Source: a virus. From it: a stretch of DNA of 64,000 bases. Position numbers and translations under genes: made by a program. The notes beneath the pieces were generated by a model that worked only from the letters and a program-made list of their open reading frames with translations, had not been told where the DNA came from and did not search any database. Shown piece after piece: positions 1 to 64,000 of this stretch. The stretch lies in IMG/VR virus record IMGVR_UViG_3300044701_002789, positions 124,001 through 188,000 of that record. One strand, given 5' to 3'. How positions within the stretch are numbered: position 1 is the stretch's first letter; each line of letters opens with the position of its first letter.

Positions 1-679
1 CAGGACCCAAATTAGATCCTCTGTCAACGATTGTTACAATTTTTAATTGTCCACTTGTTTTCGCATTTAATTTTATGGGTGAACTGGAAGTATCTTCTCC
101 CCAATTTTTCGGGACAGGAATAAAATTAATACTATCAAATTTAATTATATCACTAGGAGGTATCGTGAATAAGTATTTCCATACATAACCATCACCACTA
201 TCACCCGCAGATCTTGGTTCTAAATCTGAAAATGTTGGTTCATCTAAAGATGGTCTTCCTTCCGGATTTTCCGGATCTGTTCCGTTATGTAAACATATAT
301 AAACCTTGTACTCACTATTAATTACATAAAAATTTGAATTATATAAATTTGTAGACTGTGAAGGTAAAGATAATTTTGTTCTACTGATATCATGACGATA
401 CATGTCATAAGTTATACCAGATTCCCACGTTATTTTTCTTACAACCAAACTAACATCACTAGGTTTTATTTTTTTCAATGCGATCATTGAATCCCAATAA
501 TCATTCTCTTGATCAAAATTGTCTTTTGGTGATGGTGGAGTTGCATCCCAATTTTCATCATAATCGGTAGCATTTGGAAGACCGATAAAAGTATAATATG
601 ATCTATCAGTAGATATTAAATTTGAAACAAAATTTTTCGCATTTAATATCCTTAATTGGTCAGTTATAATTGCAGACAT
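1..679 (-). CDS. 8: Baseplate wedge protein gp8 (partial, runs off the window)
   Basis: About 226 N-terminal residues read from ATG at 679 to the window edge without a stop. The start MSAIITDQLRILNAKNF and the segments YYTFIGLPNA, PPSPKDNF, YDMYRHDIS, YVINSEYKVYICLHNG and DLEPRSAGDSGDGYVWKYL are what I know from cyanophage gp8, the T4 wedge subunit that bridges gp7, gp6 and gp10 in the baseplate. It lies 20 nt downstream of the giant gp7-position gene, the T4 order. An ATAAATA late-promoter motif overlaps the giant's stop codon just upstream. The C-terminal part is outside the window. Identity is confident from sequence plus order. Confidence 0.88.
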   Translation of the reverse strand, partial: MSAIITDQLRILNAKNFVSNLISTDRSYYTFIGLPNATDYDENWDATPPSPKDNFDQENDYWDSMIALKKIKPSDVSLVVRKITWESGITYDMYRHDISRTKLSLPSQSTNLYNSNFYVINSEYKVYICLHNGTDPENPEGRPSLDEPTFSDLEPRSAGDSGDGYVWKYLFTIPPSDIIKFDSINFIPVPKNWGEDTSSSPIKLNAKTSGQLKIVTIVDRGSNLGP

Positions 680-695
680 TTTACGGTTTTTTATA

Positions 696-702
696 TATTT
701 AT
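696..702 (-). promoter_or_regulatory. Late promoter motif ATAAATA upstream of gp8
   Basis: The minus strand reads ACATAAATATATAA, 17 nt before the gp8 ATG and overlapping the TAA stop of the giant gene. It matches the T4/cyanophage gp55-type late consensus (TATAAATA). No -35 is expected for this class. Confidence 0.6.
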
Positions 703-3700
703 GTAGTTGAATACCCGATATATTTTAATCTATTAAATCTTTGGATCACTGGAGAAGTAGATATTCCATTATATCCATAAGATATGAATTCATTTTCGGT
801 TTTTTCAGTTGAAGAAGAAATTCTTCCCCAACTATATTCGCCATAAAAATCACTGAATCCTAATCCGGTCAAATTATTATATGAAGATACTCCAACAATT
901 ACTTTGGCAACATATGTTATTCCAATGCCCGGAACTGATGTTTGTGCGATGGAAACTGAAGCAACTTGATAAGTATTATCTATAAAACTATTTCCTATAG
1001 ATAATACATTTCCCGATAAATCTAAAGATTTTAAACCATTACCGAGATTGGAATTTTTAACTATAAAATAATAACCAGTTTGAATACCACTAATTCCCGT
1101 TGTTGCTATCCCCACTTTTACTATATCAGTATCTCTCAAAACCGAATCTTGAGGAATGAATAAATCAAACACAATACCTGTTAATGCGGCACCAACTGAT
1201 ATTGTTGAAATTCCAGTAATAACACCAAAATCTCCTTCATATGAAATATTATCTAAAATTTCGTATTTTGGAGATGGAGACTCAAAAAGAATTTCTGGTG
1301 GTTGCATTTGATCATAACCAAACCCTCCCGTTGATATTGAAACCGAAGATACAGATCCATTTGTAATAAAAGACTGTGCTTGTGCTCTACCGGTAGTTCC
1401 CAACCCAATTGGATTGCTTATAGAAATTGATGGATCAGTGCTATACCCTATACCACCATCATTAATAATAATAGATGAAATAGTTCCTGAAGATGAAACA
1501 ATTGCTGTTGCTGCGGCAGAAGTCACAGAGTCTTGAGATATTATAATAATTTTATTTTGTGGTTTTTCATTTACCCCGTTATGGAAATATTCTTTTTCAC
1601 TATCAAAGAAAGTCTTAACACTTTCCACAAAAATGATGTCAGTACCTAATCCGACATTTTGAATTATATTTGTTGTTGGATATATGTAAGGTTCATAATA
1701 TACCCTATCTTTTCCGACATAATTTCCATTAATAATCTTATCTTCAGTTTGTTTGCACCATAAAACTGGTCTAAAACGAGTAGACTCTCTATCTATTCCT
1801 TGATCATTATAGAAGTTGGTTTTAGTAGTATCTACGTTAGTTATAGATTCTATAATTCTAGTTTTTTCTTGATATAATGGATCATCACTATTAATTGTTA
1901 GTTCATCCCCAATTTTAACAGTTTCTAAAATATCAAAATTAAATGTATCTACATTACTAGTTCCGGTGTAAAAAATTATTGAACACTTATCTTCTGGTTT
2001 TGGAGATTCTGTAAATTCAATTATACTGCCCCCATTAAAAACATAACCTTCGCCAGGAACTTGTAAAATATCGTTCACAAATACTAATAGTGTTGATTGT
2101 ATATCAATATTAGATCCTTTTTTAGATACTATAGATACTAGATTTCCATCAATTGATATTGGAAATCTTTTTCTAGTGCCATCAAATAAATCTTCAAAAG
2201 AATCTAAAATTTGTAGACCCCCGACAGTCCAAGCAGAGAAACTATCACTAAAAATGGAATCAACAAAAATTTTAAATTCCACAAAATTTGAAGTGGTTGG
2301 TATTCCAGTTTGCCCACCAATATCTATAGTTAAAACATCACCCTTTTTATATCCATATCCAAGGTTCTTGAATTCAAAATCTACAACATTAGATGATTGT
2401 CCTACAATTATATTTACTGTGGCCTCTGTGCCAATACCAATGGATCCAGAATCATTACTATAAACTAAAGGTATATCTGTATATGAATATGGAGGATCAA
2501 AAACAACATCTGGTGGATTAGTGGATGTATAACCAGAACCAGGATTAGTTATAGTTACGCTAACAACTTCTCCGTTAATTATAGAAGCAATTCCAACTAC
2601 TTCAGATTCATAATCTGAAGAATCGGTTTTTAATACTGAAACATTCACTGATGTTTGTATTCCTGGTCTATATCCAGATCCAGTATTGTTTATTAGGATA
2701 GATTGTATAGTTCCACTTGAAGATACAACAGGTTTACCTCCAGCAGAAACTAATGGTTGATATCCAAATCCCTCAGAAGATCCAACAGATAATATAATTC
2801 CACCCTTAGGCAAACTAATTATTCTTGAATCATATGTAGTTGATTCTGGACTATTAACTTTTATGGTAGTTATGCCAGCATTTTCGGTTAAAACGTAAGA
2901 TAATTCTGGATATTGAACGGCACTGTTAACTAAGACTATAGCATTATCTGTTGATATTCCGGTAATATTTGAACTATCATACTTTAATTCAAAAGTAGAT
3001 TTTATGGTATTGAATTCACTAGAAATATCATCTATAATTTTATTATTAATATAAGTATCATCATTAGAATTAGAAATACCAGACCTCAAAAATACTCTAC
3101 CATTGAATCTGGAACTTATTTCTAGTCCAAAATAATCTATTTCATCAAATCTGGCATTGGGGTTTGAAACGGGAACTTTACCAAATGGTGCCTCTGAAAA
3201 ATAAATTTTATTATCAACTATATTATAGTTTCCCTTTACTTTGAATACAGTGGAATTTTTTGGGTGAGAAGAAATTCCTGTTCCCAATAGAGATCTATCT
3301 ACAAGTAAAACATTTTTAATTGGCGAATCTACGGCTCGGATTAACATTATTTCATTATTTACTTTAATTAAATCGCCACCAAATAAATCTTCAGAATCAT
3401 CAACACTAAGATATAAATTTATCCTACTCATAGAAGTTGTTAATCCAGCAGTTGTTGATGTAGAAACAATAGGAGATTGTATTACATTATCAATTGCAAT
3501 CAAAGATTTTTCATTTCTCTTTTTGGAAATGAATTTATGTTCAGTACCAATTCCCAAATTTGTAAAATTCAAAACATCTGGAATGCTTTGTAAAGATTGT
3601 GACGCAGAAGCAGAAACTCTAACTTTAATATCACTATCCTTTACAATATATAATGTTGTTGGTAATTTATCAGTTACACCTATTCCAGATATAAATGTTG

Positions 3701-6700
3701 GCGTAATCTCTATCGCATTTTCGGAGGAAGTATCTGAATTGTTGTATCTATATTCTATTTCTTCGCCAGTAGTGAAGAAATGGTACGACAATAATACAGA
3801 ACTGTCATTAATATTAACGACTTCAGAACTAGATGCATTAAATACCTTCTCAAATATTGTACTTCCTTTATATGTTAGGTTAAATTCTTTTCTAATATCT
3901 AAACTAGTTCCAAAATATTCTCCATATCCAGAACTTAAAGTATAATTATTTAAATCTAAAATATTAGGATTATTATACGCATCATCAAATCTACCAAGAG
4001 ACATTTGGAAGTATGTAACTTTTACGTCAATATTTGGATTTGGAGTAAAAAGTAAATTATATGAATCTGTACCATAAGTATTATCCGCACTATAAACGCC
4101 AATATTTGTATCCGTATTTAATATACCATACTCTGTCACTAAAAGTTCACCACTAATTTCATCTTTTAATGTTATAATTTCGGAAATACTATATTCATTA
4201 TTGGTAAGATCATGAACCAAAGATATGATATATGATGTCTCACAATTATTTGGCATACTTACTGCCACTGAGGGAAAAGGTAAAGAATTTGCTGCAATAA
4301 AAATAGATCCAGATGCTATTGTTCCTTCTCTGAAGTCTAGGTAGGATACAGTATTTGGGGAATCATTTCCTATAGAAATTGCTGATGTGTTAACAACAAA
4401 AGATACTCCAGAACCTACATTTGTTTTTATATCTAATATTAATTCATTATTAGAAATATATGCATTGTAAGTTGCGATACCAACCCCAGAATTTTCTAAT
4501 AACGAAGAAGTATTAAATTGTCCATATTCCAAAACAGAAACATCAACATCATTGTGTAATAGAGTTAGTTCATGAACTTCATAATAGGCATCATTGGGTA
4601 TAGTATCATCATAACTTCTAATATGTACTAATACCTTAGATCCTTTATATGAAGTTGGTATTCCAACAATCTTAGTGGTAACACCATCCGTTACATTTGT
4701 TTGTGTAGTTATTAATGTAGGATCATTTCCGAATGAAGTTTGTCCAATACCAGTGATAGTATTATATAAATCAAAACTTATATAACTTACATCATATGAT
4801 CCAAAATCAAACTTTTTGGGGAAAAATAACAAATTACCAAATGATCCAGACCTTCTAAACTCAAAATATCCAAGATCAGAGATATTTCCTACTACACCAT
4901 ATTGACTCAAATAACCAAATTCATTATTTTGAATTAATGAAACCATTGATGATTGTTTAAAATCTACAAATACCTTATCTCTAATAAAAATAAAATACTT
5001 TTTGTATATATTTTCCAAATCAAAAGAATCAACAACACTGTAAATATCTGATCTTGGATTACTATTGAAAGTGTCCGATAGATCATCTATTACTAGAACT
5101 CTATTTCCAATAGATTCAATATAATCTTGAATAAATTTGCTATTAAAAATTATTTGATCAGTTACTGATTCATTATTAATGGTAATATTATTTTCTTTAA
5201 CCAAATCAAAATCATGATAACAATTTAAATCTACAATTTGGTTAATATGAGAAATGCCCACAAAATCACTTTGGTTTTGTTCAGTTGAAATGCCAGTATA
5301 ATCTGATTTTGAGTCTATAACTAAACTACCAAATTTTTTAAATCCTGATGTGTGATTTAAATTACTTACATATGGATTCCATGTCTCATAATCAATATTT
5401 GATTTTAAGTCATAAGAAAAATATTGATAATAATTACTATCATGTATTCTTTGTGTAGTATTGTTCAAGAATCCAGTTTCCCTTTCCCATCCCTCTTCAC
5501 CCATAAAATTGGAATTTATATTATATACTGAATTAAATGTTGTAACTGATTTAATTTGCGCAACTGAGTTAGACGATGTTCCCTTTAAAATATCACCGGG
5601 GTTAAACTTATCTTTACTGGATATTTTCAATATATTATTGAAAAGATCTATACTCTGTATTTTCCCCTTTGAAGATCCACTTTCAATAGATTCATTAATA
5701 TAAAATTCTTTTTTCTTTGTATTTACTCTAAATGATGGTAAATATTTTTCTGGAATTATTTTACCCGAGGAATTAAATGAATCAAATTGTCCAGGATTAT
5801 CATTACCACTCAAATATTTTGAAATATTATATGTCACAGATCCGCCAGATCCACCAATATTTTTATCAACAGAAGTTATTTCAAATAATTGATAATCATA
5901 ATCAGAAGAATTATATCCTTTACCATCACTACTTATACCAACACTAATATTTTCTATAAAAACTTTATCGCCAATATCAAATGGGAAATCCTGCTCTCTA
6001 CTAAATCCAGGATTTAATATTACAGTTACATTTTTTGTAATGTTATTATAAGAAATGTTTCTTATATCAATACCATTACTATTATTTACTGGTATTATTT
6101 TTGGTATATAATCACTAATGCCTAGTGTATTTTTTATGATAGTTACTTTTCTATTTCTAATATCATAATCTAATTCAAGATCTTCTATAATTTTATTCGT
6201 ATATCCATCAATCAGGATTAATTTTGGAGGTATAGTATAATTTTTACCAGGCAATAAAACTTCCACATTATCTACTAATGAAATATTTTCAACTTCAAAA
6301 AGAAGTGGTTGTATTGAAGTTGGGCGAATTGTAAAATCAGAAGAATAATCAAATGAAACATCTAATTTTTTAGTTTTTAAAATAGAACCTATAGACTTAC
6401 TATTTAATTTTAAAACCGCACCATATCCATTATCGGAAGATATTGATTTTACAAATGGTACGGATTTATAATTAGATCCACCGGAAAATATTTTTATATC
6501 AGATATTTCGCCTGAACAATTTTTAGAATTTGTTGTATAGTAAAGTGATGAATTATTGGTATTATACTCCGATTTTTCTGGATTTCCAATTAAGTTAAAA
6601 TTAAACGATGTTGTAGATATTCCAACTATAGTGTGATTCCCATTCAATAGACTTTCATTGAATGAAATTTTGTTTGCTTCAATAACATCAGTATCGGAAA

Positions 6701-9700
6701 TAATCTCTATATTTTCTTTATCATTGATCTTTAAATTAATTGGTGTTAGATTATAAAAAAGATCACCATCAATATTTTCCGTAGAGTCAATAACTAATCT
6801 TGCATCAGTATCAATGCCAACTTTACCAAATCTTCTAACATTAAAGATTGTATTTTTTTCAGAGGTTTCAAATTCATTGGAAAAATTAGAATCAGTATAT
6901 AATGTAAATTTAAATGCTGAATAGTCAAATGAATTATTTTTAAAGGATAAAGAAGAATCTGATAGATCAAATATAACTTGATTATTTTTAGTTATGTTTA
7001 TTTTTGGATTTATCGGAGATATTGTTCCTGAAGATGAAGACTCTATATTAATGAATGATGGAAAATTTTTAGTTGAATCGTATAATGTAGATGAGAGACC
7101 AATATCATCACTACTTACATTAATTACATAATAAATTTCATTGTTCACCAATCCTAGTGATGGTGAAGATGATGTATAAATTATCTTTTGCCCACTTCTT
7201 AGTCCATGATTTGGCAATCTTATGGTATTATCATCAACATTTACAGCAGACGATAAGAAATTTATAGGATTAATCAATAATCTTCTATTATTTTTATTAT
7301 ATCTTACTTTAAATGTTTCAATGGTCTTTGATTGAATTTTTAAATTTATTTCATCATTTAACAATAAGTTATGACTACCATCTGTAGTAGATGTGACTAT
7401 AGTTTTAGAAACCCTACCTTTGAATATATTTTTATAATTAGTTTTAAAACTATGATTTATACCAGAACCGGAAGAAAGGAAATATAGTGTATTATTATTA
7501 TCAGTAGAAATTCCAATAAGATTTGAACTTATTCTTGAAACATATACCTTAGAATCATTTGGTAGAGAAAATCCATTTATTCCATCTAATGAGACTAATA
7601 TTGAAGATCCATTGTTAGTTGAATAAGTTAATTCATCGCCAGTTTCTAAATTATGCTCCGGCAAATACAATGATTTTGTTGGTATTGAAATAAAAGTTAT
7701 ACCAACACCAGGATTAGAGAAGTATATAGTGCTTGTTATCCCTACTCCAGAAGTAGTTCCAATTCCAATAGTTTCATTTGGATCAAAATATATTTCTTTA
7801 TTGACATCTAAAATGCTTTCTGTAGACAACCCAGATGAATTCAATCTAATTTCAAATTTTCTAGTCTTTTCTGTAAGTATAGATCCAGAAACCGCAGAAT
7901 TAACTCCAACACTATTATCAAATTCCCGAAGAACTTTAATTCTAGAAGAATTTTTATCAATTGCTAATATTTTTACCTTTTCTTGATCAATCTGATATAC
8001 ATCATTTTCTCTTACATTTGGATAGTTGAGATTACCAGATACATTCAAATAAGTTATAATTCCAGTAGTTAGTGTTGATCCAATACCGGTAGTTAATACC
8101 AAATTATTTTGAGTTAATTTTACTAATCCTCTTGCATTAAAGTCATATTTTGAATTAATTGTGACTATATCATTATTAAATAAGTTGTGTGGGGAAGTTG
8201 AAAATGATATAAGTTTTGAATTATTGAATAATATTTCAACATCATCAATAATTTCAGTGGCAGATTCTACCTTTAATAATTTTATACCCTTTATTGAGGA
8301 AACTGAAGCATTAAACCCAAATCCACTAGTATTTGTATCATCTACTATTAGTTTATCTCCAACTTTATAGTCGTAACCGCCAGTAATAATACCAACAGAA
8401 TCTATCTTTCCGCTATTAATTTGCTCAACAATAGAAATTTGTCTTCTATTTTTATCTGAATTTTGTATAAAATTATAATATGTATTTTTATTCAATAATG
8501 AATATGGTTTTGTATTTCTTAACCATTTTTCTTTATTTAAATCAAATTTATTTAAATTTGAATTTATTGAAATATTAAATTTAATAGGATTAGATTTATA
8601 TGTATTACCAATCAAATATGGAAATGCTGGTTTTTTATATTTGTTGAATAGTGATCCTTCTCTGGTCTCAACAAAAGTATTAAAAGTTGAAAAATACGCA
8701 TAAGTTCCATTTGGAAATTCGGGAGTTATGCAATATCTTCCATTATGCTTATCTAAATCACCAGTATTTAAGAATTCGTAATCTTCTATAAAAATTCCCA
8801 ATGGATATAAATCTAAATTCGGTCTATTATCTTTAATCACAAGTTCATATCCAGGTATCATCTGTTTTACAGAACCACCAGTTATAGAGGAATATCCATA
8901 TGGACCATAAATTGGATTTCCATCATATGCCCATCCGATTATAGGGGAATGTGATACAGAATCTGATTCTTTTCCATCAATTAGTTCTAGGTCTTGTGAA
9001 TATATTGTGGATCCATTTATTGTTCTTGTTCCAAATACGGATGATCTAAGTTTTCTTGGTGCATATAGATGTGTATATTCTAAACTAGAATTTTTACCTT
9101 TACCCTCATAAATTACTCCATCATCTGATGTAATAGTATTATTTCTGAATATTCTTTCTACTATATTAATTCTCCAACTTTGAATTGAAGCTTCAAATTT
9201 TGCTCCAATTCCTGGGGGAATTACATCAATTTTTGTTTGGTTATTGTATCCAGCTCCTGAAGATATAATCTTTACTTCAAATAAAACACCAAATTTCACT
9301 ACTGGAGTCAGGATACAACCGGATCCACTTCCAGTTATTTCCAATTTAGGTGTTGAATAATAATTTTTTCCTGGATTTTTTATAATTACATCTACAATTT
9401 TTCCGTCAGAAATTATAGGTTCAACTTGAGCATCAGTTCCAGTTAAAAGTTTAATCTCTGGTTGTTTGGTGTAATTTAAAATCTCATTAGATCCGTAAGA
9501 GTTTCCCCCATCTTCAATAAAAACAGATTCAATTTTTCCACTAAAAATTGGTTGAATTTTAGCCTGATATGTTTGAACTGTTGAATAAGTTCCAACTTTT
9601 CCAGAAATAGTAACTTCAATTTTTGGATAGTTAAAGATATGTTTTCCTGCTCCTTGAGAGCTTAATTTTACATATTGTCTAGTTTCATAATAGAATGAAG

Positions 9701-12700
9701 TTGAAATTCCTAGAGTACTGATACCAATTTGAGATAATTTAAATTCATTATCATTAATTTTAGTGACATAGTAACTTGTAGAACTAGTTAATCCAATTGG
9801 AGATCCTTGAGTTGAATTATATGTAATTATTTCGCCACTTGAATATCCATGATTATTAATTAGTATAGTATCGCTGTATGTATTGATTCCAGTTGGATAA
9901 CAAATTCTTTTTTTGTTTTGATAATTTTTTCCACCATTAACAACTCGTATAGATCCAAGTTTTCTTTTTAAATTTTCTGATGTTAATCTATGATATTTTC
10001 CACCAACATTAGATAGTGGTAATGTGTTTATTCCAGATACAGAATCTTCAAATGATTTGTGTAATTTTATATTTAAATTATCAATAACACTAATATAATA
10101 TATTGAATTAGTAGTTAAACCACTTACTGGAATATTATTCAAAGGTAAATATTTTACTACTTCTCCTGTCCTAAAATTATGATAAGTAGAAAATCCAATG
10201 GTATCTGTTATGACATTAACATTTGAAATGTCAAAATTAACCGAATAATTATAATTTACTAGTTCGGCAACTGCAGATGCTCCAGTTCCGTTTCCTCCGG
10301 CGATTTGTATTTTAGGAACTTCCAAATAATCAAATCCGGGATCAACAATATCAATACGATCCAATGATCCATTAACTGCACAATATGCTTGAGCGCCAAA
10401 TCCAATTGGATCACTAATGATTAAATCTGGTGGATTAATAACATCATAACCACTACCTTCGGATGAAGGAATTATTGATTTTATTTCACCATAAAATATT
10501 TGATCGTTAGATTTATAATTTAATAGTTCAACTCCATTTACTAAAATGCCAATAGTTCCAGGCAAAGTAGTTGAATCGGATTTATCAAAATCTGGAGTTA
10601 TTTTTCTCAGAATATTTTGAGGTTCTAATAGTTTAGTTTCTAAATTTGGAAAATTAAATTTAGTAAATTCTAATTTATTATTTACTACATCTCCACTTAG
10701 TCTCAAGAAGTTTATATTTGTGTAGATATTGTTTCTACTTCTTGATAACTTAATAGTTGTACTATTTACTCGCTTAACAAAATAAATTCCCTTTTCTATA
10801 TTTAATTTATTTGAACCTTCACCCGGTTTATAAATTACGGAATCGCCAGTATAAAAATTATGAGGTCCTATATTAAGTTCTTCAGTATTATTATATGAAC
10901 CAGAAAATACAATAGAATTATCATTTATAGTTAAAGGTTCATAAAGATAATTTGGTAAAGACTGTGAATTTACATATATTTCATTGTTAGCATCTGAATA
11001 TACATTTTGCACATTGGAAGAATATTGATTCAAACTTTTATAGTTTGATGAGTCTACCTTTGATATATTTTTATTTAATATGTATTTTAATGATGGATCT
11101 AATAAATCTTTTATTCTTACTGCTACTGTTTTTTCGTTTATAAAAGAAATAACCAATCCATCAGATTTTTGACCCAATGATGAAGATAATGTAATTGGAT
11201 CGCCTATTTTTAATATATGTTTATCAAATAAAATAACTTCATAATCTTTTTGATTTTCATTATTATCAAGTATTGATACTGAAGATACATCATAAGATAC
11301 TGGAATATTAAAGAACCAGTTTTCTGATCTAACATCATCTAATTCTATACCTAAGGTTTTAACCTCAATTTCATCCCCAATTTTATTGTAATAAGAATTA
11401 TCAATTAAATCTAAATCAGAAATTACACCTACAATTCGTACTGAAATTGTTTCCCCATCAACTATTGAGTATACAAAAGTATTCAATTTTACATCTGTTA
11501 GTAGTGGTATAGATTGTGTTATACCTTCACATTCTAAAAATTGAGTAGATGTTTTTGATTTATATGTGATAATATCACTTGTTTGATTTTCATATTCAAC
11601 TACTAGTTCACCAGATTCTGGGAATCCAATTGTGGAATCTACATCAATATAACTACTGCCTATTTGGGATTCAAAAGTAACTTTTGTTTTAGGGTGAATA
11701 CTAAAATTACCAAAAATTAAATCATAACTATTTTCCTTTGTATTATCTAAACTGATAATATAATAATCTTTACTATCCTTTTGTACTTTTTCTACTTTAG
11801 ATACAATACCTTTTGCAGGATTAATACCTGCAAACTGATCTTGATATAGTGTCCTATTTGCTAATTTTCTTGGATCACCATTGACAGATTCTACTATTAT
11901 ATTCCTAAAGACCCTATACTGTGCGTCTGATGGAATTATCAAATAATCTCTAGGTTTAATAATTTCCACATCAGAACCAAATAATGCTCTGAATAATAAT
12001 TCAAAAGAACAATCTGTTCCTTTTGATGTATAAAACTCCCTAATATTCTTAACAAAAGTAGATTCATTTAAATCCCCAAAAAACTCTATGTTTTGAAATC
12101 CAGGAGCGATTTGGTATTTTATTTTTCTAAAAAACTCTTTTAGGAAAAGTATACTTAGATTTTTAACAATGGAACCAAATATGTGATCATTAGATTCGGA
12201 TTCGCTGAAAGTAAGTTTATCTATTGCATTGATAGATGTATATGAAGTTACACCACTAAATCCCCTTTTGCATCCAATAAATCTACTTCCGACAATTTCA
12301 CATACATATTCAGATTCAAAAGTTTCATCAGAGATAAATGGAATATCAGATAGTATCAATGATAAACCACTTCCAATGGAATCTATTTTTATGATTTTAA
12401 TTATGTTATTGTCTTCATCTTTTATTCTCAACAAACAACCCGCATAGTCGGAAAGAGATCCAATAACATCAATCGGATATACAATATTTGAATTAGTTGG
12501 TATAATGATGTTTATATTTTCTACTTTTTGAAATTCTAATATTTTCTCATAAAAAATTACTTCAGAGTCAATCTGCAACAATCCATTTCTCTTAGGGAAT
12601 CCTTGAATAGATTCAACATATATTTCATCATCAAAAAAAGTAATATCCGTAACTAGATTTGTGCTATCTATCAGATTTGTAATATTATCAATTTGCACAT

Positions 12701-12860
12701 ATTTGTCTATATTTTGTAGAAGATCAAGTGTTTGTCCTTGATTTTCAATAGACTTATAATATTCTTTCAAAAATTCCAATACTAACGGAAATTCTTCTCT
12801 TACATATTCTGGAACTAGATTTTCTAGAATTAGATTGAATTTTACTCTGTTATTAATCAT
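699..12860 (-). CDS. Giant virion protein in the gp7 position (baseplate wedge, YHYH domain, 4053 aa)
   Basis: A single uninterrupted frame of 4053 codons between gp6 (1 nt gap) and gp8, where T4 has gp7 (about 1030 aa). The N-terminus (LENLVPEYVREEFPLVLEFL, then IDKYV and a SKGTDCSFELLFRALFGSDV segment near residue 285) is typical of the large cyanophage wedge proteins. Around residues 1300-1340 the motif GWAYDGNPIYGPYGY is a YHYH-domain signature. The body contains many repeats of the form GxGYxxxPxxxI followed by G-A-x-A-x-A, near residues 790-880, 1080-1180, 2150, 3390-3470 and 3640-3720, which suggests serial beta-rich modules. The role is inferred from synteny: wedge initiator plus extra surface domains, possibly carbohydrate- or metal-binding. 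Codon use is AT-rich like the neighbours. Confidence 0.8.
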   Translation of the reverse strand: MINNRVKFNLILENLVPEYVREEFPLVLEFLKEYYKSIENQGQTLDLLQNIDKYVQIDNITNLIDSTNLVTDITFFDDEIYVESIQGFPKRNGLLQIDSEVIFYEKILEFQKVENINIIIPTNSNIVYPIDVIGSLSDYAGCLLRIKDEDNNIIKIIKIDSIGSGLSLILSDIPFISDETFESEYVCEIVGSRFIGCKRGFSGVTSYTSINAIDKLTFSESESNDHIFGSIVKNLSILFLKEFFRKIKYQIAPGFQNIEFFGDLNESTFVKNIREFYTSKGTDCSFELLFRALFGSDVEIIKPRDYLIIPSDAQYRVFRNIIVESVNGDPRKLANRTLYQDQFAGINPAKGIVSKVEKVQKDSKDYYIISLDNTKENSYDLIFGNFSIHPKTKVTFESQIGSSYIDVDSTIGFPESGELVVEYENQTSDIITYKSKTSTQFLECEGITQSIPLLTDVKLNTFVYSIVDGETISVRIVGVISDLDLIDNSYYNKIGDEIEVKTLGIELDDVRSENWFFNIPVSYDVSSVSILDNNENQKDYEVILFDKHILKIGDPITLSSSLGQKSDGLVISFINEKTVAVRIKDLLDPSLKYILNKNISKVDSSNYKSLNQYSSNVQNVYSDANNEIYVNSQSLPNYLYEPLTINDNSIVFSGSYNNTEELNIGPHNFYTGDSVIYKPGEGSNKLNIEKGIYFVKRVNSTTIKLSRSRNNIYTNINFLRLSGDVVNNKLEFTKFNFPNLETKLLEPQNILRKITPDFDKSDSTTLPGTIGILVNGVELLNYKSNDQIFYGEIKSIIPSSEGSGYDVINPPDLIISDPIGFGAQAYCAVNGSLDRIDIVDPGFDYLEVPKIQIAGGNGTGASAVAELVNYNYSVNFDISNVNVITDTIGFSTYHNFRTGEVVKYLPLNNIPVSGLTTNSIYYISVIDNLNIKLHKSFEDSVSGINTLPLSNVGGKYHRLTSENLKRKLGSIRVVNGGKNYQNKKRICYPTGINTYSDTILINNHGYSSGEIITYNSTQGSPIGLTSSTSYYVTKINDNEFKLSQIGISTLGISTSFYYETRQYVKLSSQGAGKHIFNYPKIEVTISGKVGTYSTVQTYQAKIQPIFSGKIESVFIEDGGNSYGSNEILNYTKQPEIKLLTGTDAQVEPIISDGKIVDVIIKNPGKNYYSTPKLEITGSGSGCILTPVVKFGVLFEVKIISSGAGYNNQTKIDVIPPGIGAKFEASIQSWRINIVERIFRNNTITSDDGVIYEGKGKNSSLEYTHLYAPRKLRSSVFGTRTINGSTIYSQDLELIDGKESDSVSHSPIIGWAYDGNPIYGPYGYSSITGGSVKQMIPGYELVIKDNRPNLDLYPLGIFIEDYEFLNTGDLDKHNGRYCITPEFPNGTYAYFSTFNTFVETREGSLFNKYKKPAFPYLIGNTYKSNPIKFNISINSNLNKFDLNKEKWLRNTKPYSLLNKNTYYNFIQNSDKNRRQISIVEQINSGKIDSVGIITGGYDYKVGDKLIVDDTNTSGFGFNASVSSIKGIKLLKVESATEIIDDVEILFNNSKLISFSTSPHNLFNNDIVTINSKYDFNARGLVKLTQNNLVLTTGIGSTLTTGIITYLNVSGNLNYPNVRENDVYQIDQEKVKILAIDKNSSRIKVLREFDNSVGVNSAVSGSILTEKTRKFEIRLNSSGLSTESILDVNKEIYFDPNETIGIGTTSGVGITSTIYFSNPGVGITFISIPTKSLYLPEHNLETGDELTYSTNNGSSILVSLDGINGFSLPNDSKVYVSRISSNLIGISTDNNNTLYFLSSGSGINHSFKTNYKNIFKGRVSKTIVTSTTDGSHNLLLNDEINLKIQSKTIETFKVRYNKNNRRLLINPINFLSSAVNVDDNTIRLPNHGLRSGQKIIYTSSSPSLGLVNNEIYYVINVSSDDIGLSSTLYDSTKNFPSFINIESSSSGTISPINPKINITKNNQVIFDLSDSSLSFKNNSFDYSAFKFTLYTDSNFSNEFETSEKNTIFNVRRFGKVGIDTDARLVIDSTENIDGDLFYNLTPINLKINDKENIEIISDTDVIEANKISFNESLLNGNHTIVGISTTSFNFNLIGNPEKSEYNTNNSSLYYTTNSKNCSGEISDIKIFSGGSNYKSVPFVKSISSDNGYGAVLKLNSKSIGSILKTKKLDVSFDYSSDFTIRPTSIQPLLFEVENISLVDNVEVLLPGKNYTIPPKLILIDGYTNKIIEDLELDYDIRNRKVTIIKNTLGISDYIPKIIPVNNSNGIDIRNISYNNITKNVTVILNPGFSREQDFPFDIGDKVFIENISVGISSDGKGYNSSDYDYQLFEITSVDKNIGGSGGSVTYNISKYLSGNDNPGQFDSFNSSGKIIPEKYLPSFRVNTKKKEFYINESIESGSSKGKIQSIDLFNNILKISSKDKFNPGDILKGTSSNSVAQIKSVTTFNSVYNINSNFMGEEGWERETGFLNNTTQRIHDSNYYQYFSYDLKSNIDYETWNPYVSNLNHTSGFKKFGSLVIDSKSDYTGISTEQNQSDFVGISHINQIVDLNCYHDFDLVKENNITINNESVTDQIIFNSKFIQDYIESIGNRVLVIDDLSDTFNSNPRSDIYSVVDSFDLENIYKKYFIFIRDKVFVDFKQSSMVSLIQNNEFGYLSQYGVVGNISDLGYFEFRRSGSFGNLLFFPKKFDFGSYDVSYISFDLYNTITGIGQTSFGNDPTLITTQTNVTDGVTTKIVGIPTSYKGSKVLVHIRSYDDTIPNDAYYEVHELTLLHNDVDVSVLEYGQFNTSSLLENSGVGIATYNAYISNNELILDIKTNVGSGVSFVVNTSAISIGNDSPNTVSYLDFREGTIASGSIFIAANSLPFPSVAVSMPNNCETSYIISLVHDLTNNEYSISEIITLKDEISGELLVTEYGILNTDTNIGVYSADNTYGTDSYNLLFTPNPNIDVKVTYFQMSLGRFDDAYNNPNILDLNNYTLSSGYGEYFGTSLDIRKEFNLTYKGSTIFEKVFNASSSEVVNINDSSVLLSYHFFTTGEEIEYRYNNSDTSSENAIEITPTFISGIGVTDKLPTTLYIVKDSDIKVRVSASASQSLQSIPDVLNFTNLGIGTEHKFISKKRNEKSLIAIDNVIQSPIVSTSTTAGLTTSMSRINLYLSVDDSEDLFGGDLIKVNNEIMLIRAVDSPIKNVLLVDRSLLGTGISSHPKNSTVFKVKGNYNIVDNKIYFSEAPFGKVPVSNPNARFDEIDYFGLEISSRFNGRVFLRSGISNSNDDTYINNKIIDDISSEFNTIKSTFELKYDSSNITGISTDNAIVLVNSAVQYPELSYVLTENAGITTIKVNSPESTTYDSRIISLPKGGIILSVGSSEGFGYQPLVSAGGKPVVSSSGTIQSILINNTGSGYRPGIQTSVNVSVLKTDSSDYESEVVGIASIINGEVVSVTITNPGSGYTSTNPPDVVFDPPYSYTDIPLVYSNDSGSIGIGTEATVNIIVGQSSNVVDFEFKNLGYGYKKGDVLTIDIGGQTGIPTTSNFVEFKIFVDSIFSDSFSAWTVGGLQILDSFEDLFDGTRKRFPISIDGNLVSIVSKKGSNIDIQSTLLVFVNDILQVPGEGYVFNGGSIIEFTESPKPEDKCSIIFYTGTSNVDTFNFDILETVKIGDELTINSDDPLYQEKTRIIESITNVDTTKTNFYNDQGIDRESTRFRPVLWCKQTEDKIINGNYVGKDRVYYEPYIYPTTNIIQNVGLGTDIIFVESVKTFFDSEKEYFHNGVNEKPQNKIIIISQDSVTSAAATAIVSSSGTISSIIINDGGIGYSTDPSISISNPIGLGTTGRAQAQSFITNGSVSSVSISTGGFGYDQMQPPEILFESPSPKYEILDNISYEGDFGVITGISTISVGAALTGIVFDLFIPQDSVLRDTDIVKVGIATTGISGIQTGYYFIVKNSNLGNGLKSLDLSGNVLSIGNSFIDNTYQVASVSIAQTSVPGIGITYVAKVIVGVSSYNNLTGLGFSDFYGEYSWGRISSSTEKTENEFISYGYNGISTSPVIQRFNRLKYIGYSTT

Positions 12861-12861
12861 T

Positions 12862-14784
12862 TTACTTTCTTATAAAATTTCCGTTAGAATAACTTGATGT
12901 TGTTTTATAAATCGTTCCGGATATATCGGAACCGGAAGAAATTGGATCAGATATCATATTAATAATACTATTATTGATATCTAGTTGTAAATATAAATCT
13001 TGTAGTCCAATTATATCATTTGATTTTGGTATTGCAGATATTTCTATAATAGGATTGTTAAACTTTTCTTTTCCTGCTCTTATGATATTTACTGGATATA
13101 TAATCACCTCTCCCTTCTCATAATCAATTTTTCCTGCATTCGGATTGACAATATATGGCAAAGAATTTTCAATATTTATTTTGAAAAATATAATTCTTCC
13201 AGTTTTTTTATTTGAATCTGGTATGTCTGATAAGTATAAATCTTCTAAAATACCAGAAACCCCAAAAGATGAAGATTTTATATTATAACCACTTTCATTT
13301 TTAATGTGGAAACCATTACCAAAACAAATTTCATACTCCGCAAATTGATTTAACAAAACTTTCAAATCTCTTCTCATATTAATTTTAGTTATATTTGATG
13401 TTATTGCCTTATTTGTTTCATCAATTATTTTTAAAAATTTACTATATTTAAATCTAGCACCATATTTATTCAATTCTGTAGAATCTGAATATCTAATTAA
13501 ATTGTTTAAGATTTGAGTTTTTAAGTCTGAAGGTGATTGTGAAAAACTAGTATTATAATAAACAGAGGAGTCAAACTCAATATAAAGATACTTTAAGTCT
13601 AATATTTCAGTAACAATTCCAGCAACACTGTATTTTCTTAATAAATTTTTAAGATTGTCTTTAATTGTTTCCGGAAGAACCTCTCCTTCAAAAGGTTTAA
13701 TTGTAATAAAGACTTTTCCATATCTTGGAGGATCCAATTCTTCACCACCAAAAACAGAAACAGATTCTGCTTCTGGGTACAGCATAGTAACAATATTTTC
13801 ATAATCGGAAGAGGTTACGGCTCTTTTTTGTGAAGAATATAACCTAGGCGCATATTTTCTAATTGAATCTATTGATTCAATTTCTTTTCCACCTTGAGAT
13901 GGAGAAATGGTACTAATTAAAGATACTCCTGATGCAATTACCCGAGCATTATTATCTACTAGTCTTCCTATAAAGGAAAATGATTCAATACCATTAGAAC
14001 TTTCACCGTTTGATACAATATAGGTAACTTCTACTACATTTGAATTATCAAGTTTTTTTCCAAATATTCCATCACCAAATATAATTTCATATCTTTGATC
14101 TTCTATTTCTTGTAGAAAAAATACTCTACTTTTATCATTAACTACACATAAGTCTTCACATAAGTTAAATTTATTAATAATACTACTTTCTTGGGAATTT
14201 CTAATATTAACTGACAGAGTTGAAGTATCAATATTTGCATTATTTAATATAAATTTTTGTTCTGAATTATTTACATCCACAATGAAAGATTGATTTACAT
14301 AGGAACCTTCGTAAATCGTGATATTATCAAACAAGGCTATTCCATTTACTACTGGAACAGTGATATCTTCAATAATTGAAAATGTATAATTCTGACCATT
14401 AGATGCAACAGAACTTACACACACCAATCCTTTTTGAAGAGTAACCGTTAATGGCGCAGTTTCTGCTGTTGATATGCTTGTAGTATCTACGAAAAAAGAT
14501 ATATTTGCTCTTGAGGAGGTTCGGGATCTTGGTGTATACCCAATATGCTTTGCTAATGAAACAACATTCTCACGCAAAGTGGCACTATCAATAAAAACTT
14601 CATTGCTAATCATATTAGCATTATATGAAGAGATATAGGTATTATATGCTAATAGATCTATAATTGTAGAAAGATTTGATCCTTCAAAATCATAATCGGT
14701 AAAATTTGAATTTGATCTCAAATACTCGCGGATTGATGATTTAATTTGATCAAAATCTAAGTTTGTGAAATTAACTAATGCCAT
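12862..14784 (-). CDS. 6: Baseplate wedge protein gp6
   Basis: 640 aa, close to T4 gp6 (660). The N-terminus LVNFTNLDFDQIKSSIREYL, the YDFEGSNLSTIIDLLAYNT segment and NMISNEVFIDSATLRENVV are hallmark gp6/J-family wedge sequences. SVFGGEELDPPRYGKVFITI in the middle matches the baseplate J core. gp6 homodimers form the inner ring of the wedge together with gp7, gp25 and gp53. Its start overlaps the gp25 stop (shared base region at 14784), so translation is probably coupled. The long AT-rich C-terminal part is less conserved. Confidence 0.93.
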   Translation of the reverse strand: MALVNFTNLDFDQIKSSIREYLRSNSNFTDYDFEGSNLSTIIDLLAYNTYISSYNANMISNEVFIDSATLRENVVSLAKHIGYTPRSRTSSRANISFFVDTTSISTAETAPLTVTLQKGLVCVSSVASNGQNYTFSIIEDITVPVVNGIALFDNITIYEGSYVNQSFIVDVNNSEQKFILNNANIDTSTLSVNIRNSQESSIINKFNLCEDLCVVNDKSRVFFLQEIEDQRYEIIFGDGIFGKKLDNSNVVEVTYIVSNGESSNGIESFSFIGRLVDNNARVIASGVSLISTISPSQGGKEIESIDSIRKYAPRLYSSQKRAVTSSDYENIVTMLYPEAESVSVFGGEELDPPRYGKVFITIKPFEGEVLPETIKDNLKNLLRKYSVAGIVTEILDLKYLYIEFDSSVYYNTSFSQSPSDLKTQILNNLIRYSDSTELNKYGARFKYSKFLKIIDETNKAITSNITKINMRRDLKVLLNQFAEYEICFGNGFHIKNESGYNIKSSSFGVSGILEDLYLSDIPDSNKKTGRIIFFKINIENSLPYIVNPNAGKIDYEKGEVIIYPVNIIRAGKEKFNNPIIEISAIPKSNDIIGLQDLYLQLDINNSIINMISDPISSGSDISGTIYKTTSSYSNGNFIRK

Positions 14785-15185
14785 TATCGGGTTGGCTGAA
14801 GTGCAAAGGATAACTGTTGCGGTAATACATCAATACCAACAATCAAATACTGTATTGTCACATTAAATTCGCCGTTATCATAATCTGGTGATACGATAAC
14901 ATCAATTAGATTGACTCTTGGTTCATAATTTTTAATAGTATTTTCAATCTCATCTTTGATTATAGATGCTGAAATTTCATCAAGATTTTCAAAAAGTGAT
15001 CTTGAAACTCTAGAACCTAAATTTTGATTGAAAAATTTTTCTCCAGGTTGGGTAAGTACAAGATTTCTCACTGATCTTGCGATTGCAGATTCATTCCTGA
15101 GCGCCACAAGATCATAATTCAGAGGATTAACCTGAAATGACATACTTATATCTTTGAACCCTTTACTTACCCTCTCTAGAGGCAT
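14784..15185 (-). CDS. 25: Baseplate wedge protein gp25
   Basis: 133 aa, the usual gp25 length. It shows the conserved lysozyme-like gp25 core: NEAAIARSVRNL-type segment (NESAIARSVRNLVLT), QPGEKFFNQNLGSRV, SLFENLDEISASII and YEPRVNLIDVIV. gp25 sits at the sheath-baseplate junction and its dimer nucleates wedge ring formation. The gene precedes gp6 with overlapping ends. Its ATG follows an AT-rich palindrome carrying an ATAAATA motif, consistent with late transcription of the whole 25-6-7-8 block. Confidence 0.95.
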   Translation of the reverse strand: MPLERVSKGFKDISMSFQVNPLNYDLVALRNESAIARSVRNLVLTQPGEKFFNQNLGSRVSRSLFENLDEISASIIKDEIENTIKNYEPRVNLIDVIVSPDYDNGEFNVTIQYLIVGIDVLPQQLSFALQPTR

Positions 15186-15189
15186 AAAA

Positions 15190-15218
15190 CTGAATAATAA
15201 TTTATATTATTTATTCAG
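15190..15218 (-). promoter_or_regulatory. Palindrome with late promoter motif before gp25
   Basis: A near-perfect AT hairpin (CTGAATAAATAAT ... ATTATTCAG) ends 4 nt before the gp25 ATG. The ATAAATA late motif is inside it (15208-15214). A T-run follows the stem, so it could be both a terminator for the gene at 15215-15469 and the late promoter of the wedge operon. Confidence 0.5.
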
Positions 15219-15469
15219 TTTTTTTGGAATTCATAAAGAGGTTCCGTGCCGTATTCCCAATCATCATAATCATCATCATTGCGGATTTTTTCGTGAATCT
15301 CATTTTGAATCAAAAAATCATGCTTTTTGGGTGTAATGTCATCGTTTGAGATTTCACGAAGCATTTTTTGCTTATTAACTTTTGATTCCCAACCATATTC
15401 ACTTGACAAATATTGTGTACCCCACTGACTTCTCATAAAGTTTTCATCTTTATCTACTTTTTTAGTCAT
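15215..15469 (-). CDS. Hypothetical protein (84 aa)
   Basis: 84 aa, highly charged, starting MTKKVDKDENFMRSQWGTQY and ending with an acidic tract (NDDDYDDWEYGTE). No domain recognised. It sits between the gp25 promoter palindrome and the 162-aa gene, 19 nt apart, and belongs to the small conserved block next to the wedge genes. Probably soluble and real because of spacing and codon use. Confidence 0.7.
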   Translation of the reverse strand: MTKKVDKDENFMRSQWGTQYLSSEYGWESKVNKQKMLREISNDDITPKKHDFLIQNEIHEKIRNDDDYDDWEYGTEPLYEFQKN

Positions 15470-15488
15470 TTTTTGTTCTCCTGATTTT

Positions 15489-15977
15489 TTATAAATCAGA
15501 ACTTTTTACGGGGTTACTATCCCGGTTAATAATATCATAATCCTCCTCAAGAATTTCTTTCAAATACTCATCATCCCACAGATCATAATACGAGGTTTTA
15601 GCTAGTTTTTTTCTAAATTCTCTGAGTTCTTTTCTGGATTGCCCTAAAATTAAATTATATTTGCCATTATTTGTTTTAACGCCATTAATATAAGTATCAT
15701 AAGATCCACAATCTTTAAAAAATTTCCAATCAGGGTTTTGGAGATTATGATAGTTTACCCAATATTGGACTTCCTCTAAGTTGAAATGATCTTCAATAAT
15801 AAAAATGATGACCTCATAATTATCTATTGGAATTATGTTTTCTGCATTACATTCAATAATTTTGTAGTTTGATCGAGAAGAAAAAGGACATATAGAAAAC
15901 CCCTTCAATTCTTCTCGTGTTTTTGAAACTTCATGAATCCAATTTAAGATATAAGATTCCTTTTCTACAAAAGACAT
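15489..15977 (-). CDS. Conserved hypothetical protein (162 aa)
   Basis: 162 aa with an N-terminal ELKGFSICPFSS segment and a central NYEVIIFIIEDHFNLEEVQ segment. I recall similar proteins in cyanomyoviruses but cannot name a function. The Cys-Pro-Phe motif resembles the start of small thiol/DUF1415-like proteins, a weak hint only. The C-terminus is acidic and charged. Its ATG lies directly after the T-run of an intrinsic terminator, with no visible Shine-Dalgarno, which is unusual. Confidence 0.75.
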   Translation of the reverse strand: MSFVEKESYILNWIHEVSKTREELKGFSICPFSSRSNYKIIECNAENIIPIDNYEVIIFIIEDHFNLEEVQYWVNYHNLQNPDWKFFKDCGSYDTYINGVKTNNGKYNLILGQSRKELREFRKKLAKTSYYDLWDDEYLKEILEEDYDIINRDSNPVKSSDL

Positions 15978-16012
15978 AAAAAAAAGAGTGCTTAATTATA
16001 TTTAAGCACTCT
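15978..16012 (-). terminator. Intrinsic terminator after the 46-aa basic gene
   Basis: Minus strand: stem AGAGTGCTTA / TAAGCACTCT followed by eight T. It lies 7 nt after the stop of the 16019-16159 gene, and its T-run ends at the next gene's ATG. Confidence 0.85.
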
Positions 16013-16018
16013 ATGAAA

Positions 16019-16159
16019 TTATTTACCTTGACCTCGGTATTTTTTTCTTGCCTTGTTCTTTGAAGTCGCGGCATACTTTGTATTCTTCCCAAGACCCTGA
16101 CGGGTAGACTTGGGATGTGCTTCAATTTGTTCTCCGTTGAGATTAGGTCGCTTTGCCAT
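16019..16159 (-). CDS. Small basic conserved cyanophage protein (46 aa)
   Basis: 46 aa from MAKRPNLNGEQIEAHPKSTR to KNKARKKYRGQGK. It is strongly basic (Lys/Arg rich), with a QGLGKNTKYAATSKNK middle. I believe this tiny protein is conserved in cyanomyoviruses. A nucleic-acid-binding or virion role is possible but not shown. It is followed by a strong terminator, so it ends its transcription unit. Confidence 0.8.
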   Translation of the reverse strand: MAKRPNLNGEQIEAHPKSTRQGLGKNTKYAATSKNKARKKYRGQGK

Positions 16160-16178
16160 AGTTTAATACTCCAAATAA

Positions 16179-16949
16179 TTAAATAACTCTTGTTTTTTCG
16201 TGACCGACTCTTACGCGAGGGTCACACCAGATTTCAAAACCTGCGTCTTTTGCGTCAAGGCAGAATGAAACATCTTCCCCACACATGTCCTGAACGGCGC
16301 CTGATTCAAAAACTTGCATCTTAGGAGCAAACCAAGGATACTCAAGATTTTCAAAAACACCTTTCTTAATAAGGACCCAACCAAATCCAGTATAATCAAC
16401 TGTAAATGGTTTACGACGCTTGCTGATGGTCTCAACAGTTTCGTGATTCATGACACCACCGTTACGACGAAAATCTTCTTCGTCTAACCAATGGGCAACA
16501 GAGGTTGTGACACCATCTTCTGTAGCATACCATCCGGCAACAATTGATTTTTCTTCGCCTTCTTCTGGTAGTGACATATCACATAACTGCCAAAACTTTT
16601 CTGTGTTGAAGACAATATCACTATCAATCCAAAGTTGATAATCATATTCCAGTCTTCCATCCCAAGGAACTTGTTTTGGTCCCCTTAGAACATTTGCTCC
16701 GAGACACTTGCATCTTGCAAAGTTTACCATTGAGGAATAATCCTGGGATATTTGAATGCTCATTCCGTTTTGTACTAGATCAAAACAGAGTTGAACAAAT
16801 GCCTTTAAGAAAATGAAAGAACATCCTCGTCCAGGTAGACAGAAGACAATAGATTTGCCTTTCATTCTTTCTTTAATTTTTTCGTAGTCCCACTCCTGTT
16901 TTGGTGCAGTTGTGGGAGGTTTCGCTTTTACTGTAAATCCACGAGCCAT
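16179..16949 (-). CDS. Glycosyltransferase-like protein
   Basis: 257 aa with start chosen at ATG 16949 (MARGFTVKAKPP), 7 nt after GAGGA; a TTG two codons earlier is less likely. KSIVFCLPGRGCSFIFLKAF at residues ~30-50 is followed by LWIDSDIVFN (DxD-like Asp pair, ~108-112), then GWYATEDG and CGEDVSFCLDAKDAGFEIWC near the end. That is the layout of GT-A-fold glycosyltransferases carried by cyanophages. A role in modifying virion or host surface sugars is inferred. The upstream HNH gene ends 2 nt before, so it may have inserted into this operon. Confidence 0.75.
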   Translation of the reverse strand: MARGFTVKAKPPTTAPKQEWDYEKIKERMKGKSIVFCLPGRGCSFIFLKAFVQLCFDLVQNGMSIQISQDYSSMVNFARCKCLGANVLRGPKQVPWDGRLEYDYQLWIDSDIVFNTEKFWQLCDMSLPEEGEEKSIVAGWYATEDGVTTSVAHWLDEEDFRRNGGVMNHETVETISKRRKPFTVDYTGFGWVLIKKGVFENLEYPWFAPKMQVFESGAVQDMCGEDVSFCLDAKDAGFEIWCDPRVRVGHEKTRVI

Positions 16950-16951
16950 TT

Positions 16952-17428
16952 TCAATCCTCTAATAAATGTTTAAAAGTTTTATTATTTACAACATAAGAA
17001 ATTGTAGAGCGATGCACATTATACATTTCCGCAAGTTTAATAGTTGTATAATTATCCGATTTATATAGTTGTCTAATTCTGATTACATCAGTATTTTTTA
17101 ATCTTGATGCCCCATTATTTTCGCCTTTTTGATTACCAGTATAACATCTTCCTTTATTGACTTTATCTTTGACATTATCAAGATTAGTTCCAGAAAACAA
17201 ATGTGAAGGATTAACACACTTTGGATTATCACATCTATGAAGACAGTGGAGATTTCCCAAAGGTTCTGCATAATGAATTTCATAAGAAATTCTATGCGCC
17301 TTTAAAGTTTTTTTGTTTCTGCAAATGTACCCATAACCATGAGCATCAATTTTTCCTTGCCATTCCCAACATTCATTATCATCAAGTATATCTGGAAGAT
17401 ACTTGGAAAATTTTTCCAATAAATTCAT
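16952..17428 (-). CDS. HNH homing endonuclease
   Basis: 158 aa from ATG 17428 (the preceding TTG is an alternative). NECWEWQGKIDAHGYGYI and HRISYEIHYAEPLG lead into the HNH core LHCLHRCDNPKCVNPSHLF (residues ~80-100) with paired Cys and the N-P-x-H-L finish. The C-terminal third is a helix-turn-helix (IKLAEMYNVHRSTISYVV), the usual DNA-recognition module of phage HNH endonucleases. A single free-standing homing gene squeezed next to the glycosyltransferase gene, with an AT-rich upstream region, suggests a mobile insertion. Confidence 0.92.
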   Translation of the reverse strand: MNLLEKFSKYLPDILDDNECWEWQGKIDAHGYGYICRNKKTLKAHRISYEIHYAEPLGNLHCLHRCDNPKCVNPSHLFSGTNLDNVKDKVNKGRCYTGNQKGENNGASRLKNTDVIRIRQLYKSDNYTTIKLAEMYNVHRSTISYVVNNKTFKHLLED

Positions 17429-17481
17429 CAAATTTTTTTAACAAACCTCAAACTGATTATAACAGTCTATATAGGGACTTG

Positions 17482-17667
17482 TCAATGGGATGAGTTCAGC
17501 GCGATTTCCCGGTCTATGGTCACTTCCTCATAAGAGAGATCTGGACAGTCTGACAACAATTCTCCAAGGCGATTTAAGGCAATCCAAGTAGTATTGAACT
17601 CTTCCTCCTTCAGAGAATGATAAATGCAACTGTCTTTCACGTAGATGTGATAAAGTTTTTCAATCAT
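17482..17667 (-). CDS. Hypothetical protein (61 aa)
   Basis: 61 aa, MIEKLYHIYVKDSCIYHSLK to the C-terminus. It resembles small phage proteins that begin with a beta strand and continue with SLKEEEFNTTWIALN-like text. No function recognised. Starts 5 nt after the next upstream gene's stop. Confidence 0.7.
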   Translation of the reverse strand: MIEKLYHIYVKDSCIYHSLKEEEFNTTWIALNRLGELLSDCPDLSYEEVTIDREIALNSSH

Positions 17668-17672
17668 TTGAT

Positions 17673-17834
17673 TTACTTCGTCAGTGCATTATATATCATT
17701 ACTAATAAGATTCCGAGAGGGATTCCAATGATCCTAAACATTTGCTTAGGATAGCGTATTAACCAACCGGCAAATACTACTTTCCAAAAATTCCAATATG
17801 GCGGATTTTTTCTGGGAGAATTTTTTTTATACAT
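17673..17834 (-). CDS. Small membrane protein (53 aa)
   Basis: Read from ATG 17834 (MYKKNSPRKNPPYWNFW) to TAA at 17673. A basic Pro/Asn-rich head is followed by one membrane segment (MFRIIGIPLGILLVMIYN). This type of 50-aa protein is familiar from cyanophage genomes. Function unknown. Confidence 0.7.
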   Translation of the reverse strand: MYKKNSPRKNPPYWNFWKVVFAGWLIRYPKQMFRIIGIPLGILLVMIYNALTK

Positions 17835-17919
17835 CGGATTTTACTTGGGGGGAATTTTTATACCTCGGAGGATTTTTTGTTTCTTGTGAGTCTTATAGAA
17901 CTAGCGTGGGTCAGAGTTG

Positions 17920-17985
17920 TTATAGATTAGGGTAGTTGAACGTTTTTCAATCGCTAGGCGCGACCCATAAGGCGCCCTTATCCAT
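17920..17985 (-). ncRNA. RNA element copy 7 (most divergent)
   Basis: The minus strand carries GGGTCGC, then GATTGAAAAACG, then ACTACCCT over about 40 nt, the core order found in six other copies (19.4, 20.4, 21.8, 22.8, 24.3, 27.0 kb). The GGGT/ACCC ends can pair. No box was found. It lies in the 250-nt gene-free stretch 17835-18082. Confidence 0.35.
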
Positions 17986-18047
17986 CGGCATACTGTCGAT
18001 AAGCACGGTTAATAGGTGTCATTTAGCACGTACACATAAAGTATAGA

Positions 18048-18074
18048 GAAAGGGGGAGAGACTGTCCCTCCCCC
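18048..18074 (-). terminator. Terminator-like hairpin after the DUF6011-type gene
   Basis: Minus strand GGGGGAG ... CTCCCCC stem followed by a short TTTCTC tail, 9 nt past the stop at 18083. Confidence 0.6.
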
Positions 18075-18082
18075 GGTATACC

Positions 18083-18832
18083 TCACCATCCGAACTTGTC
18101 GGCACAGATAGGACCAATCCCCCGCTCAATGCTCTCCGGATTCGTTAGTTCCCGCCCACAGCATGAGCACTCCCCGGATACCTTACCGTAGCGAATCGCT
18201 GCGGTGAGGGGATCGGACGCTGCCGCCATGATGATCGCTTTGACATCATCGGGCAGGCGCGAATCCAGCGCCTTTCGGGTAACTTTACCCAGGTACTTGG
18301 GTTGGATTCCGTAGTTCCCTTCCTCAGTCTCAGTCTGAGATGTAACCCACAGCGCAGACATGTCGCGGTTGGGTTTCACATTAACCCCGGCGAATCGCAG
18401 GGTCAAACGCTTAGCACCCTTGCTACGTGCTGCCTCGAAAGCATTAAACAGTGCCTCAAACATGGAGAGGTCAGCATCATTCACCTTAGCAACATTCTGC
18501 TGCTTTTTAACATTATCCACGGCAAGTTTATGTGCCCAGGCATACTGAGATGCGCTCAGACGATTAAACTTAGCGGCAAGATCTTGTGCAAATTGTGAAC
18601 GCTGACCGCGAAGGGATTGCAGCACCTCAGCATCACTCAGATCAGAGGTAAAGTTAATCAAACCGTCGCGGCGGGTTGTTACACTAAACTGCTGCACTTT
18701 ACGATCCTCACACTGCGCCAGATCGTGCTCAAGATTAGCTGCCGCCTGAGGATTAGTACCGTGCAGACCGCGCAGCACCCGCTCCAGCAGGGCGTCAGTT
18801 TCGTTATGGCGGGCGGTGGTGGCGGTAGTCAT
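18083..18832 (-). CDS. DUF6011-type zinc protein (249 aa)
   Basis: Start taken at ATG 18832 (MTTATTARHNETDALLERVL) because it follows a 5' leader shared with the gene at 18930-19229. A longer frame would swallow that leader and the promoter. The C-terminus SGECSCCGRELTNPESIERG followed by IGPICADKFGW is the CxxC ... GPxC zinc motif of DUF6011-like phage proteins. The middle is helical and Ala/Lys rich, with a GAKRLTLRFAGV segment. Function unknown. The gene is GC-rich compared with the rest of the phage. Confidence 0.8.
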   Translation of the reverse strand: MTTATTARHNETDALLERVLRGLHGTNPQAAANLEHDLAQCEDRKVQQFSVTTRRDGLINFTSDLSDAEVLQSLRGQRSQFAQDLAAKFNRLSASQYAWAHKLAVDNVKKQQNVAKVNDADLSMFEALFNAFEAARSKGAKRLTLRFAGVNVKPNRDMSALWVTSQTETEEGNYGIQPKYLGKVTRKALDSRLPDDVKAIIMAAASDPLTAAIRYGKVSGECSCCGRELTNPESIERGIGPICADKFGW

Positions 18833-18888
18833 AACCCTGGAACCGGTGGGGGATTCGGCGCTCCCCCGTTGCGCTTGATGACATCCTA
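18833..18888 (-). promoter_or_regulatory. Structured 5' leader, copy A
   Basis: The minus-strand leader has a GGGGGA ... TCCCCC hairpin, then ACCGGTTCCAGGGTT and the ATG. It shares a 34-nt identical block with the leader at 19215-19248. The hairpin arms differ between copies but keep pairing. Confidence 0.6.
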
Positions 18889-18942
18889 GACGATCGCGGG
18901 GCACCCCGGAGGGTGCCCGTTACAATCGTTCACACTTCCTCA
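18883..18942 (-). promoter_or_regulatory. Box/hairpin/-10 cassette (variant box) for 18083
   Basis: Minus -10 TAGGAT (18883-18888), 30-bp gap holding hairpin GGGCACCC ... GGGTGCCC, then a variant box, GTTACAATCGTTCACA on +, at 18919. Confidence 0.6.
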
Positions 18943-19229
18943 GGGATCGCCTGCAGGCGCCCATCCTGGCGAGCGCGGGCGATCATCCGCCCCAGCGACT
19001 CGCCTCGCAGGTCAGTGTACCCGAGAACGTCAAACAGATCCGCCGTAAAGGCGGGGTCGGCGTCGAACCCGTAGGCGCGGGTCGGGTTGCGGTGGAAGAT
19101 CACCTCAACGAACCCAGGGGCGCCCGTGAGCACGCTGCCGGGTTCGACGTGCAGGTTGCGGATCGCGCTGCTCTCCGCCTCGCTGAAGGTGCGATAGAAG
19201 GCGCCGGAGAGAACGGTGGCGGTAGTCAT
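18930..19229 (-). CDS. KTSC-like small protein (99 aa)
   Basis: Start at ATG 19229 (MTTATVLSGAFYRTF), after the leader shared with 18083-18832. FVEVIFHRNPTRAYGF and the ending SLGRMIARARQDGRL fit the layout of KTSC-like domains (beta strands, then S-x-G near a terminal helix). The ending also matches the protein at 25778 (SVGSLVFNARRSGEL), so the two are probably paralogues. Function unknown. Confidence 0.65.
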   Translation of the reverse strand: MTTATVLSGAFYRTFSEAESSAIRNLHVEPGSVLTGAPGFVEVIFHRNPTRAYGFDADPAFTADLFDVLGYTDLRGESLGRMIARARQDGRLQAIPEEV

Positions 19230-19285
19230 AACCCTGGAACCGGTGGGGCATTCGTGCGCTGCCCCGTTGCGCTTGATAGAAGTGT
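19230..19285 (-). promoter_or_regulatory. Structured 5' leader, copy B, with -10 TACACT
   Basis: Same leader as copy A: GGGGCA ... TGCCCC hairpin, ACCGGTTCCAGGGTT, ATG. CCCGTTGCGCTTGAT is shared at the far end. TACACT just upstream is a plausible -10. Confidence 0.6.
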
Positions 19286-19359
19286 ACAGGATCGGGGGGA
19301 CCATCGGACGCCCGTAGGGTGAGGGTTAGGTGAAAGTTTCCTGAAAGTTCTAGGTGAAG

Positions 19360-19448
19360 ATTTAACCATTAAAGGCAGGCAGGGGAAGTGGCGACCTTTT
19401 GCGTCATCGGGGCGACCCTGCCCCTCTCCCTGTTGTCCTCTCAGTCTA
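19360..19448 (-). ncRNA. RNA element copy 6 (minus orientation)
   Basis: After a TAGACT hexamer (19443-19448, as in copy 1) the minus strand reads GGCAGGGTCGCC, GATGACGCAAAAGGTCGCCA, CTTCCCCTGCC. GGCAGGG and CCCTGCC pair perfectly. It resembles copy 4 most closely. Most copies lie on +, so this inverted copy argues for an element defined by its own sequence. Confidence 0.5.
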
Positions 19449-19486
19449 CAGGATGGGGGGACCGTTGCCGATCCCCGATGGACACC

Positions 19487-19696
19487 TCACCGATTGGCAC
19501 GGCGGCGGCGCAGTTCGTCGCCGTAGGTACACGCCTCGTCGCTGTAGCGTCCCTCAGCGATCGGGTTCCACCCGCGCATAGCCGCCTCCGCCTGGCGGGC
19601 GTCACGGGCGCTGTAGAGCAGCTCTTCGTCGCTCATCGTCTTCGCTCGCGCCTCCCAGCGGGTAAAGTCGGCGGCGGTGGCGTGGTTGGCGATCAT
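19487..19696 (-). CDS. Conserved hypothetical protein (69 aa)
   Basis: MIANHATAADFTRWEARAKT, then MSDEELLYSARDARQAEAAM and GRYSDEACTYGDELRRR. This is a familiar small phage family (MSDxELxYSAxDAxxAxxA ... YxDEAxxYxxELxRR). Likely helical. GC-rich, single-gene unit with its own cassette. Confidence 0.75.
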   Translation of the reverse strand: MIANHATAADFTRWEARAKTMSDEELLYSARDARQAEAAMRGWNPIAEGRYSDEACTYGDELRRRRANR

Positions 19697-19720
19697 GGTT
19701 CGCTTGCGGTTGACTCTGGA

Positions 19721-19774
19721 ATTGTAGCATGGCGGAGGGCACCCCGGAGGGTGCCCCGTAACCTTTGTTCACAA
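19721..19774 (-). promoter_or_regulatory. Box/hairpin/-10 cassette (variant box) for 19487
   Basis: -10 TACAAT (19721-19726), 31-bp gap with hairpin GGGCACCC ... GGGTGCCC, variant box, GTAACCTTTGTTCACA on +, at 19758. Confidence 0.6.
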
Positions 19775-19960
19775 TGCCTCGGAATCCGGCAGGATGCCCC
19801 AGACGATTTCAAACCCGCCGATGTCGGAATCGCTCAGGCGGTTGACGCCCAGGTAGGCGCTGCCGATGCTCACGGCGAGCACCTCATCCCGCAGGCGGGC
19901 GCGGGTGTTGATCGAAACGTAGAAAGCGCGGCGCAGGATGCTGGGCGTGCGGATGATCAT
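19769..19960 (-). CDS. Hypothetical protein (63 aa)
   Basis: Start at ATG 19960 (MIIRTPSILRRAFYVSINTR), which places it after the -10 at 19984. Contains ARLRDEVLAVSIGSAYLGV. No domain recognised. GC-rich. Confidence 0.6.
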   Translation of the reverse strand: MIIRTPSILRRAFYVSINTRARLRDEVLAVSIGSAYLGVNRLSDSDIGGFEIVWGILPDSEAL

Positions 19961-19983
19961 GGCGGTGCGTTGATTGCTTGTGG

Positions 19984-20017
19984 ATCGTAGCATGGCGGGG
20001 GACCCGCTGTGGGTCCC
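19984..20017 (-). promoter_or_regulatory. -10 plus hairpin, no clear box
   Basis: -10 TACGAT (19984-19989) preceded by hairpin GGGGACCC ... GGGTCCCC. The region where a box should be is GAGGATCTCAGGCGGTC and does not match. Confidence 0.45.
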
Positions 20018-20027
20018 CTAGAGGATC

Positions 20028-20216
20028 TCAGGCGGTCATCTGATCATACCGGATCCACTGACCGTTGACGTAGCACTCTACAACCGGGAGATACCCCAGA
20101 ACAGGAGCGAGGGCGGTTGCTGCCGCCGCTGCCATCGTCGGGGTCTCAAACTTCGCCTCCATTGAGAACCCGTGCTGCAGGCGGGCGTAGAAGCGGGGGG
20201 TGATGTTGAGTGCCAT
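20028..20216 (-). CDS. Hypothetical protein (62 aa)
   Basis: MALNITPRFYARLQHGFSME, then an Ala-rich helix and VECYVNGQWIRYDQM. Unknown family. Its own weak -10 candidate (TATAGG) is upstream. Confidence 0.65.
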   Translation of the reverse strand: MALNITPRFYARLQHGFSMEAKFETPTMAAAAATALAPVLGYLPVVECYVNGQWIRYDQMTA

Positions 20217-20341
20217 AGCGGAGTGTCGCGTGTTGACCCCTATAGAATCCCACGGATCGGTGCCCGCGTCAACCCCCGAACGATCAGCAACGCTTATCAG
20301 TCACAATGAGTCACAATGCCACGGTGGCGCCCATGATGCGC

Positions 20342-20459
20342 TAGACTATGGACACAACGGAAGAAGAGCGGGGGCGCCGCGATGATACAAAACAAGTAAC
20401 CTACCCTGCCTGCAAATAATGGTTCATAAAGTATAAAAAAAGGAGGCATTTCTGCCTCC
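20342..20459 (+). ncRNA. RNA element copy 1
   Basis: TAGACT (20342-20347) followed by GGACACAACGGAAGAAGAGC, GGGGGCGCCGCGATGATAC, then CTACCCTGC and a GGAGGCA...TGCCTCC hairpin shared with a minus terminator. The 5' and 3' ends can pair (GCGGGG with CCCTGC). This copy alone also has a 23-codon reading frame starting MDTTEEERGRRDDTK; other copies break it, so RNA is more likely. Confidence 0.5.
20433..20459 (-). terminator. Intrinsic terminator after 20472
   Basis: Minus: GGAGGCAGAAATGCCTCC followed by seven T, directly after the stop region of the 20472 gene. Confidence 0.85.
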
Positions 20460-20471
20460 GGTTGATTATAC

Positions 20472-20693
20472 TCAGGGGGTGGGATCGTAACCGTCCACCG
20501 CTTCATTGACAGCGGCGCTAGGTGTCATCCCTTTGTTGTAGGAATCAACCAGACAATCAAGGCACCAACCATCATCGGGGCATCCCATGATGTGCTCGAT
20601 GTAACTATCGCCCATGATGTAGTCGTATGCTTCGTTCCACCAGGCGGGGAAGTTGGCATCATCAAAGCAGGTCTCAGTGGTGATCTGGGTCAT
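20472..20693 (-). CDS. Hypothetical protein (73 aa)
   Basis: Start at ATG 20693 (MTQITTETCFDDANFPAWWN) because the promoter lies at 20722-20782. Contains CPDDGWCLDCLVDSYNKGMT with three Cys, which may bind metal. Acidic. Unknown family. Confidence 0.7.
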   Translation of the reverse strand: MTQITTETCFDDANFPAWWNEAYDYIMGDSYIEHIMGCPDDGWCLDCLVDSYNKGMTPSAAVNEAVDGYDPTP

Positions 20694-20721
20694 CGGGGTT
20701 CTCCCTTTGGTTGACTTGTCC

Positions 20722-20782
20722 ATTGTAGGGCATGGGGAGGCATCCTGTCGCCTCCCCTTGTGCAGGTTCACAAACCGTCACA
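20722..20782 (-). promoter_or_regulatory. Box/hairpin/-10 cassette for 20472
   Basis: -10 TACAAT (20722-20727); 31-bp gap with GGGGAGGC ... GCCTCCCC; box 20759-20782 is nearly a perfect dyad, TGTGACGGTT-TGTG-AACCTGCACA on minus. Confidence 0.75.
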
Positions 20783-21026
20783 GCATGGAAACTAGGCGCA
20801 TGAGACTGGATACCTGCACCGGAGTCTGCCATGGCATAATTTCATCCAGCATGTTGCCGCTTGGGCGTATAATTGCCACCTCAAAAGTATCCTGCCCGAT
20901 TGTACCCTTAAGACCGGAACCTTCGGGTCCAGAAACTACAGAAACTCCCCAACCATTGTCAAAGGTACGCTGAGCGATTGTAGCACCTTTGAGACTATGA
21001 TCGCGGAAGGTGAGAGTGGAGAACAT
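20778..21026 (-). CDS. Hypothetical protein (82 aa)
   Basis: MFSTLTFRDHSLKGATIAQR, then FDNGWGVSVVSGPEGSG and EVAIIRPSGNMLDEIM. A beta-rich small protein of unknown function. The 3' end overlaps the box of the next cassette. The ATG follows a GTTCACC leader. Confidence 0.65.
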   Translation of the reverse strand: MFSTLTFRDHSLKGATIAQRTFDNGWGVSVVSGPEGSGLKGTIGQDTFEVAIIRPSGNMLDEIMPWQTPVQVSSLMRLVSML

Positions 21027-21054
21027 GGTGCGGTTCGGGTGGTGAACTGAAAGA

Positions 21055-21115
21055 ATTGTAGGGCATGGGAGGGGGGATCGGTGTCCCCCCTTGTGACAGT
21101 TTCAGCGTTGGAACT
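21055..21115 (-). promoter_or_regulatory. Box/hairpin/-10 cassette for 20778
   Basis: -10 TACAAT (21055-21060); 31-bp gap with GGGGGGA ... TCCCCCC; box from 21092 (TGTGACAGTT on +) containing the upstream gene's stop. Confidence 0.7.
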
Positions 21116-21275
21116 GTGCCATGCTGCTGGGGGCGATGTGGGCGGGCGATCCGCAGGAGCGATAAAATCCTACCATACGCTGCGCCTCCTGAACAGTGGG
21201 GAACCACTGGGAGCGCCACTGGCAGTCCCCGTAGGGGACTTGATAGCGAACCTCAATCCTCATCGGTGTCTGCAT
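21102..21275 (-). CDS. Hypothetical protein (57 aa)
   Basis: Start at ATG 21275 (MQTPMRIEVRYQVPYGDCQW), downstream of the -10 at 21297; an ATG four codons in is an alternative. SQWFPTVQEAQRMVGFYRSC follows. Looks like a small beta-alpha phage protein. Unknown function. Confidence 0.65.
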   Translation of the reverse strand: MQTPMRIEVRYQVPYGDCQWRSQWFPTVQEAQRMVGFYRSCGSPAHIAPSSMAQFQR

Positions 21276-21296
21276 GGGTTGGTTGCGACTGGATAC

Positions 21297-21356
21297 AGTG
21301 TAGGGCATGAGAGGGCAGGATCGCTGCCCCCAGTGGACACCTAGGCGACTGTCACA
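21297..21356 (-). promoter_or_regulatory. Box/hairpin/-10 cassette for 21102
   Basis: -10 TACACT (21297-21302); 30-bp gap with GGGGCAGCGATCCTGCCC hairpin; box 21333-21356 reads TGTGACAGTC on minus. Confidence 0.7.
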
Positions 21357-21670
21357 AGGTCACGCCAGGCGCCATAAGTTTCTGACACATTCTCCAGAAA
21401 CTTAATCACTGCAGGATAAACCTCACAGCGCACCCAAGTATAAGAAACTGAAAGAAAGTTCCAAACTTTCTTGATAATCTGAAGGGTAGCATCTTTGCCA
21501 CCATTCTGATACCATTCTTGTGTTTTCTTGAAGATGACATAAACAATGGCGGCGATTGTGAGGCACACGGTTTCTACCGTGTCCATGTAGTTGTTGAAAT
21601 GTTTCTGATAGTTAATGCTCTTAAGATGAGCGATCAGAGCATCAGCGGGGGGGAAGGCGGGGGAGTTCAT
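21341..21670 (-). CDS. Hypothetical membrane-anchored protein (109 aa)
   Basis: Start taken at ATG 21670 (MNSPAFPPADALIAHLKSIN), because the -10 is at 21720 and the longer frame would run through it. One hydrophobic stretch (ETVCLTIAAIVYVIFKKTQ) at residues ~37-55, then a charged tail with SYTWVRCEVYPAVIKFL. Unknown family. Confidence 0.65.
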   Translation of the reverse strand: MNSPAFPPADALIAHLKSINYQKHFNNYMDTVETVCLTIAAIVYVIFKKTQEWYQNGGKDATLQIIKKVWNFLSVSYTWVRCEVYPAVIKFLENVSETYGAWRDLVTVA

Positions 21671-21719
21671 GATCTTAGGCGACGGGGGGGAATGTAGAGC
21701 GGTGCCCGTCGTTGAAACT

Positions 21720-21816
21720 ACCATAACCGACAGGGAGGCATCCTGCCAAGGGGTCTTGTGCCACCGCTCAGACTGTCCACCTGATGCCACGCTGGGGTCT
21801 GATGGGGTGCTATGAT
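21720..21816. promoter_or_regulatory. Bidirectional cassette: one box, two -10s
   Basis: Box 21757-21780 (TGTGCCACCG-CTCA-GACTGTCCAC). Minus -10 TATGGT at 21720-21725 (gap 31) serves 21341. Plus -10 TATGAT at 21811-21816 (gap 30) serves RNA copy 2. Confidence 0.75.
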
Positions 21817-21822
21817 TGTCTC

Positions 21823-21930
21823 ACAAGCGAAGAAGAGCGGGGGCGCCGCGATGATACAAAACAAGACACTTACCCTGCTCGTAAATAATAGGATCTTAAG
21901 TATAAAAAAATGGAGGCATTTCTGCCCCCA
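21823..21930 (+). ncRNA. RNA element copy 2
   Basis: After TATGAT the + strand reads GAAGAAGAGCGGGGGCGCCG, CGATGATACAAAACAAGACA, CTTACCCTGC and ends in a GGAGGCA ... TGCC hairpin. Identical to copy 1 over a long core. No in-frame ATG exists for the reading frame seen in copy 1. Confidence 0.55.
21904..21930 (-). terminator. Intrinsic terminator after 21941
   Basis: Minus: GGGGGCAGAAATGCCTCC-type hairpin (one mismatch) followed by seven T. Confidence 0.8.
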
Positions 21931-21940
21931 TAAGTTATAA

Positions 21941-22261
21941 TCAGCGAAGAATCATTCCTGATACAAAATCCTCCACAATTCCATCATGTTTGATCTTCCA
22001 TTGAAAGTCTTTCTGATAGACTTTCTTATCACCGCAACCATTCTCAGAAAGAATAGCATTCAGGCGGGACTTTGTGGTGGTTGTCTGATGTCCGCCATCA
22101 TAAAGTTTCAGGAAACCTTCTCCAATCTCAGCGATCAGGTTTCCATAAAGAAACACTCGTGAGATCTCATTTCCTGCTTCATACTCTACACGAGTGTTTG
22201 CAGATTTCCAATCGTAACGATTGGAAATCGCTTTGTTCATTTTGCGTTCGATGACTCGCAT
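21941..22261 (-). CDS. Conserved hypothetical protein (106 aa)
   Basis: MRVIERKMNKAISNRYDWKS, then NTRVEY, VFLYGNLIAEI, LYDGGHQTTTTKSRLNAIL and a C-terminal VYQKDFQWKI. The TTTTKSRLNAIL block is a signature of a common small phage family found in aquatic phages. Function unknown, probably a small nucleic-acid or regulatory protein. Confidence 0.8.
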   Translation of the reverse strand: MRVIERKMNKAISNRYDWKSANTRVEYEAGNEISRVFLYGNLIAEIGEGFLKLYDGGHQTTTTKSRLNAILSENGCGDKKVYQKDFQWKIKHDGIVEDFVSGMILR

Positions 22262-22287
22262 GGGGTGAATCCCTCAGGAACAGATCT

Positions 22288-22349
22288 AAGATAGCAGGGG
22301 GAGGGGGGGTTTCGCAACCCCCCGGTGTGTCAGTTGTCGGATTGGTCGG
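22288..22349 (-). promoter_or_regulatory. Box/hairpin/-10 cassette for 21941
   Basis: -10 TATCTT (22288-22293); 32-bp gap with GGGGGGTTGCGAAACCCCCC-type hairpin; box from 22326 (TGTGTCAGTT on +), overlapping the stop of the winged-helix gene. Confidence 0.65.
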
Positions 22350-22635
22350 ATTGGTCGGATTGGTCGGATTGGTCAGACCGGACCAGGATAGCAGCGACCA
22401 GGCGGTCCCGCTTGCGGATCGCGGTGGGAACCATTTCCCACTTGTGACGCTTGCCATTGGCGCTACGGGTGGCGCTCAGGATGCCTGCATCCTCCATGTC
22501 CACCATCAGGGCATGGATGGTGCCCTTGTGACGCTTCGGGTCCAGTCCCAGATCCCGCACCAGTTCGGAGCAGGTCTTAGAACCGGTCTGAATCAGGTGG
22601 GAGCGGATGCTGGTGCGGATGATGCTGGAAAGCAT
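22330..22635 (-). CDS. Winged-helix DNA-binding protein with SDQ repeat tail (101 aa)
   Basis: Start at ATG 22635 (MLSSIIRTSIRSHLIQTGSK), downstream of the -10 at 22660. TCSELVRDLGLDPKRHKGTI followed by HALMVDMEDAGILSATR and GKRHKWEMV has the spacing of a winged-helix domain (recognition helix, then wing). The C-terminus is a repeat SDQSDQSDQSDQSDN encoded by tandem 9-bp units GGATTGGTC (22336-22375). A transcription regulator is the most natural reading, and it is a candidate for the factor binding the repeated box. Not proven. Confidence 0.7.
   Translation of the reverse strand: MLSSIIRTSIRSHLIQTGSKTCSELVRDLGLDPKRHKGTIHALMVDMEDAGILSATRSANGKRHKWEMVPTAIRKRDRLVAAILVRSDQSDQSDQSDQSDN
22336..22375 (+). 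repeat. Tandem 9-bp repeat (GGATTGGTC)
   Basis: About four and a half tandem copies inside the 3' end of the winged-helix gene. They encode (SDQ)n and are prone to copy-number change. Confidence 0.9.
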
Positions 22636-22659
22636 GGGGTGTTCGTGTGAACTGAAAGA

Positions 22660-22755
22660 ATCATAGGGCATGGGATGCCACCAGGCAACCACTCCTGACC
22701 AGTTCCCAAACTGGCACACCAGACCCCACACCTGACCCCATCCATGCCTTATACT
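22660..22755. promoter_or_regulatory. Bidirectional cassette: one box, two -10s
   Basis: Box 22695-22718 (CTGACCAGTT-CCCA-AACTGGCACA). Minus -10 TATGAT at 22660-22665 (gap 29) serves the winged-helix gene. Plus -10 TATACT at 22750-22755 (gap 31) serves RNA copy 3. Confidence 0.75.
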
Positions 22756-22761
22756 ATGGGG

Positions 22762-22868
22762 ACAATGAAACGAACGGGGGCGCCGTGATGATACAAAACA
22801 AGACACTTACCCTGCACGCAAATAATAACAACAAAAGTATAAAAAAAGGGAGAGGATTTGCCTCTCCC
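22762..22868 (+). ncRNA. RNA element copy 3
   Basis: Core ACGGGGGCGCCGTGATGATA, CAAAACAAGACACTTACCCT, GC; ends at the GGGAGAGG ... CCTCTCCC hairpin. A 2-nt length difference from copy 1 destroys the short reading frame while the core is kept. Confidence 0.55.
22841..22868 (-). terminator. Intrinsic terminator after 22875
   Basis: Minus: GGGAGAGGCAAATCCTCTCCC followed by seven T. Confidence 0.9.
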
Positions 22869-22874
22869 AATTAT

Positions 22875-22994
22875 TCATGATTCCTCTTCGTCGTTTATCA
22901 TAACTTGGAAGAGTTCGGCAAGTTCATCATCGCTCATGTCGCTGATAATGATGTATCCTTGCTCTTCAATTTGCTGTTTCAGATCAAAGATCAT
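22875..22994 (-). CDS. Small acidic protein (39 aa)
   Basis: Start at ATG 22994 (MIFDLKQQIEEQGYIIISDM) after a CAGTTCACCACCGAAC leader hairpin; TACACT upstream at about 23020 is the -10. Acidic helix MSDDELAELFQVMINDEEES at the end. Unknown function. Confidence 0.65.
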   Translation of the reverse strand: MIFDLKQQIEEQGYIIISDMSDDELAELFQVMINDEEES

Positions 22995-23034
22995 GAGAGG
23001 TTCGGTGGTGAACTGCAGATAGTGTAGCAGACGA

Positions 23035-23178
23035 TCAGCGGCAGTCGCGGGATGCTTCACAGATCGTAACAGCAACCCGGTCGGCATGTGCCTTGGCAAC
23101 CTGAAGGGCAGACAAACCCAGACCGCTGCCAATGTAGAGCAGGGAACCGATCAGGAGGATGTTAGGGAGGCGTCGCAT
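23035..23178 (-). CDS. Small membrane or exported protein (47 aa)
   Basis: Read from ATG 23178 (MRRLPNILLIGSLLYIGSGL) to TGA 23035. An Arg-Arg start followed by a hydrophobic stretch looks like a signal anchor. Two Cys near the end (ICEASRDCR). Preceded by the CAGTTCACCACTGAAC leader hairpin directly at the ATG. Unknown. Confidence 0.65.
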   Translation of the reverse strand: MRRLPNILLIGSLLYIGSGLGLSALQVAKAHADRVAVTICEASRDCR

Positions 23179-23200
23179 GGTTCAGTGGTGAACTGAGAGG

Positions 23201-23260
23201 ATTCTAGGGCATGGGGACCGTTCCCGGTCCCCTTTGGTGGTCACTTTGCAAACAGTCTCC
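23201..23260 (-). promoter_or_regulatory. Box/hairpin/-10 cassette for 23035
   Basis: -10 TAGAAT (23201-23206); 30-bp gap with GGGGACCG ... CGGTCCCC; degenerate box from 23237 (GTGGTCACTTTGCAAACAGT). Confidence 0.55.
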
Positions 23261-23429
23261 GAAACGCTCCAGCAATCTCCCAAGACTTTAGAATCTGAGG
23301 TTGACCATGAATCAAAACCATTTCCTGATGATTGTAAAGAACCCAGGAGATTTGATCCTTTGGATCTTTATCTTTGTCTTCCAACTTACAGCAAGTTGCG
23401 TAAGTTCTTACCAGTTGTGTGAGAGACAT
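23241..23429 (-). CDS. Hypothetical protein (62 aa)
   Basis: MSLTQLVRTYATCCKLEDKD, KDQISWVLYNHQEMVLIHGQ and EIAGAFRRLFAK. Preceded by the CAGTTCACCACCTGAAC leader hairpin and a TAAGAT/TATAAG -10 candidate at about 23456, with no recognisable box. Unknown family. Confidence 0.65.
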   Translation of the reverse strand: MSLTQLVRTYATCCKLEDKDKDPKDQISWVLYNHQEMVLIHGQPQILKSWEIAGAFRRLFAK

Positions 23430-23516
23430 TGTGGTTCAGGTGGTGAACTGAGATAATCTTATACGGTGTGGGATCTTATGTCAAGGGTTTTCTGATAAGG
23501 ATCTCTTATGATAGGA

Positions 23517-23549
23517 AAGGGGGCATAAGATTGCCCCCTATTCCTTATC
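23517..23549 (-). terminator. Hairpin after 23550
   Basis: Minus: AGGGGGCAATCTTATGCCCCCT stem, extended by AAGGAAT / TTTCCT. The T-run is short, so termination is likely but not certain. Confidence 0.5.
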
Positions 23550-24077
23550 TCAGTCCGCCCAACGGATGCCCTTGATCTCAAGATACTCCACCAAACGTGT
23601 AGCGTATTCGCCACAGTGAGGGCAACGGATTTCATGCCGAACGATAGCACGATCCTTGGACTTATCTGCAGGATTATTATAGTTCTTCATTTTGAGGCGA
23701 TAGATTGCGGCAAGAGTGCGCAACAGTTCTTCGATCTTAAGATCCTTTCCGCGATACTTGAAGTAAACGGGGATGAAGTGGCGGAAGTCATTCATCCGGC
23801 GGCACTTGTCAAGTTGAGAAACAATCCAACGCGACTCATCAATGTCGCCCAGGATCTCATTCAGGCAAACCTCAAACGCTGCGTTCGTTGTTTCAATCAC
23901 AGCAACATTTTGTCCGATTTCTTTCATGCGCTCATCATAACGCTGTTGCTGAACAGAAGAAACCTGATCATCAAAAGAAACCTTACGCTGCTCCATGTGT
24001 TGCTGCATGAGCACCATAAGGGCACGCATCTGATCGTCGTTGAAACCGTCAAAGTTGAGAGCAGTGGCGGCAGGCAT
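23550..24077 (-). CDS. Hypothetical protein with C-terminal CxxC (175 aa)
   Basis: Start at ATG 24077 (MPAATALNFDGFNDDQMRAL), downstream of the -10 at 24138. A helical N-terminal half (MVLMQQHMEQRKVSFDDQV) is followed by ESRWIVSQLDKCRRMNDFRH and a C-terminal CPHCGEYATRLVEYL that may bind zinc. Function unknown. Confidence 0.7.
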   Translation of the reverse strand: MPAATALNFDGFNDDQMRALMVLMQQHMEQRKVSFDDQVSSVQQQRYDERMKEIGQNVAVIETTNAAFEVCLNEILGDIDESRWIVSQLDKCRRMNDFRHFIPVYFKYRGKDLKIEELLRTLAAIYRLKMKNYNNPADKSKDRAIVRHEIRCPHCGEYATRLVEYLEIKGIRWAD

Positions 24078-24137
24078 GGTAGACTCTGGGATTGGGTTTG
24101 CTGGCGGTCGGGGTGTTTCCCTCCCGCCGATGCACAT

Positions 24138-24233
24138 AGTATGCCACGGGGGAACCCACCCCAGCAACCAGGATTGTGCCACTGCCCAAACCGTCCTCAG
24201 GTGGCACAGCAGACCCCCATCATGCCCTATACT
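24138..24233. promoter_or_regulatory. Bidirectional cassette: one box, two -10s
   Basis: Box 24175-24198 (TGTGCCACTG-CCCA-AACCGTCCTC). Minus -10 CATACT at 24138-24143 (gap 31) serves 23550. Plus -10 TATACT at 24228-24233 (gap 29) serves RNA copy 4. Confidence 0.7.
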
Positions 24234-24239
24234 ATGGGG

Positions 24240-24345
24240 ACAACGGAATGAGGAGCAGGGTCGCTCTGATGACATAAAAGGTCGCCACTTACCCTTCTTT
24301 ATTATAATTATTACAAAAGAATAAAAAAGAACCCCGAAGGGTTCT
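24240..24345 (+). ncRNA. RNA element copy 4
   Basis: Core AGGGTCGCTCTGATGACATA, AAAGGTCGCCACTTACCCTT; the ends AGGGT and ACCCT pair. Ends at the GAACCC ... GGGTTC hairpin. It is the link between the + copies and the minus-strand copy 6. Confidence 0.55.
24323..24345 (-). terminator. Intrinsic terminator after 24355
   Basis: Minus: AGAACCCTTCGGGGTTCT followed by six T. Confidence 0.9.
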
Positions 24346-24354
24346 TTATAAGAA

Positions 24355-24513
24355 TCAGACTTCATCGGTTGGGTCTAAGATCTCTACCCATGCGTTAGGA
24401 TAGCGTTCTGCCCAATAATCATACCGATCATCAGCATCATCATAGGTGCCGAAAGTTTCCAGAATCTTGAAGTTTTCGTTCTCAAACTTGGCGATCTTAA
24501 AGAGTTTTGCCAT
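24355..24513 (-). CDS. Hypothetical protein (52 aa)
   Basis: Start at ATG 24513 (MAKLFKIAKFENENFKILET), following the CAGTTCACCACAGAAC leader. DADDRYDYWAERYPNAWVEI is typical of small phage proteins that report DxYxxxxPxAWVEI. Unknown function. Confidence 0.7.
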   Translation of the reverse strand: MAKLFKIAKFENENFKILETFGTYDDADDRYDYWAERYPNAWVEILDPTDEV

Positions 24514-24538
24514 GGGAGTTCTGTGGTGAACTGAGAGA

Positions 24539-24598
24539 ATTGTAGGGCATGGGGGTGATCCTGTCACCCCCTAGTGTGCCAGTGGTCAGACCGTCACA
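24539..24598 (-). promoter_or_regulatory. Box/hairpin/-10 cassette for 24355
   Basis: -10 TACAAT (24539-24544); 30-bp gap with GGGGGTGACAGGATCACCCC hairpin; box 24575-24598 (TGTGCCAGTG-GTCA-GACCGTCACA). GTGACA 17 bp from the -10 could act as a -35. Confidence 0.75.
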
Positions 24599-25341
24599 GT
24601 TTTCTTACTGTAACCTCCGAACTGTTTGTTAGAACGACGGGCACGGATTGCGGCGCCCCATTCTGAACCTTTCGGTTGCGTGCCATGCACAAGCAAAGCG
24701 AACGGTTTATCACCGAAGCAGTGTGAATCATCGTGGTCAACTTCCAGACCCAGACGTTCAGCGTCCGCATCATTCATGCAGACTTTGCTATAACGTGGGA
24801 AGTAACCTTCGTCGATCAGGTAATCAAACCGACCACCATACGATGCGGTCATGTAGAAGTTACTGGGCAACTTGAAGTTAAGAAACAACCGCAGACTCTT
24901 AGAGTAGCAGTAGAACTTAAGATCAGGATTGCGATGGGCAACCTCAATCCATGCGTCAAGATACGCACCAGAGAAGAAGTCTCCAGACTCATGAATGCGC
25001 ACCAATTCTGTTTTCTTAGTGCGATGATGTTGGATGCTGTCGTGGATAAGATCCGCAGCACTGACAGAGTAACCTGGGACAGTTCCGTTCTGCAGAGCAT
25101 CAACAATCAACTCCAGATTGCGGGCGCGATTGTTGAAGACAGCATCATACTGCACCTCAGAAGATGCAGCGAAACACCGAAACTCAGTGTGTTCGCCATC
25201 AACAATCCTACGCTTTCCGTCGTCACCAACGACAGCAAAAGACTTGCAAAACATTGCACCGGGGCATGTCTTACCTGCAGGCAGGTTGAAGATCAGCGTG
25301 TGAGTGCCAAGTTTGGCGTTGCCTTTGGAGAAGTTCAGCAT
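24586..25341 (-). CDS. GP88-domain protein (251 aa)
   Basis: MLNFSKGNAKLGTHTLIFNL, PAGKTCPGAMFCKSFAV and EFRCFAASSEVQYDAVFNNR match the Gene Product 88 (GP88) domain known from mycobacteriophages and many aquatic phages. Conserved Cys residues at ~26 and ~32 and in RCFAAS, plus HESGDFFS and KFYCYSKSL later, suggest a radical-SAM-like or metal-binding fold has been proposed; the biochemical role is not established. It is GC-rich relative to the phage core. The stop lies in the box of the neighbouring cassette. Confidence 0.85.
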   Translation of the reverse strand: MLNFSKGNAKLGTHTLIFNLPAGKTCPGAMFCKSFAVVGDDGKRRIVDGEHTEFRCFAASSEVQYDAVFNNRARNLELIVDALQNGTVPGYSVSAADLIHDSIQHHRTKKTELVRIHESGDFFSGAYLDAWIEVAHRNPDLKFYCYSKSLRLFLNFKLPSNFYMTASYGGRFDYLIDEGYFPRYSKVCMNDADAERLGLEVDHDDSHCFGDKPFALLVHGTQPKGSEWGAAIRARRSNKQFGGYSKKTVTV

Positions 25342-25365
25342 CGGAGGAATCCCGTTGACTTGATC

Positions 25366-25426
25366 AGTATAAGGGGTGAGAGGGCACCCTTGCGAGTGCC
25401 CTTGTGCCAGTGGTCAGACCGTCCAG
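25366..25426 (-). promoter_or_regulatory. Box/hairpin/-10 cassette for GP88 gene
   Basis: -10 TATACT (25366-25371); 31-bp gap with AGGGCACTCGCAAGGGTGCC hairpin; box 25403-25426 (TGTGCCAGTG on +). Confidence 0.75.
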
Positions 25427-25698
25427 TTCAGCACTTGACCACGGTAGGCAATCCGACGCACACGGTTAGCGTCAAAGGAACGCCATGCACCGATTCCGTC
25501 ACGTTTCGCAACATCAAAGTCGCGAACACGGAAGATGTCAGGATTATTGCTAGGGCGACCAGTGCCCACAATCTCCTGGCGATCTTTAGGATTAAAACGA
25601 ATCTTCCGAAGCGTACCATCACGCTTCACAAACTCTACAGAAACAATGGTAGAACCTAGAGTAGAAAAGAGTTCGCGGATCTGTTCGGAGCGAGTCAT
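25414..25698 (-). CDS. SH3-beta-barrel-like small protein (94 aa)
   Basis: MTRSEQIRELFSTLGSTIVS, VEFVKRDGTLRKIRFNPKDR, then IFRVRDFDVAKRDGIGAWRS and RVRRIAYRG. The order (VSVxFxKxDGxxRKxR ... V.D ... WRSF) is that of the phage proteins annotated as SH3 beta-barrel fold-containing. Likely a small nucleic-acid-associated barrel. Preceded by the GTTCACCACTGAAC leader. Confidence 0.7.
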   Translation of the reverse strand: MTRSEQIRELFSTLGSTIVSVEFVKRDGTLRKIRFNPKDRQEIVGTGRPSNNPDIFRVRDFDVAKRDGIGAWRSFDANRVRRIAYRGQVLNWTV

Positions 25699-25722
25699 GA
25701 GAGTTCAGTGGTGAACGATGTA

Positions 25723-25782
25723 AATGTAACAGGGCACCTGACCGGAATCAAGTGCCCTTGTGCCACCTGTCAAAGTGTCAGA
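25723..25782 (-). promoter_or_regulatory. Box/hairpin/-10 cassette for 25414
   Basis: -10 TACATT (25723-25728); 30-bp gap with AGGGCACTTG ... CAGGTGCCCT hairpin; box from 25759 (TGTGCCACCT on +). Confidence 0.7.
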
Positions 25783-26029
25783 CTGTCGCTTCCTTCAGTT
25801 CACCGGAACGGCGAGCATTAAAGACAAGCGAACCAACGCTAGCACCCTGCGCAAGAGTGTCGTTAAGTTTAGTTACGAAACTGCCAGAAGTGCTGACATA
25901 GGTGTAACTTTTGTCGGGATTGGTCTGATAGGCAAGTTCTACCCGATCAGACTGACTGGTAGCACTAATGCTAGCAATCGCCTCAGATTCTTCAGTTGTA
26001 AATGTGCGGTTAATAACAATCATATTCAT
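25778..26029 (-). CDS. KTSC-like small protein (83 aa)
   Basis: Start at ATG 26029 (MNMIVINRTFTTEESEAIAS); ATG 26023 is the alternative. RVELAYQTNPDKSYTYVSTS followed by GASVGSLVFNARRSGEL resembles KTSC-like domains and the 18930 protein. Begins 3 nt after the previous stop, so it is co-transcribed with 26032. Confidence 0.65.
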   Translation of the reverse strand: MNMIVINRTFTTEESEAIASISATSQSDRVELAYQTNPDKSYTYVSTSGSFVTKLNDTLAQGASVGSLVFNARRSGELKEATV

Positions 26030-26031
26030 AC

Positions 26032-26193
26032 TCAAAAGTCAATGTAATCAGTTTCAGTAGTTGTACCTGCAGCGACAAGTTCGCCGCCTTCAGTTTCCTC
26101 ATTCATATCTTCCGCGATGCTATCAAGCACAGAGAGAATGTCGTTACCAGTGTTACACTGGTTAAGCATGATCTCAGCAATGGTGAAGTTCAT
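26032..26193 (-). CDS. Hypothetical acidic protein (53 aa)
   Basis: Read from ATG 26193 (MNFTIAEIMLNQCNTGNDIL) to TGA 26032. Continues SVLDSIAEDMNEETEGGEL and ends TETDYIDF. Acidic helical protein, a common type in these phages. First gene after the promoter at 26252. Confidence 0.7.
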   Translation of the reverse strand: MNFTIAEIMLNQCNTGNDILSVLDSIAEDMNEETEGGELVAAGTTTETDYIDF

Positions 26194-26251
26194 AATAAAA
26201 ACAAAGGGTTTTCTGATGTGTGCAGTTTATAGTCTTACTCAGGACTATCAA

Positions 26252-26311
26252 ATCTTACAGCACATCAGGATCTTATGTCAAGTCTGATGTGCCAGTTTCT
26301 TATGTGTCACA
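26252..26311 (-). promoter_or_regulatory. Box/-10 cassette for 26032
   Basis: -10 TAAGAT (26252-26257); 30-bp gap; box 26288-26311 (TGTGCCAGTT-TCTT-ATGTGTCACA), both TGTG and CACA ends intact. Confidence 0.7.
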
Positions 26312-26504
26312 CCTTAAGATCCATGATCTCAAGAAACTGCATTCTGATAGGTTCACCATTGACAGTGAAGAAAACAGAACATCTGTCAATCTCAATGTCA
26401 CCATCAACAACACTAAGATCAACATAATGCCCACCATCATTATCAGAAATGTAAGGATTACCTTCAGTTTCATACCCAACATAGTAAAGGGTATCATTGA
26501 CCAC
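26307..26504 (-). CDS. Hypothetical protein, start uncertain (65+ aa)
   Basis: GTG 26504 gives 65 aa (MVNDTLYYVGYETEGNPYIS ... EIMDLKV). The open frame continues 23 codons upstream to about 26573 with protein-like text (NLKYPDSVQKFHDLLGDSYA) but no ATG, GTG or TTG, and overlaps the end of the upstream gene in another frame. Either a rare start (CTG), a translational frameshift from the upstream gene, or a degraded start. Confidence 0.55.
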   Translation of the reverse strand: MVNDTLYYVGYETEGNPYISDNDGGHYVDLSVVDGDIEIDRCSVFFTVNGEPIRMQFLEIMDLKV

Positions 26505-26550
26505 TACAGCATAAGAATCCCCAAGAAGATCATGGAACTTCTGAACAGAA

Positions 26551-26739
26551 TCAGGATACTTCAGATTCGGTGGTCACAGTCTCATCAGTGGACGGTTTCA
26601 CAGGTGGCACACGGAGATTATAAGGACTGTTAAAAAACCTCCTAAAAGAAGTGACCAGAATAATACCCGTTGAAAGAACACCAATAAACCCAAGGATGGT
26701 AACAGCATTACCAGTGAAATCAAGAGTGTCAGGCATCAT
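26551..26739 (-). CDS. Small membrane protein (62 aa)
   Basis: MMPDTLDFTGNAVTILGFIG, VLSTGIILVTSFRRFFNSPY: one membrane segment, then a Pro/Thr/Glu tail. Start overlaps the upstream stop (TGATGATG). Confidence 0.65.
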   Translation of the reverse strand: MMPDTLDFTGNAVTILGFIGVLSTGIILVTSFRRFFNSPYNLRVPPVKPSTDETVTTESEVS

Positions 26740-26879
26740 CAGAATTCGTAAGAGGAATCAAGGGGAAGACCAGCGGCAAGATCATCATAATAATCTTCCA
26801 CTTCAAACTTAGTTTCTTCATCATCCCAATCATAAGGAATGACTTCTTCAATCTGCTGTTCAGCAACAAATGGGTCCAT
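26739..26879 (-). CDS. Hypothetical acidic protein (46 aa)
   Basis: Start at ATG 26879 (MDPFVAEQQIEEVIPYDWDD) because the -10 lies at 26903. Very acidic, with EVEDYYDDLAAGLPLDSSYE. Unknown. Confidence 0.65.
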   Translation of the reverse strand: MDPFVAEQQIEEVIPYDWDDEETKFEVEDYYDDLAAGLPLDSSYEF

Positions 26880-26902
26880 GTCGGTGATTTGCGGACGAAT
26901 CA

Positions 26903-26997
26903 AATATACCCCATCAGAACCCAACCACACAATACCCCTTGTGCCACTGAACAATCTGACCACTGATCACCCCATCAGACATCAGATCCCTTATGAT
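26903..26997. promoter_or_regulatory. Bidirectional cassette: one box, two -10s
   Basis: Box 26940-26963 (TGTGCCACTG-AACA-ATCTGACCAC). Minus -10 TATATT at 26903-26908 (gap 31). Plus -10 TATGAT at 26992-26997 (gap 28) serves RNA copy 5. Confidence 0.7.
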
Positions 26998-27003
26998 ATA
27001 CAC

Positions 27004-27114
27004 ATAATCTGATGAGGTCTGGGGTAGGACTTATGATGTAAACAGTCGTAACTTACCCTGCTTAATAATAATCATAAGAATATAAAAAAAGAGTTGGGTA
27101 TAATAACCCAACTC
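27004..27114 (+). ncRNA. RNA element copy 5
   Basis: Core GGGGTAGGACTTATGATGTA, AACAGTCGTAACTTACCCTG; GGGTA/TACCC ends pair. Ends at the GAGTTGGG ... CCCAACTC hairpin. More diverged than copies 1-3. Confidence 0.45.
27083..27114 (-). terminator. Intrinsic terminator after 27122
   Basis: Minus: GAGTTGGG TTATTATA CCCAACTC followed by seven T. Confidence 0.9.
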
Positions 27115-27121
27115 ATTCATA

Positions 27122-27382
27122 TCAGGCAATCTGAACACATGCACCTTTTCTTAGTTGAGTGTATGTATTATACGGGTTCTTACCATCATATCCAGAATTG
27201 TAATGATGAATGCCATAATAATAACGGCGTGCATTGGTTTCAGTCATACCAAACTGCTCTCCCATTTCCCGGAAGGATGCTTTAGGATGTTCTTTCCTGT
27301 AATGATTCAGGACACTACACCACATCAAGGCATTTTCAGTGCAGCGAATGCTTTTCTCCGGGTGAAGTTTAATGGTTTTCAT
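27122..27382 (-). CDS. Helix-turn-helix DNA-binding protein (86 aa)
   Basis: MKTIKLHPEKSIRCTENALM leads to ASFREMGEQFGMTETNARRY YYGI, with the helix-turn-helix spacing (EMGEQFGM-TETNARRYY). A short basic tail follows (QLRKGACVQIA). A small phage transcription regulator is likely, and it is a second candidate for the box-binding factor. It has its own cassette. Confidence 0.7.
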   Translation of the reverse strand: MKTIKLHPEKSIRCTENALMWCSVLNHYRKEHPKASFREMGEQFGMTETNARRYYYGIHHYNSGYDGKNPYNTYTQLRKGACVQIA

Positions 27383-27405
27383 GAGGTTCTGATGTGAACA
27401 GTAAT

Positions 27406-27464
27406 AAGATAACAGAGATCAGGATGCTTGTGGAGTCTTATGTGCCAGTTTGGAAACTGGTACA
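27406..27464 (-). promoter_or_regulatory. Box/-10 cassette for the HTH gene
   Basis: -10 TATCTT (27406-27411); 29-bp gap; box 27441-27464 is a near-perfect palindrome (TGTGCCAGTT-TGGA-AACTGGTACA) and lies inside the 3' end of the upstream gene. Confidence 0.75.
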
Positions 27465-27805
27465 AGACCATAATCACGAATCATAACATCCCTCACTATT
27501 TCCCTATCGTAAGAATCACCACAGAAGTCAACATTCTCAGTCTTAAGATATTTTGCTGTTGCTTCCATGATCTGATCCATTGTTGCACCCATATCATAGA
27601 TGCCACTCTTACCATAGAAACTGAACACATAAGAATAGAAGAGATTCATTCTCTTAGTCTCTTCTGATTCCTTATGCTCATTCAGTTTCCTTTTGATGGA
27701 AATGGCAAGCTGTTCATTCTTACCATTGAACATAATACCCAGATTCTTATTGTCAAAGAGATCAATAAGACCAATCATCAGTTCAGACTCTTCAATGGAA
27801 AACAT
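27419..27805 (-). CDS. Hypothetical protein (128 aa)
   Basis: MFSIEESELMIGLIDLFDNK, GIMFNGKNEQLAISIKRKLN, then DQIMEATAKYLKTENVDFCG. A mixed helical protein of unknown family. Its C-terminus reads through the box palindrome (VPVSKLAHKTPQAS). -10 candidate TTATACT lies about 150 nt upstream at 27950. Confidence 0.65.
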   Translation of the reverse strand: MFSIEESELMIGLIDLFDNKNLGIMFNGKNEQLAISIKRKLNEHKESEETKRMNLFYSYVFSFYGKSGIYDMGATMDQIMEATAKYLKTENVDFCGDSYDREIVRDVMIRDYGLVPVSKLAHKTPQAS

Positions 27806-28016
27806 AAGATTCCTTAAGTAATGGAGAAACGAATCCCTTCAAAGCGGACAAACCAATTCTACTGGGATTCTTATGAGGTGTCAAGTGATTGTTACGGAAT
27901 GTTAACAAACCATTTAATACCTCCGGTTGGTGTCTTTGGTTGTCTTAGACAGTATAAGGGTCTTCTAGGCGCTCCTGGGTGCCTCTCAGGACGCTTCTGA
28001 AACTGACCCACAGACA

Positions 28017-28051
28017 TAAAAAAAACTCTGATTCCCGTAAGAACCAGAGTC
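28017..28051 (-). terminator. Intrinsic terminator after 28070
   Basis: Minus: ACTCTGGTTC TTACGG GAATCAGAGT followed by eight T. Confidence 0.9.
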
Positions 28052-28069
28052 TTATGATATGTTCACTGA

Positions 28070-28243
28070 TCACCAACGATCAGGATTACTCAAATCTTCC
28101 ACATAAGACTTGACCTTCTCAGCAGGTTCCAGTTGAAGAACCTTATTCCAGTCAATCTGATGAGGATTCATGTCACCAAATACTTCCAATTCCAATGTGA
28201 TTCTGTACTTTGTCTTTTGTGATTGTGCGTAGATAGATGCCAT
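28070..28243 (-). CDS. Hypothetical protein (57 aa)
   Basis: Read from ATG 28243 (MASIYAQSQKTKYRITLELE) to TGA 28070; continues VFGDMNPHQIDWNKVLQLEP and ends DLSNPDRW. This layout (KTKYRITLELEVxxDxNPxxIDW) is a familiar small phage protein. -10 TACACT at 28276; an imperfect box follows at about 28305. Confidence 0.75.
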   Translation of the reverse strand: MASIYAQSQKTKYRITLELEVFGDMNPHQIDWNKVLQLEPAEKVKSYVEDLSNPDRW

Positions 28244-28369
28244 GAGACTCGGACTCCTTGTGAAACTGAAACCTCAGTGTACCTGATTTCTTATGTAGGG
28301 TCAAGTGGTCAGTTTCTGAAGTGTCTCTGAGGTTTTATGTCAGGGTTTCTGGATTTTTATGTGGGCGCC

Positions 28370-28398
28370 TTGCAAAAAATTAGCGAGTGTGCTATAAT
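28370..28398 (+). promoter_or_regulatory. Sigma70-type promoter (+ strand)
   Basis: TTGCAA, 17-bp spacer, TGTGC then TATAAT: an extended -10 with good -35. It points to the + strand homing gene. The 28244-28597 stretch otherwise holds no gene and is AT-rich. Confidence 0.75.
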
Positions 28399-28563
28399 GC
28401 GTCATTTAAGAACACAAGGATTCTGACCATAAGAAATAAGATCTAAACATTATAACATAATAATCGGATATAACACTAACATAATATCATAAACAAATAA
28501 AACAATTATATTATTTTACTATTTTCATATATTATTAAATCTTACACAAAAAAGACGACATAT

Positions 28564-28571
28564 TATAAATA
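28564..28571 (+). promoter_or_regulatory. Late promoter TATAAATA (+ strand)
   Basis: Exact TATAAATA followed by C, 27 nt before the ATG of the GIY-YIG gene. Confidence 0.75.
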
Positions 28572-28597
28572 CTCACTATAGTACACGTCATAGTATA

Positions 28598-29431
28598 ATG
28601 AAAACAGGAACGATTTACTGTATTACAAACATTTCCAATGGTAAACAGTACATTGGTCAAACCAAACATGAATTGAACAAAAGATGGAAAGAGCACTTAT
28701 ATGAATCTAAGAAGTATAATACCAGACCTCTTTACAGAGCATTAAACAAATACGGTACTGATTCTTTCAAGATAAGAATACTAGAAGAATGTCCTATAGA
28801 AAAATTAAATGAAAGAGAAACTTATTGGGTTAATAAGTTAGATACTTACCACAACGGATATAATGCTACTTCAGGTGGAGATCATTTTGAACATGCAGAA
28901 GAAAATAAGATAAAAATATCCAATGGAATGTCTAATGTGGAGAGAACTGATGAATGGACCAATAATGTATCTAAAGCATTGAAGAACAAAATTAAAAATG
29001 GAGAACTATGGGGCATTCTTACTGGAAAATATAGCAATACGGATAAATTAAAACGTAAAGTGAAAGCGATTAAATTAGAAACCGGAGAAGAGTTTATATT
29101 TGATAGTATGCGAGAAGGTGCAAGAGAACTTACTGGAAATGTGGCAAATAGTGGAAATATATGCAGATCAATAAAGGAAGGATTTACTGTATATGGATAT
29201 AAGTGGGAAAAACTGGATCAGACTCCAACAAAAAGACCAGTAATAGGTGTCCATAAACGAACAGAAGAAATTGTTAGATATGATAGCATGAGATCCGCTG
29301 CTTACGATTTAACTGGCGAATCAAGAAAAGCGGGTGGTGGTTTACGGAAAAGTGTGTTAAATCCAGGAAAGAATAGTTGGATGGGTTATTATTGGTATTA
29401 TGAAGAAGAATACAATCCAGAAGTTCAATAA
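28598..29431 (+). CDS. GIY-YIG homing endonuclease with NUMOD/IENR1 modules
   Basis: 277 aa. GTIYCITNISNGKQYIGQTK at the N-terminus is the GIY-YIG motif, followed by the conserved Arg (KRWKEHL) and Glu (LNERETYWVNK, ~residue 72). The C-terminal half has two IENR1/NUMOD1-type DNA-binding repeats: EFIFDSMREGARELTG and EIVRYDSMRSAAYDLTG, each ending G-Y-x-W/Y. It is the clearest gene on the + strand, AT-rich, with its own sigma70 and late promoters, so it was probably gained as a mobile gene. Its stop overlaps by 7 nt the convergent homing-like gene. Confidence 0.95.
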   Translation: MKTGTIYCITNISNGKQYIGQTKHELNKRWKEHLYESKKYNTRPLYRALNKYGTDSFKIRILEECPIEKLNERETYWVNKLDTYHNGYNATSGGDHFEHAEENKIKISNGMSNVERTDEWTNNVSKALKNKIKNGELWGILTGKYSNTDKLKRKVKAIKLETGEEFIFDSMREGARELTGNVANSGNICRSIKEGFTVYGYKWEKLDQTPTKRPVIGVHKRTEEIVRYDSMRSAAYDLTGESRKAGGGLRKSVLNPGKNSWMGYYWYYEEEYNPEVQ

Positions 29432-30051
29432 GAAGACAATCTTATTCTATTGGATGTGTCTATACCTCTTGCTTTTTGATAATGCGAAAGAGAACCAGCA
29501 TTTGTAATAAATCCAGTTACAGTACATTGCCATTTTATTGAGGATGCTTTTCTTGCTACCTCACTTCGTTGTTCAGGAGTTCTACTGGCATTTGCTTTTC
29601 TTGCTACCTCACTTCGTTGTTCTGGTGTGCTTGTAGAAAGATATACTTCTCTTGCTTTTCTTGCTACCTCACTTCTTTGTTCAGGAGTTTTATTTGCTTG
29701 TCTTTTTCTTGCTGCCTCACTTCGTTGTTCAGGAGTTCTACTGGCATTTGCTTTTCTTGTAATTTCACTTCTTTGTTCAGGAGTTCCCCAATTAGAAATA
29801 CCATCACCACCATCAGTCATATTATGAAGAATACCAGTTCCCAAATCTTTTCTACCAAACACAGCAATCATATAGATTTCGTGCTTGAATGCTTCTTCTT
29901 CAGTTAAGTTTTGCTTGAGGAAGATGATTCGTGACTTATCTTTGGGTGGTTTTACTCTTTTACATGTAGAATAAATCCTATTTCTTTTACCTTTACCAAT
30001 ATAATAAGGCGTTTGATCTTCTCTCAAATAAGCATAAGTGTAATAGTTCAT
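29425..30051 (-). CDS. GIY-YIG-type homing endonuclease with TPEQRSE repeats
   Basis: 208 aa. YTYAYLREDQTPYYIGKGK is a GIY-YIG start (Y-x-Y ... YYIGKG). The middle has five to six TPEQRSE(V/A/I)xRKA repeats, the NUMOD3 DNA-binding helix. The C-terminus (KWQCTVTGFITNAGSLSHYQ) is nearly the same as that of the gene at 36241. Repeat number may vary between relatives. Its start overlaps a short upstream frame at 30053. Confidence 0.9.
   Translation of the reverse strand: MNYYTYAYLREDQTPYYIGKGKRNRIYSTCKRVKPPKDKSRIIFLKQNLTEEEAFKHEIYMIAVFGRKDLGTGILHNMTDGGDGISNWGTPEQRSEITRKANASRTPEQRSEAARKRQANKTPEQRSEVARKAREVYLSTSTPEQRSEVARKANASRTPEQRSEVARKASSIKWQCTVTGFITNAGSLSHYQKARGIDTSNRIRLSSY
29555..29790. repeat. 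Degenerate tandem repeat within the homing gene
   Basis: Repeats of CTTGCTACCTCACTTCGTTG with linkers encode the TPEQRSE units; 48-bp spacing between most copies. Likely to recombine. Confidence 0.75.
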
Positions 30052-30052
30052 A

Positions 30053-30148
30053 TCATATTGAAACAGGATAAGATACTTTAGTCCAAGGAAGAGTTTTTAG
30101 TTCTTCATCGGTAAACTGTTGTGCATTACCATAGATTTCCTCTTTCAA
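30053..30148 (-). CDS. Short frame with TTG start, possible frameshifted tail (31 aa)
   Basis: From TTG 30148 (KEEIYGNAQQFTDEELKTLP) to TGA 30053. It starts on the last bases of the 30145 gene's stop (TTTTGA) and ends 2 nt before the next ATG. The text (FTDEELKTLPWTKVSYPVSI) looks protein-coding. It may be the original C-terminal part of the upstream protein after a frameshift. Confidence 0.4.
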   Translation of the reverse strand: MKEEIYGNAQQFTDEELKTLPWTKVSYPVSI

Positions 30149-30282
30149 AAGACAGGTTCAACACAACCATTTACAGCACTGGCATACCGATATGCCCCAG
30201 CATAATCCTTGAAGGATTTGGTTTCCACTTCTCCACTATATTCATTGACACTGAAGACCAGATAATACTTGGCGGTTTTCAT
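30145..30282 (-). CDS. Hypothetical protein (45 aa)
   Basis: Read from ATG 30282 (MKTAKYYLVFSVNEYSGEVE) to TGA 30145; continues TKSFKDYAGAYRYASAVNGC. A small beta-alpha protein. It has its own cassette and overlaps the frame at 30053 by 4 nt. Confidence 0.65.
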   Translation of the reverse strand: MKTAKYYLVFSVNEYSGEVETKSFKDYAGAYRYASAVNGCVEPVF

Positions 30283-30306
30283 GGGTGGTGCCTTGACTAC
30301 TTGTGT

Positions 30307-30365
30307 AGAATATCAGAGTCTGGGGTGCTGGTGGGGATCAGTGTGCCACTTTTGGTTGTGTCTAC
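30307..30365 (-). promoter_or_regulatory. Box/-10 cassette for 30145
   Basis: -10 TATTCT (30307-30312); 29-bp gap; box from 30342 (TGTGCCACTT on +). Confidence 0.6.
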
Positions 30366-30371
30366 GTGATT

Positions 30372-30587
30372 TTATTTTCTACAATCCAGGAAATAATGTG
30401 ACTTTGCTTCTCCAGGTGGAATAAATCTCACCACATCACATCCTTTGTATGTGTCTACAACAGAAAACCTTGGAGGTTCCGATACTGCTTTGAGATATCC
30501 TGCTTGAAATCCCGCAAAAATTATACCACCCACAATAACGCAAATGGAACTACAAACAATAAGTAATGCCTTTTCGTCGTCTTTCAT
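30372..30587 (-). CDS. Small membrane protein (71 aa)
   Basis: Charged start MKDDEK, then a membrane segment ALLIVCSSICVIVGGIIFAG, then a soluble tail with two Cys (YKGCDVVRFIPPGEAK ... FLDCRK). Probably N-in and tail outside. It overlaps the upstream gene by 4 nt (ATGA). Confidence 0.7.
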   Translation of the reverse strand: MKDDEKALLIVCSSICVIVGGIIFAGFQAGYLKAVSEPPRFSVVDTYKGCDVVRFIPPGEAKSHYFLDCRK

Positions 30588-30778
30588 TTGTAGTCCTCAA
30601 TATAAGTTTCATAATTAAAATCTCTTTTATTACCAAAGAGTTTTTTAAGTTCTTTATAGATAAAAGAAACTGTTTGTTCATCAAATCCAGCAGTTTTCTT
30701 TCTATCTAAAAACTCATAGAGTTCTTGTGCTTGAAACTCTGTAAGAGTAAGTTTAATTGTGCGTTCATATTCAATCAT
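30584..30778 (-). CDS. LTLT-family small protein (64 aa)
   Basis: Start at ATG 30778 (MIEYERTIKLTLTEFQAQEL). The KLTLTEFQAQELYEFL ... SFIYKELKKLF layout recurs in 31461 (C-terminal half), 55702 and 62140, a duplicated phage family. Unknown function. ATGA overlap on both sides. Confidence 0.7.
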   Translation of the reverse strand: MIEYERTIKLTLTEFQAQELYEFLDRKKTAGFDEQTVSFIYKELKKLFGNKRDFNYETYIEDYK

Positions 30779-31038
30779 TTGTTTTCTCCAAAGTTTTGAA
30801 CCATCCATTGCATAGTTTCATCAGGAACAATAGGTGTTGTAAATTGTTCTTCTGTTTCTTTAAATCTAAAGGGGTATCGTTTCTTTATACCATCACTTCC
30901 ATACTTGATTGCACATTCAAGTTGTAGAATGTAGGTATAAACAGGTTCTGGGACTTCATAATAAGTTAGTTGATTTTTATTAAAGACAGAAACAAAACAC
31001 TTTGGTCCATCTTTTGTGAAATGTGATTGGTCAGTCAT
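30775..31038 (-). CDS. Hypothetical protein (87 aa)
   Basis: Start at ATG 31038 (MTDQSHFTKDGPKCFVSVFN), 1 nt after the upstream stop. LTYYEVPEPVYTYILQLECA resembles phage proteins with a V-P-E-x-V-Y-x-Y-I-xxLE helix. Function unknown. Confidence 0.7.
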   Translation of the reverse strand: MTDQSHFTKDGPKCFVSVFNKNQLTYYEVPEPVYTYILQLECAIKYGSDGIKKRYPFRFKETEEQFTTPIVPDETMQWMVQNFGENK

Positions 31039-31039
31039 T

Positions 31040-31255
31040 TCAATAAACATCCAACTTTAAACATTCTTCAATTTCAGTCTCAACATATTCCATATCATAA
31101 GAATACTTATGATGAAATCGTGCCCAGATTTCCCATTTATCATTTCCCAAGTTGTTGATAGAAATAACGTCACAATCATCAATACCTTCAATCGCATTTG
31201 CAACTGCGTAAGTATTCACAAAACCACTTGTAGTTCTACGAAAAACTTCAGTCAT
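31040..31255 (-). CDS. Hypothetical protein (71 aa)
   Basis: Start at ATG 31255 (MTEVFRRTTSGFVNTYAVAN), overlapping the upstream TGA. KWEIWARFHHKYSYDMEYVE follows. No family recognised. Confidence 0.7.
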   Translation of the reverse strand: MTEVFRRTTSGFVNTYAVANAIEGIDDCDVISINNLGNDKWEIWARFHHKYSYDMEYVETEIEECLKLDVY

Positions 31256-31464
31256 TTTTCTTTCATGCAAGGGTATTCAAATTCCACTCCAATACTTTCT
31301 AAAAGAGTTCGTGAAAGGTGGATTTCTCCATAGTCGGCACCATCCTCAAAGACATCATCGTTAAACACTGGGTTATATTCTGGGTTTTCATCATAGCAGT
31401 GTTTTTGTTCTGCAATTCTTTTGAGACCCTTAATAAGATATTCAAGTTTTTCAGTGTCAGTCAT
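31252..31464 (-). CDS. DGxDYG-family small protein (70 aa)
   Basis: MTDTEKLEYLIKGLKRIAEQ, then CYDENPEYNPVFNDDVFEDG and ADYGEIHLSRTLLESIG. The gene at 50448 shares the same layout (LKEIASEKTCYEMY ... DGIDYGKINLCRELL), so they are paralogues. Unknown function. ATGA overlap. Confidence 0.7.
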   Translation of the reverse strand: MTDTEKLEYLIKGLKRIAEQKHCYDENPEYNPVFNDDVFEDGADYGEIHLSRTLLESIGVEFEYPCMKEK

Positions 31465-31922
31465 TCACTCGTCTCCATATATTGATTAAACCTTTGAGTA
31501 TCAACACCCTCTTTCAGTTCATAATAAATGCTTTCAATATCATCATCCCAAAACTCACACTCACAATTACTCACAAGAAATTGAAGAAGTTTACATGCTT
31601 GAATATCAGTGAGAGTGAGTTTGTAAGTGGTCTGTTTTTCTAACATTGGAGTTTCTCCTTTGAGTTTAGGATGAATTCTAATCAGTTCTTTTACTTTCTC
31701 AAGATATGGTTTGTATATTTCTTCTTTATACTGTTGATAAGCATCTTCTGTTTCATATGCAACATAAGTTTCTGGATTACCGTACACTACTTTCATATAA
31801 GTAGTTTTTCCACAAGCAGTACATACCATAGCAGAAAATCCAGGTTTAACTGCATCATAGTTGTACTTATGGTTTGTTTTGCAGTGAGGACAGAACCACT
31901 TTAGAGTATAGGTCTTATTCAT
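31461..31922 (-). CDS. Zinc-ribbon / LTLT-family fusion (153 aa)
   Basis: N-terminal CPHC ... CTAC zinc ribbon (residues ~11-37) in WFCPHCKTNHKYNYD and MVCTACGKTTY. The C-terminal half (YKLTLTDIQACKLLQFLVSN) is the LTLT-family domain seen alone in 30584, 55702 and 62140. It is therefore a domain fusion. Unknown function. Confidence 0.7.
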   Translation of the reverse strand: MNKTYTLKWFCPHCKTNHKYNYDAVKPGFSAMVCTACGKTTYMKVVYGNPETYVAYETEDAYQQYKEEIYKPYLEKVKELIRIHPKLKGETPMLEKQTTYKLTLTDIQACKLLQFLVSNCECEFWDDDIESIYYELKEGVDTQRFNQYMETSE

Positions 31923-32269
31923 TAGATTTGTTCAAGTTCGGTAATAATAGAAAGCATCAAAGCACGAGTTTGTTGTCTTTGCTCCCAACGAATATCCAGT
32001 TTGTCTTGCTCAAACTGCCTCCTCATATAAGCTGAATGCTCATATCCCCATTTTTCTTCCTTTTTTCCAAAGTTATACAATTTACGAGGGGGACAATCAA
32101 ACTGTGCCTTCGGTGCTTCTGCTTCTTCAGGGACTACACTATCAATAGCAGCACGAAGAACGGCAGCAAGAGCAGCATACTTATCAGTAGTTTGCTCATA
32201 AGCATCTACAACTGCTTGTGTTTCAGGAGTAAGTTCAGTCATCAGTGTACCGATTTCAATAGGGTTCAT
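31922..32269 (-). CDS. Hypothetical protein (115 aa)
   Basis: ATG 32269 overlaps the upstream stop (ATGA); ATG 32242 (MTELTPETQAVVDAYEQTTD) is an equally plausible start since many neighbours begin MTE. The N-terminus is an Ala-rich helix (YAALAAVLRAAIDSVV), the C-terminus charged. Unknown. Confidence 0.65.
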   Translation of the reverse strand: MNPIEIGTLMTELTPETQAVVDAYEQTTDKYAALAAVLRAAIDSVVPEEAEAPKAQFDCPPRKLYNFGKKEEKWGYEHSAYMRRQFEQDKLDIRWEQRQQTRALMLSIITELEQI

Positions 32270-32409
32270 AATGTTGCTGCAATAATTGCTGGTAGAATGT
32301 TTGAAGTATCGTCTTGAGGTTTGACTATTGGTTCTTGTGATTTTTTCTCTTTATGTTCTTTGAGTGCTTTGAGAAAGATTTGTTCTTCTTCGTGAAGGTC
32401 GTCAGGCAT
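32266..32409 (-). CDS. Hypothetical protein (47 aa)
   Basis: Start at ATG 32409 (MPDDLHEEEQIFLKALKEHK). Charged helix, then a hydrophobic C-terminus (NILPAIIAATL). Overlaps both neighbours. Confidence 0.6.
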   Translation of the reverse strand: MPDDLHEEEQIFLKALKEHKEKKSQEPIVKPQDDTSNILPAIIAATL

Positions 32410-32629
32410 TTGAGTTCTTAAAGAGTTTGTAAATCGCATCTGCAAGAGCAATTGCAGTTTCCTCATTCATACAGATATGTTGAACTCGTTTATCACCTGT
32501 ATCTTTACCATATTCCCAATAAGAAACAGTGAACCCAGAACATCCAACATCAAGGTGAGTGTCCTCGGCAGTGTACCAATAGTCTTCGTATTGTTGAATG
32601 CGAACTTGATTGGTGATTTCAATAGTCAT
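32402..32629 (-). CDS. Hypothetical protein (75 aa)
   Basis: MTIEITNQVRIQQYEDYWYT, VSYWEYGKDTGDKRVQHICM and a helical end ETAIALADAIYKLFK. Beta-strand-rich small phage protein. Unknown. Confidence 0.7.
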   Translation of the reverse strand: MTIEITNQVRIQQYEDYWYTAEDTHLDVGCSGFTVSYWEYGKDTGDKRVQHICMNEETAIALADAIYKLFKNSNA

Positions 32630-32638
32630 TGGGGTTCC

Positions 32639-32791
32639 TCATTTCATATTTTTAATGATAGTAGACAGATTATTAACTACATCTCTTACATCCTGACCAT
32701 GCCTAATATTTCCACTTTCAAATAGAAGTTGGGAAATATGCCGAAGTTGGGAAAGTTGTTCTTGAATTTTTTCTTTTTCAGTGAGTTTCAT
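32639..32791 (-). CDS. Hypothetical coiled-coil protein (50 aa)
   Basis: ATG 32791 (MKLTEKEKIQEQLSQLRHIS) to TGA 32639. Mostly helical. Overlaps the upstream gene by 4 nt. Confidence 0.65.
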   Translation of the reverse strand: MKLTEKEKIQEQLSQLRHISQLLFESGNIRHGQDVRDVVNNLSTIIKNMK

Positions 32792-33015
32792 TGCAGTTCA
32801 TCCCACTGCTTAAAAACACTGGGTTTCTCAAACCAGTCTTTAGGATTACAATCAGTGCCCATAGCAAAATCAATTTCAAGTGTTTGGTTTGATTTATTTA
32901 CTCGGGGAACACCATATTGATGTTCTGCACCTTTGCAGGGAGTATAGTTTTCATGGACCCATTCCCAGAAATCTGCAATGTCAATTTCAATAGTTCCTTC
33001 AGCAGTAAAAGACAT
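32788..33015 (-). CDS. Hypothetical protein (75 aa)
   Basis: MSFTAEGTIEIDIADFWEWV, GAEHQYGVPRVNKSNQTLEI, KDWFEKPSVFKQWDELQ. A familiar type of small phage protein with I-x-I-D-xxDFWxWV. First gene after the cassette at 33039; the run 30372-33015 is one overlapping operon. Confidence 0.7.
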   Translation of the reverse strand: MSFTAEGTIEIDIADFWEWVHENYTPCKGAEHQYGVPRVNKSNQTLEIDFAMGTDCNPKDWFEKPSVFKQWDELQ

Positions 33016-33038
33016 AGGTGTTTCTCAAGTACAATGAT

Positions 33039-33098
33039 AGTATAACACCTCCCAGGTGCTCCGGGAGGTGTGAGTGTGACGGTTTCTCAAGTGTCGGT
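33039..33098 (-). promoter_or_regulatory. Box/hairpin/-10 cassette for the 32788 operon
   Basis: -10 TATACT (33039-33044); 30-bp gap with a 27-nt hairpin (33045-33071, stem ACACCTCCC/GGGAGGTGT); box from 33075 (TGTGACGGTT-TCTC-AAGTGTCGGT) containing the stop of 33087. Confidence 0.8.
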
Positions 33099-33389
33099 AG
33101 AGAAAGGTTCAATCTCATCATCATCCATTGGTTCTACATAATCCAAAATCACATTTTCAGGTCTTTTAAAGTCAAAAGATTTGATAATAGCATCAGGGAC
33201 TACATCCAACAACCAATCGCCAAATGCATCTTCACAAGAAATGTCTTGTTCTTCACGACCTTTGGGATTATAAAGAACAATAAATTGAACTTTGTATCCA
33301 CGAAGTCCTTTTTGGGAATTATCGTATTCCTCAATTTGTCTTTTCAAATTTTGAACTTCCTCATAAGAAAGTTTTGAAACGTCAATCAT
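33087..33389 (-). CDS. Hypothetical protein (100 aa)
   Basis: MIDVSKLSYEEVQNLKRQIE, YDNSQKGLRGYKVQFIVLYN, then ILDYVEPMDDDEIEPF. Helical start then a beta strand. Flanked by two cassettes, so it is a single-gene unit. Unknown. Confidence 0.7.
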   Translation of the reverse strand: MIDVSKLSYEEVQNLKRQIEEYDNSQKGLRGYKVQFIVLYNPKGREEQDISCEDAFGDWLLDVVPDAIIKSFDFKRPENVILDYVEPMDDDEIEPFSTDT

Positions 33390-33412
33390 AAGGTTTTTGC
33401 GTTGATGGTACT

Positions 33413-33472
33413 ATCATAACACCTCCCGGAGCACCTGGGAGGTGTGAGTGTGACGGTTAGTCATCTGTCCAG
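33413..33472 (-). promoter_or_regulatory. Box/hairpin/-10 cassette for 33087
   Basis: -10 TATGAT (33413-33418); 30-bp gap with hairpin 33419-33445, exactly the reverse complement of the one at 33045-33071; box from 33449 (TGTGACGGTT on +). Confidence 0.8.
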
Positions 33473-33729
33473 GGGGAAGGTCGTTGCATCAACCTTGCAA
33501 GATTTTCATTATATTTTGGAGTTTCATTTAGTCGTTCCACAAGTGCATCAAAGTCCTCAACCGAAAGAACAATTTTCTCCACCTCAAAGTTTTTACCCCA
33601 AAACCACTCCTGGTTCATTTTATACCATCCCTCATTGAGAGTATAAAAAAACTGATAATGAGAAAACCAAGTGTATGGGGAACTCATCAGTCCTTTCCAC
33701 CAGTATATGGAGTTTAGGAGGTTATTCAT
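33457..33729 (-). CDS. Protein with a TacA/DUF1778-like tail (90 aa)
   Basis: N-terminal part is aromatic and unusual (SIYWWKGLMSSPYTWFSHYQ). The C-terminal EKIVLSVEDFDALVERLNET then PKYNENLARLMQRPSPW resembles the LSxEDFDALVERLxxPPxxNxxLxxLL tail of DUF1778 antitoxins. No partner toxin seen nearby. Tail assignment is a hint only. Confidence 0.6.
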   Translation of the reverse strand: MNNLLNSIYWWKGLMSSPYTWFSHYQFFYTLNEGWYKMNQEWFWGKNFEVEKIVLSVEDFDALVERLNETPKYNENLARLMQRPSPWTDD

Positions 33730-34043
33730 TTTTGATTTTTGTATTCTTTGTATGCTTCATTTAGTTCGTCAATGCATCTTTCACTCACTACTTGATAGAG
33801 TTTTCCACTCTCAAGAATATACCAATTATTCCAAAACAAAGCATATTGTTGTTTATCATAATTTACCAGTTCTATATCATATACTCCACCACCATATGAC
33901 TTATCTCGGGTCATTTTAGGTTTGTGAAGGTCCTCATATTTCTCCAAAACATTTGTTTGGTTTGATGAAAGAGTACCTCTAAAATTCTTTAGAGATTTAT
34001 AGAATTCCTCACAAAGTTCTTTGTAGTTAATTTCTTCAGTCAT
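33726..34043 (-). CDS. EFY/HKPK-family protein (105 aa)
   Basis: Start at ATG 34043 (MTEEINYKELCEEFYKSLKN). VLEKYEDLHKPKMTRDKSYG, then QYALFWNNWYILESGKLYQV and an acidic helix. The C-terminal half of the 63123 protein has the same layout (EIAAEFYDAFNQ ... KKYEKFHKPKLT ... DYALIGRFWYRI), so they are paralogues. Unknown function. Confidence 0.7.
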   Translation of the reverse strand: MTEEINYKELCEEFYKSLKNFRGTLSSNQTNVLEKYEDLHKPKMTRDKSYGGGVYDIELVNYDKQQYALFWNNWYILESGKLYQVVSERCIDELNEAYKEYKNQK

Positions 34044-34276
34044 TGATTTGTTTGGGTTGTTGAGGGTATTATAGGACAAAGGACACCTGAAATCAAGTGT
34101 CCGTGTTCCAGTTCGTCAAGTGTCCTCCAATCAGATGCCTTGCGCTCAATTTCTTCAATGTTCATAGCAATGAACTTCTCGCGTTCGTCACGAATCCATT
34201 CATTCATTTCACTCAAAAGGTCATTGAGTTTGTTGTCAATTTCCTCGGAAGTCATGTAGTAATCTTCAGGGGGCAT
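34040..34276 (-). CDS. Hypothetical protein running through a cassette (78 aa)
   Basis: MPPEDYYMTSEEIDNKLNDL, then a long helix (MNEWIRDEREKFIAMNIEEI). The box normally supplies the stop codon, but here CTTGAC replaces CTTGA, so the frame continues through box, hairpin and -10 (HGHLISGVLCPIIPSTTQTN) and ends at the next ATG. The last ~25 residues may be non-functional. Confidence 0.6.
   Translation of the reverse strand: MPPEDYYMTSEEIDNKLNDLLSEMNEWIRDEREKFIAMNIEEIERKASDWRTLDELEHGHLISGVLCPIIPSTTQTNQ
34068..34127 (-). promoter_or_regulatory. Box/hairpin/-10 cassette for 33726
   Basis: -10 TATAAT (34068-34073); 30-bp gap with GGACACTTGATTTCAGGTGT CC hairpin; box from 34104 (TGTTCCAGTT-CGTC-AAGTGTCCTC). 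Embedded in the 34040 coding frame. Confidence 0.7.
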
Positions 34277-34299
34277 AGGAGTTCCTTGACGACTTGAAT

Positions 34300-34359
34300 A
34301 GAATAACCGGGACAGTGGTGATTATGGGAGGTTGATGTGCCAGTTAGGGAAGTGCCATA
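34300..34359 (-). promoter_or_regulatory. Box/-10 cassette for 34040
   Basis: -10 TATTCT (34300-34305); 30-bp gap without an obvious hairpin; box from 34336 (TGTGCCAGTT on +). Confidence 0.6.
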
Positions 34360-34889
34360 TGCGTTGAATAAGTGTTCAAAAGATACTTAACATAATCATC
34401 AGGTGCATCACCTAGATCCTTTCCATCTGGAACAACCTCAACATAATCGCCAAACTTAGCAAGTTTTAGTCCTGCCGGATCATTGTCACAAACTGCAACA
34501 ATTGGACGAGTCAGCATTTGTAACCAGTTTTTATAATCCTTCGGTGGATTATTTGTCATTGCTGCAATTGCAGACTCGCCAATGTATGTCATTCTGGCGG
34601 CGTCAAAAATTCCTTCAGTCAAATAAATCACTCCATCTGATTGATAAAGACTTTCAACGCCCCAGACTACAACTGTTGGTGTATGTTTATTCCGGTAGGT
34701 ATAATACTTACCTTCCAACTTGGAATTAAAAATTTGTTTATTTCCAGTTGGATTGTATTGTTGATAACCCACCAGTTGACCAGACAAATTCCAACAATAG
34801 AATGTTGCAATGTTGAGTTCTTCATCCAGAAATGGTTTATGAAGTTTTATGTCAAGGTGTCGCTCCTTCAAGTGTTGTTCAATTGCCAT
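34344..34889 (-). CDS. TOPRIM-domain primase-like protein (181 aa)
   Basis: VVVWGVESLYQSDGVIYLTE with GIFDAARM gives the TOPRIM Glu motif (residues ~87-96), and PIVAVCDNDPAGLKLAK the DxD motif (~131-137). N-terminal FYCWNLSGQLVGYQQYNPTG is like the substrate-binding part of DnaG-type primases. There is no zinc finger and no helicase domain, so it is a stand-alone TOPRIM protein, possibly a primase fragment or partner. It lies between the cassette and the nucleotidyltransferase gene. Confidence 0.8.
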   Translation of the reverse strand: MAIEQHLKERHLDIKLHKPFLDEELNIATFYCWNLSGQLVGYQQYNPTGNKQIFNSKLEGKYYTYRNKHTPTVVVWGVESLYQSDGVIYLTEGIFDAARMTYIGESAIAAMTNNPPKDYKNWLQMLTRPIVAVCDNDPAGLKLAKFGDYVEVVPDGKDLGDAPDDYVKYLLNTYSTHMALP

Positions 34890-34895
34890 AATGAA

Positions 34896-35627
34896 TCACT
34901 TCTTTAGAGTTGGCATCAGACGCAGACCATCACGGAAGATGGCATCTTGAACTCTAATGTTGATATTATTCAACATTTGTAGAGTCCATCGAGTATCTGC
35001 AAGAAACATTTTTTCAAGTTCCTCACGAATACGCTCAACAGAGACTTTCATCAACATATCTGCTGCAAAGTCACTATTGATTGCTTCCCAAGTATCTGCA
35101 TCAATATCAAAGTTTTTGGTAACAGCAAACCGAAGTGCTCGCATGACTCTCAAACCATCTTCTTCGATTCGGTCAATAGGATTGCCCACAAACCGAAGAA
35201 TAGCGTCCTGAATATCAGCAAACCCATTGAAAGGATCAATCAGTTTCCCATCCAGAATTGCCATAGCATTGACAGTGAAATCCCGACGTTGAAGATCATC
35301 CATCAGAGTACCAGGAAGTACAAAATCAGGATGCCGACCATCACTACTCGGACCATCTTTCCGAGCAAGTACAAAATCAGCAACATTGGTACGTTGCTTC
35401 AGAGGATGACCGTCAGGAACTTGTGCCCGAACAGTGAAGAACTCAGGAGTTTCCAGGAATACTTTGAACCCCTTTAGTTTCAGATGAATGCAAAGAGTAG
35501 TAAATGCAGCATTTGCATCTACAAAAACACTGGTATCTTCGGGAATCGCAACAAAATCTACATCTTTGGATTCCAGACCAAGAAACTTGTCTCGGACTGC
35601 ACCACCGACTTCTGCGAATTGAAACAT
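34896..35627 (-). CDS. tRNA nucleotidyltransferase / poly(A) polymerase family (CCA-adding type)
   Basis: 243 aa. FAEVGGAVRDKFLGLESKDV followed by DFVAI is the class II nucleotidyltransferase signature (GGxVRD with the catalytic DxD as DVDFV). RRDFTVNAMAI and LIDPFNGFADIQDAILRFVG, then IEEDGLRVMRALRFA, are the following conserved blocks of bacterial CCA-adding enzymes and PcnB. The usual C-terminal body/tail is shortened (bacterial enzymes are ~400 aa). Together with the RNA ligase at 50862 this suggests an RNA end-repair set. It could also use phage tRNAs outside this window. Confidence 0.9.
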   Translation of the reverse strand: MFQFAEVGGAVRDKFLGLESKDVDFVAIPEDTSVFVDANAAFTTLCIHLKLKGFKVFLETPEFFTVRAQVPDGHPLKQRTNVADFVLARKDGPSSDGRHPDFVLPGTLMDDLQRRDFTVNAMAILDGKLIDPFNGFADIQDAILRFVGNPIDRIEEDGLRVMRALRFAVTKNFDIDADTWEAINSDFAADMLMKVSVERIREELEKMFLADTRWTLQMLNNINIRVQDAIFRDGLRLMPTLKK

Positions 35628-35651
35628 GAGTTGCCTCGTTGATCTGTGATT

Positions 35652-35711
35652 ATTGTAAGGGATCAGGTGCCAGGTGAAGAGGAAGAGTGTGCCAGTTTCT
35701 CAACCGTCATT
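35652..35711 (-). promoter_or_regulatory. Box/-10 cassette for the nucleotidyltransferase
   Basis: -10 TACAAT (35652-35657); 30-bp gap; box from 35688 (TGTGCCAGTT-TCTC-AACCGTCATT) carrying the stop of the RNA-ligase fragment. Confidence 0.7.
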
Positions 35712-35837
35712 CTTCAACAACCACTTGTTAGAGATTGCCTTAAAAGTAAAGTCACTATCCAGAGACTTGAATACAATACCTTCACGTTGACTTGCATTGA
35801 GTGATGGTCCTTCTGAATACTTTAGAAGATCGTCCAT
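35700..35837 (-). pseudogene. C-terminal fragment of an RNA ligase
   Basis: From ATG 35837: MDDLLKYSEGPSLNASQREG then IVFKSLDSDFTFKAISNKWL LKNDG. EGIVFKS and FKAISNKWLL are motifs IV and V of the RNA-ligase nucleotidyltransferase fold. The KxDG motif I is absent. The same frame stays open upstream (HVPIITVLTSLDKLNIKT) to the stop of the 35931 gene, across the cassette, so an N-terminal part was lost. Could still be expressed as a 45-aa peptide. Confidence 0.75.
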
Positions 35838-35877
35838 TGTTTTTATATTAAGTTTATCAAGAGAAGTTAGAACTGTA

Positions 35878-35935
35878 ATGATAGGAACATGCAGACCCCT
35901 GAAGGTCCCCCTGTGACAGTTTAGAAAGTGTCAAT
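35878..35935 (-). promoter_or_regulatory. Box/hairpin/-10 cassette before the ligase fragment
   Basis: -10 TATCAT (35878-35883); 28-bp gap with GGGGGACC ... GGGGTC partial hairpin; box from 35912 (TGTGACAGTT-TAGA-AAGTGTCAAT) with the stop of 35931. Confidence 0.6.
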
Positions 35936-36158
35936 CAAAAGTCTTGACGACTTCTTGTTGAACAGGAGAATTTCCTTTGATTCTATTTTGAATCCACTCT
36001 TCAACTTCTTTAACATCTGCGTCTGAAGCATTCCAGGTATCTACAAAAGGATCATAGTTACAATCAATCCAGATACCAAGCACATTCATTTGGGCATAAT
36101 ACCATTCCCTACGACTTCCGTTAGGTGCTTGATCACGACGAACGATACGATACTTCAT
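35931..36158 (-). CDS. Hypothetical protein (75 aa)
   Basis: MKYRIVRRDQAPNGSRREWY, YAQMNVLGIWIDCNYDPFVD, TWNASDADVKEVEEWIQNRI. Resembles small phage proteins starting K-Y-R-I-V. Unknown. Own cassette. Confidence 0.7.
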   Translation of the reverse strand: MKYRIVRRDQAPNGSRREWYYAQMNVLGIWIDCNYDPFVDTWNASDADVKEVEEWIQNRIKGNSPVQQEVVKTFD

Positions 36159-36181
36159 AGGTTCAATTTGTTTACTAACCT

Positions 36182-36242
36182 ATCATAGAGCATTTGGGGA
36201 GACATGTAAAGTGGGGGTTGTGACAGTTTTGAAGGTGTCCTT
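36182..36242 (-). promoter_or_regulatory. Box/-10 cassette for 35931
   Basis: -10 TATGAT (36182-36187); 31-bp gap; box from 36219 (TGTGACAGTT-TTGA-AGGTGTCCTT). Confidence 0.65.
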
Positions 36243-36906
36243 ATGCTATTCTTTCTCTTTTGGAAGTATCTATACCTTTTGCTCTCTGATACATTGTAAG
36301 TGCTCCTGCATTTGTAATGTAACCAGTTTCTAGACATTTCCATTTTTGGGAATTTGTTTTAATGGATCCGAGTTTACCTGCTTTTGATCCATATTTTTTG
36401 CCATTTTCTATTCTTTGTTCTTTAGTGAGACCGCATATTCCAATTTTTCTATCTTTACACATTTGTCCTACTTTTTCCCCCACCATTTTTCCTCCAATTT
36501 TACCACCTATTTTACCACCTTTTCTACCATTTTCACTTAATTGTTCTTTGGTCAAAGAATGAACTCCTATTTTAAGTTCTGCTGCCCTTTTTCCATGCTT
36601 CAATCCACTTCTTCTACAAACATCCAAAGAAAATTTTCCACCACATCTTTGGTTTAAGCACAAAGGATCATTTAGAAATGGTCTAATTAACCGTTCCTCA
36701 ACTTCCCTACATTCAATATACCCTTTATCACTATACTCAAAAAATTGAAGTATCTGTTTCTTTGGAGTATAGAATTTCCAACACCACTTATGAGTTGTGG
36801 GAGATCCCCAATATTCTTGATTATAATACTTTTCTTTCTTACTACCATAATAGTAATAAGGAACCTCTTCAAAGGTAATCTTGTATGTATAAATGCGTGG
36901 TTGCAT
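36241..36906 (-). CDS. GIY-YIG-like homing endonuclease (221 aa)
   Basis: YTYKITFEEVPYYYYGSKK is a GIY-YIG-type start with YYYYG in place of YIG. CWKFYTPKKQILQFFEYSDK and a EVEERLIRP segment follow. The middle is Gly/Lys repeats with LTKEQ(L/R)xENGRKGG units (NUMOD3-like). The C-terminal KWKCLETGYITNAGALTMYQ nearly equals the end of 29425, showing a shared recognition module. Late promoter just upstream. Confidence 0.88.
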   Translation of the reverse strand: MQPRIYTYKITFEEVPYYYYGSKKEKYYNQEYWGSPTTHKWCWKFYTPKKQILQFFEYSDKGYIECREVEERLIRPFLNDPLCLNQRCGGKFSLDVCRRSGLKHGKRAAELKIGVHSLTKEQLSENGRKGGKIGGKIGGKMVGEKVGQMCKDRKIGICGLTKEQRIENGKKYGSKAGKLGSIKTNSQKWKCLETGYITNAGALTMYQRAKGIDTSKRERIA

Positions 36907-36934
36907 AACTCTGCTCTTTAGTTGACGGCATTAT

Positions 36935-36942
36935 TATTTATA
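36935..36942 (-). promoter_or_regulatory. Late promoter TATAAATA before 36241
   Basis: Exact TATAAATA on the minus strand, 29 nt from the ATG, immediately after the terminator at 36947. Confidence 0.7.
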
Positions 36943-36946
36943 AATG

Positions 36947-36970
36947 AAAAGGTGCCCACAAGGAGCACCC
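36947..36970 (-). terminator. Terminator hairpin
   Basis: Minus: GGGTGCTCCTTGTGGGCACC followed by TTTTC. Confidence 0.75.
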
Positions 36971-36977
36971 AATCGTT

Positions 36978-37010
36978 TTACCTGTAGAGATTGCCGTCAA
37001 CTTCAGGCAT
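36978..37010 (-). CDS. Possible mini-ORF (10 aa)
   Basis: ATG 37010 to TAA: MPEVDGNLYR. It starts 3 nt after a TATAAATA motif and is followed by a terminator, so it would be a tiny transcript. Coding is unproven. Confidence 0.25.
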   Translation of the reverse strand: MPEVDGNLYR

Positions 37011-37013
37011 GAC

Positions 37014-37021
37014 TATTTATA
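37014..37021 (-). promoter_or_regulatory. Late promoter motif TATAAATA
   Basis: Exact match on the minus strand between the SPFH gene stop and the mini-ORF. Confidence 0.5.
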
Positions 37022-37025
37022 GTGA

Positions 37026-37838
37026 TTATTTATCAGTGGGGAAAAACTGAAGAGGAGTACCGTTCACGATTAGGATTTTCTGAATACTTCCATTATTGAA
37101 AGCCGCCTTCAAAATCTCATTTCTCTGGTACTCAAGAGATTGTGCCGATACAGTAGATGCAAGTGCTTTATTTTCCTCTGCCTTGAGTTGAGCAGTCTGA
37201 GTTTTAACTTGCTGTTCTTTATTTGCACTCTGAGCAGCAACCACACGATTTACGGCAGCAACCAAGTCTTCGGGTAGGTCTGCTTTCACAACAACCACAG
37301 ATTCAATTTGAATTTTACCTGCAAGATTGTTCTTTTCTAAAGACAGATTCAGGTTATTCTTGATTGTGTCTTGGATCTTATCAAGACTGGAATTTACTTC
37401 CAGTGCAGGATATTCATCGACTGATTGATTCACCGCAGAAGTAATCAAACGCTTAATGAAACTAGACATTAGTTCAATTTGACCATTTTGACTGACTCCA
37501 TGGTTACTCATGTCGTAACCAGTATAAAAGTCATAGAGACTCGTGGGTGACAGACTATAAGTAACAACAACATCCATATCTTTCATAATGGTGTTGTCTT
37601 TGGTTTTAGGGGTCAGGTCATTTGATTGAACTGTAATTTTACGAGTGTTGAAGACCTTAATTGAACCAAATCCATCATATCGGATTCCTGGCTGAATAAT
37701 CTCATTCTTTACCTGGCCATCGAATCCGATGTATAATCCATTCTCCCCAGTATTGACCGTAGTAAATTGACCAGCAGTGAGAATAAGGGCAAGGGCAGCA
37801 GCACCAACACCCAGAGCAATTTTAGGACCAGCAGACAT
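37026..37838 (-). CDS. SPFH / prohibitin-like membrane protein (270 aa)
   Basis: N-terminal membrane anchor (KIALGVGAAALALILTAGQF), then ENGLYIGFDGQVKNEIIQPG and the SPFH/Band 7 core: MKDMDVVVTYSLSPTSLYDF, FIKRLITSAVNQSVDEYPAL and VESVVVVKADLPEDLVAAVN. The C-terminal helix is Ala/Gln/Lys-rich (SANKEQQVKTQTAQLKAEEN) like prohibitins. Phage prohibitin homologues are known in cyanophages but their role is unclear; membrane scaffolding is inferred. It begins a run of membrane-protein genes up to 38424. Confidence 0.9.
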   Translation of the reverse strand: MSAGPKIALGVGAAALALILTAGQFTTVNTGENGLYIGFDGQVKNEIIQPGIRYDGFGSIKVFNTRKITVQSNDLTPKTKDNTIMKDMDVVVTYSLSPTSLYDFYTGYDMSNHGVSQNGQIELMSSFIKRLITSAVNQSVDEYPALEVNSSLDKIQDTIKNNLNLSLEKNNLAGKIQIESVVVVKADLPEDLVAAVNRVVAAQSANKEQQVKTQTAQLKAEENKALASTVSAQSLEYQRNEILKAAFNNGSIQKILIVNGTPLQFFPTDK

Positions 37839-37865
37839 AGTTAATAATTAAATAAAGGACAAAAA

Positions 37866-38027
37866 TTAATCAGAAGTTAAACCTGCGTAGATAAACGCAA
37901 TGGCAACGAAAAGAAGAAAGACGAGAGGCAGCATCTTCAGGAAGAAGAGTACGGGAAGTCCTCTCAGAAGGAGGATAAAGAGTAGGAGTGCGATTCCTAC
38001 TCCTACTCCGATGATGCGGACGATCAT
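37866..38027 (-). CDS. Small membrane protein (53 aa)
   Basis: ATG 38027 (MIVRIIGVGVGIALLLFILL) to TAA 37866. Two hydrophobic segments separated by a short basic loop. Not matched to a family. Ends 28 nt before the SPFH start. Confidence 0.65.
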   Translation of the reverse strand: MIVRIIGVGVGIALLLFILLLRGLPVLFFLKMLPLVFLLFVAIAFIYAGLTSD

Positions 38028-38032
38028 ATCAT

Positions 38033-38227
38033 TCAATTATAGGTACAAAGTTGTGTCCAGCGACCATACTGAATTCCTTCAGACCATTTACCACCTTGAG
38101 AGATACATGATTCTTTGGATGGAAGAAGAGATTCCCCTTTAATTGCCAGTCCTAGAAGACTAAATGCAATACCAGCAAGAGCAAGTGCAATCATCAACTC
38201 TACGAGTGTAAATCCTTTGGATTTCAT
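38033..38227 (-). CDS. Prepilin-like protein with type IV pilin N-terminus (64 aa)
   Basis: MKSKGFTLVELMIALALAGI is a class III (prepilin) signal: short basic leader, Gly, then FTLVE and a hydrophobic helix. The remainder (SKESCISQGGKWSEGIQYGR, WTQLCTYN) has two Cys 20 residues apart that could form the disulphide seen in pilin C-terminal loops. At 64 aa it is much shorter than a normal minor pilin. Processing would need the host prepilin peptidase PilD. Start overlaps the neighbour by ATGA. Confidence 0.8.
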   Translation of the reverse strand: MKSKGFTLVELMIALALAGIAFSLLGLAIKGESLLPSKESCISQGGKWSEGIQYGRWTQLCTYN

Positions 38228-38424
38228 TTGTTCAGTTCGCTGATGAAGTAAATTCCCAGGAGAACCGCGAGAATGGCAAGAATAATCAGAGCACTAATCC
38301 AAATGGGAGATAGAACCCAGATCCAAGGCCAATTGATATAACCAGTCAGTTTCAGACCAATAAACAGAATGGTGAGAAGACCAGTAAATCCAATACCACT
38401 AGAAGATGAAGAATTGTTAGACAT
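38224..38424 (-). CDS. Two-pass membrane protein (66 aa)
   Basis: MSNNSSSSSGIGFTGLLTIL, FIGLKLTGYINWPWIWVLSP, then a second hydrophobic helix. This S-rich start with GIGFTGLLTxLFIGLKLTG is a widespread tiny phage membrane family (Fragile-X-F-like annotation). Role unknown. Confidence 0.8.
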   Translation of the reverse strand: MSNNSSSSSGIGFTGLLTILFIGLKLTGYINWPWIWVLSPIWISALIILAILAVLLGIYFISELNK

Positions 38425-38449
38425 TCGTTTCTTTGTTGATTACTTCGTA

Positions 38450-38509
38450 AGTTTAACCGATAAAGGGGCACCTGTAAAGTACCCCTGTGACAGTTCAGTT
38501 ACTGGCGCG
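38450..38509 (-). promoter_or_regulatory. Box/hairpin/-10 cassette for the membrane cluster
   Basis: -10 candidate TAAACT (38450-38455); 30-bp gap with GGGGTACTTTACAGGTGCCCC hairpin (mismatched); box from 38486 (TGTGACAGTT on +) with the stop of 38495. Confidence 0.55.
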
Positions 38510-38890
38510 GTTGCTCAGGGCAAGTTCAACACGCTCGTCAATCTTGGAGAGGATGTAGTTCTCAAGATGACTGTCAATATCGTTCTTGATCTCGTCCATG
38601 ACTTCACGCTTGATGGTAGGAATTTGGTAACGCTTGTGATAATTCAGGATGCGTGTGTAAAAACCACGATCGGAAAGAAATTCTTTTACCATGCGCTCAA
38701 CTTCAGATGCGCCAAGCATTTCAATTTGACGCGAACGAACTTCTTCATGCAGATAACTGATTGCAGTGAGAAGATTGTCAAGTTGAACCAGTTGCTCATT
38801 GACGTTCACTTGGGCAACTTCGTTAGCAACAGGAGTCTCAGTAGCGGTCATTTGGGTGGTTTCTTTGATGGTGGAAGTAACAGTGCTCAT
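38495..38890 (-). CDS. Hypothetical protein downstream of the E1-like gene (131 aa)
   Basis: MSTVTSTIKETTQMTATETP, then helical VQLDNLLTAISYLHEEVRSR, QIEMLGASEVERMVKEFLSD and a long charged C-terminal helix. It follows the E1-like gene by 2 nt, so it is co-transcribed, and could belong to the ubiquitin-like pathway or merely share the transcript. No motif. Confidence 0.7.
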   Translation of the reverse strand: MSTVTSTIKETTQMTATETPVANEVAQVNVNEQLVQLDNLLTAISYLHEEVRSRQIEMLGASEVERMVKEFLSDRGFYTRILNYHKRYQIPTIKREVMDEIKNDIDSHLENYILSKIDERVELALSNRASN

Positions 38891-38892
38891 GA

Positions 38893-39606
38893 TCAGGAAA
38901 CGGAGGTGGTAAGAGTACGAAGGTTGAAGAACATGCCGCTTTGCTGCGGATTGATCATTTCATCCAGGACGTTCTGGATGACCGACAGAGTGATTGCTGC
39001 CGCCATGAAGTTGGCAGAGATCAGTTGAGGGCGGGAGGGCGCCTGAGTGGCGCATGACCCCTTGTGAGGGACCGAATCTTCTGGGTTCTCAATGTTGGGA
39101 TACACCAGAGAAGGATTCAGACCGATGCTTTGACCACCGACACGTCCGAACCAAAGAGTTTGACCCTTGACAGTTTCAGTACCATCGGAATTGCCTGGAG
39201 TGATGAAGAAGAAGTCTTTATCTTCACAAGCAGAAGAAATAGCAGCGATAATGTCCTTGCGAGTCGCGTCATTGTCAACGGAACACACAATCATAGGGCA
39301 ATTGGACCTACGCAGAAGAGGAATGAAGGATGTCATAGAAATATAATCATCCTTGTAATCAACGTTAGACAGACCCTGGTAACTACAGAAGTCCATCATT
39401 GCTCGCGCTTTGTTGAGTCCAAGTTGCGCTTCGCCAACGATCTGGCGAGTCATGTTGCTTTCCTCAAACTCATCACCATCAATGAACACAACTTTGGCGT
39501 CCTTGGTGGAAGGATGATAGGCAACAAGACGGGCGAGAGGGGAGGAAATGTAACCTCCAGTACCTCCAACACCAATCACGAAAACATAATCAGGAGAAAA
39601 GGTCAT
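38893..39606 (-). CDS. ThiF/E1-like ubiquitin-activating family protein
   Basis: 237 aa. Residues 11-18 IGVGGTGG are the ATP-binding loop. VVFIDGDEFEESNMTRQIVG (residues 39-58) is the E1 block with Asp and Arg finger. NKARAM and SVDNDATR follow. SCATQAP around C185 is the candidate catalytic Cys, after HKGS. The size and layout match the PRTRC-type ThiF protein. It would adenylate the C-terminus of the Ubl at 41865. Its promoter cassette is at 39629. Confidence 0.88.
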   Translation of the reverse strand: MTFSPDYVFVIGVGGTGGYISSPLARLVAYHPSTKDAKVVFIDGDEFEESNMTRQIVGEAQLGLNKARAMMDFCSYQGLSNVDYKDDYISMTSFIPLLRRSNCPMIVCSVDNDATRKDIIAAISSACEDKDFFFITPGNSDGTETVKGQTLWFGRVGGQSIGLNPSLVYPNIENPEDSVPHKGSCATQAPSRPQLISANFMAAAITLSVIQNVLDEMINPQQSGMFFNLRTLTTSVS

Positions 39607-39628
39607 AGGTGGAATTGACTACAGATCA

Positions 39629-39687
39629 ATAATAAGGGATGAGAGGGTGGTTTGGAAAGGATGTGTGTCAGTATCTCAACTGGCACA
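39629..39687 (-). promoter_or_regulatory. Box/-10 cassette for the E1-like gene
   Basis: -10 TATTAT (39629-39634); 29-bp gap without a strong hairpin; box 39664-39687 (TGTGTCAGTA-TCTC-AACTGGCACA) containing the stop of the E2 candidate gene. Confidence 0.7.
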
Positions 39688-40764
39688 CACGAAGGACTCG
39701 TCGAGTTGACCAATCAGATACCCTTCTGTAGAAACATACCACTGACGACCGACAGAATCTTCCATGGTCACGAAACCAAGATAAAGATCATCACCTCGTT
39801 GAATGCTGGAAGTGCGGGCAGGGACGATCATAACGTGCGGAAGTTGGGGGAGAGGTTTAAATCCTGCCATAAGCATGGTGAAGAATGCCTGAACATCCGT
39901 ATCTGCGGAGATCATGATTAGAGTATCATAACCGGCGCAAAGAAAGGTGTCATTCTCCAGTTTTTTAAACGATGTTTTCCTAGAACTGTGTTTACGCATA
40001 TCTTCACAATTGCTTGCAAAAGATTGCAGATTGAGAAGATCGTTATTTGTTTGGGAAGAAAAATAAGAAGTTGAGATCTCACGAAGATTCCTTGGTCGCG
40101 TATAATCATACTGATTATCGCTGGTGGTTACGCTTCCCCAACAAATAGGACCACCAAGATAACTTCCCCATTCACCACCGTAGACATTAGAAACCGAAAG
40201 TTTTTTAGTTGCAACTACTTGATTGTTGTCGTCAACTTTACCGGCACAAAGATATGCTGTGTCGTTAATTTTCTCAAAGAGAAGATCTTTATTATTATGA
40301 GAAATATGACATTCAAAAACCATATTGGAGACGCTCACATAATCGGCATCATTATCACTTTCATCATATACATTGCCCTCTGGACAAGTACCAACCCAGT
40401 GACGAAAGGGCCGCTGCCAACCAGCATAAAAAACGCTACATTCATTGATGTTTGGATCCCTGGCGATTTTTTCATAGGCATTCCAGTTAATATCAATGCC
40501 GTAAGGACCGTCTTCTACAATATCTGGATAAGTATCCATAATATATTGACGACTATTTCTACGACACCCGATACAATTGGATTCATAGAAACAATTGATT
40601 CGCTGAGTCTCACTATTGGCAACTTTGAACCTAGCAAAACCATTAGGCATCCATGCTTTCAGGCGAATCATATCAGGTTGAACCTGATAACTAATAAACT
40701 CAGACTGAGTAGGCAGAGAGTGAATATGAACTTTGGCGGGTTCGGTAGGAAAAATAGCAGACAT
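39676..40764 (-). CDS. Candidate E2-like (UBC-fold) protein, Cys-rich (362 aa)
   Basis: NVYGGEWGSYLGGPICWGSV (residues 194-213) contains a Gly-Pro-Ile-Cys (C208) in the same setting as the G-x-I-C block before the catalytic Cys of bacterial E2-like/PRTRC-B proteins, followed by YFSSQTNNDLL. Earlier Cys-rich ESNCIGCRRN may bind metal. The C-terminal half (LPQLPHVMIVPARTSS, QRGDDLYLGFVTMEDSVGRQ) is a separate module. Assignment as E2 rests on motif and on the position between JAMM and E1 genes. Start overlaps the JAMM stop (TGATG). Confidence 0.6.
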   Translation of the reverse strand: MSAIFPTEPAKVHIHSLPTQSEFISYQVQPDMIRLKAWMPNGFARFKVANSETQRINCFYESNCIGCRRNSRQYIMDTYPDIVEDGPYGIDINWNAYEKIARDPNINECSVFYAGWQRPFRHWVGTCPEGNVYDESDNDADYVSVSNMVFECHISHNNKDLLFEKINDTAYLCAGKVDDNNQVVATKKLSVSNVYGGEWGSYLGGPICWGSVTTSDNQYDYTRPRNLREISTSYFSSQTNNDLLNLQSFASNCEDMRKHSSRKTSFKKLENDTFLCAGYDTLIMISADTDVQAFFTMLMAGFKPLPQLPHVMIVPARTSSIQRGDDLYLGFVTMEDSVGRQWYVSTEGYLIGQLDESFVCAS

Positions 40765-41801
40765 CAGTTCACCTCCATGAGATCAAGTTCAAGTTCCGCT
40801 TCAATGTCGGAACAAATTTGGGTCAGAAGAGTCATCAGATTAGATTTCTCTTCAATGTCGCCACGATTTTGCTTCAGGAAATCAGTGATAGAATCTTCAA
40901 TGTTCCAGAGTTTGACTGTTTTTTTCTGGGCAGATTCAACAGCGTTCCAGTAATCATCAATTGATTCAAACTCAGTCCAATCAACAGAATCCTGATAATG
41001 GAAAGGATCCTTGTAGTTACTTTGAGTGTTCCTGGAAGTGGGAGGATTAAAACGACTGGGCGCCAGGAAATTGTTGGTGCGCTGTTTTTGACCCTGCCAG
41101 GTGTTGATAATTGTAGTAATCTTGGGTTTCTCAACAGTAACGTAACTCAGAACATCTTCATGATACGAAACATCATCAACAGGAGTAGCGTCAATCAGAT
41201 GGTTGTAATTAACTTTGAACCGACGACCACCAGCAACAACAGACGAAGCAATGGCATAAGACCGTTTGGAAATGTTGATAGAACCAACAACAAGGTGAAT
41301 GCCTGGATCGCCAAGTTCGTACTTGTCATCTGTTCCTGAGAAGAATGCTCCCATAGTGTTATGACTATGAGAAGAACCAACAGGAATCCAACCTACAGGA
41401 GGATATTGAGTAATAGGTTCACCCGTTTCAATATCAATTGCTTCATCAAAACTATCTACACGGACAGAAGCACCACTGACTTCTTGACGAGGAACCAGAA
41501 TACGATATTTGGAAGGATCTTCTTCATTGCGAAGAATACGAACCGAAACCTCAAGAGAAGCGGCAACCTTGTCCACATAGTAGAAGCAAAGTTGAACCCA
41601 TCGCTGCCAAAGATCCGCAGGAATCCTATGAATGTTTTCTTTCAGTTCAAAAGTTTTGAGATCATCATTATTGATGATCACATTTGCTTCAGGATCATCA
41701 ATAGGGCGAAGGTATTTGCCCCAACCACCAGTGTAGTATTCAAAACATCCGTCCCGAGGGGTACGAAGAATAGTCGGTTGCTCTTGGATTTCGGTCGTCA
41801 T
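40764..41801 (-). CDS. JAB/JAMM-domain metalloprotease
   Basis: 345 aa. SSHSHNTMGAFFSGTDDKYE gives the JAMM motif H145-x-H147-x7-S155-x2-D158. SLEVSVRI at E84 supplies the usual Glu. GDPGIHLVVGSI then follows, as in JAB folds. The C-terminal ~120 aa is an extension ending in a long helix. In related bacterial systems JAMM proteases trim the Ubl or remove it from targets. The -10-like TACAAT lies only 4 nt before the ATG, so a leaderless transcript or another promoter is needed. Confidence 0.88.
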   Translation of the reverse strand: MTTEIQEQPTILRTPRDGCFEYYTGGWGKYLRPIDDPEANVIINNDDLKTFELKENIHRIPADLWQRWVQLCFYYVDKVAASLEVSVRILRNEEDPSKYRILVPRQEVSGASVRVDSFDEAIDIETGEPITQYPPVGWIPVGSSHSHNTMGAFFSGTDDKYELGDPGIHLVVGSINISKRSYAIASSVVAGGRRFKVNYNHLIDATPVDDVSYHEDVLSYVTVEKPKITTIINTWQGQKQRTNNFLAPSRFNPPTSRNTQSNYKDPFHYQDSVDWTEFESIDDYWNAVESAQKKTVKLWNIEDSITDFLKQNRGDIEEKSNLMTLLTQICSDIEAELELDLMEVN

Positions 41802-41829
41802 GATATTGTAAAGGTCAAGTAGTGGAGTA

Positions 41830-41851
41830 AACCTCCCCCGAAAGGGAGGTT
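41830..41851 (-). terminator. Hairpin between the Ubl and JAMM genes
   Basis: Minus: AACCTCCCTTTCGGGGGAGG TT. Perfect stem, no T-run; may slow or protect rather than stop transcription. Confidence 0.5.
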
Positions 41852-41864
41852 GGGAAAATAGGGA

Positions 41865-42131
41865 TCAGAAACCCTTGTTTTCGGAAGTCACAGCACCACG
41901 AACAGTTTCGCCAGGACGCACGGTGGTTTCGCCAGGAACGATCTCGTTGTTGATCACATAGCGGTTGATGCGAGCAGGATCCACGCCAAGGTTCTCACCG
42001 TACTGGGAGAACAGTTGAGCAACGGTCTTGCCACGGTAGTTGTCGGGAGACACGCTGTAGGTTTCCTCGTTGACCACCAGGGTAACAGGAGCGGAAGCGT
42101 CTTGGGTACGAACGTTGTTGAGGAATTGCAT
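41865..42131 (-). CDS. Ubiquitin-like beta-grasp protein candidate (88 aa)
   Basis: VTLVVNEETYSVSPDNYRGK, TVAQLFSQYGENLGVDPARI, NRYVINNEIVPGETTVRPGE, TVRGAVTSENKGF: the strand-turn-strand-helix-strand order and length (88 aa) fit a Ubl or PRTRC-C-like protein. There is no terminal GG; the C-terminus is KGF, so a trimming step exposing G87 is conceivable. The identification relies on fold-like reading plus the adjacent JAMM, E2-candidate and E1 genes. Confidence 0.65.
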   Translation of the reverse strand: MQFLNNVRTQDASAPVTLVVNEETYSVSPDNYRGKTVAQLFSQYGENLGVDPARINRYVINNEIVPGETTVRPGETVRGAVTSENKGF

Positions 42132-42200
42132 AATAAAAAAGGAAATGAAATGTAAAGGACAGGTGTTTGTCGGTTTGGTGTTTCCCTCACCGACCCCTTA

Positions 42201-42258
42201 AGAATACCACGGAATCCGCTGGGATGTCGTGGAGTGTGCCAGTCTTGTGATTGGCACT
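42201..42258 (-). promoter_or_regulatory. Box/-10 cassette for the Ubl gene
   Basis: -10 TATTCT (42201-42206); 28-bp gap; box 42235-42258 (TGTGCCAGTC-TTGT-GATTGGCACT), a near-perfect dyad. The stretch 42259-42345 holds no gene. Confidence 0.7.
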
Positions 42259-42345
42259 TGGGGCGGCGGTGGGGGTGCGTCCCTTGCCGATGAGATAAAT
42301 GTACCCCATGCTGCTGGGGTCATGCCTGTTCAGTAGACAGTCAGA

Positions 42346-42558
42346 TCATTGTCCCAGTGCTCTGGGTATTCCAAACACAATAAAGAAAGATAGCAACGCC
42401 ACAATGTCCCAGCAGCGATTCTTTATCATGTAGGGCATCGCCAATGAGTTTCCTATCAAGTATAATCTTGCTCCTACTACTCCATCATAATAAAGTGTGA
42501 TGATGTACGCTACGCAAATTACTAGACTTGAGATCATTCGGAGTAGATTAGTGTTCAT
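42346..42558 (-). CDS. Small membrane protein (70 aa)
   Basis: MNTNLLRMISSLVICVAYII, GVVGARLYLIGNSLAMPYMI, then DIVALLSFFIVFGIPRALGQ. Two or three hydrophobic helices. Unknown family. Confidence 0.7.
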   Translation of the reverse strand: MNTNLLRMISSLVICVAYIITLYYDGVVGARLYLIGNSLAMPYMIKNRCWDIVALLSFFIVFGIPRALGQ

Positions 42559-42583
42559 ATAACATACTATTAATTACTTGTCG

Positions 42584-44539
42584 TTAATCGCCCACAATAA
42601 TAAATGGCGCGATAACAAATTTTGATATTGCATTTTTTGTGAATTTTTGTTTCTTAATTTTATCATATAAATCTGGATCAAATAATTTTCCACCTTTTTT
42701 GGACACTAATCCATATATTGTTAAAACTATTTGTTTTTTTAATATTTCATTTAAAAGATTTGGTCCACCCTTAACAAACATATAAAATGCTTGAAGTTTT
42801 GAATACTTTTCCTCTAAGTATTTAATGGTTTTGTTTTCACTTCCTTTAATTTTACTCAAATCTTTAGCGGAAAGTATGTTAGTTACATATGGATCTAATA
42901 TGAATAATTTTATTTTATCTTTTGATCCTTTTTCTATGGGTTGTGTTAATGTTATTGTTTTGTTTTTGGTATCTATTGATTCAATTTTTGTACCAGTTTT
43001 AAGTTTAGCAGCGCCAGAAATAGCAAATACATAGTGCCCTTTTTTTATCTTTTTATCTATTTGACTTCCTGAAGTGAGAACATAGGGAAGAATCTTATCT
43101 CCTTTTTTTGTTGCAATTTCTACTCTAAGAGGAACTGCAATTTGATTCCTTTTTAAATTGGTAGTTATTGCTTTCACTTTTTCCCATACAAGACCTTCGG
43201 CATCATCCCATTTCATAATATATCGGTCAAGTTCAACTTTTGTTGTCAGTTTCAATGTTTCTTGTGAAGTTATTCCATATAGTTCTTTTATTCCTCTAAA
43301 GTCCTTAGATAATATTTGTATAGATTTTACCAAAAAATGTATATATTGATTGGTTGTTAATAAAGATTCGCGGATTGCACTAAGATCTTTGGTTTTATAA
43401 ATTAATTCATTTTTTGATAAAATATTGTTTACTTCATTAGGAATATCTGAAGATATATTTTTATATGCATCTATTCTCTTATCTATTACTTCTTTAAATA
43501 TTGGTTTATATTGTTGATAATTTTCTAAAATTTGATGCACGCCATTCGTATTGAGACCCCCAGACCATGCAGTTCCTCCGATCTTTTGCATATTAAATGT
43601 ATCACCTGGAGTGTCTAATTTCCATTTTTCAATTCCACCACCTTCAATATCCACTCCTTCATAATTTAAGTGGAATATTAGATTTGGTTGCAAAACTTCA
43701 TCTTTGTAATTCAGTTTTTTAATATCAACTAGGTCTTCAATAAATTTCATTATTTTTGCTCTATTTCCTTCCTGCAAAACATTATCAAAAGCAAACACAA
43801 ATTTGGTATATGGATCAATGTCCATTTTATTGGATTCATAATTCATCATTGTACCCACAATTTTATATCCTATACCGATTGGTGAAGCTTTTGATATATT
43901 TTTATATTGTTCGTCTATTTTTAGACTAGCAGTACCAGATTTTTTTAGTGAAATTTGAAATAATTTTTTTCTAATAAAAAATCTGTTTATAATAGATTTA
44001 TATGTATTTTTGTTAGTAGTGTAGTTAGCAACTATATTCGCCTTTTTACTAATTATATGTGTCCCTAATTCTTTTCTGATATTGTTTTCTTGATTTTTAT
44101 CTACTATCCATATATCAGATGGGTTATATACATCAGGTTTATCTGAAATATTTTTTGTTTCTAGTGCAGTTACGATTTTCTTAATACAATCGTCTTTTAT
44201 AAGTTTACCAAATTTAGACTTTTGATGATGTATTTCAAAGTTTTTGTTTAATTTTAATTTTTGTATTAAAAATCTTGCAATATCTATTGAAGATCTAACC
44301 CAACTAACACCAGAAGGTTTTGATGTGTGAAATACGCCCAAATTTGTTTTAATATCATATTCCCCATGAACAGATTTCAAAATACTGTCCGGATCCTCTC
44401 CGTCAGCGAAGTTTTCTATATATGCAAAAAAATCTTTATTTTTAGCATTACTTTTATGAATAAAAAAACTAAGAGCAGCACATTGTAGTATTTCTTGATT
44501 AAAAGTATTTGTTGTGTAATTTTCTTTCAGTTTTGCCAT
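42584..44539 (-). CDS. Large AT-rich protein with nuclease-like motif (651 aa)
   Basis: Residues ~138-150 VYNPSDIWIV followed ~45 residues later by KKLFQISLKKSGTASL give a D-x-x-x ... x-x-K-K layout seen in PD-(D/E)xK-type nucleases. The rest is lysine-rich and unlike known domains. It has a late promoter and is very AT-rich, like the structural block, so a virion or head-associated role is possible. Function is unresolved. Confidence 0.65.
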   Translation of the reverse strand: MAKLKENYTTNTFNQEILQCAALSFFIHKSNAKNKDFFAYIENFADGEDPDSILKSVHGEYDIKTNLGVFHTSKPSGVSWVRSSIDIARFLIQKLKLNKNFEIHHQKSKFGKLIKDDCIKKIVTALETKNISDKPDVYNPSDIWIVDKNQENNIRKELGTHIISKKANIVANYTTNKNTYKSIINRFFIRKKLFQISLKKSGTASLKIDEQYKNISKASPIGIGYKIVGTMMNYESNKMDIDPYTKFVFAFDNVLQEGNRAKIMKFIEDLVDIKKLNYKDEVLQPNLIFHLNYEGVDIEGGGIEKWKLDTPGDTFNMQKIGGTAWSGGLNTNGVHQILENYQQYKPIFKEVIDKRIDAYKNISSDIPNEVNNILSKNELIYKTKDLSAIRESLLTTNQYIHFLVKSIQILSKDFRGIKELYGITSQETLKLTTKVELDRYIMKWDDAEGLVWEKVKAITTNLKRNQIAVPLRVEIATKKGDKILPYVLTSGSQIDKKIKKGHYVFAISGAAKLKTGTKIESIDTKNKTITLTQPIEKGSKDKIKLFILDPYVTNILSAKDLSKIKGSENKTIKYLEEKYSKLQAFYMFVKGGPNLLNEILKKQIVLTIYGLVSKKGGKLFDPDLYDKIKKQKFTKNAISKFVIAPFIIVGD

Positions 44540-44551
44540 TTCTTATGCCCG

Positions 44552-44558
44552 TATTTAT
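44552..44558 (-). promoter_or_regulatory. Late promoter motif ATAAATA
   Basis: Minus reads GATAATAAATACGG, 13 nt before the ATG of 42584. Confidence 0.6.
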
Positions 44559-45091
44559 TATCTACCACTATATAAAAGTTTTCTGTAAACTAACGTTCTG
44601 AAATATGAAATCTCATTTTGTCTTATGTGACAAACATTAGATCCTACTTCTGGATAAGTGTAGTTTCTATTCATATTTAAGTGAAAATTTAATCCATAAA
44701 ACCCATTCTCAGTCGTACCAAGACATGCAATTAATGGATGTTGATCATAAAGTAAATCTGGTGTCTTAGCATTGTATATGTAAGTATAATAATTTCCTGG
44801 AGCAATTGCTGATCCATTTACACCAAAAATGCTTAAAATTGCATCCATAATTTGATCTGGATCAGTTATATTAACAATTGCTCTCCTCAATCTCTCCACT
44901 CTACTTAAGGTTCCTGTTGCCTTCTGATAATCCTTATCATTAAGAATTACATCAATTAATTGCGACTTAGATAAAGAATTATAATTGGATGTAGAACCTT
45001 CTCCAGATTTGGTAATATAATATACTGTAAATTTTTTAGCAATCTGAACCAATTCATTTTTGGTCTTAGATTCTAAATCTGCAAAATCCAT
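44558..45091 (-). CDS. Conserved phage protein with GLNFH motif (177 aa)
   Basis: N-terminus FADLESKTKNELVQIAKKF is a SAP/Rho-N-like short helix motif. The second half PGNYYTYIYNAKTPDLLYDQ, HPLIACLGTTENGFYGLNFH matches a family widely found in T4-like aquatic phages. Its role is not known to me, though its late promoter points to a virion or packaging role. Confidence 0.7.
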   Translation of the reverse strand: MDFADLESKTKNELVQIAKKFTVYYITKSGEGSTSNYNSLSKSQLIDVILNDKDYQKATGTLSRVERLRRAIVNITDPDQIMDAILSIFGVNGSAIAPGNYYTYIYNAKTPDLLYDQHPLIACLGTTENGFYGLNFHLNMNRNYTYPEVGSNVCHIRQNEISYFRTLVYRKLLYSGR

Positions 45092-45104
45092 AGATTTTTG
45101 ATAT

Positions 45105-45111
45105 TATTTAT
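45105..45111 (-). promoter_or_regulatory. Late promoter motif ATAAATA
   Basis: Minus reads GGCAATAAATAATATC, 14 nt before the ATG of 44558. Confidence 0.6.
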
Positions 45112-45148
45112 TGCCAATAAAAAGGAGACCATGAGATCCCCAAATCTT

Positions 45149-45301
45149 TTAGTCGTAATGCTTCACACCATCGCGAATATAACCTCTTCCGTGCTTATCA
45201 GAAAACCTAATCCCCTTTTCTTCAAACTCTTTCCTGAGTTCTAGGCGGCGGGTTTCGTACTCAATTTCCTTAGCAATCTTTCGGAGTTCGCTTTTGTTCA
45301 T
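45149..45301 (-). CDS. Hypothetical protein (50 aa)
   Basis: ATG 45301 (MNKSELRKIAKEIEYETRRL) to TAA 45149; charged helix followed by KHGRGYIRDGVKHYD. Own cassette. Confidence 0.65.
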   Translation of the reverse strand: MNKSELRKIAKEIEYETRRLELRKEFEEKGIRFSDKHGRGYIRDGVKHYD

Positions 45302-45322
45302 GGTTTTGTTGTGTCTTTGGTT

Positions 45323-45381
45323 ATTATACCAAGTTTAGTGGACTGTTGGGTGTAATGTGTGACAGTTTATCAACTGTCCTC
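45323..45381 (-). promoter_or_regulatory. Box/-10 cassette for 45149
   Basis: -10 TATAAT (45323-45328); 29-bp gap without hairpin; box 45358-45381 (TGTGACAGTT-TATC-AACTGTCCTC), an excellent dyad. Confidence 0.75.
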
Positions 45382-45621
45382 GTCTGGTGTAAACTTACCA
45401 TCCTTAATCCAACCTTTTCTTCCTCCGCTAGTTGCACGAATGCCACGACCACGAGTTCTTTCGTGATAAAGTTCATCACTTCTTTGTCGCATTTTCGCTA
45501 TTTTTTCCTTTTCGCGCTTTGCTATTTCTTTCTCCATTCTTGCCTGCTCTTTTGAACTGCTCAAATCTATAAAAGTTGCTCTTTCAAGAATATCCATAAA
45601 GTCCTTAAAAGTCTTTTGCAT
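45370..45621 (-). CDS. Charged coiled-coil protein (83 aa)
   Basis: MQKTFKDFMDILERATFIDL, then a highly charged helix (EKEIAKREKEKIAKMRQRSD) and a Gly/Arg end (RGRGIRATSGGRKGW). The C-terminus resembles that of 45149. Late motif upstream. Unknown. Confidence 0.65.
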   Translation of the reverse strand: MQKTFKDFMDILERATFIDLSSSKEQARMEKEIAKREKEKIAKMRQRSDELYHERTRGRGIRATSGGRKGWIKDGKFTPDEDS

Positions 45622-45642
45622 TGATCTACTTTATATTTTTTA

Positions 45643-45858
45643 TTATTTATCTTTTTGATAGGATTTTAAAGAGAACATATACTCCAATCTTGTCTTATCC
45701 TCATTTAATTTAATCTGTTTAACATATTTTTCCACATGCTCACAGAGTTCCAATTCTTCATCATTAAATGGTATATTGTTTAATCTCTTATGCTTTATAA
45801 CTTGAACAAATTTTGTTACAGAATCTACAGGTAAATTTAAAAATTCCTCGTAAGACAT
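45643..45858 (-). CDS. Hypothetical protein (71 aa)
   Basis: MSYEEFLNLPVDSVTKFVQV, IKHKRLNNIPFNDEELELCE, HVEKYVKQIKLNEDKTRLEY. All-helical. Its stop overlaps the ATAAATA motif (45644-45650) that serves 45370. Confidence 0.65.
   Translation of the reverse strand: MSYEEFLNLPVDSVTKFVQVIKHKRLNNIPFNDEELELCEHVEKYVKQIKLNEDKTRLEYMFSLKSYQKDK
45644..45650 (-). promoter_or_regulatory. Late promoter motif ATAAATA
   Basis: Minus reads AGATAAATAATAAA, 23 nt before the ATG of 45370. Confidence 0.5.
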
Positions 45859-45875
45859 GTAGATAAAATAGACAT

Positions 45876-46025
45876 CTAATCTAATTTATCTAGTCTCTTA
45901 AGTCCTTCTGAAATTGTATTAAGAAAATCCTCTTCGGTCCATGTATTTAATTTTGATTCTATGGGATCATTTTCATCCCAACTAATTTCATATTCATTAT
46001 CCTTAATATGCTTTACATTGATCAT
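45876..46025 (-). CDS. Hypothetical protein (49 aa)
   Basis: Start at ATG 46025 (MINVKHIKDNEYEISWDEND); an earlier ATG would be upstream of the -10. Ends LKRLDKLD. Unknown. Confidence 0.6.
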   Translation of the reverse strand: MINVKHIKDNEYEISWDENDPIESKLNTWTEEDFLNTISEGLKRLDKLD

Positions 46026-46048
46026 TGCTATCCTCCAATGTTTTAATG

Positions 46049-46108
46049 AGAATAGCACTCCCAGAAAAATCTAGGAGTGCCTCTTGTGTCAGTTCCTCAA
46101 GTGTCCTC
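46049..46108 (-). promoter_or_regulatory. Box/hairpin/-10 cassette for 45876
   Basis: -10 TATTCT (46049-46054); 30-bp gap with GCACTCC ... GGAGTGC hairpin; box from 46085 (TGTGTCAGTT-CCTC-AAGTGTCCTC). Confidence 0.7.
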
Positions 46109-46361
46109 ACAAGGACCTTGTGATAGCATCACTTAATCCTTCCCAAAAAGACTTACGAGGTGTCCAAAATTTACCTTCGGGTCCACAATAATCTTTAAAA
46201 TTATGAGACCGTTCATTCTCACAAAAAAGATATGCAGATTTAATTTCTACTTCACCTGTAACCAAATTTGTTTTAGAAGTAACAGGTCTGCGACAGTGAT
46301 GATAACCGTGTTCATAATAATGATAATTACAATCTTTACAGAGTTTTTCAGTATCAGTCAT
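46107..46361 (-). CDS. Cys/His-rich small protein (84 aa)
   Basis: Start at ATG 46361 (MTDTEKLCKDCNYHYYEHGY). CKDC ... HHC ... C suggests zinc binding (residues ~8-52). GPEGKFWTPRKSFWEGL at the end. Unknown role. Confidence 0.7.
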   Translation of the reverse strand: MTDTEKLCKDCNYHYYEHGYHHCRRPVTSKTNLVTGEVEIKSAYLFCENERSHNFKDYCGPEGKFWTPRKSFWEGLSDAITRSL

Positions 46362-46641
46362 TGATGAACTCCAGTTTGGGTATACCATTTACATCAAAAG
46401 TTACTAGTGCTTCAACTCTATGAGTAGCATCTGAATTCCAAACAGCATTCTTGAACTCTACAGTTTCCTTCTCTGGATACTTTGCTACAAAGTTCCCATT
46501 CTCGTCAAGTTCATTAGCATCTACATCTCCAAGATAATGAAGATTTAGATACTTACGAAGTTGAAGTTGTTGGTCTGCTTGAAGTTCCACAGTAATAGGA
46601 ACAATAAATTCATTTTTAGGAGGGTAGAGGTCTTCAGTCAT
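46354..46641 (-). CDS. LTLT-like protein (95 aa)
   Basis: MTEDLYPPKNEFIVPITVEL, QADQQLQLRKYLNLHYLGDV; beta strand then helix, weakly like the LTLT family. Overlaps both neighbours. Confidence 0.65.
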   Translation of the reverse strand: MTEDLYPPKNEFIVPITVELQADQQLQLRKYLNLHYLGDVDANELDENGNFVAKYPEKETVEFKNAVWNSDATHRVEALVTFDVNGIPKLEFIND

Positions 46642-46859
46642 TTTACTTCACGAATATAGATACTATCAAAAATCATAAGAGATAGTTCAAATTTAAGGTT
46701 TTCATCCACTTCTCCCAGTGCATTTGAAATTGCTTCTGGAATGAGTTGATTTTGCATTACATCCACATAGTTATCATTGGTCTCAAGATACCGAATGACT
46801 TCAGGAACCAGTGCATCTGCGAGTTTAGTTTTGGTTTCGTTTGATAAGGTCATAGTCAT
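46638..46859 (-). CDS. Hypothetical helical protein (73 aa)
   Basis: MTMTLSNETKTKLADALVPE, VIRYLETNDNYVDVMQNQLI, PEAISNALGEVDENLKFELS. Resembles small conserved phage helical proteins. Unknown. Confidence 0.65.
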   Translation of the reverse strand: MTMTLSNETKTKLADALVPEVIRYLETNDNYVDVMQNQLIPEAISNALGEVDENLKFELSLMIFDSIYIREVK

Positions 46860-47344
46860 TCTCCAATTACTTTGAAACTTTCAGTATAATCACCACTATC
46901 CATAAACCATGCAGAACTTGAATAATACTTTACATATCCTGTTGCCGTTGGTTTTTCTTTATACTCTTTACAATACTCATAATACTCTTCAGGAGTAATC
47001 TTAACGGTGCGAGCAATTTCGACAGGTTTCAAATTAAGATTATTCTTTTCCTCCTCCCTTTTGAGACGGTCAATCTCTTTCTGCATTTCTGCGACCTGTT
47101 TTTCCAGTTCTTCGTATTTGTTCATTGGTTTGATTTCCTCAATTTGGATGATGTCTCCTGCGGTAGGTTCATTAAAATCTTCAAGAAAACCATCATAAGT
47201 ATAATCACACTCATAATCACCTTCATCACATTTAAAACAATAAGGAAGACCTGTAGTATTCCTTGTTATTTTACCTTCAAAAATACCGATATTCCTAAAA
47301 GTCACTCGGACTTTCTTATCAACAAACTGTGAAAGGTCAATCAT
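46856..47344 (-). CDS. Sm-like N-terminal domain fused to coiled coil (162 aa)
   Basis: Start at ATG 47344. IDLSQFVDKKVRVTFRNIGI then FEGKITRN looks like a small Sm/SH3-type strand-turn-strand domain, matching the N-terminus of 63123 (LDQFVNRKVTVRFRNGFTAT). A coiled coil (EELEKQVAEMQKEIDRLKRE) and a tail with ITPEEYYEYCKEYKEKPTAT follow. Different partners are fused in each copy. Unknown role. Confidence 0.65.
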   Translation of the reverse strand: MIDLSQFVDKKVRVTFRNIGIFEGKITRNTTGLPYCFKCDEGDYECDYTYDGFLEDFNEPTAGDIIQIEEIKPMNKYEELEKQVAEMQKEIDRLKREEEKNNLNLKPVEIARTVKITPEEYYEYCKEYKEKPTATGYVKYYSSSAWFMDSGDYTESFKVIGE

Positions 47345-47368
47345 TGGAGTTGTGTGTTGTATGAGAGT

Positions 47369-47428
47369 ATTATAACCCATCAAGACCCAGAGTGGGAAGG
47401 GTCTTGTGACGGTTCTTGAAGTGTCTCC
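47369..47428 (-). promoter_or_regulatory. Box/hairpin/-10 cassette for 46856
   Basis: -10 TATAAT (47369-47374); 30-bp gap with AGACCC ... GGGTCT hairpin; box from 47405 (TGTGACGGTT-CTTG-AAGTGTCTCC), here in frame with no stop. Confidence 0.7.
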
Positions 47429-47625
47429 AAATCATTTGAAAGAATACGAAGGTCCATAGAACTCACCACCATTCTCCCATAACCATCATCACCCATAAAC
47501 TCCTCATACTCGTCTATGATTTTAAGAATTGCAGTTGCGAGTGCTTCCCTCATATCATCTGTGGGTTCTTGTGTAAGTTCTCCACAAAATGCTTCCCATA
47601 CTACAGATGCTCTTGATTTAGTCAT
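47380..47625 (-). CDS. AQ-family helical protein (81 aa)
   Basis: MTKSRASVVWEAFCGELTQE, MREALATAILKIIDEYEEFM, DLRILSNDLETLQEP. Same layout as 48097, 48321, 48664 and 57202: helix, Ala-rich helix, short C-terminal D-x-x-x-L-x-x-x-L-E. The last residues (SQDPSHSGS) are encoded by the cassette hairpin. Confidence 0.65.
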   Translation of the reverse strand: MTKSRASVVWEAFCGELTQEPTDDMREALATAILKIIDEYEEFMGDDGYGRMVVSSMDLRILSNDLETLQEPSQDPSHSGS

Positions 47626-47825
47626 TTTTTCCTTTTTGCAAGTTCCACAAAAAAATCCAAATCTTTTTTTCCTTGTTCACTACGGAAAACTTCTGAAGGG
47701 TCAACTGAAGTTCCACCCCAACTATCAATTTTAACCTTAATTTTAGAATGCTGCTTGTTATTGACTAATGAATTCCAAAATTTTTTAATTATTTTAACCC
47801 ATATTTTTTTCACTATTTTAATCAT
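47622..47825 (-). CDS. Hypothetical protein (67 aa)
   Basis: Start at ATG 47825 (MIKIVKKIWVKIIKKFWNSL), 8 nt inside the upstream end. Basic amphipathic helix, then GGTSVDPSEVFRSEQGKKDL. Unknown. Confidence 0.6.
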   Translation of the reverse strand: MIKIVKKIWVKIIKKFWNSLVNNKQHSKIKVKIDSWGGTSVDPSEVFRSEQGKKDLDFFVELAKRKK

Positions 47826-48093
47826 AAGTTTCCCACCTACCACCCTTGTAGTCCCAATGTCTGTTATCATAAAACCTATAATCAATATTCCAACCAAAAA
47901 GTTCAAAATCAAAACCAAATCCTGCGTGGTCTTGTCTCATTGTAAAATCAATGGAAAATCCAATGATAGCACTATTTTTAGAAATAGTCAAATCCCAGAA
48001 CTTATGAGGGTTCCAGGTTTTTCCCGATTTTTCATAGACAACAGAGAACCTGTTTGAGAATGGATTTGAAAGTGAGAAAGAAAGGTAAATCAT
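47818..48093 (-). CDS. Conserved beta-rich protein (91 aa)
   Basis: MIYLSFSLSNPFSNRFSVVY, then KTWNPHKFWDLTISKNSAII and FTMRQDHAGFGFDFELFGWN, ending YDNRHWDYKGGRW. The H-K-F-W-x-L ... D-H-A-G ... D-x-R-H-W-D layout is a small conserved phage family. Unknown function. Confidence 0.75.
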   Translation of the reverse strand: MIYLSFSLSNPFSNRFSVVYEKSGKTWNPHKFWDLTISKNSAIIGFSIDFTMRQDHAGFGFDFELFGWNIDYRFYDNRHWDYKGGRWETYD

Positions 48094-48096
48094 TTT

Positions 48097-48324
48097 TTAA
48101 AGTTTTTCAAGTTCTTCGCATAGTTCTAAAATATCGGGACACATAATTACAACACCCACAGTGGTTCCTCTTTGCAGTTGATTTATGGTTTCACGAAGAA
48201 CAGAAGCAATAATTTTCCTACAATCTTTATCCATATAAGTATCAAATTGATCTACAGGGATCATTAGTGCTTCTGCATATCCTTCAACATAAGTATTCCA
48301 GATTTTTTGTGCTTGTTCTTTCAT
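48097..48324 (-). CDS. AQ-family helical protein (75 aa)
   Basis: MKEQAQKIWNTYVEGYAEAL, CRKIIASVLRETINQLQRGT, DILELCEELEKL. AQ-family. Unknown. Confidence 0.65.
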   Translation of the reverse strand: MKEQAQKIWNTYVEGYAEALMIPVDQFDTYMDKDCRKIIASVLRETINQLQRGTTVGVVIMCPDILELCEELEKL

Positions 48325-48503
48325 AGTTCCTCCAAATCATCGGCAAGTTTCTTGAAGTCATCAGCAGTAAACCAAGCAAGTCCATTATCATCATACACAA
48401 AACTATCCGCCATAGCACGAATAGCAGCAGCAACACCTGTAGTTGGAAATATTGTAGCATTTGCTTCATATGCTTTCATAATCTTTTGTGCTCTTTCAGT
48501 CAT
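48321..48503 (-). CDS. AQ-family helical protein (60 aa)
   Basis: MTERAQKIMKAYEANATIFP, VAAAIRAMADSFVYDDNGLA, WFTADDFKKLADDLEEL. Clear AQ-family member. ATGA overlaps. Confidence 0.65.
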   Translation of the reverse strand: MTERAQKIMKAYEANATIFPTTGVAAAIRAMADSFVYDDNGLAWFTADDFKKLADDLEEL

Positions 48504-48667
48504 TTAGTTTTTTCCTCAAGTTGTTCAATTCTATTATAAAGTTCCTGTAAATGCATTACAACCTTAAATGGGTTCATCTTGAGATTATCTCCTACCTCAA
48601 CTTTGGTGATATCATCATATAAGGTTCCAACACTTTCGTAGTATTCCTGTAAATTTTGTTTATTCAT
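48500..48667 (-). CDS. Hypothetical helical protein (55 aa)
   Basis: ATG 48667 (MNKQNLQEYYESVGTLYDDI) to TGA 48500; C-terminal coiled coil LQELYNRIEQLEEKT. Confidence 0.65.
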   Translation of the reverse strand: MNKQNLQEYYESVGTLYDDITKVEVGDNLKMNPFKVVMHLQELYNRIEQLEEKTK

Positions 48668-48897
48668 AGTAACTCCAACTCATCAACAATAGCAGAAATT
48701 TCTTTGATGCATTCATCCCGTCCAGCATCATAGCACATACCTTTTTCATCCTCCCAAACACTAACACCTCTTGGAAGTGTAAGTTGTTCCCGAAGTTTAA
48801 CAAGAACTTCTTGAAGTGCCAAAGCAGGATTGTGGTGTTTACTGTTCATAAGAACTTCCAAAAGTTCTTGTGCTTGTTCTTTTGAGTTTTCATTCAT
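48664..48897 (-). CDS. AQ-family helical protein (77 aa)
   Basis: MNENSKEQAQELLEVLMNSK, PALALQEVLVKLREQLTLPR, ECIKEISAIVDELELL. AQ-family. The 5' end shares ~31 identical nt with a remnant at 49480. Confidence 0.65.
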   Translation of the reverse strand: MNENSKEQAQELLEVLMNSKHHNPALALQEVLVKLREQLTLPRGVSVWEDEKGMCYDAGRDECIKEISAIVDELELL

Positions 48898-49057
48898 ACC
48901 GTTCTGCCTCTTGACGAAGTTGAGATGGAGTTAGGTAATACCAGTTTGAATGGTTTTCAATCCAATCGGCAATCTCACGAAGAACATCTCGGGCATAAAC
49001 CCTATCATATCCCACAACTGGTGTAATTGTTTCAACCAATGTTTTTTGTTTAGTCAT
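48890..49057 (-). CDS. Hypothetical protein (55 aa)
   Basis: ATG 49057 (MTKQKTLVETITPVVGYDRV) to TGA 48890; YARDVLREIADWIENHSNWY, then YLTPSQLRQEAERYE. A helical small phage protein. Confidence 0.65.
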   Translation of the reverse strand: MTKQKTLVETITPVVGYDRVYARDVLREIADWIENHSNWYYLTPSQLRQEAERYE

Positions 49058-49289
49058 AACTTCTACTCAATAAACCATAAAACTCATCAAACCAGGTCAA
49101 TCCAAATGTTCTTTTACTTGAAATCTTATAGTCCGTAGTCATTATAGCACTCCACACTTGAAATGCATAATGAAATCTATAAAAACCAAGGTAAAACTCA
49201 TATATCTTATCTGCAACTGGTTCTGGTGTATGTTCCAAAATCCATACTAAAACTTTTTGATTTGGTGTGAGTAAGTCGTAGTCACTCAT
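49050..49289 (-). CDS. Hypothetical protein (79 aa)
   Basis: MSDYDLLTPNQKVLVWILEH, TPEPVADKIYEFYLGFYRFH. All-helical, aromatic-rich. Unknown. Confidence 0.6.
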   Translation of the reverse strand: MSDYDLLTPNQKVLVWILEHTPEPVADKIYEFYLGFYRFHYAFQVWSAIMTTDYKISSKRTFGLTWFDEFYGLLSRSYD

Positions 49290-49483
49290 TCCTGCAACTC
49301 CATTTCTTCAACACGTATTAGGTCTATTGCTTCTAACCAATAGGGACTTTCTTCAGCAATTTCCTCACTTACTTTCTTTTGCAGTTTCTCTGCATTTTCT
49401 TTTGATTTAAATACTCCGTGAATAATACTTGGAATAAACCCAGGTCCAACATCAACACTTTCAATAACCAGATAGATTTTCAT
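49286..49483 (-). CDS. MKIYxV-family protein (65 aa)
   Basis: MKIYLVIESVDVGPGFIPSI, then IHGVFKSKENAEKLQKKVSE. Beta strand, then helix; similar to 59362 and 59589. Unknown. Confidence 0.65.
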   Translation of the reverse strand: MKIYLVIESVDVGPGFIPSIIHGVFKSKENAEKLQKKVSEEIAEESPYWLEAIDLIRVEEMELQE

Positions 49484-49533
49484 AGTTTAAAATAAAAAAG
49501 TTCTTGTGCTTGTTCTTTTGAGTTTTTAGACAT
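49480..49533 (-). pseudogene. Truncated AQ-family remnant (17 aa)
   Basis: ATG 49533: MSKNSKEQAQELFYFKL. Its ~31 nt after the start match the beginning of 48664, then the homology stops. A deletion or recombination scar. Confidence 0.5.
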
Positions 49534-49717
49534 CACATACCTTATTATAAAAAGTAATAAATCCACAACCTTCTTCACCACAACCACACACCACATAATC
49601 AGTTCTTATGATGTTTGTAGTATCAATCTCTCCTCGTTTTACCCGAGAATTGTAAATATTCTGTGCTCTTACAGCAGCAGACAAATCTTTAGGGGTCATC
49701 CAACGGTAACTGCTCAT
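49526..49717 (-). CDS. Hypothetical protein with Cys cluster (63 aa)
   Basis: MSSYRWMTPKDLSAAVRAQN, then VVCGCGEEGCGFITFYN: four closely spaced Cys that may bind metal. Unknown. Confidence 0.65.
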   Translation of the reverse strand: MSSYRWMTPKDLSAAVRAQNIYNSRVKRGEIDTTNIIRTDYVVCGCGEEGCGFITFYNKVCDV

Positions 49718-49953
49718 AAAACCTCACATAAGGGAAACACACGAATATCTACGATAAATCCAGGTTTTGTATATTTGTCTCGGTATTCTGCTGCGAATAC
49801 TCTTGCATCTTTGTTAGTATCAAAAGGACCAAAATAACGATGAAGACCTTTAACTTCTTTATATTTGTTATAGACACCTACTATAAACTTATGAGAATGT
49901 TCGGGGTATTCGTCGTTCTCGGCAATCCAGGAATAGTATGCGTCCTTATTCAT
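49714..49953 (-). CDS. Hypothetical protein (79 aa)
   Basis: MNKDAYYSWIAENDEYPEHS, HKFIVGVYNKYKEVKGLHRY, FGPFDTNKDARVFAAEYRDK. Alpha/beta small protein. Unknown. Confidence 0.65.
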   Translation of the reverse strand: MNKDAYYSWIAENDEYPEHSHKFIVGVYNKYKEVKGLHRYFGPFDTNKDARVFAAEYRDKYTKPGFIVDIRVFPLCEVL

Positions 49954-50188
49954 ACTTGACCTTACTTACCGTAATCACATTAGAAGCACGAGGAGCAACT
50001 TGAAGTTGTTCAGCATAAAGAACTCCTTGGTCTTTTACCATACATCCTCCCCGAACTTCAATGGAATGACCATTCAAAATCTTAATGGTAAATGCGGTTC
50101 GTTTGTCGTCACCGGTCAAGATTGTGATTTCATCAAAATCATTATCAATCTTGAGTTCATAAAAACTTTGCACTTTAATCACAATCAA
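49946..50188 (-). CDS. Hypothetical beta-rich protein (80 aa)
   Basis: MIVIKVQSFYELKIDNDFDE, ITILTGDDKRTAFTIKILNG, HSIEVRGGCMVKDQGVLYAE. Unknown. Overlaps neighbours. Confidence 0.65.
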   Translation of the reverse strand: MIVIKVQSFYELKIDNDFDEITILTGDDKRTAFTIKILNGHSIEVRGGCMVKDQGVLYAEQLQVAPRASNVITVSKVKYE

Positions 50189-50424
50189 ATCACCTTTTCA
50201 AGAATGGATTTAATTTTAGATGCATCGGCACAACCATAAGTACTTTCTTCATCAATTAATTTTTTAATTTCCGCAATTGCTTCTTCGTGAGTAATTGAAA
50301 GTCGTTCAAGATTTGAAATGTGTATATTTGCTCCTAAGTACAATTTGTCTCTAAGATAATGTTCGGCAAGTGAAATGTCGTTTGATGCTCTATTAAATTC
50401 AATGGTTGCTTTAAAACGAGGCAT
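50185..50424 (-). CDS. Hypothetical protein (79 aa)
   Basis: MPRFKATIEFNRASNDISLA, EHYLRDKLYLGANIHISNLE, ending SKIKSILEKVI. Beta-alpha small protein. First gene of its operon, after the cassette at 50449. Confidence 0.65.
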   Translation of the reverse strand: MPRFKATIEFNRASNDISLAEHYLRDKLYLGANIHISNLERLSITHEEAIAEIKKLIDEESTYGCADASKIKSILEKVI

Positions 50425-50447
50425 AATGTGGTTCTCCGTTAGTGTTA

Positions 50448-50687
50448 TTATCCTATCACATCCAGGTCTTTCCTGCGATGTCCTTGTGACGGTTCTACCT
50501 TTGTCTCCAACAGGTTCAAAAGTTCTCTACAAAGATTGATTTTCCCATAGTCAATTCCATCAGTAAAAATTCTGGTTGTTGGTTGAGGAATTCCATCATA
50601 AAACTCACCATACATTTCATAACAAGTTTTTTCACTTGCAATTTCTTTGAGTTTGTTAATAATAAGTTCTTGTTGTTCTTCAGTCAT
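50448..50687 (-). CDS. DGxDYG-family protein (79 aa)
   Basis: Start at ATG 50687 (MTEEQQELIINKLKEIASEK), which overlaps the upstream stop. TRIFTDGIDYGKINLCRELL as in 31252. The tail TKVEPSQGHRRKDLDVIG is read from the cassette. Confidence 0.65.
   Translation of the reverse strand: MTEEQQELIINKLKEIASEKTCYEMYGEFYDGIPQPTTRIFTDGIDYGKINLCRELLNLLETKVEPSQGHRRKDLDVIG
50449..50508 (-). promoter_or_regulatory. Box/-10 cassette for 50185
   Basis: Box from 50485 (TGTGACGGTT-CTAC-CTTTGTCTCC), in frame of 50448. The -10 is unclear here; AGGATA or ATAATA lies near 50446-50454. Confidence 0.5.
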
Positions 50688-50865
50688 TTGCATTCCCAAA
50701 TCCATCATTAGTACCGAAAAGTTGATTGTAGTTATTCAAATATAACCAAAAGAAATGTCTATCACATTCAAAACTCTCATAAAATTCTGGTGAATTTTTC
50801 ATAAGTTTAACCCAACTATCAAAACACCAAGACCACATTATCCGTCTATACCAAAAGTTTTTCAT
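50680..50865 (-). CDS. Hypothetical protein (61 aa)
   Basis: MKNFWYRRIMWSWCFDSWVK, SPEFYESFECDRHFFWLYLN. Aromatic-rich. Unknown. Overlaps the RNA-ligase gene by 4 nt. Confidence 0.6.
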   Translation of the reverse strand: MKNFWYRRIMWSWCFDSWVKLMKNSPEFYESFECDRHFFWLYLNNYNQLFGTNDGFGNAND

Positions 50866-51404
50866 TGTCCTTTATGCTCCTTATCAAAAGGTGCTTTGAA
50901 GTAATGATTAGCAGAACTATGATACACCATTACACCTTCTGCATTCATAAATCCCGGAGAAGCAACAGAACCATAATTCCACAGTTTATCCATCACATCG
51001 TCAAGTGCATTTGTACTAAATTCACCTTGATAAAGAACCGGAACTACAGAACAACACTCGGGTGGTGGATTATCTTCGTTCCAGATGTTGGTATTGAAAA
51101 GAGAAAACCTTTTCTCACCTTTGGTAAGATTATAACCTCGTTGAATACCACTGCCCCACCACTCACCATGATGACGACCAGGACCAAGTTTCATAAGTTG
51201 GTCTTTGTTCTCCATTGACCAACGATGAAAACCAAAGTTATCACTCTCCACACTCAACCAACGATTACGAGAACCAACAAACATCTCACCATCATCGGTG
51301 ATGTAAATTACTCCATTGGTTCCGTCAATCTTTTCAGTAATGACGCATTCTTTATAGAGACGAGGAATTTTAGGAAAGGGAACGAATTCAGGGAGATTAG
51401 TCAT
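50862..51404 (-). CDS. RNA ligase (nucleotidyltransferase superfamily)
   Basis: 180 aa from ATG 51404 (MTNLPEFVPFPKIPRLYKEC). VITEKIDGTNGVIYI contains motif I KxDG; FVGSRNRWLS is motif Ia/III-like, HHGEWWGSGI is motif III, EGVMVYH is motif IV and YFKAPFDKEHKG is motif V. The compact size fits the small DRB0094/Rnl-like ligases common in phages. Likely joins nicked RNA or repairs tRNA cleaved by the host. Works logically with the CCA-adding-type enzyme at 34896. Confidence 0.88.
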   Translation of the reverse strand: MTNLPEFVPFPKIPRLYKECVITEKIDGTNGVIYITDDGEMFVGSRNRWLSVESDNFGFHRWSMENKDQLMKLGPGRHHGEWWGSGIQRGYNLTKGEKRFSLFNTNIWNEDNPPPECCSVVPVLYQGEFSTNALDDVMDKLWNYGSVASPGFMNAEGVMVYHSSANHYFKAPFDKEHKGQ

Positions 51405-51428
51405 AAGGTTTTTTGCGTGTACGATACT

Positions 51429-51488
51429 ACTATAACACAAAACCCCGAGTTACTCAAAGGGTCTTGTGACGGTTTCTTAAGTGTCTAC
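51429..51488 (-). promoter_or_regulatory. Box/hairpin/-10 cassette for the RNA ligase
   Basis: -10 TATAGT (51429-51434); 30-bp gap with ACCCTTTGAGTAACTCGGGGT hairpin (weak); box from 51465 (TGTGACGGTT-TCTT-AAGTGTCTAC). Confidence 0.7.
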
Positions 51489-51721
51489 TCCGGCACTCTA
51501 ATAAAATCCTTCACATTAGGAACAGAACCGCAAACTTTATTTGCATTTTCCTTTGCGACAATTCTACATGCAAGTATAGTTGTTAATGCTCTTTGGTAGT
51601 TCTCATAATTTCTTCGTGAATTTATGTGGTCAGAGACCTGAAAACCACCGGTTATGATACCAATGGTAACAAAAGAAAGAAAAATAAAAAATGTTTCGGG
51701 TTGATTAAAAAAATCCTTCAT
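51485..51721 (-). CDS. CGxVP-family membrane protein, copy 1 (78 aa)
   Basis: Hydrophobic TFFIFLSFVTIGIITGGFQV, then NYENYQRALTTILACRIVAK and ANKVCGSVPNVKDFI. The gene at 56359 has the same order (AAYQKALETIAKCRSS ... LCGKVPSPADFG). One membrane segment and paired Cys. Unknown. Confidence 0.7.
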   Translation of the reverse strand: MKDFFNQPETFFIFLSFVTIGIITGGFQVSDHINSRRNYENYQRALTTILACRIVAKENANKVCGSVPNVKDFIRVPE

Positions 51722-51726
51722 AACAA

Positions 51727-51978
51727 TTAAGAGTGTTTTAAAATAGCAGCAATAACAATAGAAATTGAGGCAATTACAAATACAATTGCAAACCTATGGT
51801 CCATTAGATATTGGATGGGAGTTCTGGGTTCCCAACCACTGAAATTAACATCACAAGGTTTTTCTGGATTAATTCTTTGAGTTTGGCAATAATTCCCAGT
51901 GAGAAAACAATAATCTAATGATGGAACATCTGTGATGTTGCAATGAGCACAGGTGCGACAGTTTTTAATTTGAGGCAT
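51727..51978 (-). CDS. CAHC-family membrane protein, copy 1 (83 aa)
   Basis: MPQIKNCRTCAHCNITDVPS, LDYCFLTGNYCQTQR, CDVNFSGWEPRTPIQYLMDH, then a membrane helix. The zinc-like Cys set CxxCxxC ... C ... C ... C matches 56698. Probably a small cytoplasmic zinc domain anchored by one helix. Confidence 0.7.
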   Translation of the reverse strand: MPQIKNCRTCAHCNITDVPSLDYCFLTGNYCQTQRINPEKPCDVNFSGWEPRTPIQYLMDHRFAIVFVIASISIVIAAILKHS

Positions 51979-52117
51979 TTTTGTTACACTCTTTTAGGAC
52001 ATCACAAGAATATTTAACCCACAACAAATAAGAATGTTCTGGGTATTTTTCTCTTACGAACTCGCAAACAAATTTAATTGCTTTCACTTCAATGAAAAAT
52101 TCTTCATCTCGTTCCAT
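51965..52117 (-). CDS. Hypothetical protein (50 aa)
   Basis: ATG 52117 (MERDEEFFIEVKAIKFVCEF) to TAA 51965; KYPEHSYLLWVKYSCDVLKE. Overlaps both neighbours (TAATG upstream). Confidence 0.6.
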   Translation of the reverse strand: MERDEEFFIEVKAIKFVCEFVREKYPEHSYLLWVKYSCDVLKECNKNASN

Positions 52118-52560
52118 TATGAAAAATTGTAACTAACTTCAGTATAAAACTCAAGAGAACAAGGTTTATTGGAAAGTTCTTTTACACTTTCTGGAATAAA
52201 GTTTGAGAACTTATCAAAAAACTCTTCCCGAGTTGTAAAATCCATAAAGTTTGTGTAGTACTCCCCAAATCTATTCTCAAATCGTTTCTTCGCAATTTCT
52301 TCATCATATGTTGCAGTCATATAGAGACAATAAGTGGTCCATTCACCAGTACCGCATTTCCATCCAACCATAAACTTCCAAGGGTCATCCTCTTGAATTT
52401 CTTTGAGATGTTCTTGTTGTAGTTTCTCGTGATGTTCCTTGAGTTCTTCTTTAGTCATTACGGGTTTGGGGAGAGAGTTCAAGAACTCATCAATGATTTC
52501 TTGTTCTCTTTGAGTTGCAATGTCTCTCATTTCATCAAGAGTAAGTTGGGGTTCAGTCAC
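52117..52560 (-). CDS. Hypothetical protein (147 aa)
   Basis: MTEPQLTLDEMRDIATQREQ, EIIDEFLNSLPKPVMTKEEL, then WKFMVGWKCGTGEWTTYCLY and KRFENRFGEYYTNFMDF. Helical start, beta end. Unknown. Confidence 0.65.
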   Translation of the reverse strand: MTEPQLTLDEMRDIATQREQEIIDEFLNSLPKPVMTKEELKEHHEKLQQEHLKEIQEDDPWKFMVGWKCGTGEWTTYCLYMTATYDEEIAKKRFENRFGEYYTNFMDFTTREEFFDKFSNFIPESVKELSNKPCSLEFYTEVSYNFS

Positions 52561-52784
52561 TGTTCTCTACTCCAATAATAAGTTAGTTTATTGTCTTTTG
52601 CAAAGATGTTTAAATGGTAAATCTCATTGTCTTTTGTTGAAACAGACAACCATAAGTGCTCGTCGGGAACCATATTTTCCAGATGAAAGAGTTTCACATC
52701 ATCCAATACAATCTCATCGGGATTTTCAACTCTTTCTGGAAGAAAGAATGCGTCTGGAATGTGCCCGTAGGTTTCTTCAGTCAT
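52557..52784 (-). CDS. Hypothetical protein (75 aa)
   Basis: Start at ATG 52784 (MTEETYGHIPDAFFLPERVE), VLDDVKLFHLENMVPDEHLW. Beta-rich end. Unknown. Confidence 0.65.
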   Translation of the reverse strand: MTEETYGHIPDAFFLPERVENPDEIVLDDVKLFHLENMVPDEHLWLSVSTKDNEIYHLNIFAKDNKLTYYWSREQ

Positions 52785-52805
52785 AAGTTCTCCATTGATA
52801 AAGTC

Positions 52806-52865
52806 ATCATACCACAAAATTCACCACCCCACAAGAGGTAGTGTGACGGTTTCGTTAGTGGTCCA
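52806..52865 (-). promoter_or_regulatory. Box/hairpin/-10 cassette for 52557
   Basis: -10 TATGAT (52806-52811); 30-bp gap with CACTACCTCTTGTGGGGTGG TG hairpin; box from 52842 (TGTGACGGTT-TCGT-TAGTGGTCCA). Confidence 0.7.
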
Positions 52866-53235
52866 AGATAACCTCAAAGATTACCTTATGCTCATCATTT
52901 TTATAATAAGTATTGAAATTAAATTCTGTAGTCATATTCACAACTCTTGCCGTTCCAGTTTTTAACATTTCTGCAACCTGAAAATAACTATCGTTGCAAC
53001 TACTCACATCATAAGTTGTAACAGGTTTTGGTTTATAATTTATTGTTGAGTTTGTTGCGGTATAATAATTAGATGCAGTAATTCCAGTACCAGTATTTCC
53101 AGTAATACTTAAGGTTGATAGAGTATTAACATCCTTAAGTTTTTCTACAAATTCTGGGTCAAGTTCATGTTGAATTTTATTCTCAATCGGTGCAGGTTTT
53201 TTTAATTCTTCCCATTTTGCGATTAGTGGGTTCAT
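52855..53235 (-). CDS. Hypothetical protein (126 aa)
   Basis: MNPLIAKWEELKKPAPIENK, IQHELDPEFVEKLKDVNTLS, then STLSITGNTGTGITASNYYT and EFNFNTYYKNDEHKVIFEVI. A Ser/Thr/Gly/Asn middle between two folded ends. Unknown. Confidence 0.65.
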   Translation of the reverse strand: MNPLIAKWEELKKPAPIENKIQHELDPEFVEKLKDVNTLSTLSITGNTGTGITASNYYTATNSTINYKPKPVTTYDVSSCNDSYFQVAEMLKTGTARVVNMTTEFNFNTYYKNDEHKVIFEVILDH

Positions 53236-53456
53236 TTAACTTCCTCATAAGTTGTTTCACCAAGTTGAGTTGCACCTCTCCATCTTCCATTACATACTGT
53301 ACATTCAACAGTAAAAGTTGTTGTATTTCTATCTGGATTGATATTTACTCCATTTTTATCATATGTTGGAATATAATATACAAGAGTAGATGTACCTCCA
53401 CCACATATAAATTGACAGTTATCCCGTTCACAATCAGGATTTGGATTTTTAAACAT
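53232..53456 (-). CDS. Cys-containing protein (74 aa)
   Basis: MFKNPNPDCERDNCQFICGG, GTSTLVYYIPTYDKNGVNIN, TTTFTVECTVCNGRWRGATQ. Five Cys, possibly zinc. Overlaps neighbours. Confidence 0.65.
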   Translation of the reverse strand: MFKNPNPDCERDNCQFICGGGTSTLVYYIPTYDKNGVNINPDRNTTTFTVECTVCNGRWRGATQLGETTYEEVK

Positions 53457-53688
53457 TGTTTTCTTTCTCCTTCAACCAATCTTTTTCTACTTCCCATGCC
53501 CAGTTTACCACAACCCAGTCCATAATGCAATCGTCCTTTGTGTAGTTTTTATCTACATAATCTTTTCCAAATTTCCTATACATCTCTTCAAACCAGAAAG
53601 ACGCATACTCTACTAAAATCTGTTCTTCACTTAAGGTTCTTGTGATGCTTCCTATTGGGGAAGGGTAAGTATAGGCATAGTATTTCAT
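53449..53688 (-). CDS. Hypothetical protein (79 aa)
   Basis: MKYYAYTYPSPIGSITRTLS, EEQILVEYASFWFEEMYRKF, DCIMDWVVVNWAWEVEKDW. A familiar small phage protein that starts Y-Y-A-Y-T-Y with a conserved D-W-x-V-V-N-W-A-W. Unknown function. Confidence 0.7.
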   Translation of the reverse strand: MKYYAYTYPSPIGSITRTLSEEQILVEYASFWFEEMYRKFGKDYVDKNYTKDDCIMDWVVVNWAWEVEKDWLKEKENNV

Positions 53689-53855
53689 TTTTCTATCCTT
53701 TGATAATCATTAAAACCATCAGGATTTAGATGCCCTAATGTTAGTTTGAGAATGGTTCCAGTAAGTTCGTGCTTCAGGACAACTCTATGAGAATACTGTT
53801 CCACAACAACATAAACATCATTAGAGTTCTTATGTTTCCATTGCTTTATATTCAA
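53685..53855 (-). CDS. Hypothetical protein, TTG start (56 aa)
   Basis: TTG 53855 (NIKQWKHKNSNDVYVVVEQY), then SHRVVLKHELTGTILKLTLG, HLNPDGFNDYQRIEK. The text is protein-like, overlaps the end of 53830 and stops on the next ATG by ATGA. Confidence 0.55.
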   Translation of the reverse strand: MNIKQWKHKNSNDVYVVVEQYSHRVVLKHELTGTILKLTLGHLNPDGFNDYQRIEK

Positions 53856-54231
53856 TGGGGGCAATTCTCAAATTATGAAGAATGCCCTTAGACCCTTCGT
53901 TTTTATACCATAAATTCCAAGCAGAATAACCATTAGGAGGTTCTCCTTCAATTCTACAGTTAAACATACTTGGTGAAATTTCTGTATCTTCTTGAATTTC
54001 AACATCTTTTGATTGTGCTGCTTCATAACCTGCTTTGAAACCTACCCACCTTGTCTCATCATAATTGCACCAAGGTTCAGTTCCAGGATATTTACCCCAC
54101 CACTGTTTATATTCCTCCTCTATTGGAGTTTTATGAGTTTCAATTTCTTCCAGTAAAGATAGTTTTGCTTCCAGAACTTTGATTTGCTGCTTTACTTGTT
54201 CAATTTCTTTAGTCATTTGAGTACAGGTCAT
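53830..54231 (-). CDS. Hypothetical protein with coiled-coil start (133 aa)
   Basis: MTCTQMTKEIEQVKQQIKVL, EAKLSLLEEIETHKTP, then WWGKYPGTEPWCNYDETRWV and IEGEPPNGYSAWNLWYKNEG. The second half (GYEAAQS) is typical of phage proteins with GxxAA segments. Unknown. Confidence 0.65.
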   Translation of the reverse strand: MTCTQMTKEIEQVKQQIKVLEAKLSLLEEIETHKTPIEEEYKQWWGKYPGTEPWCNYDETRWVGFKAGYEAAQSKDVEIQEDTEISPSMFNCRIEGEPPNGYSAWNLWYKNEGSKGILHNLRIAPIEYKAMET

Positions 54232-54620
54232 TCTTCTTCTTCGTTATAACATTTTACCAATTTTTCTTCTATCCATCTAAAAATATCATTATCCATATTT
54301 TTATCAATTTTTTCAATCGTAAAGTAAGAAGGAGAATTATCAATATGATACTGTCTCCAAAGAACTTTGTGGTCTTTAACTGCTTCTTGATTTACAGAAA
54401 TCACATATTCTACTCGGGGAATCAAAATATCATCAATAAATTTTCGTTTAGAAACTTTAATATTATCTGGATTATCCAGAATATGTTTTTCTGGTGGTAC
54501 TGCTTTTAGTTGATATTCCCTCTTATCAAGTAGTCTTTGAAGATTATTTACTTCTTCAAGAGTGAGTTGTGAGATAATATCTTGATTTTTTAAGATTTGT
54601 TCGTAGTTAGGTTCATTCAT
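54228..54620 (-). CDS. Hypothetical protein (130 aa)
   Basis: MNEPNYEQILKNQDIISQLT, LEEVNNLQRLLDKREYQLKA, then ISVNQEAVKDHKVLWRQYHI. Shares the LxxREYQLK block with 54613 and ends with an acidic helix. Unknown. Confidence 0.65.
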   Translation of the reverse strand: MNEPNYEQILKNQDIISQLTLEEVNNLQRLLDKREYQLKAVPPEKHILDNPDNIKVSKRKFIDDILIPRVEYVISVNQEAVKDHKVLWRQYHIDNSPSYFTIEKIDKNMDNDIFRWIEEKLVKCYNEEEE

Positions 54621-55128
54621 TTGGAATTACCATTTGTGTTTTAGAGATACTTACAATCATTTTATCATCATCTTCTTCAATCACATCACAATATTCATAA
54701 AGATAATTTACAAAGTTTTCTGCGTTAGTTTCAATTTGAATTTGAATTTCTGTATCCACCAAATCTGGATTCCATTCACCATACGCACACTGAATAAGAA
54801 ATTCATAGATCGTGGGTGTTTTTTCTTTCAATACCTTCTTATATTCTACTCCCTCAATCTTCACAGTATTTTCGTCAATCACCTCCAACATTGGATAATC
54901 TGCATTCTGCATTAGAACCTTCCAGTTATTAATTTGGAGTTTATTGACTTCTTCTTTCATTTTGTTCTCCACTGCTTCATTTGTGTTTCTCTGTGCGTCT
55001 TTCATTTCTTTGAGTTGATATTCTCTCTGATTAAGATAATCTTTAAGTTTGCCTATGACTTTTGCTTTTTCTTCTATTTCAAGTTGTAGTTCCTTGATTT
55101 CACATTCAAAGTCTCTTTTAGTAATCAT
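54613..55128 (-). CDS. Coiled-coil protein (171 aa)
   Basis: Start at ATG 55128 (MITKRDFECEIKELQLEIEE); long coiled coil with LKDYLNQREYQLKEMKDAQ, then a beta-rich end (ENTVKIEGVEYKKVLKEKTP) with EWNPDLVDTEIQIQIETNAE. Unknown. Confidence 0.65.
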   Translation of the reverse strand: MITKRDFECEIKELQLEIEEKAKVIGKLKDYLNQREYQLKEMKDAQRNTNEAVENKMKEEVNKLQINNWKVLMQNADYPMLEVIDENTVKIEGVEYKKVLKEKTPTIYEFLIQCAYGEWNPDLVDTEIQIQIETNAENFVNYLYEYCDVIEEDDDKMIVSISKTQMVIPNE

Positions 55129-55445
55129 TCCCTTAACCTCGTCTTTAGTTCTACAACACAATCATTCCATCCCTCGATATATGAAGAATAGGATTGAAAC
55201 TGTTTAGGGAACATTTCAACCTCAACTCTATCCAAAATATTTTCAAGAATTTCTAATCGCACCTCACCATTATGCGCAATCATACACTCTATGATAATTC
55301 GTTCAAGTGTGATGGGAATTTCATTGAGTTGTTGTTCTTTTCGTTCAAGAGCAGTTTTGAGTTGATTGATTTTTCTTGTATGTTCATCAATTTCATTTTG
55401 TAGGTCTTGGATTTCACATACCAAGTCGTCTTTTTGGTTAGTCAT
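55125..55445 (-). CDS. Coiled-coil protein (106 aa)
   Basis: MTNQKDDLVCEIQDLQNEID, EHTRKINQLKTALERKEQQL, then EVRLEILENILDRVEVEMFP and SSYIEGWNDCVVELKTRLRE. Likely an oligomeric adaptor. Overlaps neighbours. Confidence 0.65.
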   Translation of the reverse strand: MTNQKDDLVCEIQDLQNEIDEHTRKINQLKTALERKEQQLNEIPITLERIIIECMIAHNGEVRLEILENILDRVEVEMFPKQFQSYSSYIEGWNDCVVELKTRLRE

Positions 55446-55705
55446 TCTGCCTTCATAGTATTATTAATTTGTGGTGTTCCGGGCATAAGAGTAATACCAG
55501 TATCAAGTCCAGGTTTACAAGGAAAAGCACCTAAATGAGTATAATGAGGAGGTGAATAAACCAAAGGACTTCTACTCAAATACTCTTCAATAATATCACA
55601 CTCCCACCCATCGTAATGTTGCTTTCCATACTGAATGCAATCTTCTCTTGTGAGAAATGAACAAACATAGGTTTTTCCTTCGTAATAAAGTGAATAAACT
55701 TTCAT
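55442..55705 (-). CDS. Hypothetical protein (87 aa)
   Basis: MKVYSLYYEGKTYVCSFLTR, EDCIQYGKQHYDGWECDIIE, EYLSRSPLVYSPPHYTHLGA. Strand-helix-strand small protein. Unknown. Confidence 0.65.
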   Translation of the reverse strand: MKVYSLYYEGKTYVCSFLTREDCIQYGKQHYDGWECDIIEEYLSRSPLVYSPPHYTHLGAFPCKPGLDTGITLMPGTPQINNTMKAE

Positions 55706-55869
55706 CGTACTCCTCCATCAAAAAGATTTCTAAGTTCGTTATAGATAAGCACCAGTTCTTTATCTGGTGTTAGACATCCACTGTCTTTTTCAGTTCGTAG
55801 AAGTTGATAGAGTTCTTTTGTTTGTTGCTCTGTGAATTCAATTGTGTAGTTGATTTGTTTTTTAATCAT
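55702..55869 (-). CDS. LTLT-family protein (55 aa)
   Basis: ATG 55869 (MIKKQINYTIEFTEQQTKEL) to TGA 55702; YQLLRTEKDSGCLTPDKELV, LIYNELRNLFDGG. Same layout as 30584. TAATG and ATGA overlaps. Confidence 0.65.
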   Translation of the reverse strand: MIKKQINYTIEFTEQQTKELYQLLRTEKDSGCLTPDKELVLIYNELRNLFDGGVR

Positions 55870-56189
55870 TATGGTTCCAGTAGTGGTGGGTTGGGGTCTC
55901 TTGGGGGAAGTTCTAAATCTTTCTCTGTAAGTTCAATATATTCTACTGTTGGTTTTCTTTTTGTAATAATATCTTGTTTAATAAAATAAATTGCCCACTC
56001 TAATGATTTGAATTCTCTATGTGCGTCTATACATACCCAGAATAAACCAAGAAACTTATGTTGAGGATAGTAGATAATCTCACCATTCTCATATTGATAT
56101 TTTAGAACACGATAGTTTTTTAATACATCATCTTCTGGTAAGAAATCTTCACGGATAATCCTGGGTTTTGGTGGTTCAGGTTTCTTCAT
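55869..56189 (-). CDS. Hypothetical protein (106 aa)
   Basis: MKKPEPPKPRIIREDFLPED, YRVLKYQYENGEIIYYPQHK, FLGLFWVCIDAHREFKSLEW. Proline-rich ends, beta middle. Unknown. Confidence 0.65.
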   Translation of the reverse strand: MKKPEPPKPRIIREDFLPEDDVLKNYRVLKYQYENGEIIYYPQHKFLGLFWVCIDAHREFKSLEWAIYFIKQDIITKRKPTVEYIELTEKDLELPPRDPNPPLLEP

Positions 56190-56362
56190 CGGTCTCTTTC
56201 CATAATCTTTTCACCAATATCATAAGATAAAACAATTACAGTAGCAATTGGAACACACCACCAAACTGAAAGTCCTGTGAGTGCTGCAAGTCCATTAACA
56301 ACCACATAATAAATCGGGTATTTAAGTATAAAAGAAATAAAGTAGTTCATAAAATTACTCAT
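56186..56362 (-). CDS. Small membrane protein (58 aa)
   Basis: Start at ATG 56362 (MSNFMNYFISFILKYPIYYV), overlapping the upstream TGA. Two hydrophobic stretches (VVVNGLAALTGLSVWWCVPI). Unknown. Confidence 0.65.
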   Translation of the reverse strand: MSNFMNYFISFILKYPIYYVVVNGLAALTGLSVWWCVPIATVIVLSYDIGEKIMERDR

Positions 56363-56604
56363 TGTCCAGGGATACCAAAGTCTGCAGGAGATGGAACCTT
56401 TCCACAAAGATTGTCAATAAAGATTGCATCCATATCTCCAGTCTTAGAACTTCTACATTTTGCAATAGTTTCAAGTGCCTTTTGATATGCTGCAAACCTT
56501 TGTGCGTCTGTAATATGACCTGCTACAAACATTCCTCCTCCAAGAAATAACCCTAAACTCAAAATCATAATAGGAACATCAAAGTACTTAATAAGGTCTT
56601 TCAT
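56359..56604 (-). CDS. CGxVP-family membrane protein, copy 2 (81 aa)
   Basis: ATG 56604 (MKDLIKYFDVPIMILSLGLF), AAYQKALETIAKCRSSKTGD, LCGKVPSPADFGIPGQ. Copy of 51485; a TTG three codons earlier is an alternative start. Confidence 0.7.
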   Translation of the reverse strand: MKDLIKYFDVPIMILSLGLFLGGGMFVAGHITDAQRFAAYQKALETIAKCRSSKTGDMDAIFIDNLCGKVPSPADFGIPGQ

Positions 56605-56609
56605 TGGTT

Positions 56610-56696
56610 TCAAGAAGGTAAAAGGTCAAGAAGAATTGCAAACTCCCAGCACAGGAGAATTGTTGTAAAGGCAGTAAAGAGATTAGTACGGGTCAT
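56610..56696 (-). CDS. Tiny membrane peptide (28 aa)
   Basis: ATG 56696: MTRTNLFTAFTTILLCWEFA ILLDLLPS. Single membrane helix. It fills the gap between the two paralogous families. Confidence 0.5.
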   Translation of the reverse strand: MTRTNLFTAFTTILLCWEFAILLDLLPS

Positions 56697-56697
56697 T

Positions 56698-56946
56698 TCA
56701 GTTATTAAGAAAAGACGCAAAGGTAATAGAAAACACAATAACAATCATCGTAATTAGAAATCTATGGTCAAGAAGGAACATTGTGAAAGTTCTGGGAACC
56801 CATCCACTGAAGTTCTCATCACACAGATGATTTGGATACTTTCTTACCATCCAACATTTCTCCCCAGAAAGAATGCAGTAGTCAAAACTTGCTCCATCGT
56901 GAATTTCACAGTGAGCACAAGTCCTGCAGTTTTTAATTTCAATCAT
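56698..56946 (-). CDS. CAHC-family membrane protein, copy 2 (82 aa)
   Basis: Start at ATG 56946 (MIEIKNCRTCAHCEIHDGAS), FDYCILSGEKCWMVRK, CDENFSGWVPRTFTMFLLDH, then a membrane helix. Paralogue of 51727. Confidence 0.7.
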   Translation of the reverse strand: MIEIKNCRTCAHCEIHDGASFDYCILSGEKCWMVRKYPNHLCDENFSGWVPRTFTMFLLDHRFLITMIVIVFSITFASFLNN

Positions 56947-57205
56947 TTTTAATAAGAGTTCGTAGGTCTTGTCCGTATCGGGTTCCTTTAGGGTCTGGAA
57001 GTAGTGAATTGTTTGCAAGAATATCACAAACAATAGTTCTTTCTGGGTCTCTCATATAAATTTGAACTTTCTGAAGAAGTTCCCACCTTGACTTGTTAAA
57101 TCTCAAACTATTTTCAAGTCTTTTTATTTGTTTATCTTGTATTTGTTGAATTTCCTTATCAAGTTCAATTATTTTATTGAGGTGTTCAAGAAGTTCTTTA
57201 CTCAT
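56939..57205 (-). CDS. Coiled-coil protein (88 aa)
   Basis: MSKELLEHLNKIIELDKEIQ, QIQDKQIKRLENSLRFNKSR, RDPERTIVCDILANNSLLPD. Helical. Unknown. Confidence 0.65.
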   Translation of the reverse strand: MSKELLEHLNKIIELDKEIQQIQDKQIKRLENSLRFNKSRWELLQKVQIYMRDPERTIVCDILANNSLLPDPKGTRYGQDLRTLIKND

Positions 57206-57435
57206 TTCTCAAGTTCCCAGATAATTTGTTTAATGTCTCTCACATCAATCACGAAATCAACCCCATACTCATCATCTTCATCCTCATCAATCTCATAAAC
57301 CTCTTTGAATTGAATAATCAGTTCTTTGAGAACATTCGCAACCGCATCTCTATCTACACCTCCTAATCTTACTTCATCAATGTCTATGTAGTATGCTTGC
57401 ATTAAATCTTGTGCAATATCTTTCCATCCTTTCAT
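57202..57435 (-). CDS. AQ-family-like protein (77 aa)
   Basis: MKGWKDIAQDLMQAYYIDID, AVANVLKELIIQFKEVYEID, DVRDIKQIIWELEK. Acidic version of the AQ family. Unknown. Confidence 0.6.
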   Translation of the reverse strand: MKGWKDIAQDLMQAYYIDIDEVRLGGVDRDAVANVLKELIIQFKEVYEIDEDEDDEYGVDFVIDVRDIKQIIWELEK

Positions 57436-57689
57436 TGTTTCAACTCCCGATACTTAAGTGCAAAGTGTTTGTAAATACCCATAGCAATATGTTCCATATA
57501 ATCTGTATGAAGATACATAGGAATTTTAAGATTTGCACAGAATGTTTGTGCGTTTGACCTCAACAGACAATTTCCAATATCTCCTTCTTGTTTCCATTCT
57601 TTATAGTCATCAATCATATCCCATAAAGTTTCTTCGTTTCCATTGTCTGCGAAGTGTTTTACAAATCCGTCAATGGTGTAGTATTTCAT
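57432..57689 (-). CDS. Hypothetical protein (85 aa)
   Basis: MKYYTIDGFVKHFADNGNEE, TLWDMIDDYKEWKQEGDIGN, CLLRSNAQTFCANLKIPMYL. Helical. Unknown. Confidence 0.65.
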   Translation of the reverse strand: MKYYTIDGFVKHFADNGNEETLWDMIDDYKEWKQEGDIGNCLLRSNAQTFCANLKIPMYLHTDYMEHIAMGIYKHFALKYRELKQ

Positions 57690-57916
57690 TGAGGTTCTCC
57701 AACAAGTCCAGTAGGATAAGAACTATTCAGGTATTCAACATTAACACGACTTTCCCAACCATCTTCGTATCCTTCATTATAGATTTCATTAGCAAACCTC
57801 AAAAGTTGTTCTCTGGTTGCTGCGAAATCAGTGGGAGAATTCAGTTCATCGTCATCAGCAATCAATACTTCAAGATGTTCTCGGGCAAGTTCAAGAATTC
57901 GTTCGTTGGTAATCAT
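57686..57916 (-). CDS. Hypothetical protein (76 aa)
   Basis: MITNERILELAREHLEVLIA, DDDELNSPTDFAATREQLLR, FANEIYNEGYEDGWESRVNV. A common small phage layout (ILELARxH ... D-F-A ... L-x-FA). First gene after the cassette at 57943. Confidence 0.65.
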   Translation of the reverse strand: MITNERILELAREHLEVLIADDDELNSPTDFAATREQLLRFANEIYNEGYEDGWESRVNVEYLNSSYPTGLVGEPQ

Positions 57917-57942
57917 CGTGAGGTTTTTGTGTCTGTTTCCTT

Positions 57943-58002
57943 ATGATACCACAAAATCCACCACCTCTCAAGAGGCAGTGTGCCAGTTAGTCAGGTGTCT
58001 TC
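57943..58002 (-). promoter_or_regulatory. Box/hairpin/-10 cassette for 57686
   Basis: -10 TATCAT (57943-57948); 30-bp gap with CACTGCCTCTTGAGAGGTGG TG hairpin; box from 57979 (TGTGCCAGTT-AGTC-AGGTGTCTTC). Confidence 0.7.
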
Positions 58003-58222
58003 AGTCATTTTTCTTTCCATGTCGTTCATTAAACTCTTTTTGTTTTTTGACTAACTCTTGTTTTCTAAATTCTAATACTGCTGCTTTAAATCCGATAGAA
58101 AAGTATGCAAAATCACTTGGTTTATTGCTATATTCTGTTTTTATTTCTTTCCAACTTTTCTCAATAATTATATCCATTTCTTCGTCCCAAATATAAGGGA
58201 ATACTGAATTATCACTTGTCAT
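58001..58222 (-). CDS. Hypothetical protein (73 aa)
   Basis: Start at ATG 58222 (MTSDNSVFPYIWDEEMDIII), ATGA overlap. Helix-rich, ending FNERHGKKND. Unknown. Confidence 0.65.
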   Translation of the reverse strand: MTSDNSVFPYIWDEEMDIIIEKSWKEIKTEYSNKPSDFAYFSIGFKAAVLEFRKQELVKKQKEFNERHGKKND

Positions 58223-58356
58223 TTTCCTAAAACTCCTGCAATAATCGCAACTAATAACCAAGTGACACCCACACTACCTAAAAAACTTCTATCATCTTTA
58301 TTACAAAGTGCAATGAACATAGAAGAAAGTAATAAGCAAAATTGAAAATAAGTCAT
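58219..58356 (-). CDS. Small membrane protein (45 aa)
   Basis: ATG 58356 (MTYFQFCLLLSSMFIALCNK) to TGA 58219; second hydrophobic segment VTWLLVAIIAGVLGK. Two-helix. Confidence 0.6.
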   Translation of the reverse strand: MTYFQFCLLLSSMFIALCNKDDRSFLGSVGVTWLLVAIIAGVLGK

Positions 58357-58439
58357 ATAATAACGTTGGTGATGTTTTCATAAAGTTTGTCTTCTTTATA
58401 ATAATAATCTAATTGTTTTAGAAAATTTGGGTCAGTCAT
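58353..58439 (-). CDS. Tiny protein (28 aa)
   Basis: ATG 58439: MTDPNFLKQLDYYYKEDKLY ENITNVII. ATGA overlaps on both sides support translation. Confidence 0.5.
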   Translation of the reverse strand: MTDPNFLKQLDYYYKEDKLYENITNVII

Positions 58440-58624
58440 TCTTGTAAGTTCATTTCGTTTCCAGTCATACCATAGTTCAAATAGTAAAAGAATTGTATTC
58501 TCAATCTATCTGGATTTTTGAAACCATCTAAATGAGGATACATAGTTCCTCTCCAAGTGTATAAACAATACTCAAAAACACTAATAGATGTTTGAATAGT
58601 CCATTTATGTTTTATCGGTTTCAT
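58436..58624 (-). CDS. Hypothetical protein (62 aa)
   Basis: MKPIKHKWTIQTSISVFEYC, LYTWRGTMYPHLDGFKNPDR, LRIQFFYYLNYGMTGNEMNL. Beta-rich. Unknown. Confidence 0.6.
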   Translation of the reverse strand: MKPIKHKWTIQTSISVFEYCLYTWRGTMYPHLDGFKNPDRLRIQFFYYLNYGMTGNEMNLQE

Positions 58625-58961
58625 CTTTTACCTCCGGTAGTTTGATTGCCCAATGAGGCAACCAGTGTGTGTAATGGTGTGGATAATCATTCCTCTTATT
58701 AACTTCACGAATACTATGAATTCCTCCCATATCTCCACATAAACTCTCATAACATTCCTTCATTTCATCCCACCACCAACAAGAACCACATTCATCCAAA
58801 TCAGTATGGTGTGGTTCTCTATCTTCTAAGGCAATTGGTTCTGGGTTTCCCCAACGATTAAGTGCTTCACGAATAGTATTTCTAACTTCAGGATAAAGAT
58901 TGTAATAACCTCCAATCTCATCCCAAAGTTCATCAAGTTGTTCGTCAGTTGAGTTAGTCAT
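58605..58961 (-). CDS. Hypothetical protein (118 aa)
   Basis: MTNSTDEQLDELWDEIGGYY, NLYPEVRNTIREALNRWGNP, then a Cys/His-rich SCWWWDEMKECYESLCGDMG and a Trp/Pro-rich end (HYTHWLPHWAIKLPE). Possibly metal-binding. Unknown. Confidence 0.65.
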   Translation of the reverse strand: MTNSTDEQLDELWDEIGGYYNLYPEVRNTIREALNRWGNPEPIALEDREPHHTDLDECGSCWWWDEMKECYESLCGDMGGIHSIREVNKRNDYPHHYTHWLPHWAIKLPEVKDETDKT

Positions 58962-59157
58962 TTACTCCCTCCCTTGCTTTGCGTGCAGCATCAAAAAGTT
59001 CCCGAAGTCGTTGCGACCTTTCATCTCGTTTCTTGACTTGTTCTGGGTCATTATACCACGCACTATCCTTTCCGTGCAAGGGGCAATCTGGATTGAGGTT
59101 TTGAGTGTTGGAGGTTTTGGTTCCTATTTGAATGTAGGAACAGGTACATTTAGTCAT
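58954..59157 (-). CDS. Small Cys-containing protein (67 aa)
   Basis: MTKCTCSYIQIGTKTSNTQN, LNPDCPLHGKDSAWYNDPEQ, then a charged helix. CTC ... CPLH may bind zinc. Unknown. Confidence 0.65.
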   Translation of the reverse strand: MTKCTCSYIQIGTKTSNTQNLNPDCPLHGKDSAWYNDPEQVKKRDERSQRLRELFDAARKAREGVND

Positions 59158-59158
59158 T

Positions 59159-59365
59159 TCATCTATACCTCAAATAAGTGTTCCAAGCATTTGCAGTAAT
59201 ACGATTTTGAATTTCTTTAGATAACTTATGTCCCATCTTATCTAATGTTTCTTGAGTTATGATGTCGTTTTCCAACTCATAAGCAGATGCAAACTTTAGA
59301 TACGACTGATACTCTTCTTCATTAAAAACTTGAGATGGAATTAGACCACCATAATATACAGTCAT
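59159..59365 (-). CDS. Hypothetical protein (68 aa)
   Basis: MTVYYGGLIPSQVFNEEEYQ, SYLKFASAYELENDIITQET, LDKMGHKLSKEIQNRITANA. Helical. Unknown. Confidence 0.65.
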   Translation of the reverse strand: MTVYYGGLIPSQVFNEEEYQSYLKFASAYELENDIITQETLDKMGHKLSKEIQNRITANAWNTYLRYR

Positions 59366-59592
59366 TCTTCCACTTCAATCTCAATAATTTCATAACTTCT
59401 CCTACAGCATTTATCTACATATTCCTTTGCTTCTTCGTAAGTCTCACCCTGTAGCATTCTTTGTTCAATCAAATAAGCATCCTTTTGTTTGTTTTTTATA
59501 TCTAATGCTTCTTGTGCTTTATCCTTATGAAGAGTAGCAAATTCAATATGATAACCTAAATCAACATTATCAACCACGGCATAGATTTTCAT
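59362..59592 (-). CDS. MKIYxV-family protein (76 aa)
   Basis: MKIYAVVDNVDLGYHIEFAT, LHKDKAQEALDIKNKQKDAY, with a short coiled coil. Similar to 49286. Unknown. Confidence 0.65.
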   Translation of the reverse strand: MKIYAVVDNVDLGYHIEFATLHKDKAQEALDIKNKQKDAYLIEQRMLQGETYEEAKEYVDKCCRRSYEIIEIEVEE

Positions 59593-59846
59593 TCTTCCAC
59601 CTTTACATAAACAACATCATTATAATCATCATTACCCTCATCATCAGGACCTTCAAAATACCAATCACAAAATTTTGGATTTTTTCTATTGATAGAGGGA
59701 AAACGACTTTCCATTTCCCAAATCTTATCTTTGATTTGCTGATAAGTTCCTTCTAAAATATAGAGTTTATTTTTAGCAAAAGTTGAACTATCTTGCGGTC
59801 CAGCACCAGAAGCACCATCGTCTTTGTAAATAATGTAGAGTTTCAT
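59589..59846 (-). CDS. MKIYxV-family protein (85 aa)
   Basis: MKLYIIYKDDGASGAGPQDS, STFAKNKLYILEGTYQQIKD, KIWEMESRFPSINRKNPKFC, ending DDYNDVVYVKVEE. Variant of the same family. Confidence 0.65.
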   Translation of the reverse strand: MKLYIIYKDDGASGAGPQDSSTFAKNKLYILEGTYQQIKDKIWEMESRFPSINRKNPKFCDWYFEGPDDEGNDDYNDVVYVKVEE

Positions 59847-59855
59847 TTTAGTTCC

Positions 59856-60080
59856 TCAAATAATAAAAACATCTCTTTTAGGTCCAAGGTTCTTATGATA
59901 CTGAACAAATGCTTCTTTGAGTTCTTTACTATCATAGACACTCTCCCAACTTTCACACATCAAAACCTCCCAGTTCTCAAAGTGTTCGTCAGTCCTATAC
60001 CACAGAAACTCTGGGTCATCTACATCCTCATCCAGTTCCACATAATAAGTGATTTCTTTAGATACATTTTTGATTTTCAT
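59856..60080 (-). CDS. Hypothetical protein (74 aa)
   Basis: Start at ATG 60080 (MKIKNVSKEITYYVELDEDV). PEFLWYRTDEHFENWEVLMC then a helix. Beta-rich. Unknown. Confidence 0.65.
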   Translation of the reverse strand: MKIKNVSKEITYYVELDEDVDDPEFLWYRTDEHFENWEVLMCESWESVYDSKELKEAFVQYHKNLGPKRDVFII

Positions 60081-60373
60081 TCGTAAGCACTCCACTCACC
60101 GTTCAAGATTTCCCAGAAGTCCCATTCTTCACCTCTCATATGTCCTTTCCAGTTTCTAAAGTTATCTATACAATCCTTGAAACCCCATTTGATATTCCAT
60201 AGAACCCGTTGAAGTGCATTTTGGTTCTTGTAGTCAGTAAGTACCTTGTATGCATCCGGGTGCATTAGAATAGAAGTAAGTTGTTCATCAACTGACTGTT
60301 TAATATTTTTAATCAGTTCATCTTTTATGAGTTGTTCCAAGTCAATGTTTTTTAGTTCTTCTGGGTCAGTCAT
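60077..60373 (-). CDS. Hypothetical protein (98 aa)
   Basis: MTDPEELKNIDLEQLIKDEL, IKNIKQSVDEQLTSILMHPD, then a Trp-rich end (NLQRVLWNIKWGFKDCI-type). Helical. Unknown. Confidence 0.65.
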   Translation of the reverse strand: MTDPEELKNIDLEQLIKDELIKNIKQSVDEQLTSILMHPDAYKVLTDYKNQNALQRVLWNIKWGFKDCIDNFRNWKGHMRGEEWDFWEILNGEWSAYE

Positions 60374-60652
60374 TCAATACCTCTCATAACAAACAAACTC
60401 ATTGGGTTTAGTTGAATGATACCACCACTTATGTTTTGGGTGGTGATTTCTATAACACCAAGTTTTTTCAATAATTACTTCCGGAATATCCATCATTGTA
60501 GATTCGTGAATAGCATTTACATACTTTCGCATTCTCTTTGCCGACTGAAACCATTTTGTTCCTCTTTTACCATCATACCAAAAAGAAACCTCATAGGACA
60601 ATCTCCTTTTGATTTTCCGTTTCATAATGCTTTGTAGTTCTTCTGGGTTCAT
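60374..60652 (-). CDS. Hypothetical basic protein (92 aa)
   Basis: MNPEELQSIMKRKIKRRLSY, EVSFWYDGKRGTKWFQSAKR, MRKYVNAIHESTMMDIPEVI. Basic and Trp-rich. Unknown. Confidence 0.65.
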   Translation of the reverse strand: MNPEELQSIMKRKIKRRLSYEVSFWYDGKRGTKWFQSAKRMRKYVNAIHESTMMDIPEVIIEKTWCYRNHHPKHKWWYHSTKPNEFVCYERY

Positions 60653-60855
60653 TTACTAAGAACTCCAATAATTTGATTAAACATCCAAGAAATTAAGAGT
60701 GCTTGTCCCCAAGAAAGAGAGAAGAATGCAACCAACCCCCAGGCAATCAAACCAACAATAATCAAAAATCCAATAAACTCTCCAATGAGTTCAGGAGTAG
60801 ATTTGATAAATCCTGTTTCTTGTAGTGCTCTAATGTATTTGTCTTTTAAGTTCAT
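60649..60855 (-). CDS. Membrane protein (68 aa)
   Basis: MNLKDKYIRALQETGFIKST, then LIGEFIGFLIIVGLIAWGLV and FFSLSWGQALLISWMFNQII. Two membrane segments. Unknown. Confidence 0.7.
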   Translation of the reverse strand: MNLKDKYIRALQETGFIKSTPELIGEFIGFLIIVGLIAWGLVAFFSLSWGQALLISWMFNQIIGVLSK

Positions 60856-60860
60856 TTCAT

Positions 60861-61058
60861 TTATTCTCCAAGTTTTTCACGAAGTTTCAGGAATTCATAC
60901 CTCTCTTTGCATTGTTCTGGTTTTTCAACACAAAGAACTACTGTTTTGTCCCGACCATCATAACCTCCAATGTGCCTACCGAAATTATACCAGGCACCAG
61001 AAAGAAGAACAAGTATCAAAATGGAAGGAAAAATCATCCAAGTATCATCGTTCATCAT
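60861..61058 (-). CDS. Membrane protein (65 aa)
   Basis: MMNDDTWMIFPSILILVLLS, GAWYNFGRHIGGYDGRDKTV, VLCVEKPEQCKERYEFLKLR. One membrane helix and a short Cys-containing tail. Resembles 30372. Confidence 0.65.
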   Translation of the reverse strand: MMNDDTWMIFPSILILVLLSGAWYNFGRHIGGYDGRDKTVVLCVEKPEQCKERYEFLKLREKLGE

Positions 61059-61393
61059 TCAATCTCCAACAATTCTCGTTGCTCTAAAGTAAGAGACGCA
61101 ATCAGTGCCTTTCGTTTTTCTTCTTTGAGTTCTTTTTGTTCTTTTTGTTTTAGTTTTTCATCCAGCATACTAATCCAGGAGAGAACATCCCATCCACCAT
61201 ATCCATCACTTACATTATCTTTACTAACGAACACTTTTTCATAAGACCATCCACCAATCTCGTCAGCATACCAAGTTACTACAAATTCAATAAAATAACA
61301 ATTACACTCTGGGTCTTCATAAACTTCGTAATTAAGTCCAAGTCGTCGTGCTTTCTCAAGCATCTCAAGAATTTGTGTTGCGGTGATAGTCAT
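61055..61393 (-). CDS. Hypothetical protein (112 aa)
   Basis: Start at ATG 61393 (MTITATQILEMLEKARRLGL), downstream of the -10 at 61418. YFIEFVVTWYADEIGGWSYE, then GGWDVLSWISMLDEKLKQKE. Unknown. Confidence 0.65.
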   Translation of the reverse strand: MTITATQILEMLEKARRLGLNYEVYEDPECNCYFIEFVVTWYADEIGGWSYEKVFVSKDNVSDGYGGWDVLSWISMLDEKLKQKEQKELKEEKRKALIASLTLEQRELLEIE

Positions 61394-61417
61394 AGGGGTT
61401 TCTGTGTTTCTCATAGT

Positions 61418-61475
61418 ATTATAACACCCCACAGGAACCTGTGAGGTGCGGAGTGGACGGTTTCTTAAGTGGTTG
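61418..61475 (-). promoter_or_regulatory. Box/hairpin/-10 cassette for 61055
   Basis: -10 TATAAT (61418-61423); 28-bp gap with a hairpin (ACACCCCAC ... GTGAGGTGC on +); degenerate box from 61452 (AGTGGACGGT on +). Confidence 0.6.
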
Positions 61476-61929
61476 GACTATATCTTTTAGACCAATCATA
61501 AGTTGGGTCATATTTCCAATTCTCTTGATATTGTTGAATTAATCTTGCAGTTTCAGTGATGAGTTCTTGAGTAATATGAGAATACTCACATTCTACAGGA
61601 ACCCAAGCATTAAATTCTTCTCCGTGAGGCAACCACCCTCTCCAGAGATTTTTTTCAATAAACTTTACACATTTCTCTCCATTTTCATTAAATGGTTGTT
61701 GTGAAAGATAATGAATTGCATCGTGTTCATACCAGGCAGTCATTCCTTCATCAGTTGTGATTTTAGATGAGACATTTTTGAAAACATCTCGGTTTGGTTT
61801 ATTTGTAATGTGATGAATTGAAAAGAAATACAAATCACCGAACAAACTGTTCTTATAAGTATTCTCTTTTATTGATTGAACTGAAATCACTTCAATCTCT
61901 TGTGCATATGTCTCACACATTTCGTCCAT
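61465..61929 (-). CDS. Hypothetical protein (154 aa)
   Basis: MDEMCETYAQEIEVISVQSI, then ITTDEGMTAWYEHDAIHYLS and WRGWLPHGEEFNAWVPVECE. MTxWYxxxxAI also occurs in 61887. The start overlaps the upstream gene by 43 nt, so a downstream ATG (MCETY) is also possible. Confidence 0.6.
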   Translation of the reverse strand: MDEMCETYAQEIEVISVQSIKENTYKNSLFGDLYFFSIHHITNKPNRDVFKNVSSKITTDEGMTAWYEHDAIHYLSQQPFNENGEKCVKFIEKNLWRGWLPHGEEFNAWVPVECEYSHITQELITETARLIQQYQENWKYDPTYDWSKRYSPTT

Positions 61930-62150
61930 CCATCATAAGGTGGAGATTTGGGGTCTTCTTTAGGCATCCAGTCCCTTACAATTTTTACAATCTCACTCAC
62001 AATATCATGAGAAGATTGTATCGCATTATGAGTTTGATACCAGGTCATCAATTCTTCATAAAGTGTTGGAGGTTTGTTTTCTTCAAAGTATTCATCCATT
62101 ACACGGAGAATATCTTTCAATCTCTTGTCGTTTTCTTCTTCAGAAATCAT
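61887..62150 (-). CDS. Hypothetical protein (87 aa)
   Basis: MISEEENDKRLKDILRVMDE, LYEELMTWYQTHNAIQSSHD, VRDWMPKEDPKSPPYDGWTK. Related in part to 61465. Unknown. Confidence 0.65.
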   Translation of the reverse strand: MISEEENDKRLKDILRVMDEYFEENKPPTLYEELMTWYQTHNAIQSSHDIVSEIVKIVRDWMPKEDPKSPPYDGWTKCVRHMHKRLK

Positions 62151-62334
62151 TATTTACTTTCCCCTGTAACATCTCATTAACTTTGGTGCATTCTTCTGGA
62201 GACAAATTGTATTTTCCATTTTCACTCCAAAACTCATTACTTCCATCATAAGAGTACATACCGTAAATGCAATGAACAAGATAAGAAATTTGATTTTTAT
62301 TTAGTGTAAGAGTAAAAGTTTCTTCTTCAGTCAT
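62140..62334 (-). CDS. LTLT-family protein (64 aa)
   Basis: MTEEETFTLTLNKNQISYLV, HCIYGMYSYDGSNEFWSENG. Same start as 30584 and 55702. Unknown. Confidence 0.65.
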   Translation of the reverse strand: MTEEETFTLTLNKNQISYLVHCIYGMYSYDGSNEFWSENGKYNLSPEECTKVNEMLQGKVNNDF

Positions 62335-62486
62335 TTTTGTTCCTCCAGTTTTTCAATACGAGTTAGAATTTCTTTGAGTAATCCAATAAGACAATCATAG
62401 TCAATACTTTCAATATTATTCCCATCTTCCATATCAATATAATTAGAATAACAAAGTTCCTGCTTCAGATTTCGGTCGTCACTCAT
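62331..62486 (-). CDS. Hypothetical acidic protein (51 aa)
   Basis: ATG 62486 (MSDDRNLKQELCYSNYIDME) to TGA 62331; LIGLLKEILTRIEKLEEQ. ATGA overlap. Confidence 0.6.
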   Translation of the reverse strand: MSDDRNLKQELCYSNYIDMEDGNNIESIDYDCLIGLLKEILTRIEKLEEQK

Positions 62487-62688
62487 TTTTCAAAATCTCC
62501 ATAATAACATTTACACAATCAGGACAAGGAACCAATCGTCCTCCATTCATCACACTATAAGTTGCGTGGTCAATATCTTGGAATGGAATATCAAAATTAT
62601 GTAGTTTTTCTCCACACCAAGATGTTTTAAGTTTATCTGCGTGAGTGTGTTGAATGCACTTGATGTATTCTGGTCGGTTTTTACTCAT
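62479..62688 (-). CDS. Cys-containing protein (69 aa)
   Basis: Start at ATG 62688 (MSKNRPEYIKCIQHTHADKL). SWCGEKLHN, then GRLVPCPDCVNVIMEIL. IKCIQH and CPDC suggest a small zinc site. Unknown. Confidence 0.65.
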   Translation of the reverse strand: MSKNRPEYIKCIQHTHADKLKTSWCGEKLHNFDIPFQDIDHATYSVMNGGRLVPCPDCVNVIMEILKNE

Positions 62689-62866
62689 TTTTACCACCAT
62701 CAAAGTAATTAGTTGCGTTTAGTGTTTCCATTCTTACAATTTCCTCAAATGCTTCTCCAAGAGTATCAGCATATCCAGAGAATAGGTCAATGTGTTCAGG
62801 ACCAGTTTGTAAGTTCCACTGAAACCTACCAGTTCCAGTGCAATCTTGTTCTATTTGGATTTTCAT
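62681..62866 (-). CDS. Hypothetical protein (61 aa)
   Basis: MKIQIEQDCTGTGRFQWNLQ, TGPEHIDLFSGYADTLGEAF. Strand-turn-helix. Unknown. Confidence 0.6.
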   Translation of the reverse strand: MKIQIEQDCTGTGRFQWNLQTGPEHIDLFSGYADTLGEAFEEIVRMETLNATNYFDGGKNE

Positions 62867-63126
62867 CTATCGCACCACTCTCGTAAATCTATAATGTCCC
62901 ACCAATCACAATTCCTATCACCATAAGTCCCACCCTTTACAACATAAGTTTCGTGAGTGGATTTGATTTCTCCTTTGTTTTTACCTTTGGTGTAATAGGT
63001 GTGATGTTGTTTGAATTCTATTTGTTCCTTTGCTTCTTCATAAGTTTCAAAACAGTCAATCCAATCACCAGTGCCTGATGAGGGATAGTAAGCATCTCCC
63101 GCAATAAGCAAAAATGGTTTTCTCAT
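62863..63126 (-). CDS. Hypothetical protein (87 aa)
   Basis: Start at ATG 63126 (MRKPFLLIAGDAYYPSSGTG). DWIDCFETYEEAKEQIEFKQ, ending NCDWWDIIDLREWCDR. Pattern of small conserved phage proteins. Unknown. Confidence 0.65.
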   Translation of the reverse strand: MRKPFLLIAGDAYYPSSGTGDWIDCFETYEEAKEQIEFKQHHTYYTKGKNKGEIKSTHETYVVKGGTYGDRNCDWWDIIDLREWCDR

Positions 63127-63650
63127 CGTGATTTCTCCCATTCACTATATGCAGCAATTAGTTCTTCTGCAAGTTTATCATCTTCAACAAAAGTCAATAC
63201 AGTCCTTTGAATTCTATACCAAAACCTACCAATCAGTGCATAATCTTTACCATCATAAACAAATTTATCCCCCGCAATACAACTAACATAAGTCAGTTTG
63301 GGTTTATGGAATTTTTCGTATTTCTTTAAAATTGCAATTTGTCGTTCGGTTTTATTGCCGAAAGTTTGATTGAATGCATCGTAAAATTCCGCAGCAATTT
63401 CCTCATAGTTTGGTTCAGTCATTTTGGGTTCTTCTGTGGTTTGAATGGACACAACTGTAGGTTGAATGGATACAATATCATATTTGCTTAATTTATCAAT
63501 TAAAATCTCACCACGTCTGGTATAAAAATTATTTTCAAAAATGTAGGGGTAATCTTTAGCATAAGGAGAACGAAATAGTGTTCCAGTTGCAGTAAAACCA
63601 TTTCTAAATCTTACTGTAACTTTACGATTTACAAATTGGTCAAGGTTCAT
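63123..63650 (-). CDS. Sm-like N-terminus fused to EFY/HKPK domain (175 aa)
   Basis: N-terminus LDQFVNRKVTVRFRNGFTAT followed by FENNFYTRRGEILIDKLS matches the start of 46856. C-terminal EIAAEFYDAFNQTFGNKTER with KKYEKFHKPKLT and FVYDGKDYALIG matches 33726. It is a clear domain shuffle. Unknown function. Confidence 0.65.
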   Translation of the reverse strand: MNLDQFVNRKVTVRFRNGFTATGTLFRSPYAKDYPYIFENNFYTRRGEILIDKLSKYDIVSIQPTVVSIQTTEEPKMTEPNYEEIAAEFYDAFNQTFGNKTERQIAILKKYEKFHKPKLTYVSCIAGDKFVYDGKDYALIGRFWYRIQRTVLTFVEDDKLAEELIAAYSEWEKSR

Positions 63651-63660
63651 TTTAGTGTCC

Positions 63661-63948
63661 TCAACAATAACTAAAGTGGAATTTTTGTTGAAATGTGAAG
63701 AATGAGGTTTCTTTTTCTTTCATCATTTTCCTAATCTTATAAGGAACATAATCACCATATTTTTCAAGAAATACTTTTTCAGGGAACTCATCAATACCAC
63801 CATAGTAATGTGGAGTTCCTAAAAAGGACTTAAAGTTCTCAAGAATTTCACCTTTGTCCCAATGAGAACTGACCATTATAAAAATGGTTCTACCTTCTCC
63901 AGTCCCAAAATAATCAACAACATAACAAGTGAAATGGTCTTCAGTCAT
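63661..63948 (-). CDS. Hypothetical protein (95 aa)
   Basis: MTEDHFTCYVVDYFGTGEGR, TIFIMVSSHWDKGEILENFK, YYGGIDEFPEKVFLEKYGDY. Familiar small phage text. Unknown. Confidence 0.65.
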   Translation of the reverse strand: MTEDHFTCYVVDYFGTGEGRTIFIMVSSHWDKGEILENFKSFLGTPHYYGGIDEFPEKVFLEKYGDYVPYKIRKMMKEKETSFFTFQQKFHFSYC

Positions 63949-64000
63949 TCACTCTCTCCATTGTTGCTAATTTTTCGGTCCCCCATCGCATAGGTGCATC
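63941..64000 (-). CDS. Partial gene, 3' end only (19 aa)
   Basis: The last codons (APMRWGTEKLATMERVND) end at TGA 63941, overlapping the next ATG. The rest lies beyond the window. Confidence 0.5.
   Translation of the reverse strand, partial: DAPMRWGTEKLATMERVND

Follow-up and report, generated by a model that had tools for sequence, protein, structure and literature searches.

A probable phage cassette for ubiquitin-like conjugation and deconjugation, with distant kinship to type 6d/PRTRC operons

A cassette of five minus-strand genes (38495-42131) in the window, the 64,000-nucleotide stretch of viral DNA analysed here, probably encodes a ubiquitin-like (Ubl) conjugation and deconjugation system distantly related to operon type 6d/PRTRC. 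In the order of transcription, the genes specify a Ubl precursor, a JAMM protease, an E2-type protein, an E1 and a fifth protein, and the start of the E2-type gene overlaps the stop of the JAMM gene at 40764 (Table 1). The first-pass annotation had proposed four adjacent genes of E1, E2, JAMM and Ubl type; they were found as described, and every motif quoted for them was present in the translations at the residue given. Judged by its recurrence in independent viral contigs, the gene set is more than a product of chance, and dN/dS values of ~0.2-0.4 against relatives, where computable and with synonymous sites near saturation, indicate that the cassette genes are under purifying selection. Promoter and terminator scans returned background levels, and the late-promoter sequence TATAAATA was not found ahead of the operon. 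The window is contained in a 258,362-base IMG/VR virus record, which encodes a major capsid protein of the T4 type (Gp23, 2.8e-150), a baseplate wedge protein with 59% identity to its counterpart in Synechococcus phage B23 (Kyanoviridae) and a psbA-type protein (3.3e-92); from these three we take the virus to be a large T4-like cyanophage (host presumed).

Table 1. Cassette genes and key codons, in window coordinates.
Feature	Position	Strand	Evidence
Ubl, predicted 88-aa ubiquitin-like modifier precursor, end ...TSENKGF	41865..42131	-	AF2 beta-grasp; PDB matches; ThiS 0.006; K-G end
Codons K86-G87-F88, predicted JAMM cut G87/F88	41868..41876	-	sequence; K-G invariant in relatives; cleavage deduced from these
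JAMM/JAB metalloprotease, 345 aa	40764..41801	-	PRTRC_A 3.3e-5; Prok-JAB 3.3e-5; conserved active-site residues
JAMM motif H145-S-H147-x7-S155-x2-D158	41328..41369	-	sequence; both His in 71/71 relatives
E2-type protein, 362 aa, probable divergent Prok-E2_D/PRTRC_B relative with extra N- and C-terminal parts	39676..40764	-	hhalign; homologue matches
N193 codon of the E2-type protein	40186..40188	-	41/41 relatives
C208 codon, candidate E2 catalytic cysteine	40141..40143	-	41/41 relatives
E1, 237-aa single adenylation-domain activating enzyme	38893..39606	-	PRTRC_ThiF 1.6e-12; ThiF; PDB profile matches
C185 codon, candidate E1 catalytic cysteine	39052..39054	-	55/55 viral homologues covering the position
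Fifth cassette gene, 131 aa	38495..38890	-	no family match; BLAST homologue directly after E1 in relatives

The E1 carries the motif IGVGGTGG at residues 11-18, FIDGDEFEESNMTRQ and the candidate catalytic C185, and the ATP-site residues G12, G14, D43, D45, N51, K66 and D111 were invariant. It scored over the Pfam ThiF cut-off and also matched ThiF/MoeB models, and its match to PRTRC_ThiF (47.3 bits) lay below the NCBIfam cut-off of 144.75, so that by sequence it is a PRTRC_ThiF homologue and not a PRTRC member under the curated rule. When a profile of six E1 sequences was compared with the PDB, MccB was the best match, and UBA5, SUMO E1 and NEDD8 E1 were also recovered.

The JAMM protein presents the full signature E ... 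H-x-H-x7-S-x2-D (E84, H145, H147, S155 and D158), the expected upstream Glu, E84, being shared by 56/66 relatives; the conservation of S155 and D158 is partly circular, as the scan pattern that fetched the relatives required both residues. Its match to PRTRC_A reached 23.5 bits (NCBIfam cut-off 101.8), and that to Prok-JAB was just under the cut-off for the single protein but over it in a six-frame search. No PADLOC model was matched by the JAMM protein, and no invariant Arg or Trp was seen N-terminal to the JAMM core among six phage sequences.

The first-pass annotation had put forward the E2 candidate on the strength of C208 in the motif GGPICWG, and this stood in part: the cysteine proved to be invariant, and the protein could be tied to the Prok-E2_D/PRTRC_B families through profiles and intermediate sequences, but direct HMM searches of the window protein against Pfam, NCBIfam (PRTRC_B included), PHROGs and PADLOC gave no match. 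An hhalign comparison of the E2 profile with Prok-E2_D-type sets scored 95.8% for other phages and 93.8% for bacteria and plasmids, the latter with a mild circularity, as the bacterial set was gathered with a profile that included phage proteins; control profiles scored 0.1-0.2%. Prok-E2_D (PF14460) was matched by 15 of the 28 aligned homologues (best 1e-25), and PRTRC_B (TIGR03737) by those of loci L010, L011 and L012, the last of which gave 3e-11 for Prok-E2_D and 1.2e-9 for PRTRC_B. Homology to Prok-E2_D/PRTRC_B is likely on this evidence. Among the phage E2s there was no conserved His column downstream of C208, where N240 (40/41) and D242 (39/41) were conserved instead.

The E2-type protein may have a UBC fold. 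The AF2 model, for which the alignment consisted of IMG/VR relatives only, was confident (pLDDT 86, pTM 0.80), and its order of elements (strands, Cys, helices) is compatible with UBC, but Foldseek against PDB and BFVD returned no significant match and no UBC fold; a PDB sequence search with the E2 profiles A6 and A7 recovered no solved structure matching the family.

The Ubl is predicted to adopt a beta-grasp fold, as the first-pass annotation had anticipated. The AF2 model, built from 10 sequences, showed the beta-grasp elements (pLDDT 78.9), and its top match in the PDB was NEDD8 in complex with its E1; numerous Ub and SUMO entries came next, and a ubiquilin Ubl was also among the top matches (TM about 0.6). 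At the sequence level the match to ThiS was weak, and no window-type Ubl matched PRTRC_C. The C-terminus reads ENKGF rather than ending in GG (codons aag-ggt-ttc-tga), also as had been noted. E-x-K-G was common to all 10 aligned window-type Ubls, with K-G invariant; most of them stop at KG, and four carry further residues, namely F in the window, S in L025, VY in L022 and LG in L139. The small proteins of more distant phage cassettes end in GTKG, GNKG, AHKG or similar, a tail count that is descriptive, the search expression having been composed after the tails were known. Poly-Ubls were detected as well, with three repeats in one protein in Vibrio phage D69 and five in L027, each repeat ending in TGTKG followed by a variable linker. 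Taken together, these sequences display the pattern expected of modifiers cut after Lys-Gly, and maturation of the Ubl by the JAMM protease is predicted because of the invariant KG, the varying short tails and the GTKG-ended repeats. The earlier suggestion that the precursor is trimmed to expose G87 thereby gains support from relatives that end at KG, at KG plus one or two residues, or in poly-Ubls.

The fifth gene has a BLAST homologue directly after E1 in L016, L017, L024 and L025, and a similar open reading frame occurs in L008; its product is possibly an adaptor.

Eighty IMG/VR loci were fetched with the JAMM profile, a few of which may be plasmids rather than viruses. E1, JAMM and E2 were found together in 45 of them, representing 37 distinct E1s, and in most of these a small gene ending in KG lay close by; E1 and JAMM without a detected E2 were found in 33. 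Among GenBank phages, the three genes were present in Salmonella phage Arash, Vibrio phage D69 and Bacillus phage KLEB27-3, and the same JAMM match was obtained in Vibrio phages D181 and D148; a search of a 50,697-record phage collection with the E1 gave no cyanophage match. The gene order Ubl, JAMM, E2, E1 was retained in the closest relatives. A quick tree of E1 sequences placed 11 viral contigs and no bacterial member in the window clade (support 100), Arash and D69 belonged to a separate all-viral group (support 97), and bacterial and plasmid sequences mostly occupied separate branches; the deep joins of this tree are unsure because of long branches.

Published data on Salmonella phage Arash provided evidence of expression. 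The Arash paper reports particle mass spectrometry in which the E1, JAMM and E2 products are listed, unrecognised (PMC10585845). Reading this proteome by its printed gene numbers was rejected, as the coverage arithmetic reveals a one-gene shift near the genome end: coverages of 77.17% (267/346), 61.41% (253/412) and 76.25% (244/320) fit the GenBank genes gp246 (E1), gp247 (JAMM) and gp250, respectively, so the table runs one number too high there, and by this shift its Gp249, with 100% coverage, corresponds to gp248, the E2. Unique peptides numbered 3, 2 and 5 for E1, JAMM and E2, and 2 each for DNA primase and DNA ligase. These data show that the three Arash proteins are expressed in infection; packaging is not implied, given that replication enzymes were detected at like levels. 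The Arash Ubl is likely to be the reading frame L009:107-307, whose product ends in GTKG and which differs in frame from the annotated gp251c, and for this reason it was probably outside the mass-spectrometry search database.

From the conserved residues a reaction cycle can be proposed. The JAMM protease would cleave the precursor directly behind K86-G87, with the loss of F88 alone in the window Ubl, as the ends of relatives suggest, and the E1, whose catalytic residues are in place, would adenylate G87 with ATP and take it over on C185. The Ubl would then pass to C208 of the E2-type protein, in which N193 may replace the Asn of the eukaryotic E2 HPN motif, and its final acceptor during infection would be an amine group on target proteins, probably that of a lysine, from which the same JAMM protease could remove it. 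Since large plasmids and unrelated large phages alike carry the cassette, the targets would somewhat more probably be proteins of the host or cell than a protein of the capsid or tail of a single phage group. Counted against conjugation were the KG end of the Ubl, with one Gly in place of GG, the failure to find an E3, the want of a UBC-fold match for the E2 model and the absence of the downstream His reported for type 6d E2s.

The E1 and the Ubl could also belong to a sulfur-carrier pathway, in which a ThiS/MoaD-like Ubl would be uncapped by the JAMM protease, adenylated by the E1 and thiocarboxylated, passing sulfur to a metabolite or an RNA base with the E2-like protein as acceptor or scaffold. 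Sulfur carriers trimmed by JAMM proteases exist, and the ThiF/MoeB matches of the E1 and the weak ThiS match of the Ubl would be accommodated; nevertheless we regard this pathway as unlikely, since an E2-type protein with invariant C208 accompanies E1 and JAMM in the 45 loci, no rhodanese, ThiG, MoaE or cysteine synthase occurred among the nine genes scanned, and the KG end and the existence of poly-Ubl precursors argue against it. Another alternative is MccB-like chemistry, by which the E1 would nucleotidylate a small peptide or protein at its C-terminus, yielding an antimicrobial or signalling compound, with no tagging at all. In the PDB the E1 profile did match MccB best, and the cut product would be small, but the candidate substrate is predicted to be a folded beta-grasp domain, C185 is invariant and, in the window clade, the E2-type protein and JAMM always adjoin E1, so that we hold this chemistry to be highly improbable.

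A role in counter-defence would place the JAMM protease at the centre, stripping Ubl tags set by host CBASS- or Bil-type defences, with the phage Ubl, E1 and E2 as accessories or decoys. The JAMM active site is complete in the cassette, and bacteria use Ubl conjugation against phages, as described for CBASS (PMC10097602) and for Bil. However, the catalytic residues of E1 and E2 equal those of JAMM in conservation, and purifying selection acts on all the genes, neither of which decoys would need; the JAMM protein also resembles PRTRC_A and drew no PADLOC match. All of this renders counter-defence quite improbable. Conjugation of the Ubl with removal by JAMM is the reading that we prefer.

A broader proposal is advanced tentatively, with a confidence a little short of even: several unrelated groups of large phages may run their own Ubl tagging during infection, as a phage-specific branch in which the Ubls end in a single Gly (Lys-Gly), poly-Ubl precursors occur and JAMM proteases mature them, and which is perhaps particle-borne. 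Such tagging would be overlooked in proteomic data because a trypsin cut after the penultimate Lys leaves one Gly (+57.02) on the target protein, the mass of a carbamidomethylation. Bacterial Ubl conjugation is known as an antiphage weapon, and a full set encoded by phages would mean that bacterial viruses use Ubl conjugation too; with cultured phages of Salmonella, Vibrio and Bacillus available, the function of the type 6d/PRTRC operon would become directly testable in infection. No description of a phage-encoded E1-E2-Ubl-JAMM set was found in the literature searched, the coverage of which was incomplete, and priority is not claimed.

Among known systems, the two leads given by the first-pass annotation, PRTRC and Bil, fared differently. 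As in Bil (BilABCD), the Ubl, E2, JAMM and E1 are encoded by four genes, and JAMM trims the Bil Ubl; BilA, however, carries a pair of Ubl domains, a CEHH motif marks BilB, and BilD contains two adenylation domains, whereas the window has one Ubl domain, no E or H at the expected spacing after C208 and a 237-aa E1 of one short domain. PADLOC yielded weak E1-fold matches only, and this result and the missing Bil features ruled out membership in Bil and CBASS. The lambda-type TAPI/TAPK pair of tail assembly is likewise encoded by phages and joins a Ubl-like domain to a JAB protease, but it comes without E1 or E2 and is located in clusters of tail genes, unlike the window set.

The PRTRC lead was borne out by the matches of E1 to PRTRC_ThiF, of JAMM to PRTRC_A and of over half of the aligned E2 homologues to Prok-E2_D. 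Type 6d, a bacterial operon described by Iyer, Burroughs and Aravind in 2006 (PMC1779556), is equated by us with the NCBI PRTRC system (TIGR03735, TIGR03736, TIGR03737) from its composition. With type 6d the window set shares separate adjacent genes for Ubl, JAB, E1 and E2, a terminal Gly on the Ubl (here within the invariant K-G and followed by one residue in the precursor), a Cys-bearing E2 without an upstream His, and the presence of one extra protein; that of type 6d is alpha-helical with conserved charged residues, and the fifth protein, of fixed gene position in the window clade, is at most a candidate counterpart. It differs in being phage-borne, in its long E2 with extra parts, in the absence from the phage E2s of a column equivalent to the absolutely conserved His downstream of the type 6d E2 Cys, and in that no conserved Arg or Trp, such as marks the type 6d JAB-N domain, was seen in the N-terminal part of JAMM among the six phage sequences. 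With PRTRC it has in common recognisable E1 and JAMM homologues, E2 homologues in other phages that match PRTRC_B, and a counterpart of its KG end in the PRTRC_C of plasmid locus L096, a PRTRC example that shows GRKG before its tail; against this, the window scores lie far under the curated cut-offs, the Ubl is not recognised as PRTRC_C, and ParB_N, representing the ParB-related protein of PRTRC, had no match in the 258-kb record, which may be incomplete. Though we do not file it as a member, the window set, to judge from its composition, would work like a type 6d/PRTRC system, the closest kind described.

Annotated genes of two cultured-phage relatives are listed in the table with their coordinates, together with the other features. 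Gp251c of Salmonella phage Arash (L009) appears to have been annotated in the wrong frame, the likely Ubl ORF of this phage being the one ending in GTKG; near the genome end, the protein numbers in Table 2 of the Arash mass spectrometry paper (PMC10585845) correspond to the GenBank number plus one. The annotated start of VPHD69_0301, the E1 of Vibrio phage D69 (L010), looks too late, because the same frame runs on upstream with GCGGTG and DGDEVEFKNLSRQN motifs; no ATG, GTG or TTG start was found in this upstream extension.

Coordinates of features in the window and in related loci
Locus	Coordinates	Feature	E-value
L009	102-320	Arash gp251c as annotated
L009	107-307	likely Arash Ubl ORF
L010	6067-6822	VPHD69_0301 as annotated
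L026	2124-2606; 3754-4080	two tandem Ubl genes
L041	3264-3455; 3529-3714	two tandem Ubl genes
L024	6402-6642	group I intron (RF00028)	about 1e-15
L137	6741-6981	group I intron (RF00028)	about 1e-14
Window	36241-36906	221-aa protein
Window	37026-37838	Band-7/SPFH protein	2.6e-19

Tandem Ubl genes were present in two cassettes, and in two relatives the JAMM gene was split by an Rfam-detected intron right at the HSH catalytic motif. In the window, a Band-7/SPFH (stomatin-like) gene lies directly downstream of the cassette. The 221-aa protein contains repeated short motifs and looks like a putative homing-endonuclease-type product, and its relatives adjoin the cassette in L018, L022 and L024.

The IMG/VR record of the L071/L109 pair is doubtful as a virus, since its length (51,102) and range are identical to those of a Desulforudis MAG contig.

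E1 and JAMM genes with no detected E2 were found in L053, L057, L062, L074, L079, L080, L088 and similar viral loci, whose small proteins have a C-terminal GG followed by one or two further residues (KRGGNQ, KTGGC, KTGGIK), in contrast to the KG-ending Ubls of the E2-containing cassettes; these loci possibly represent a separate, E2-less pathway.
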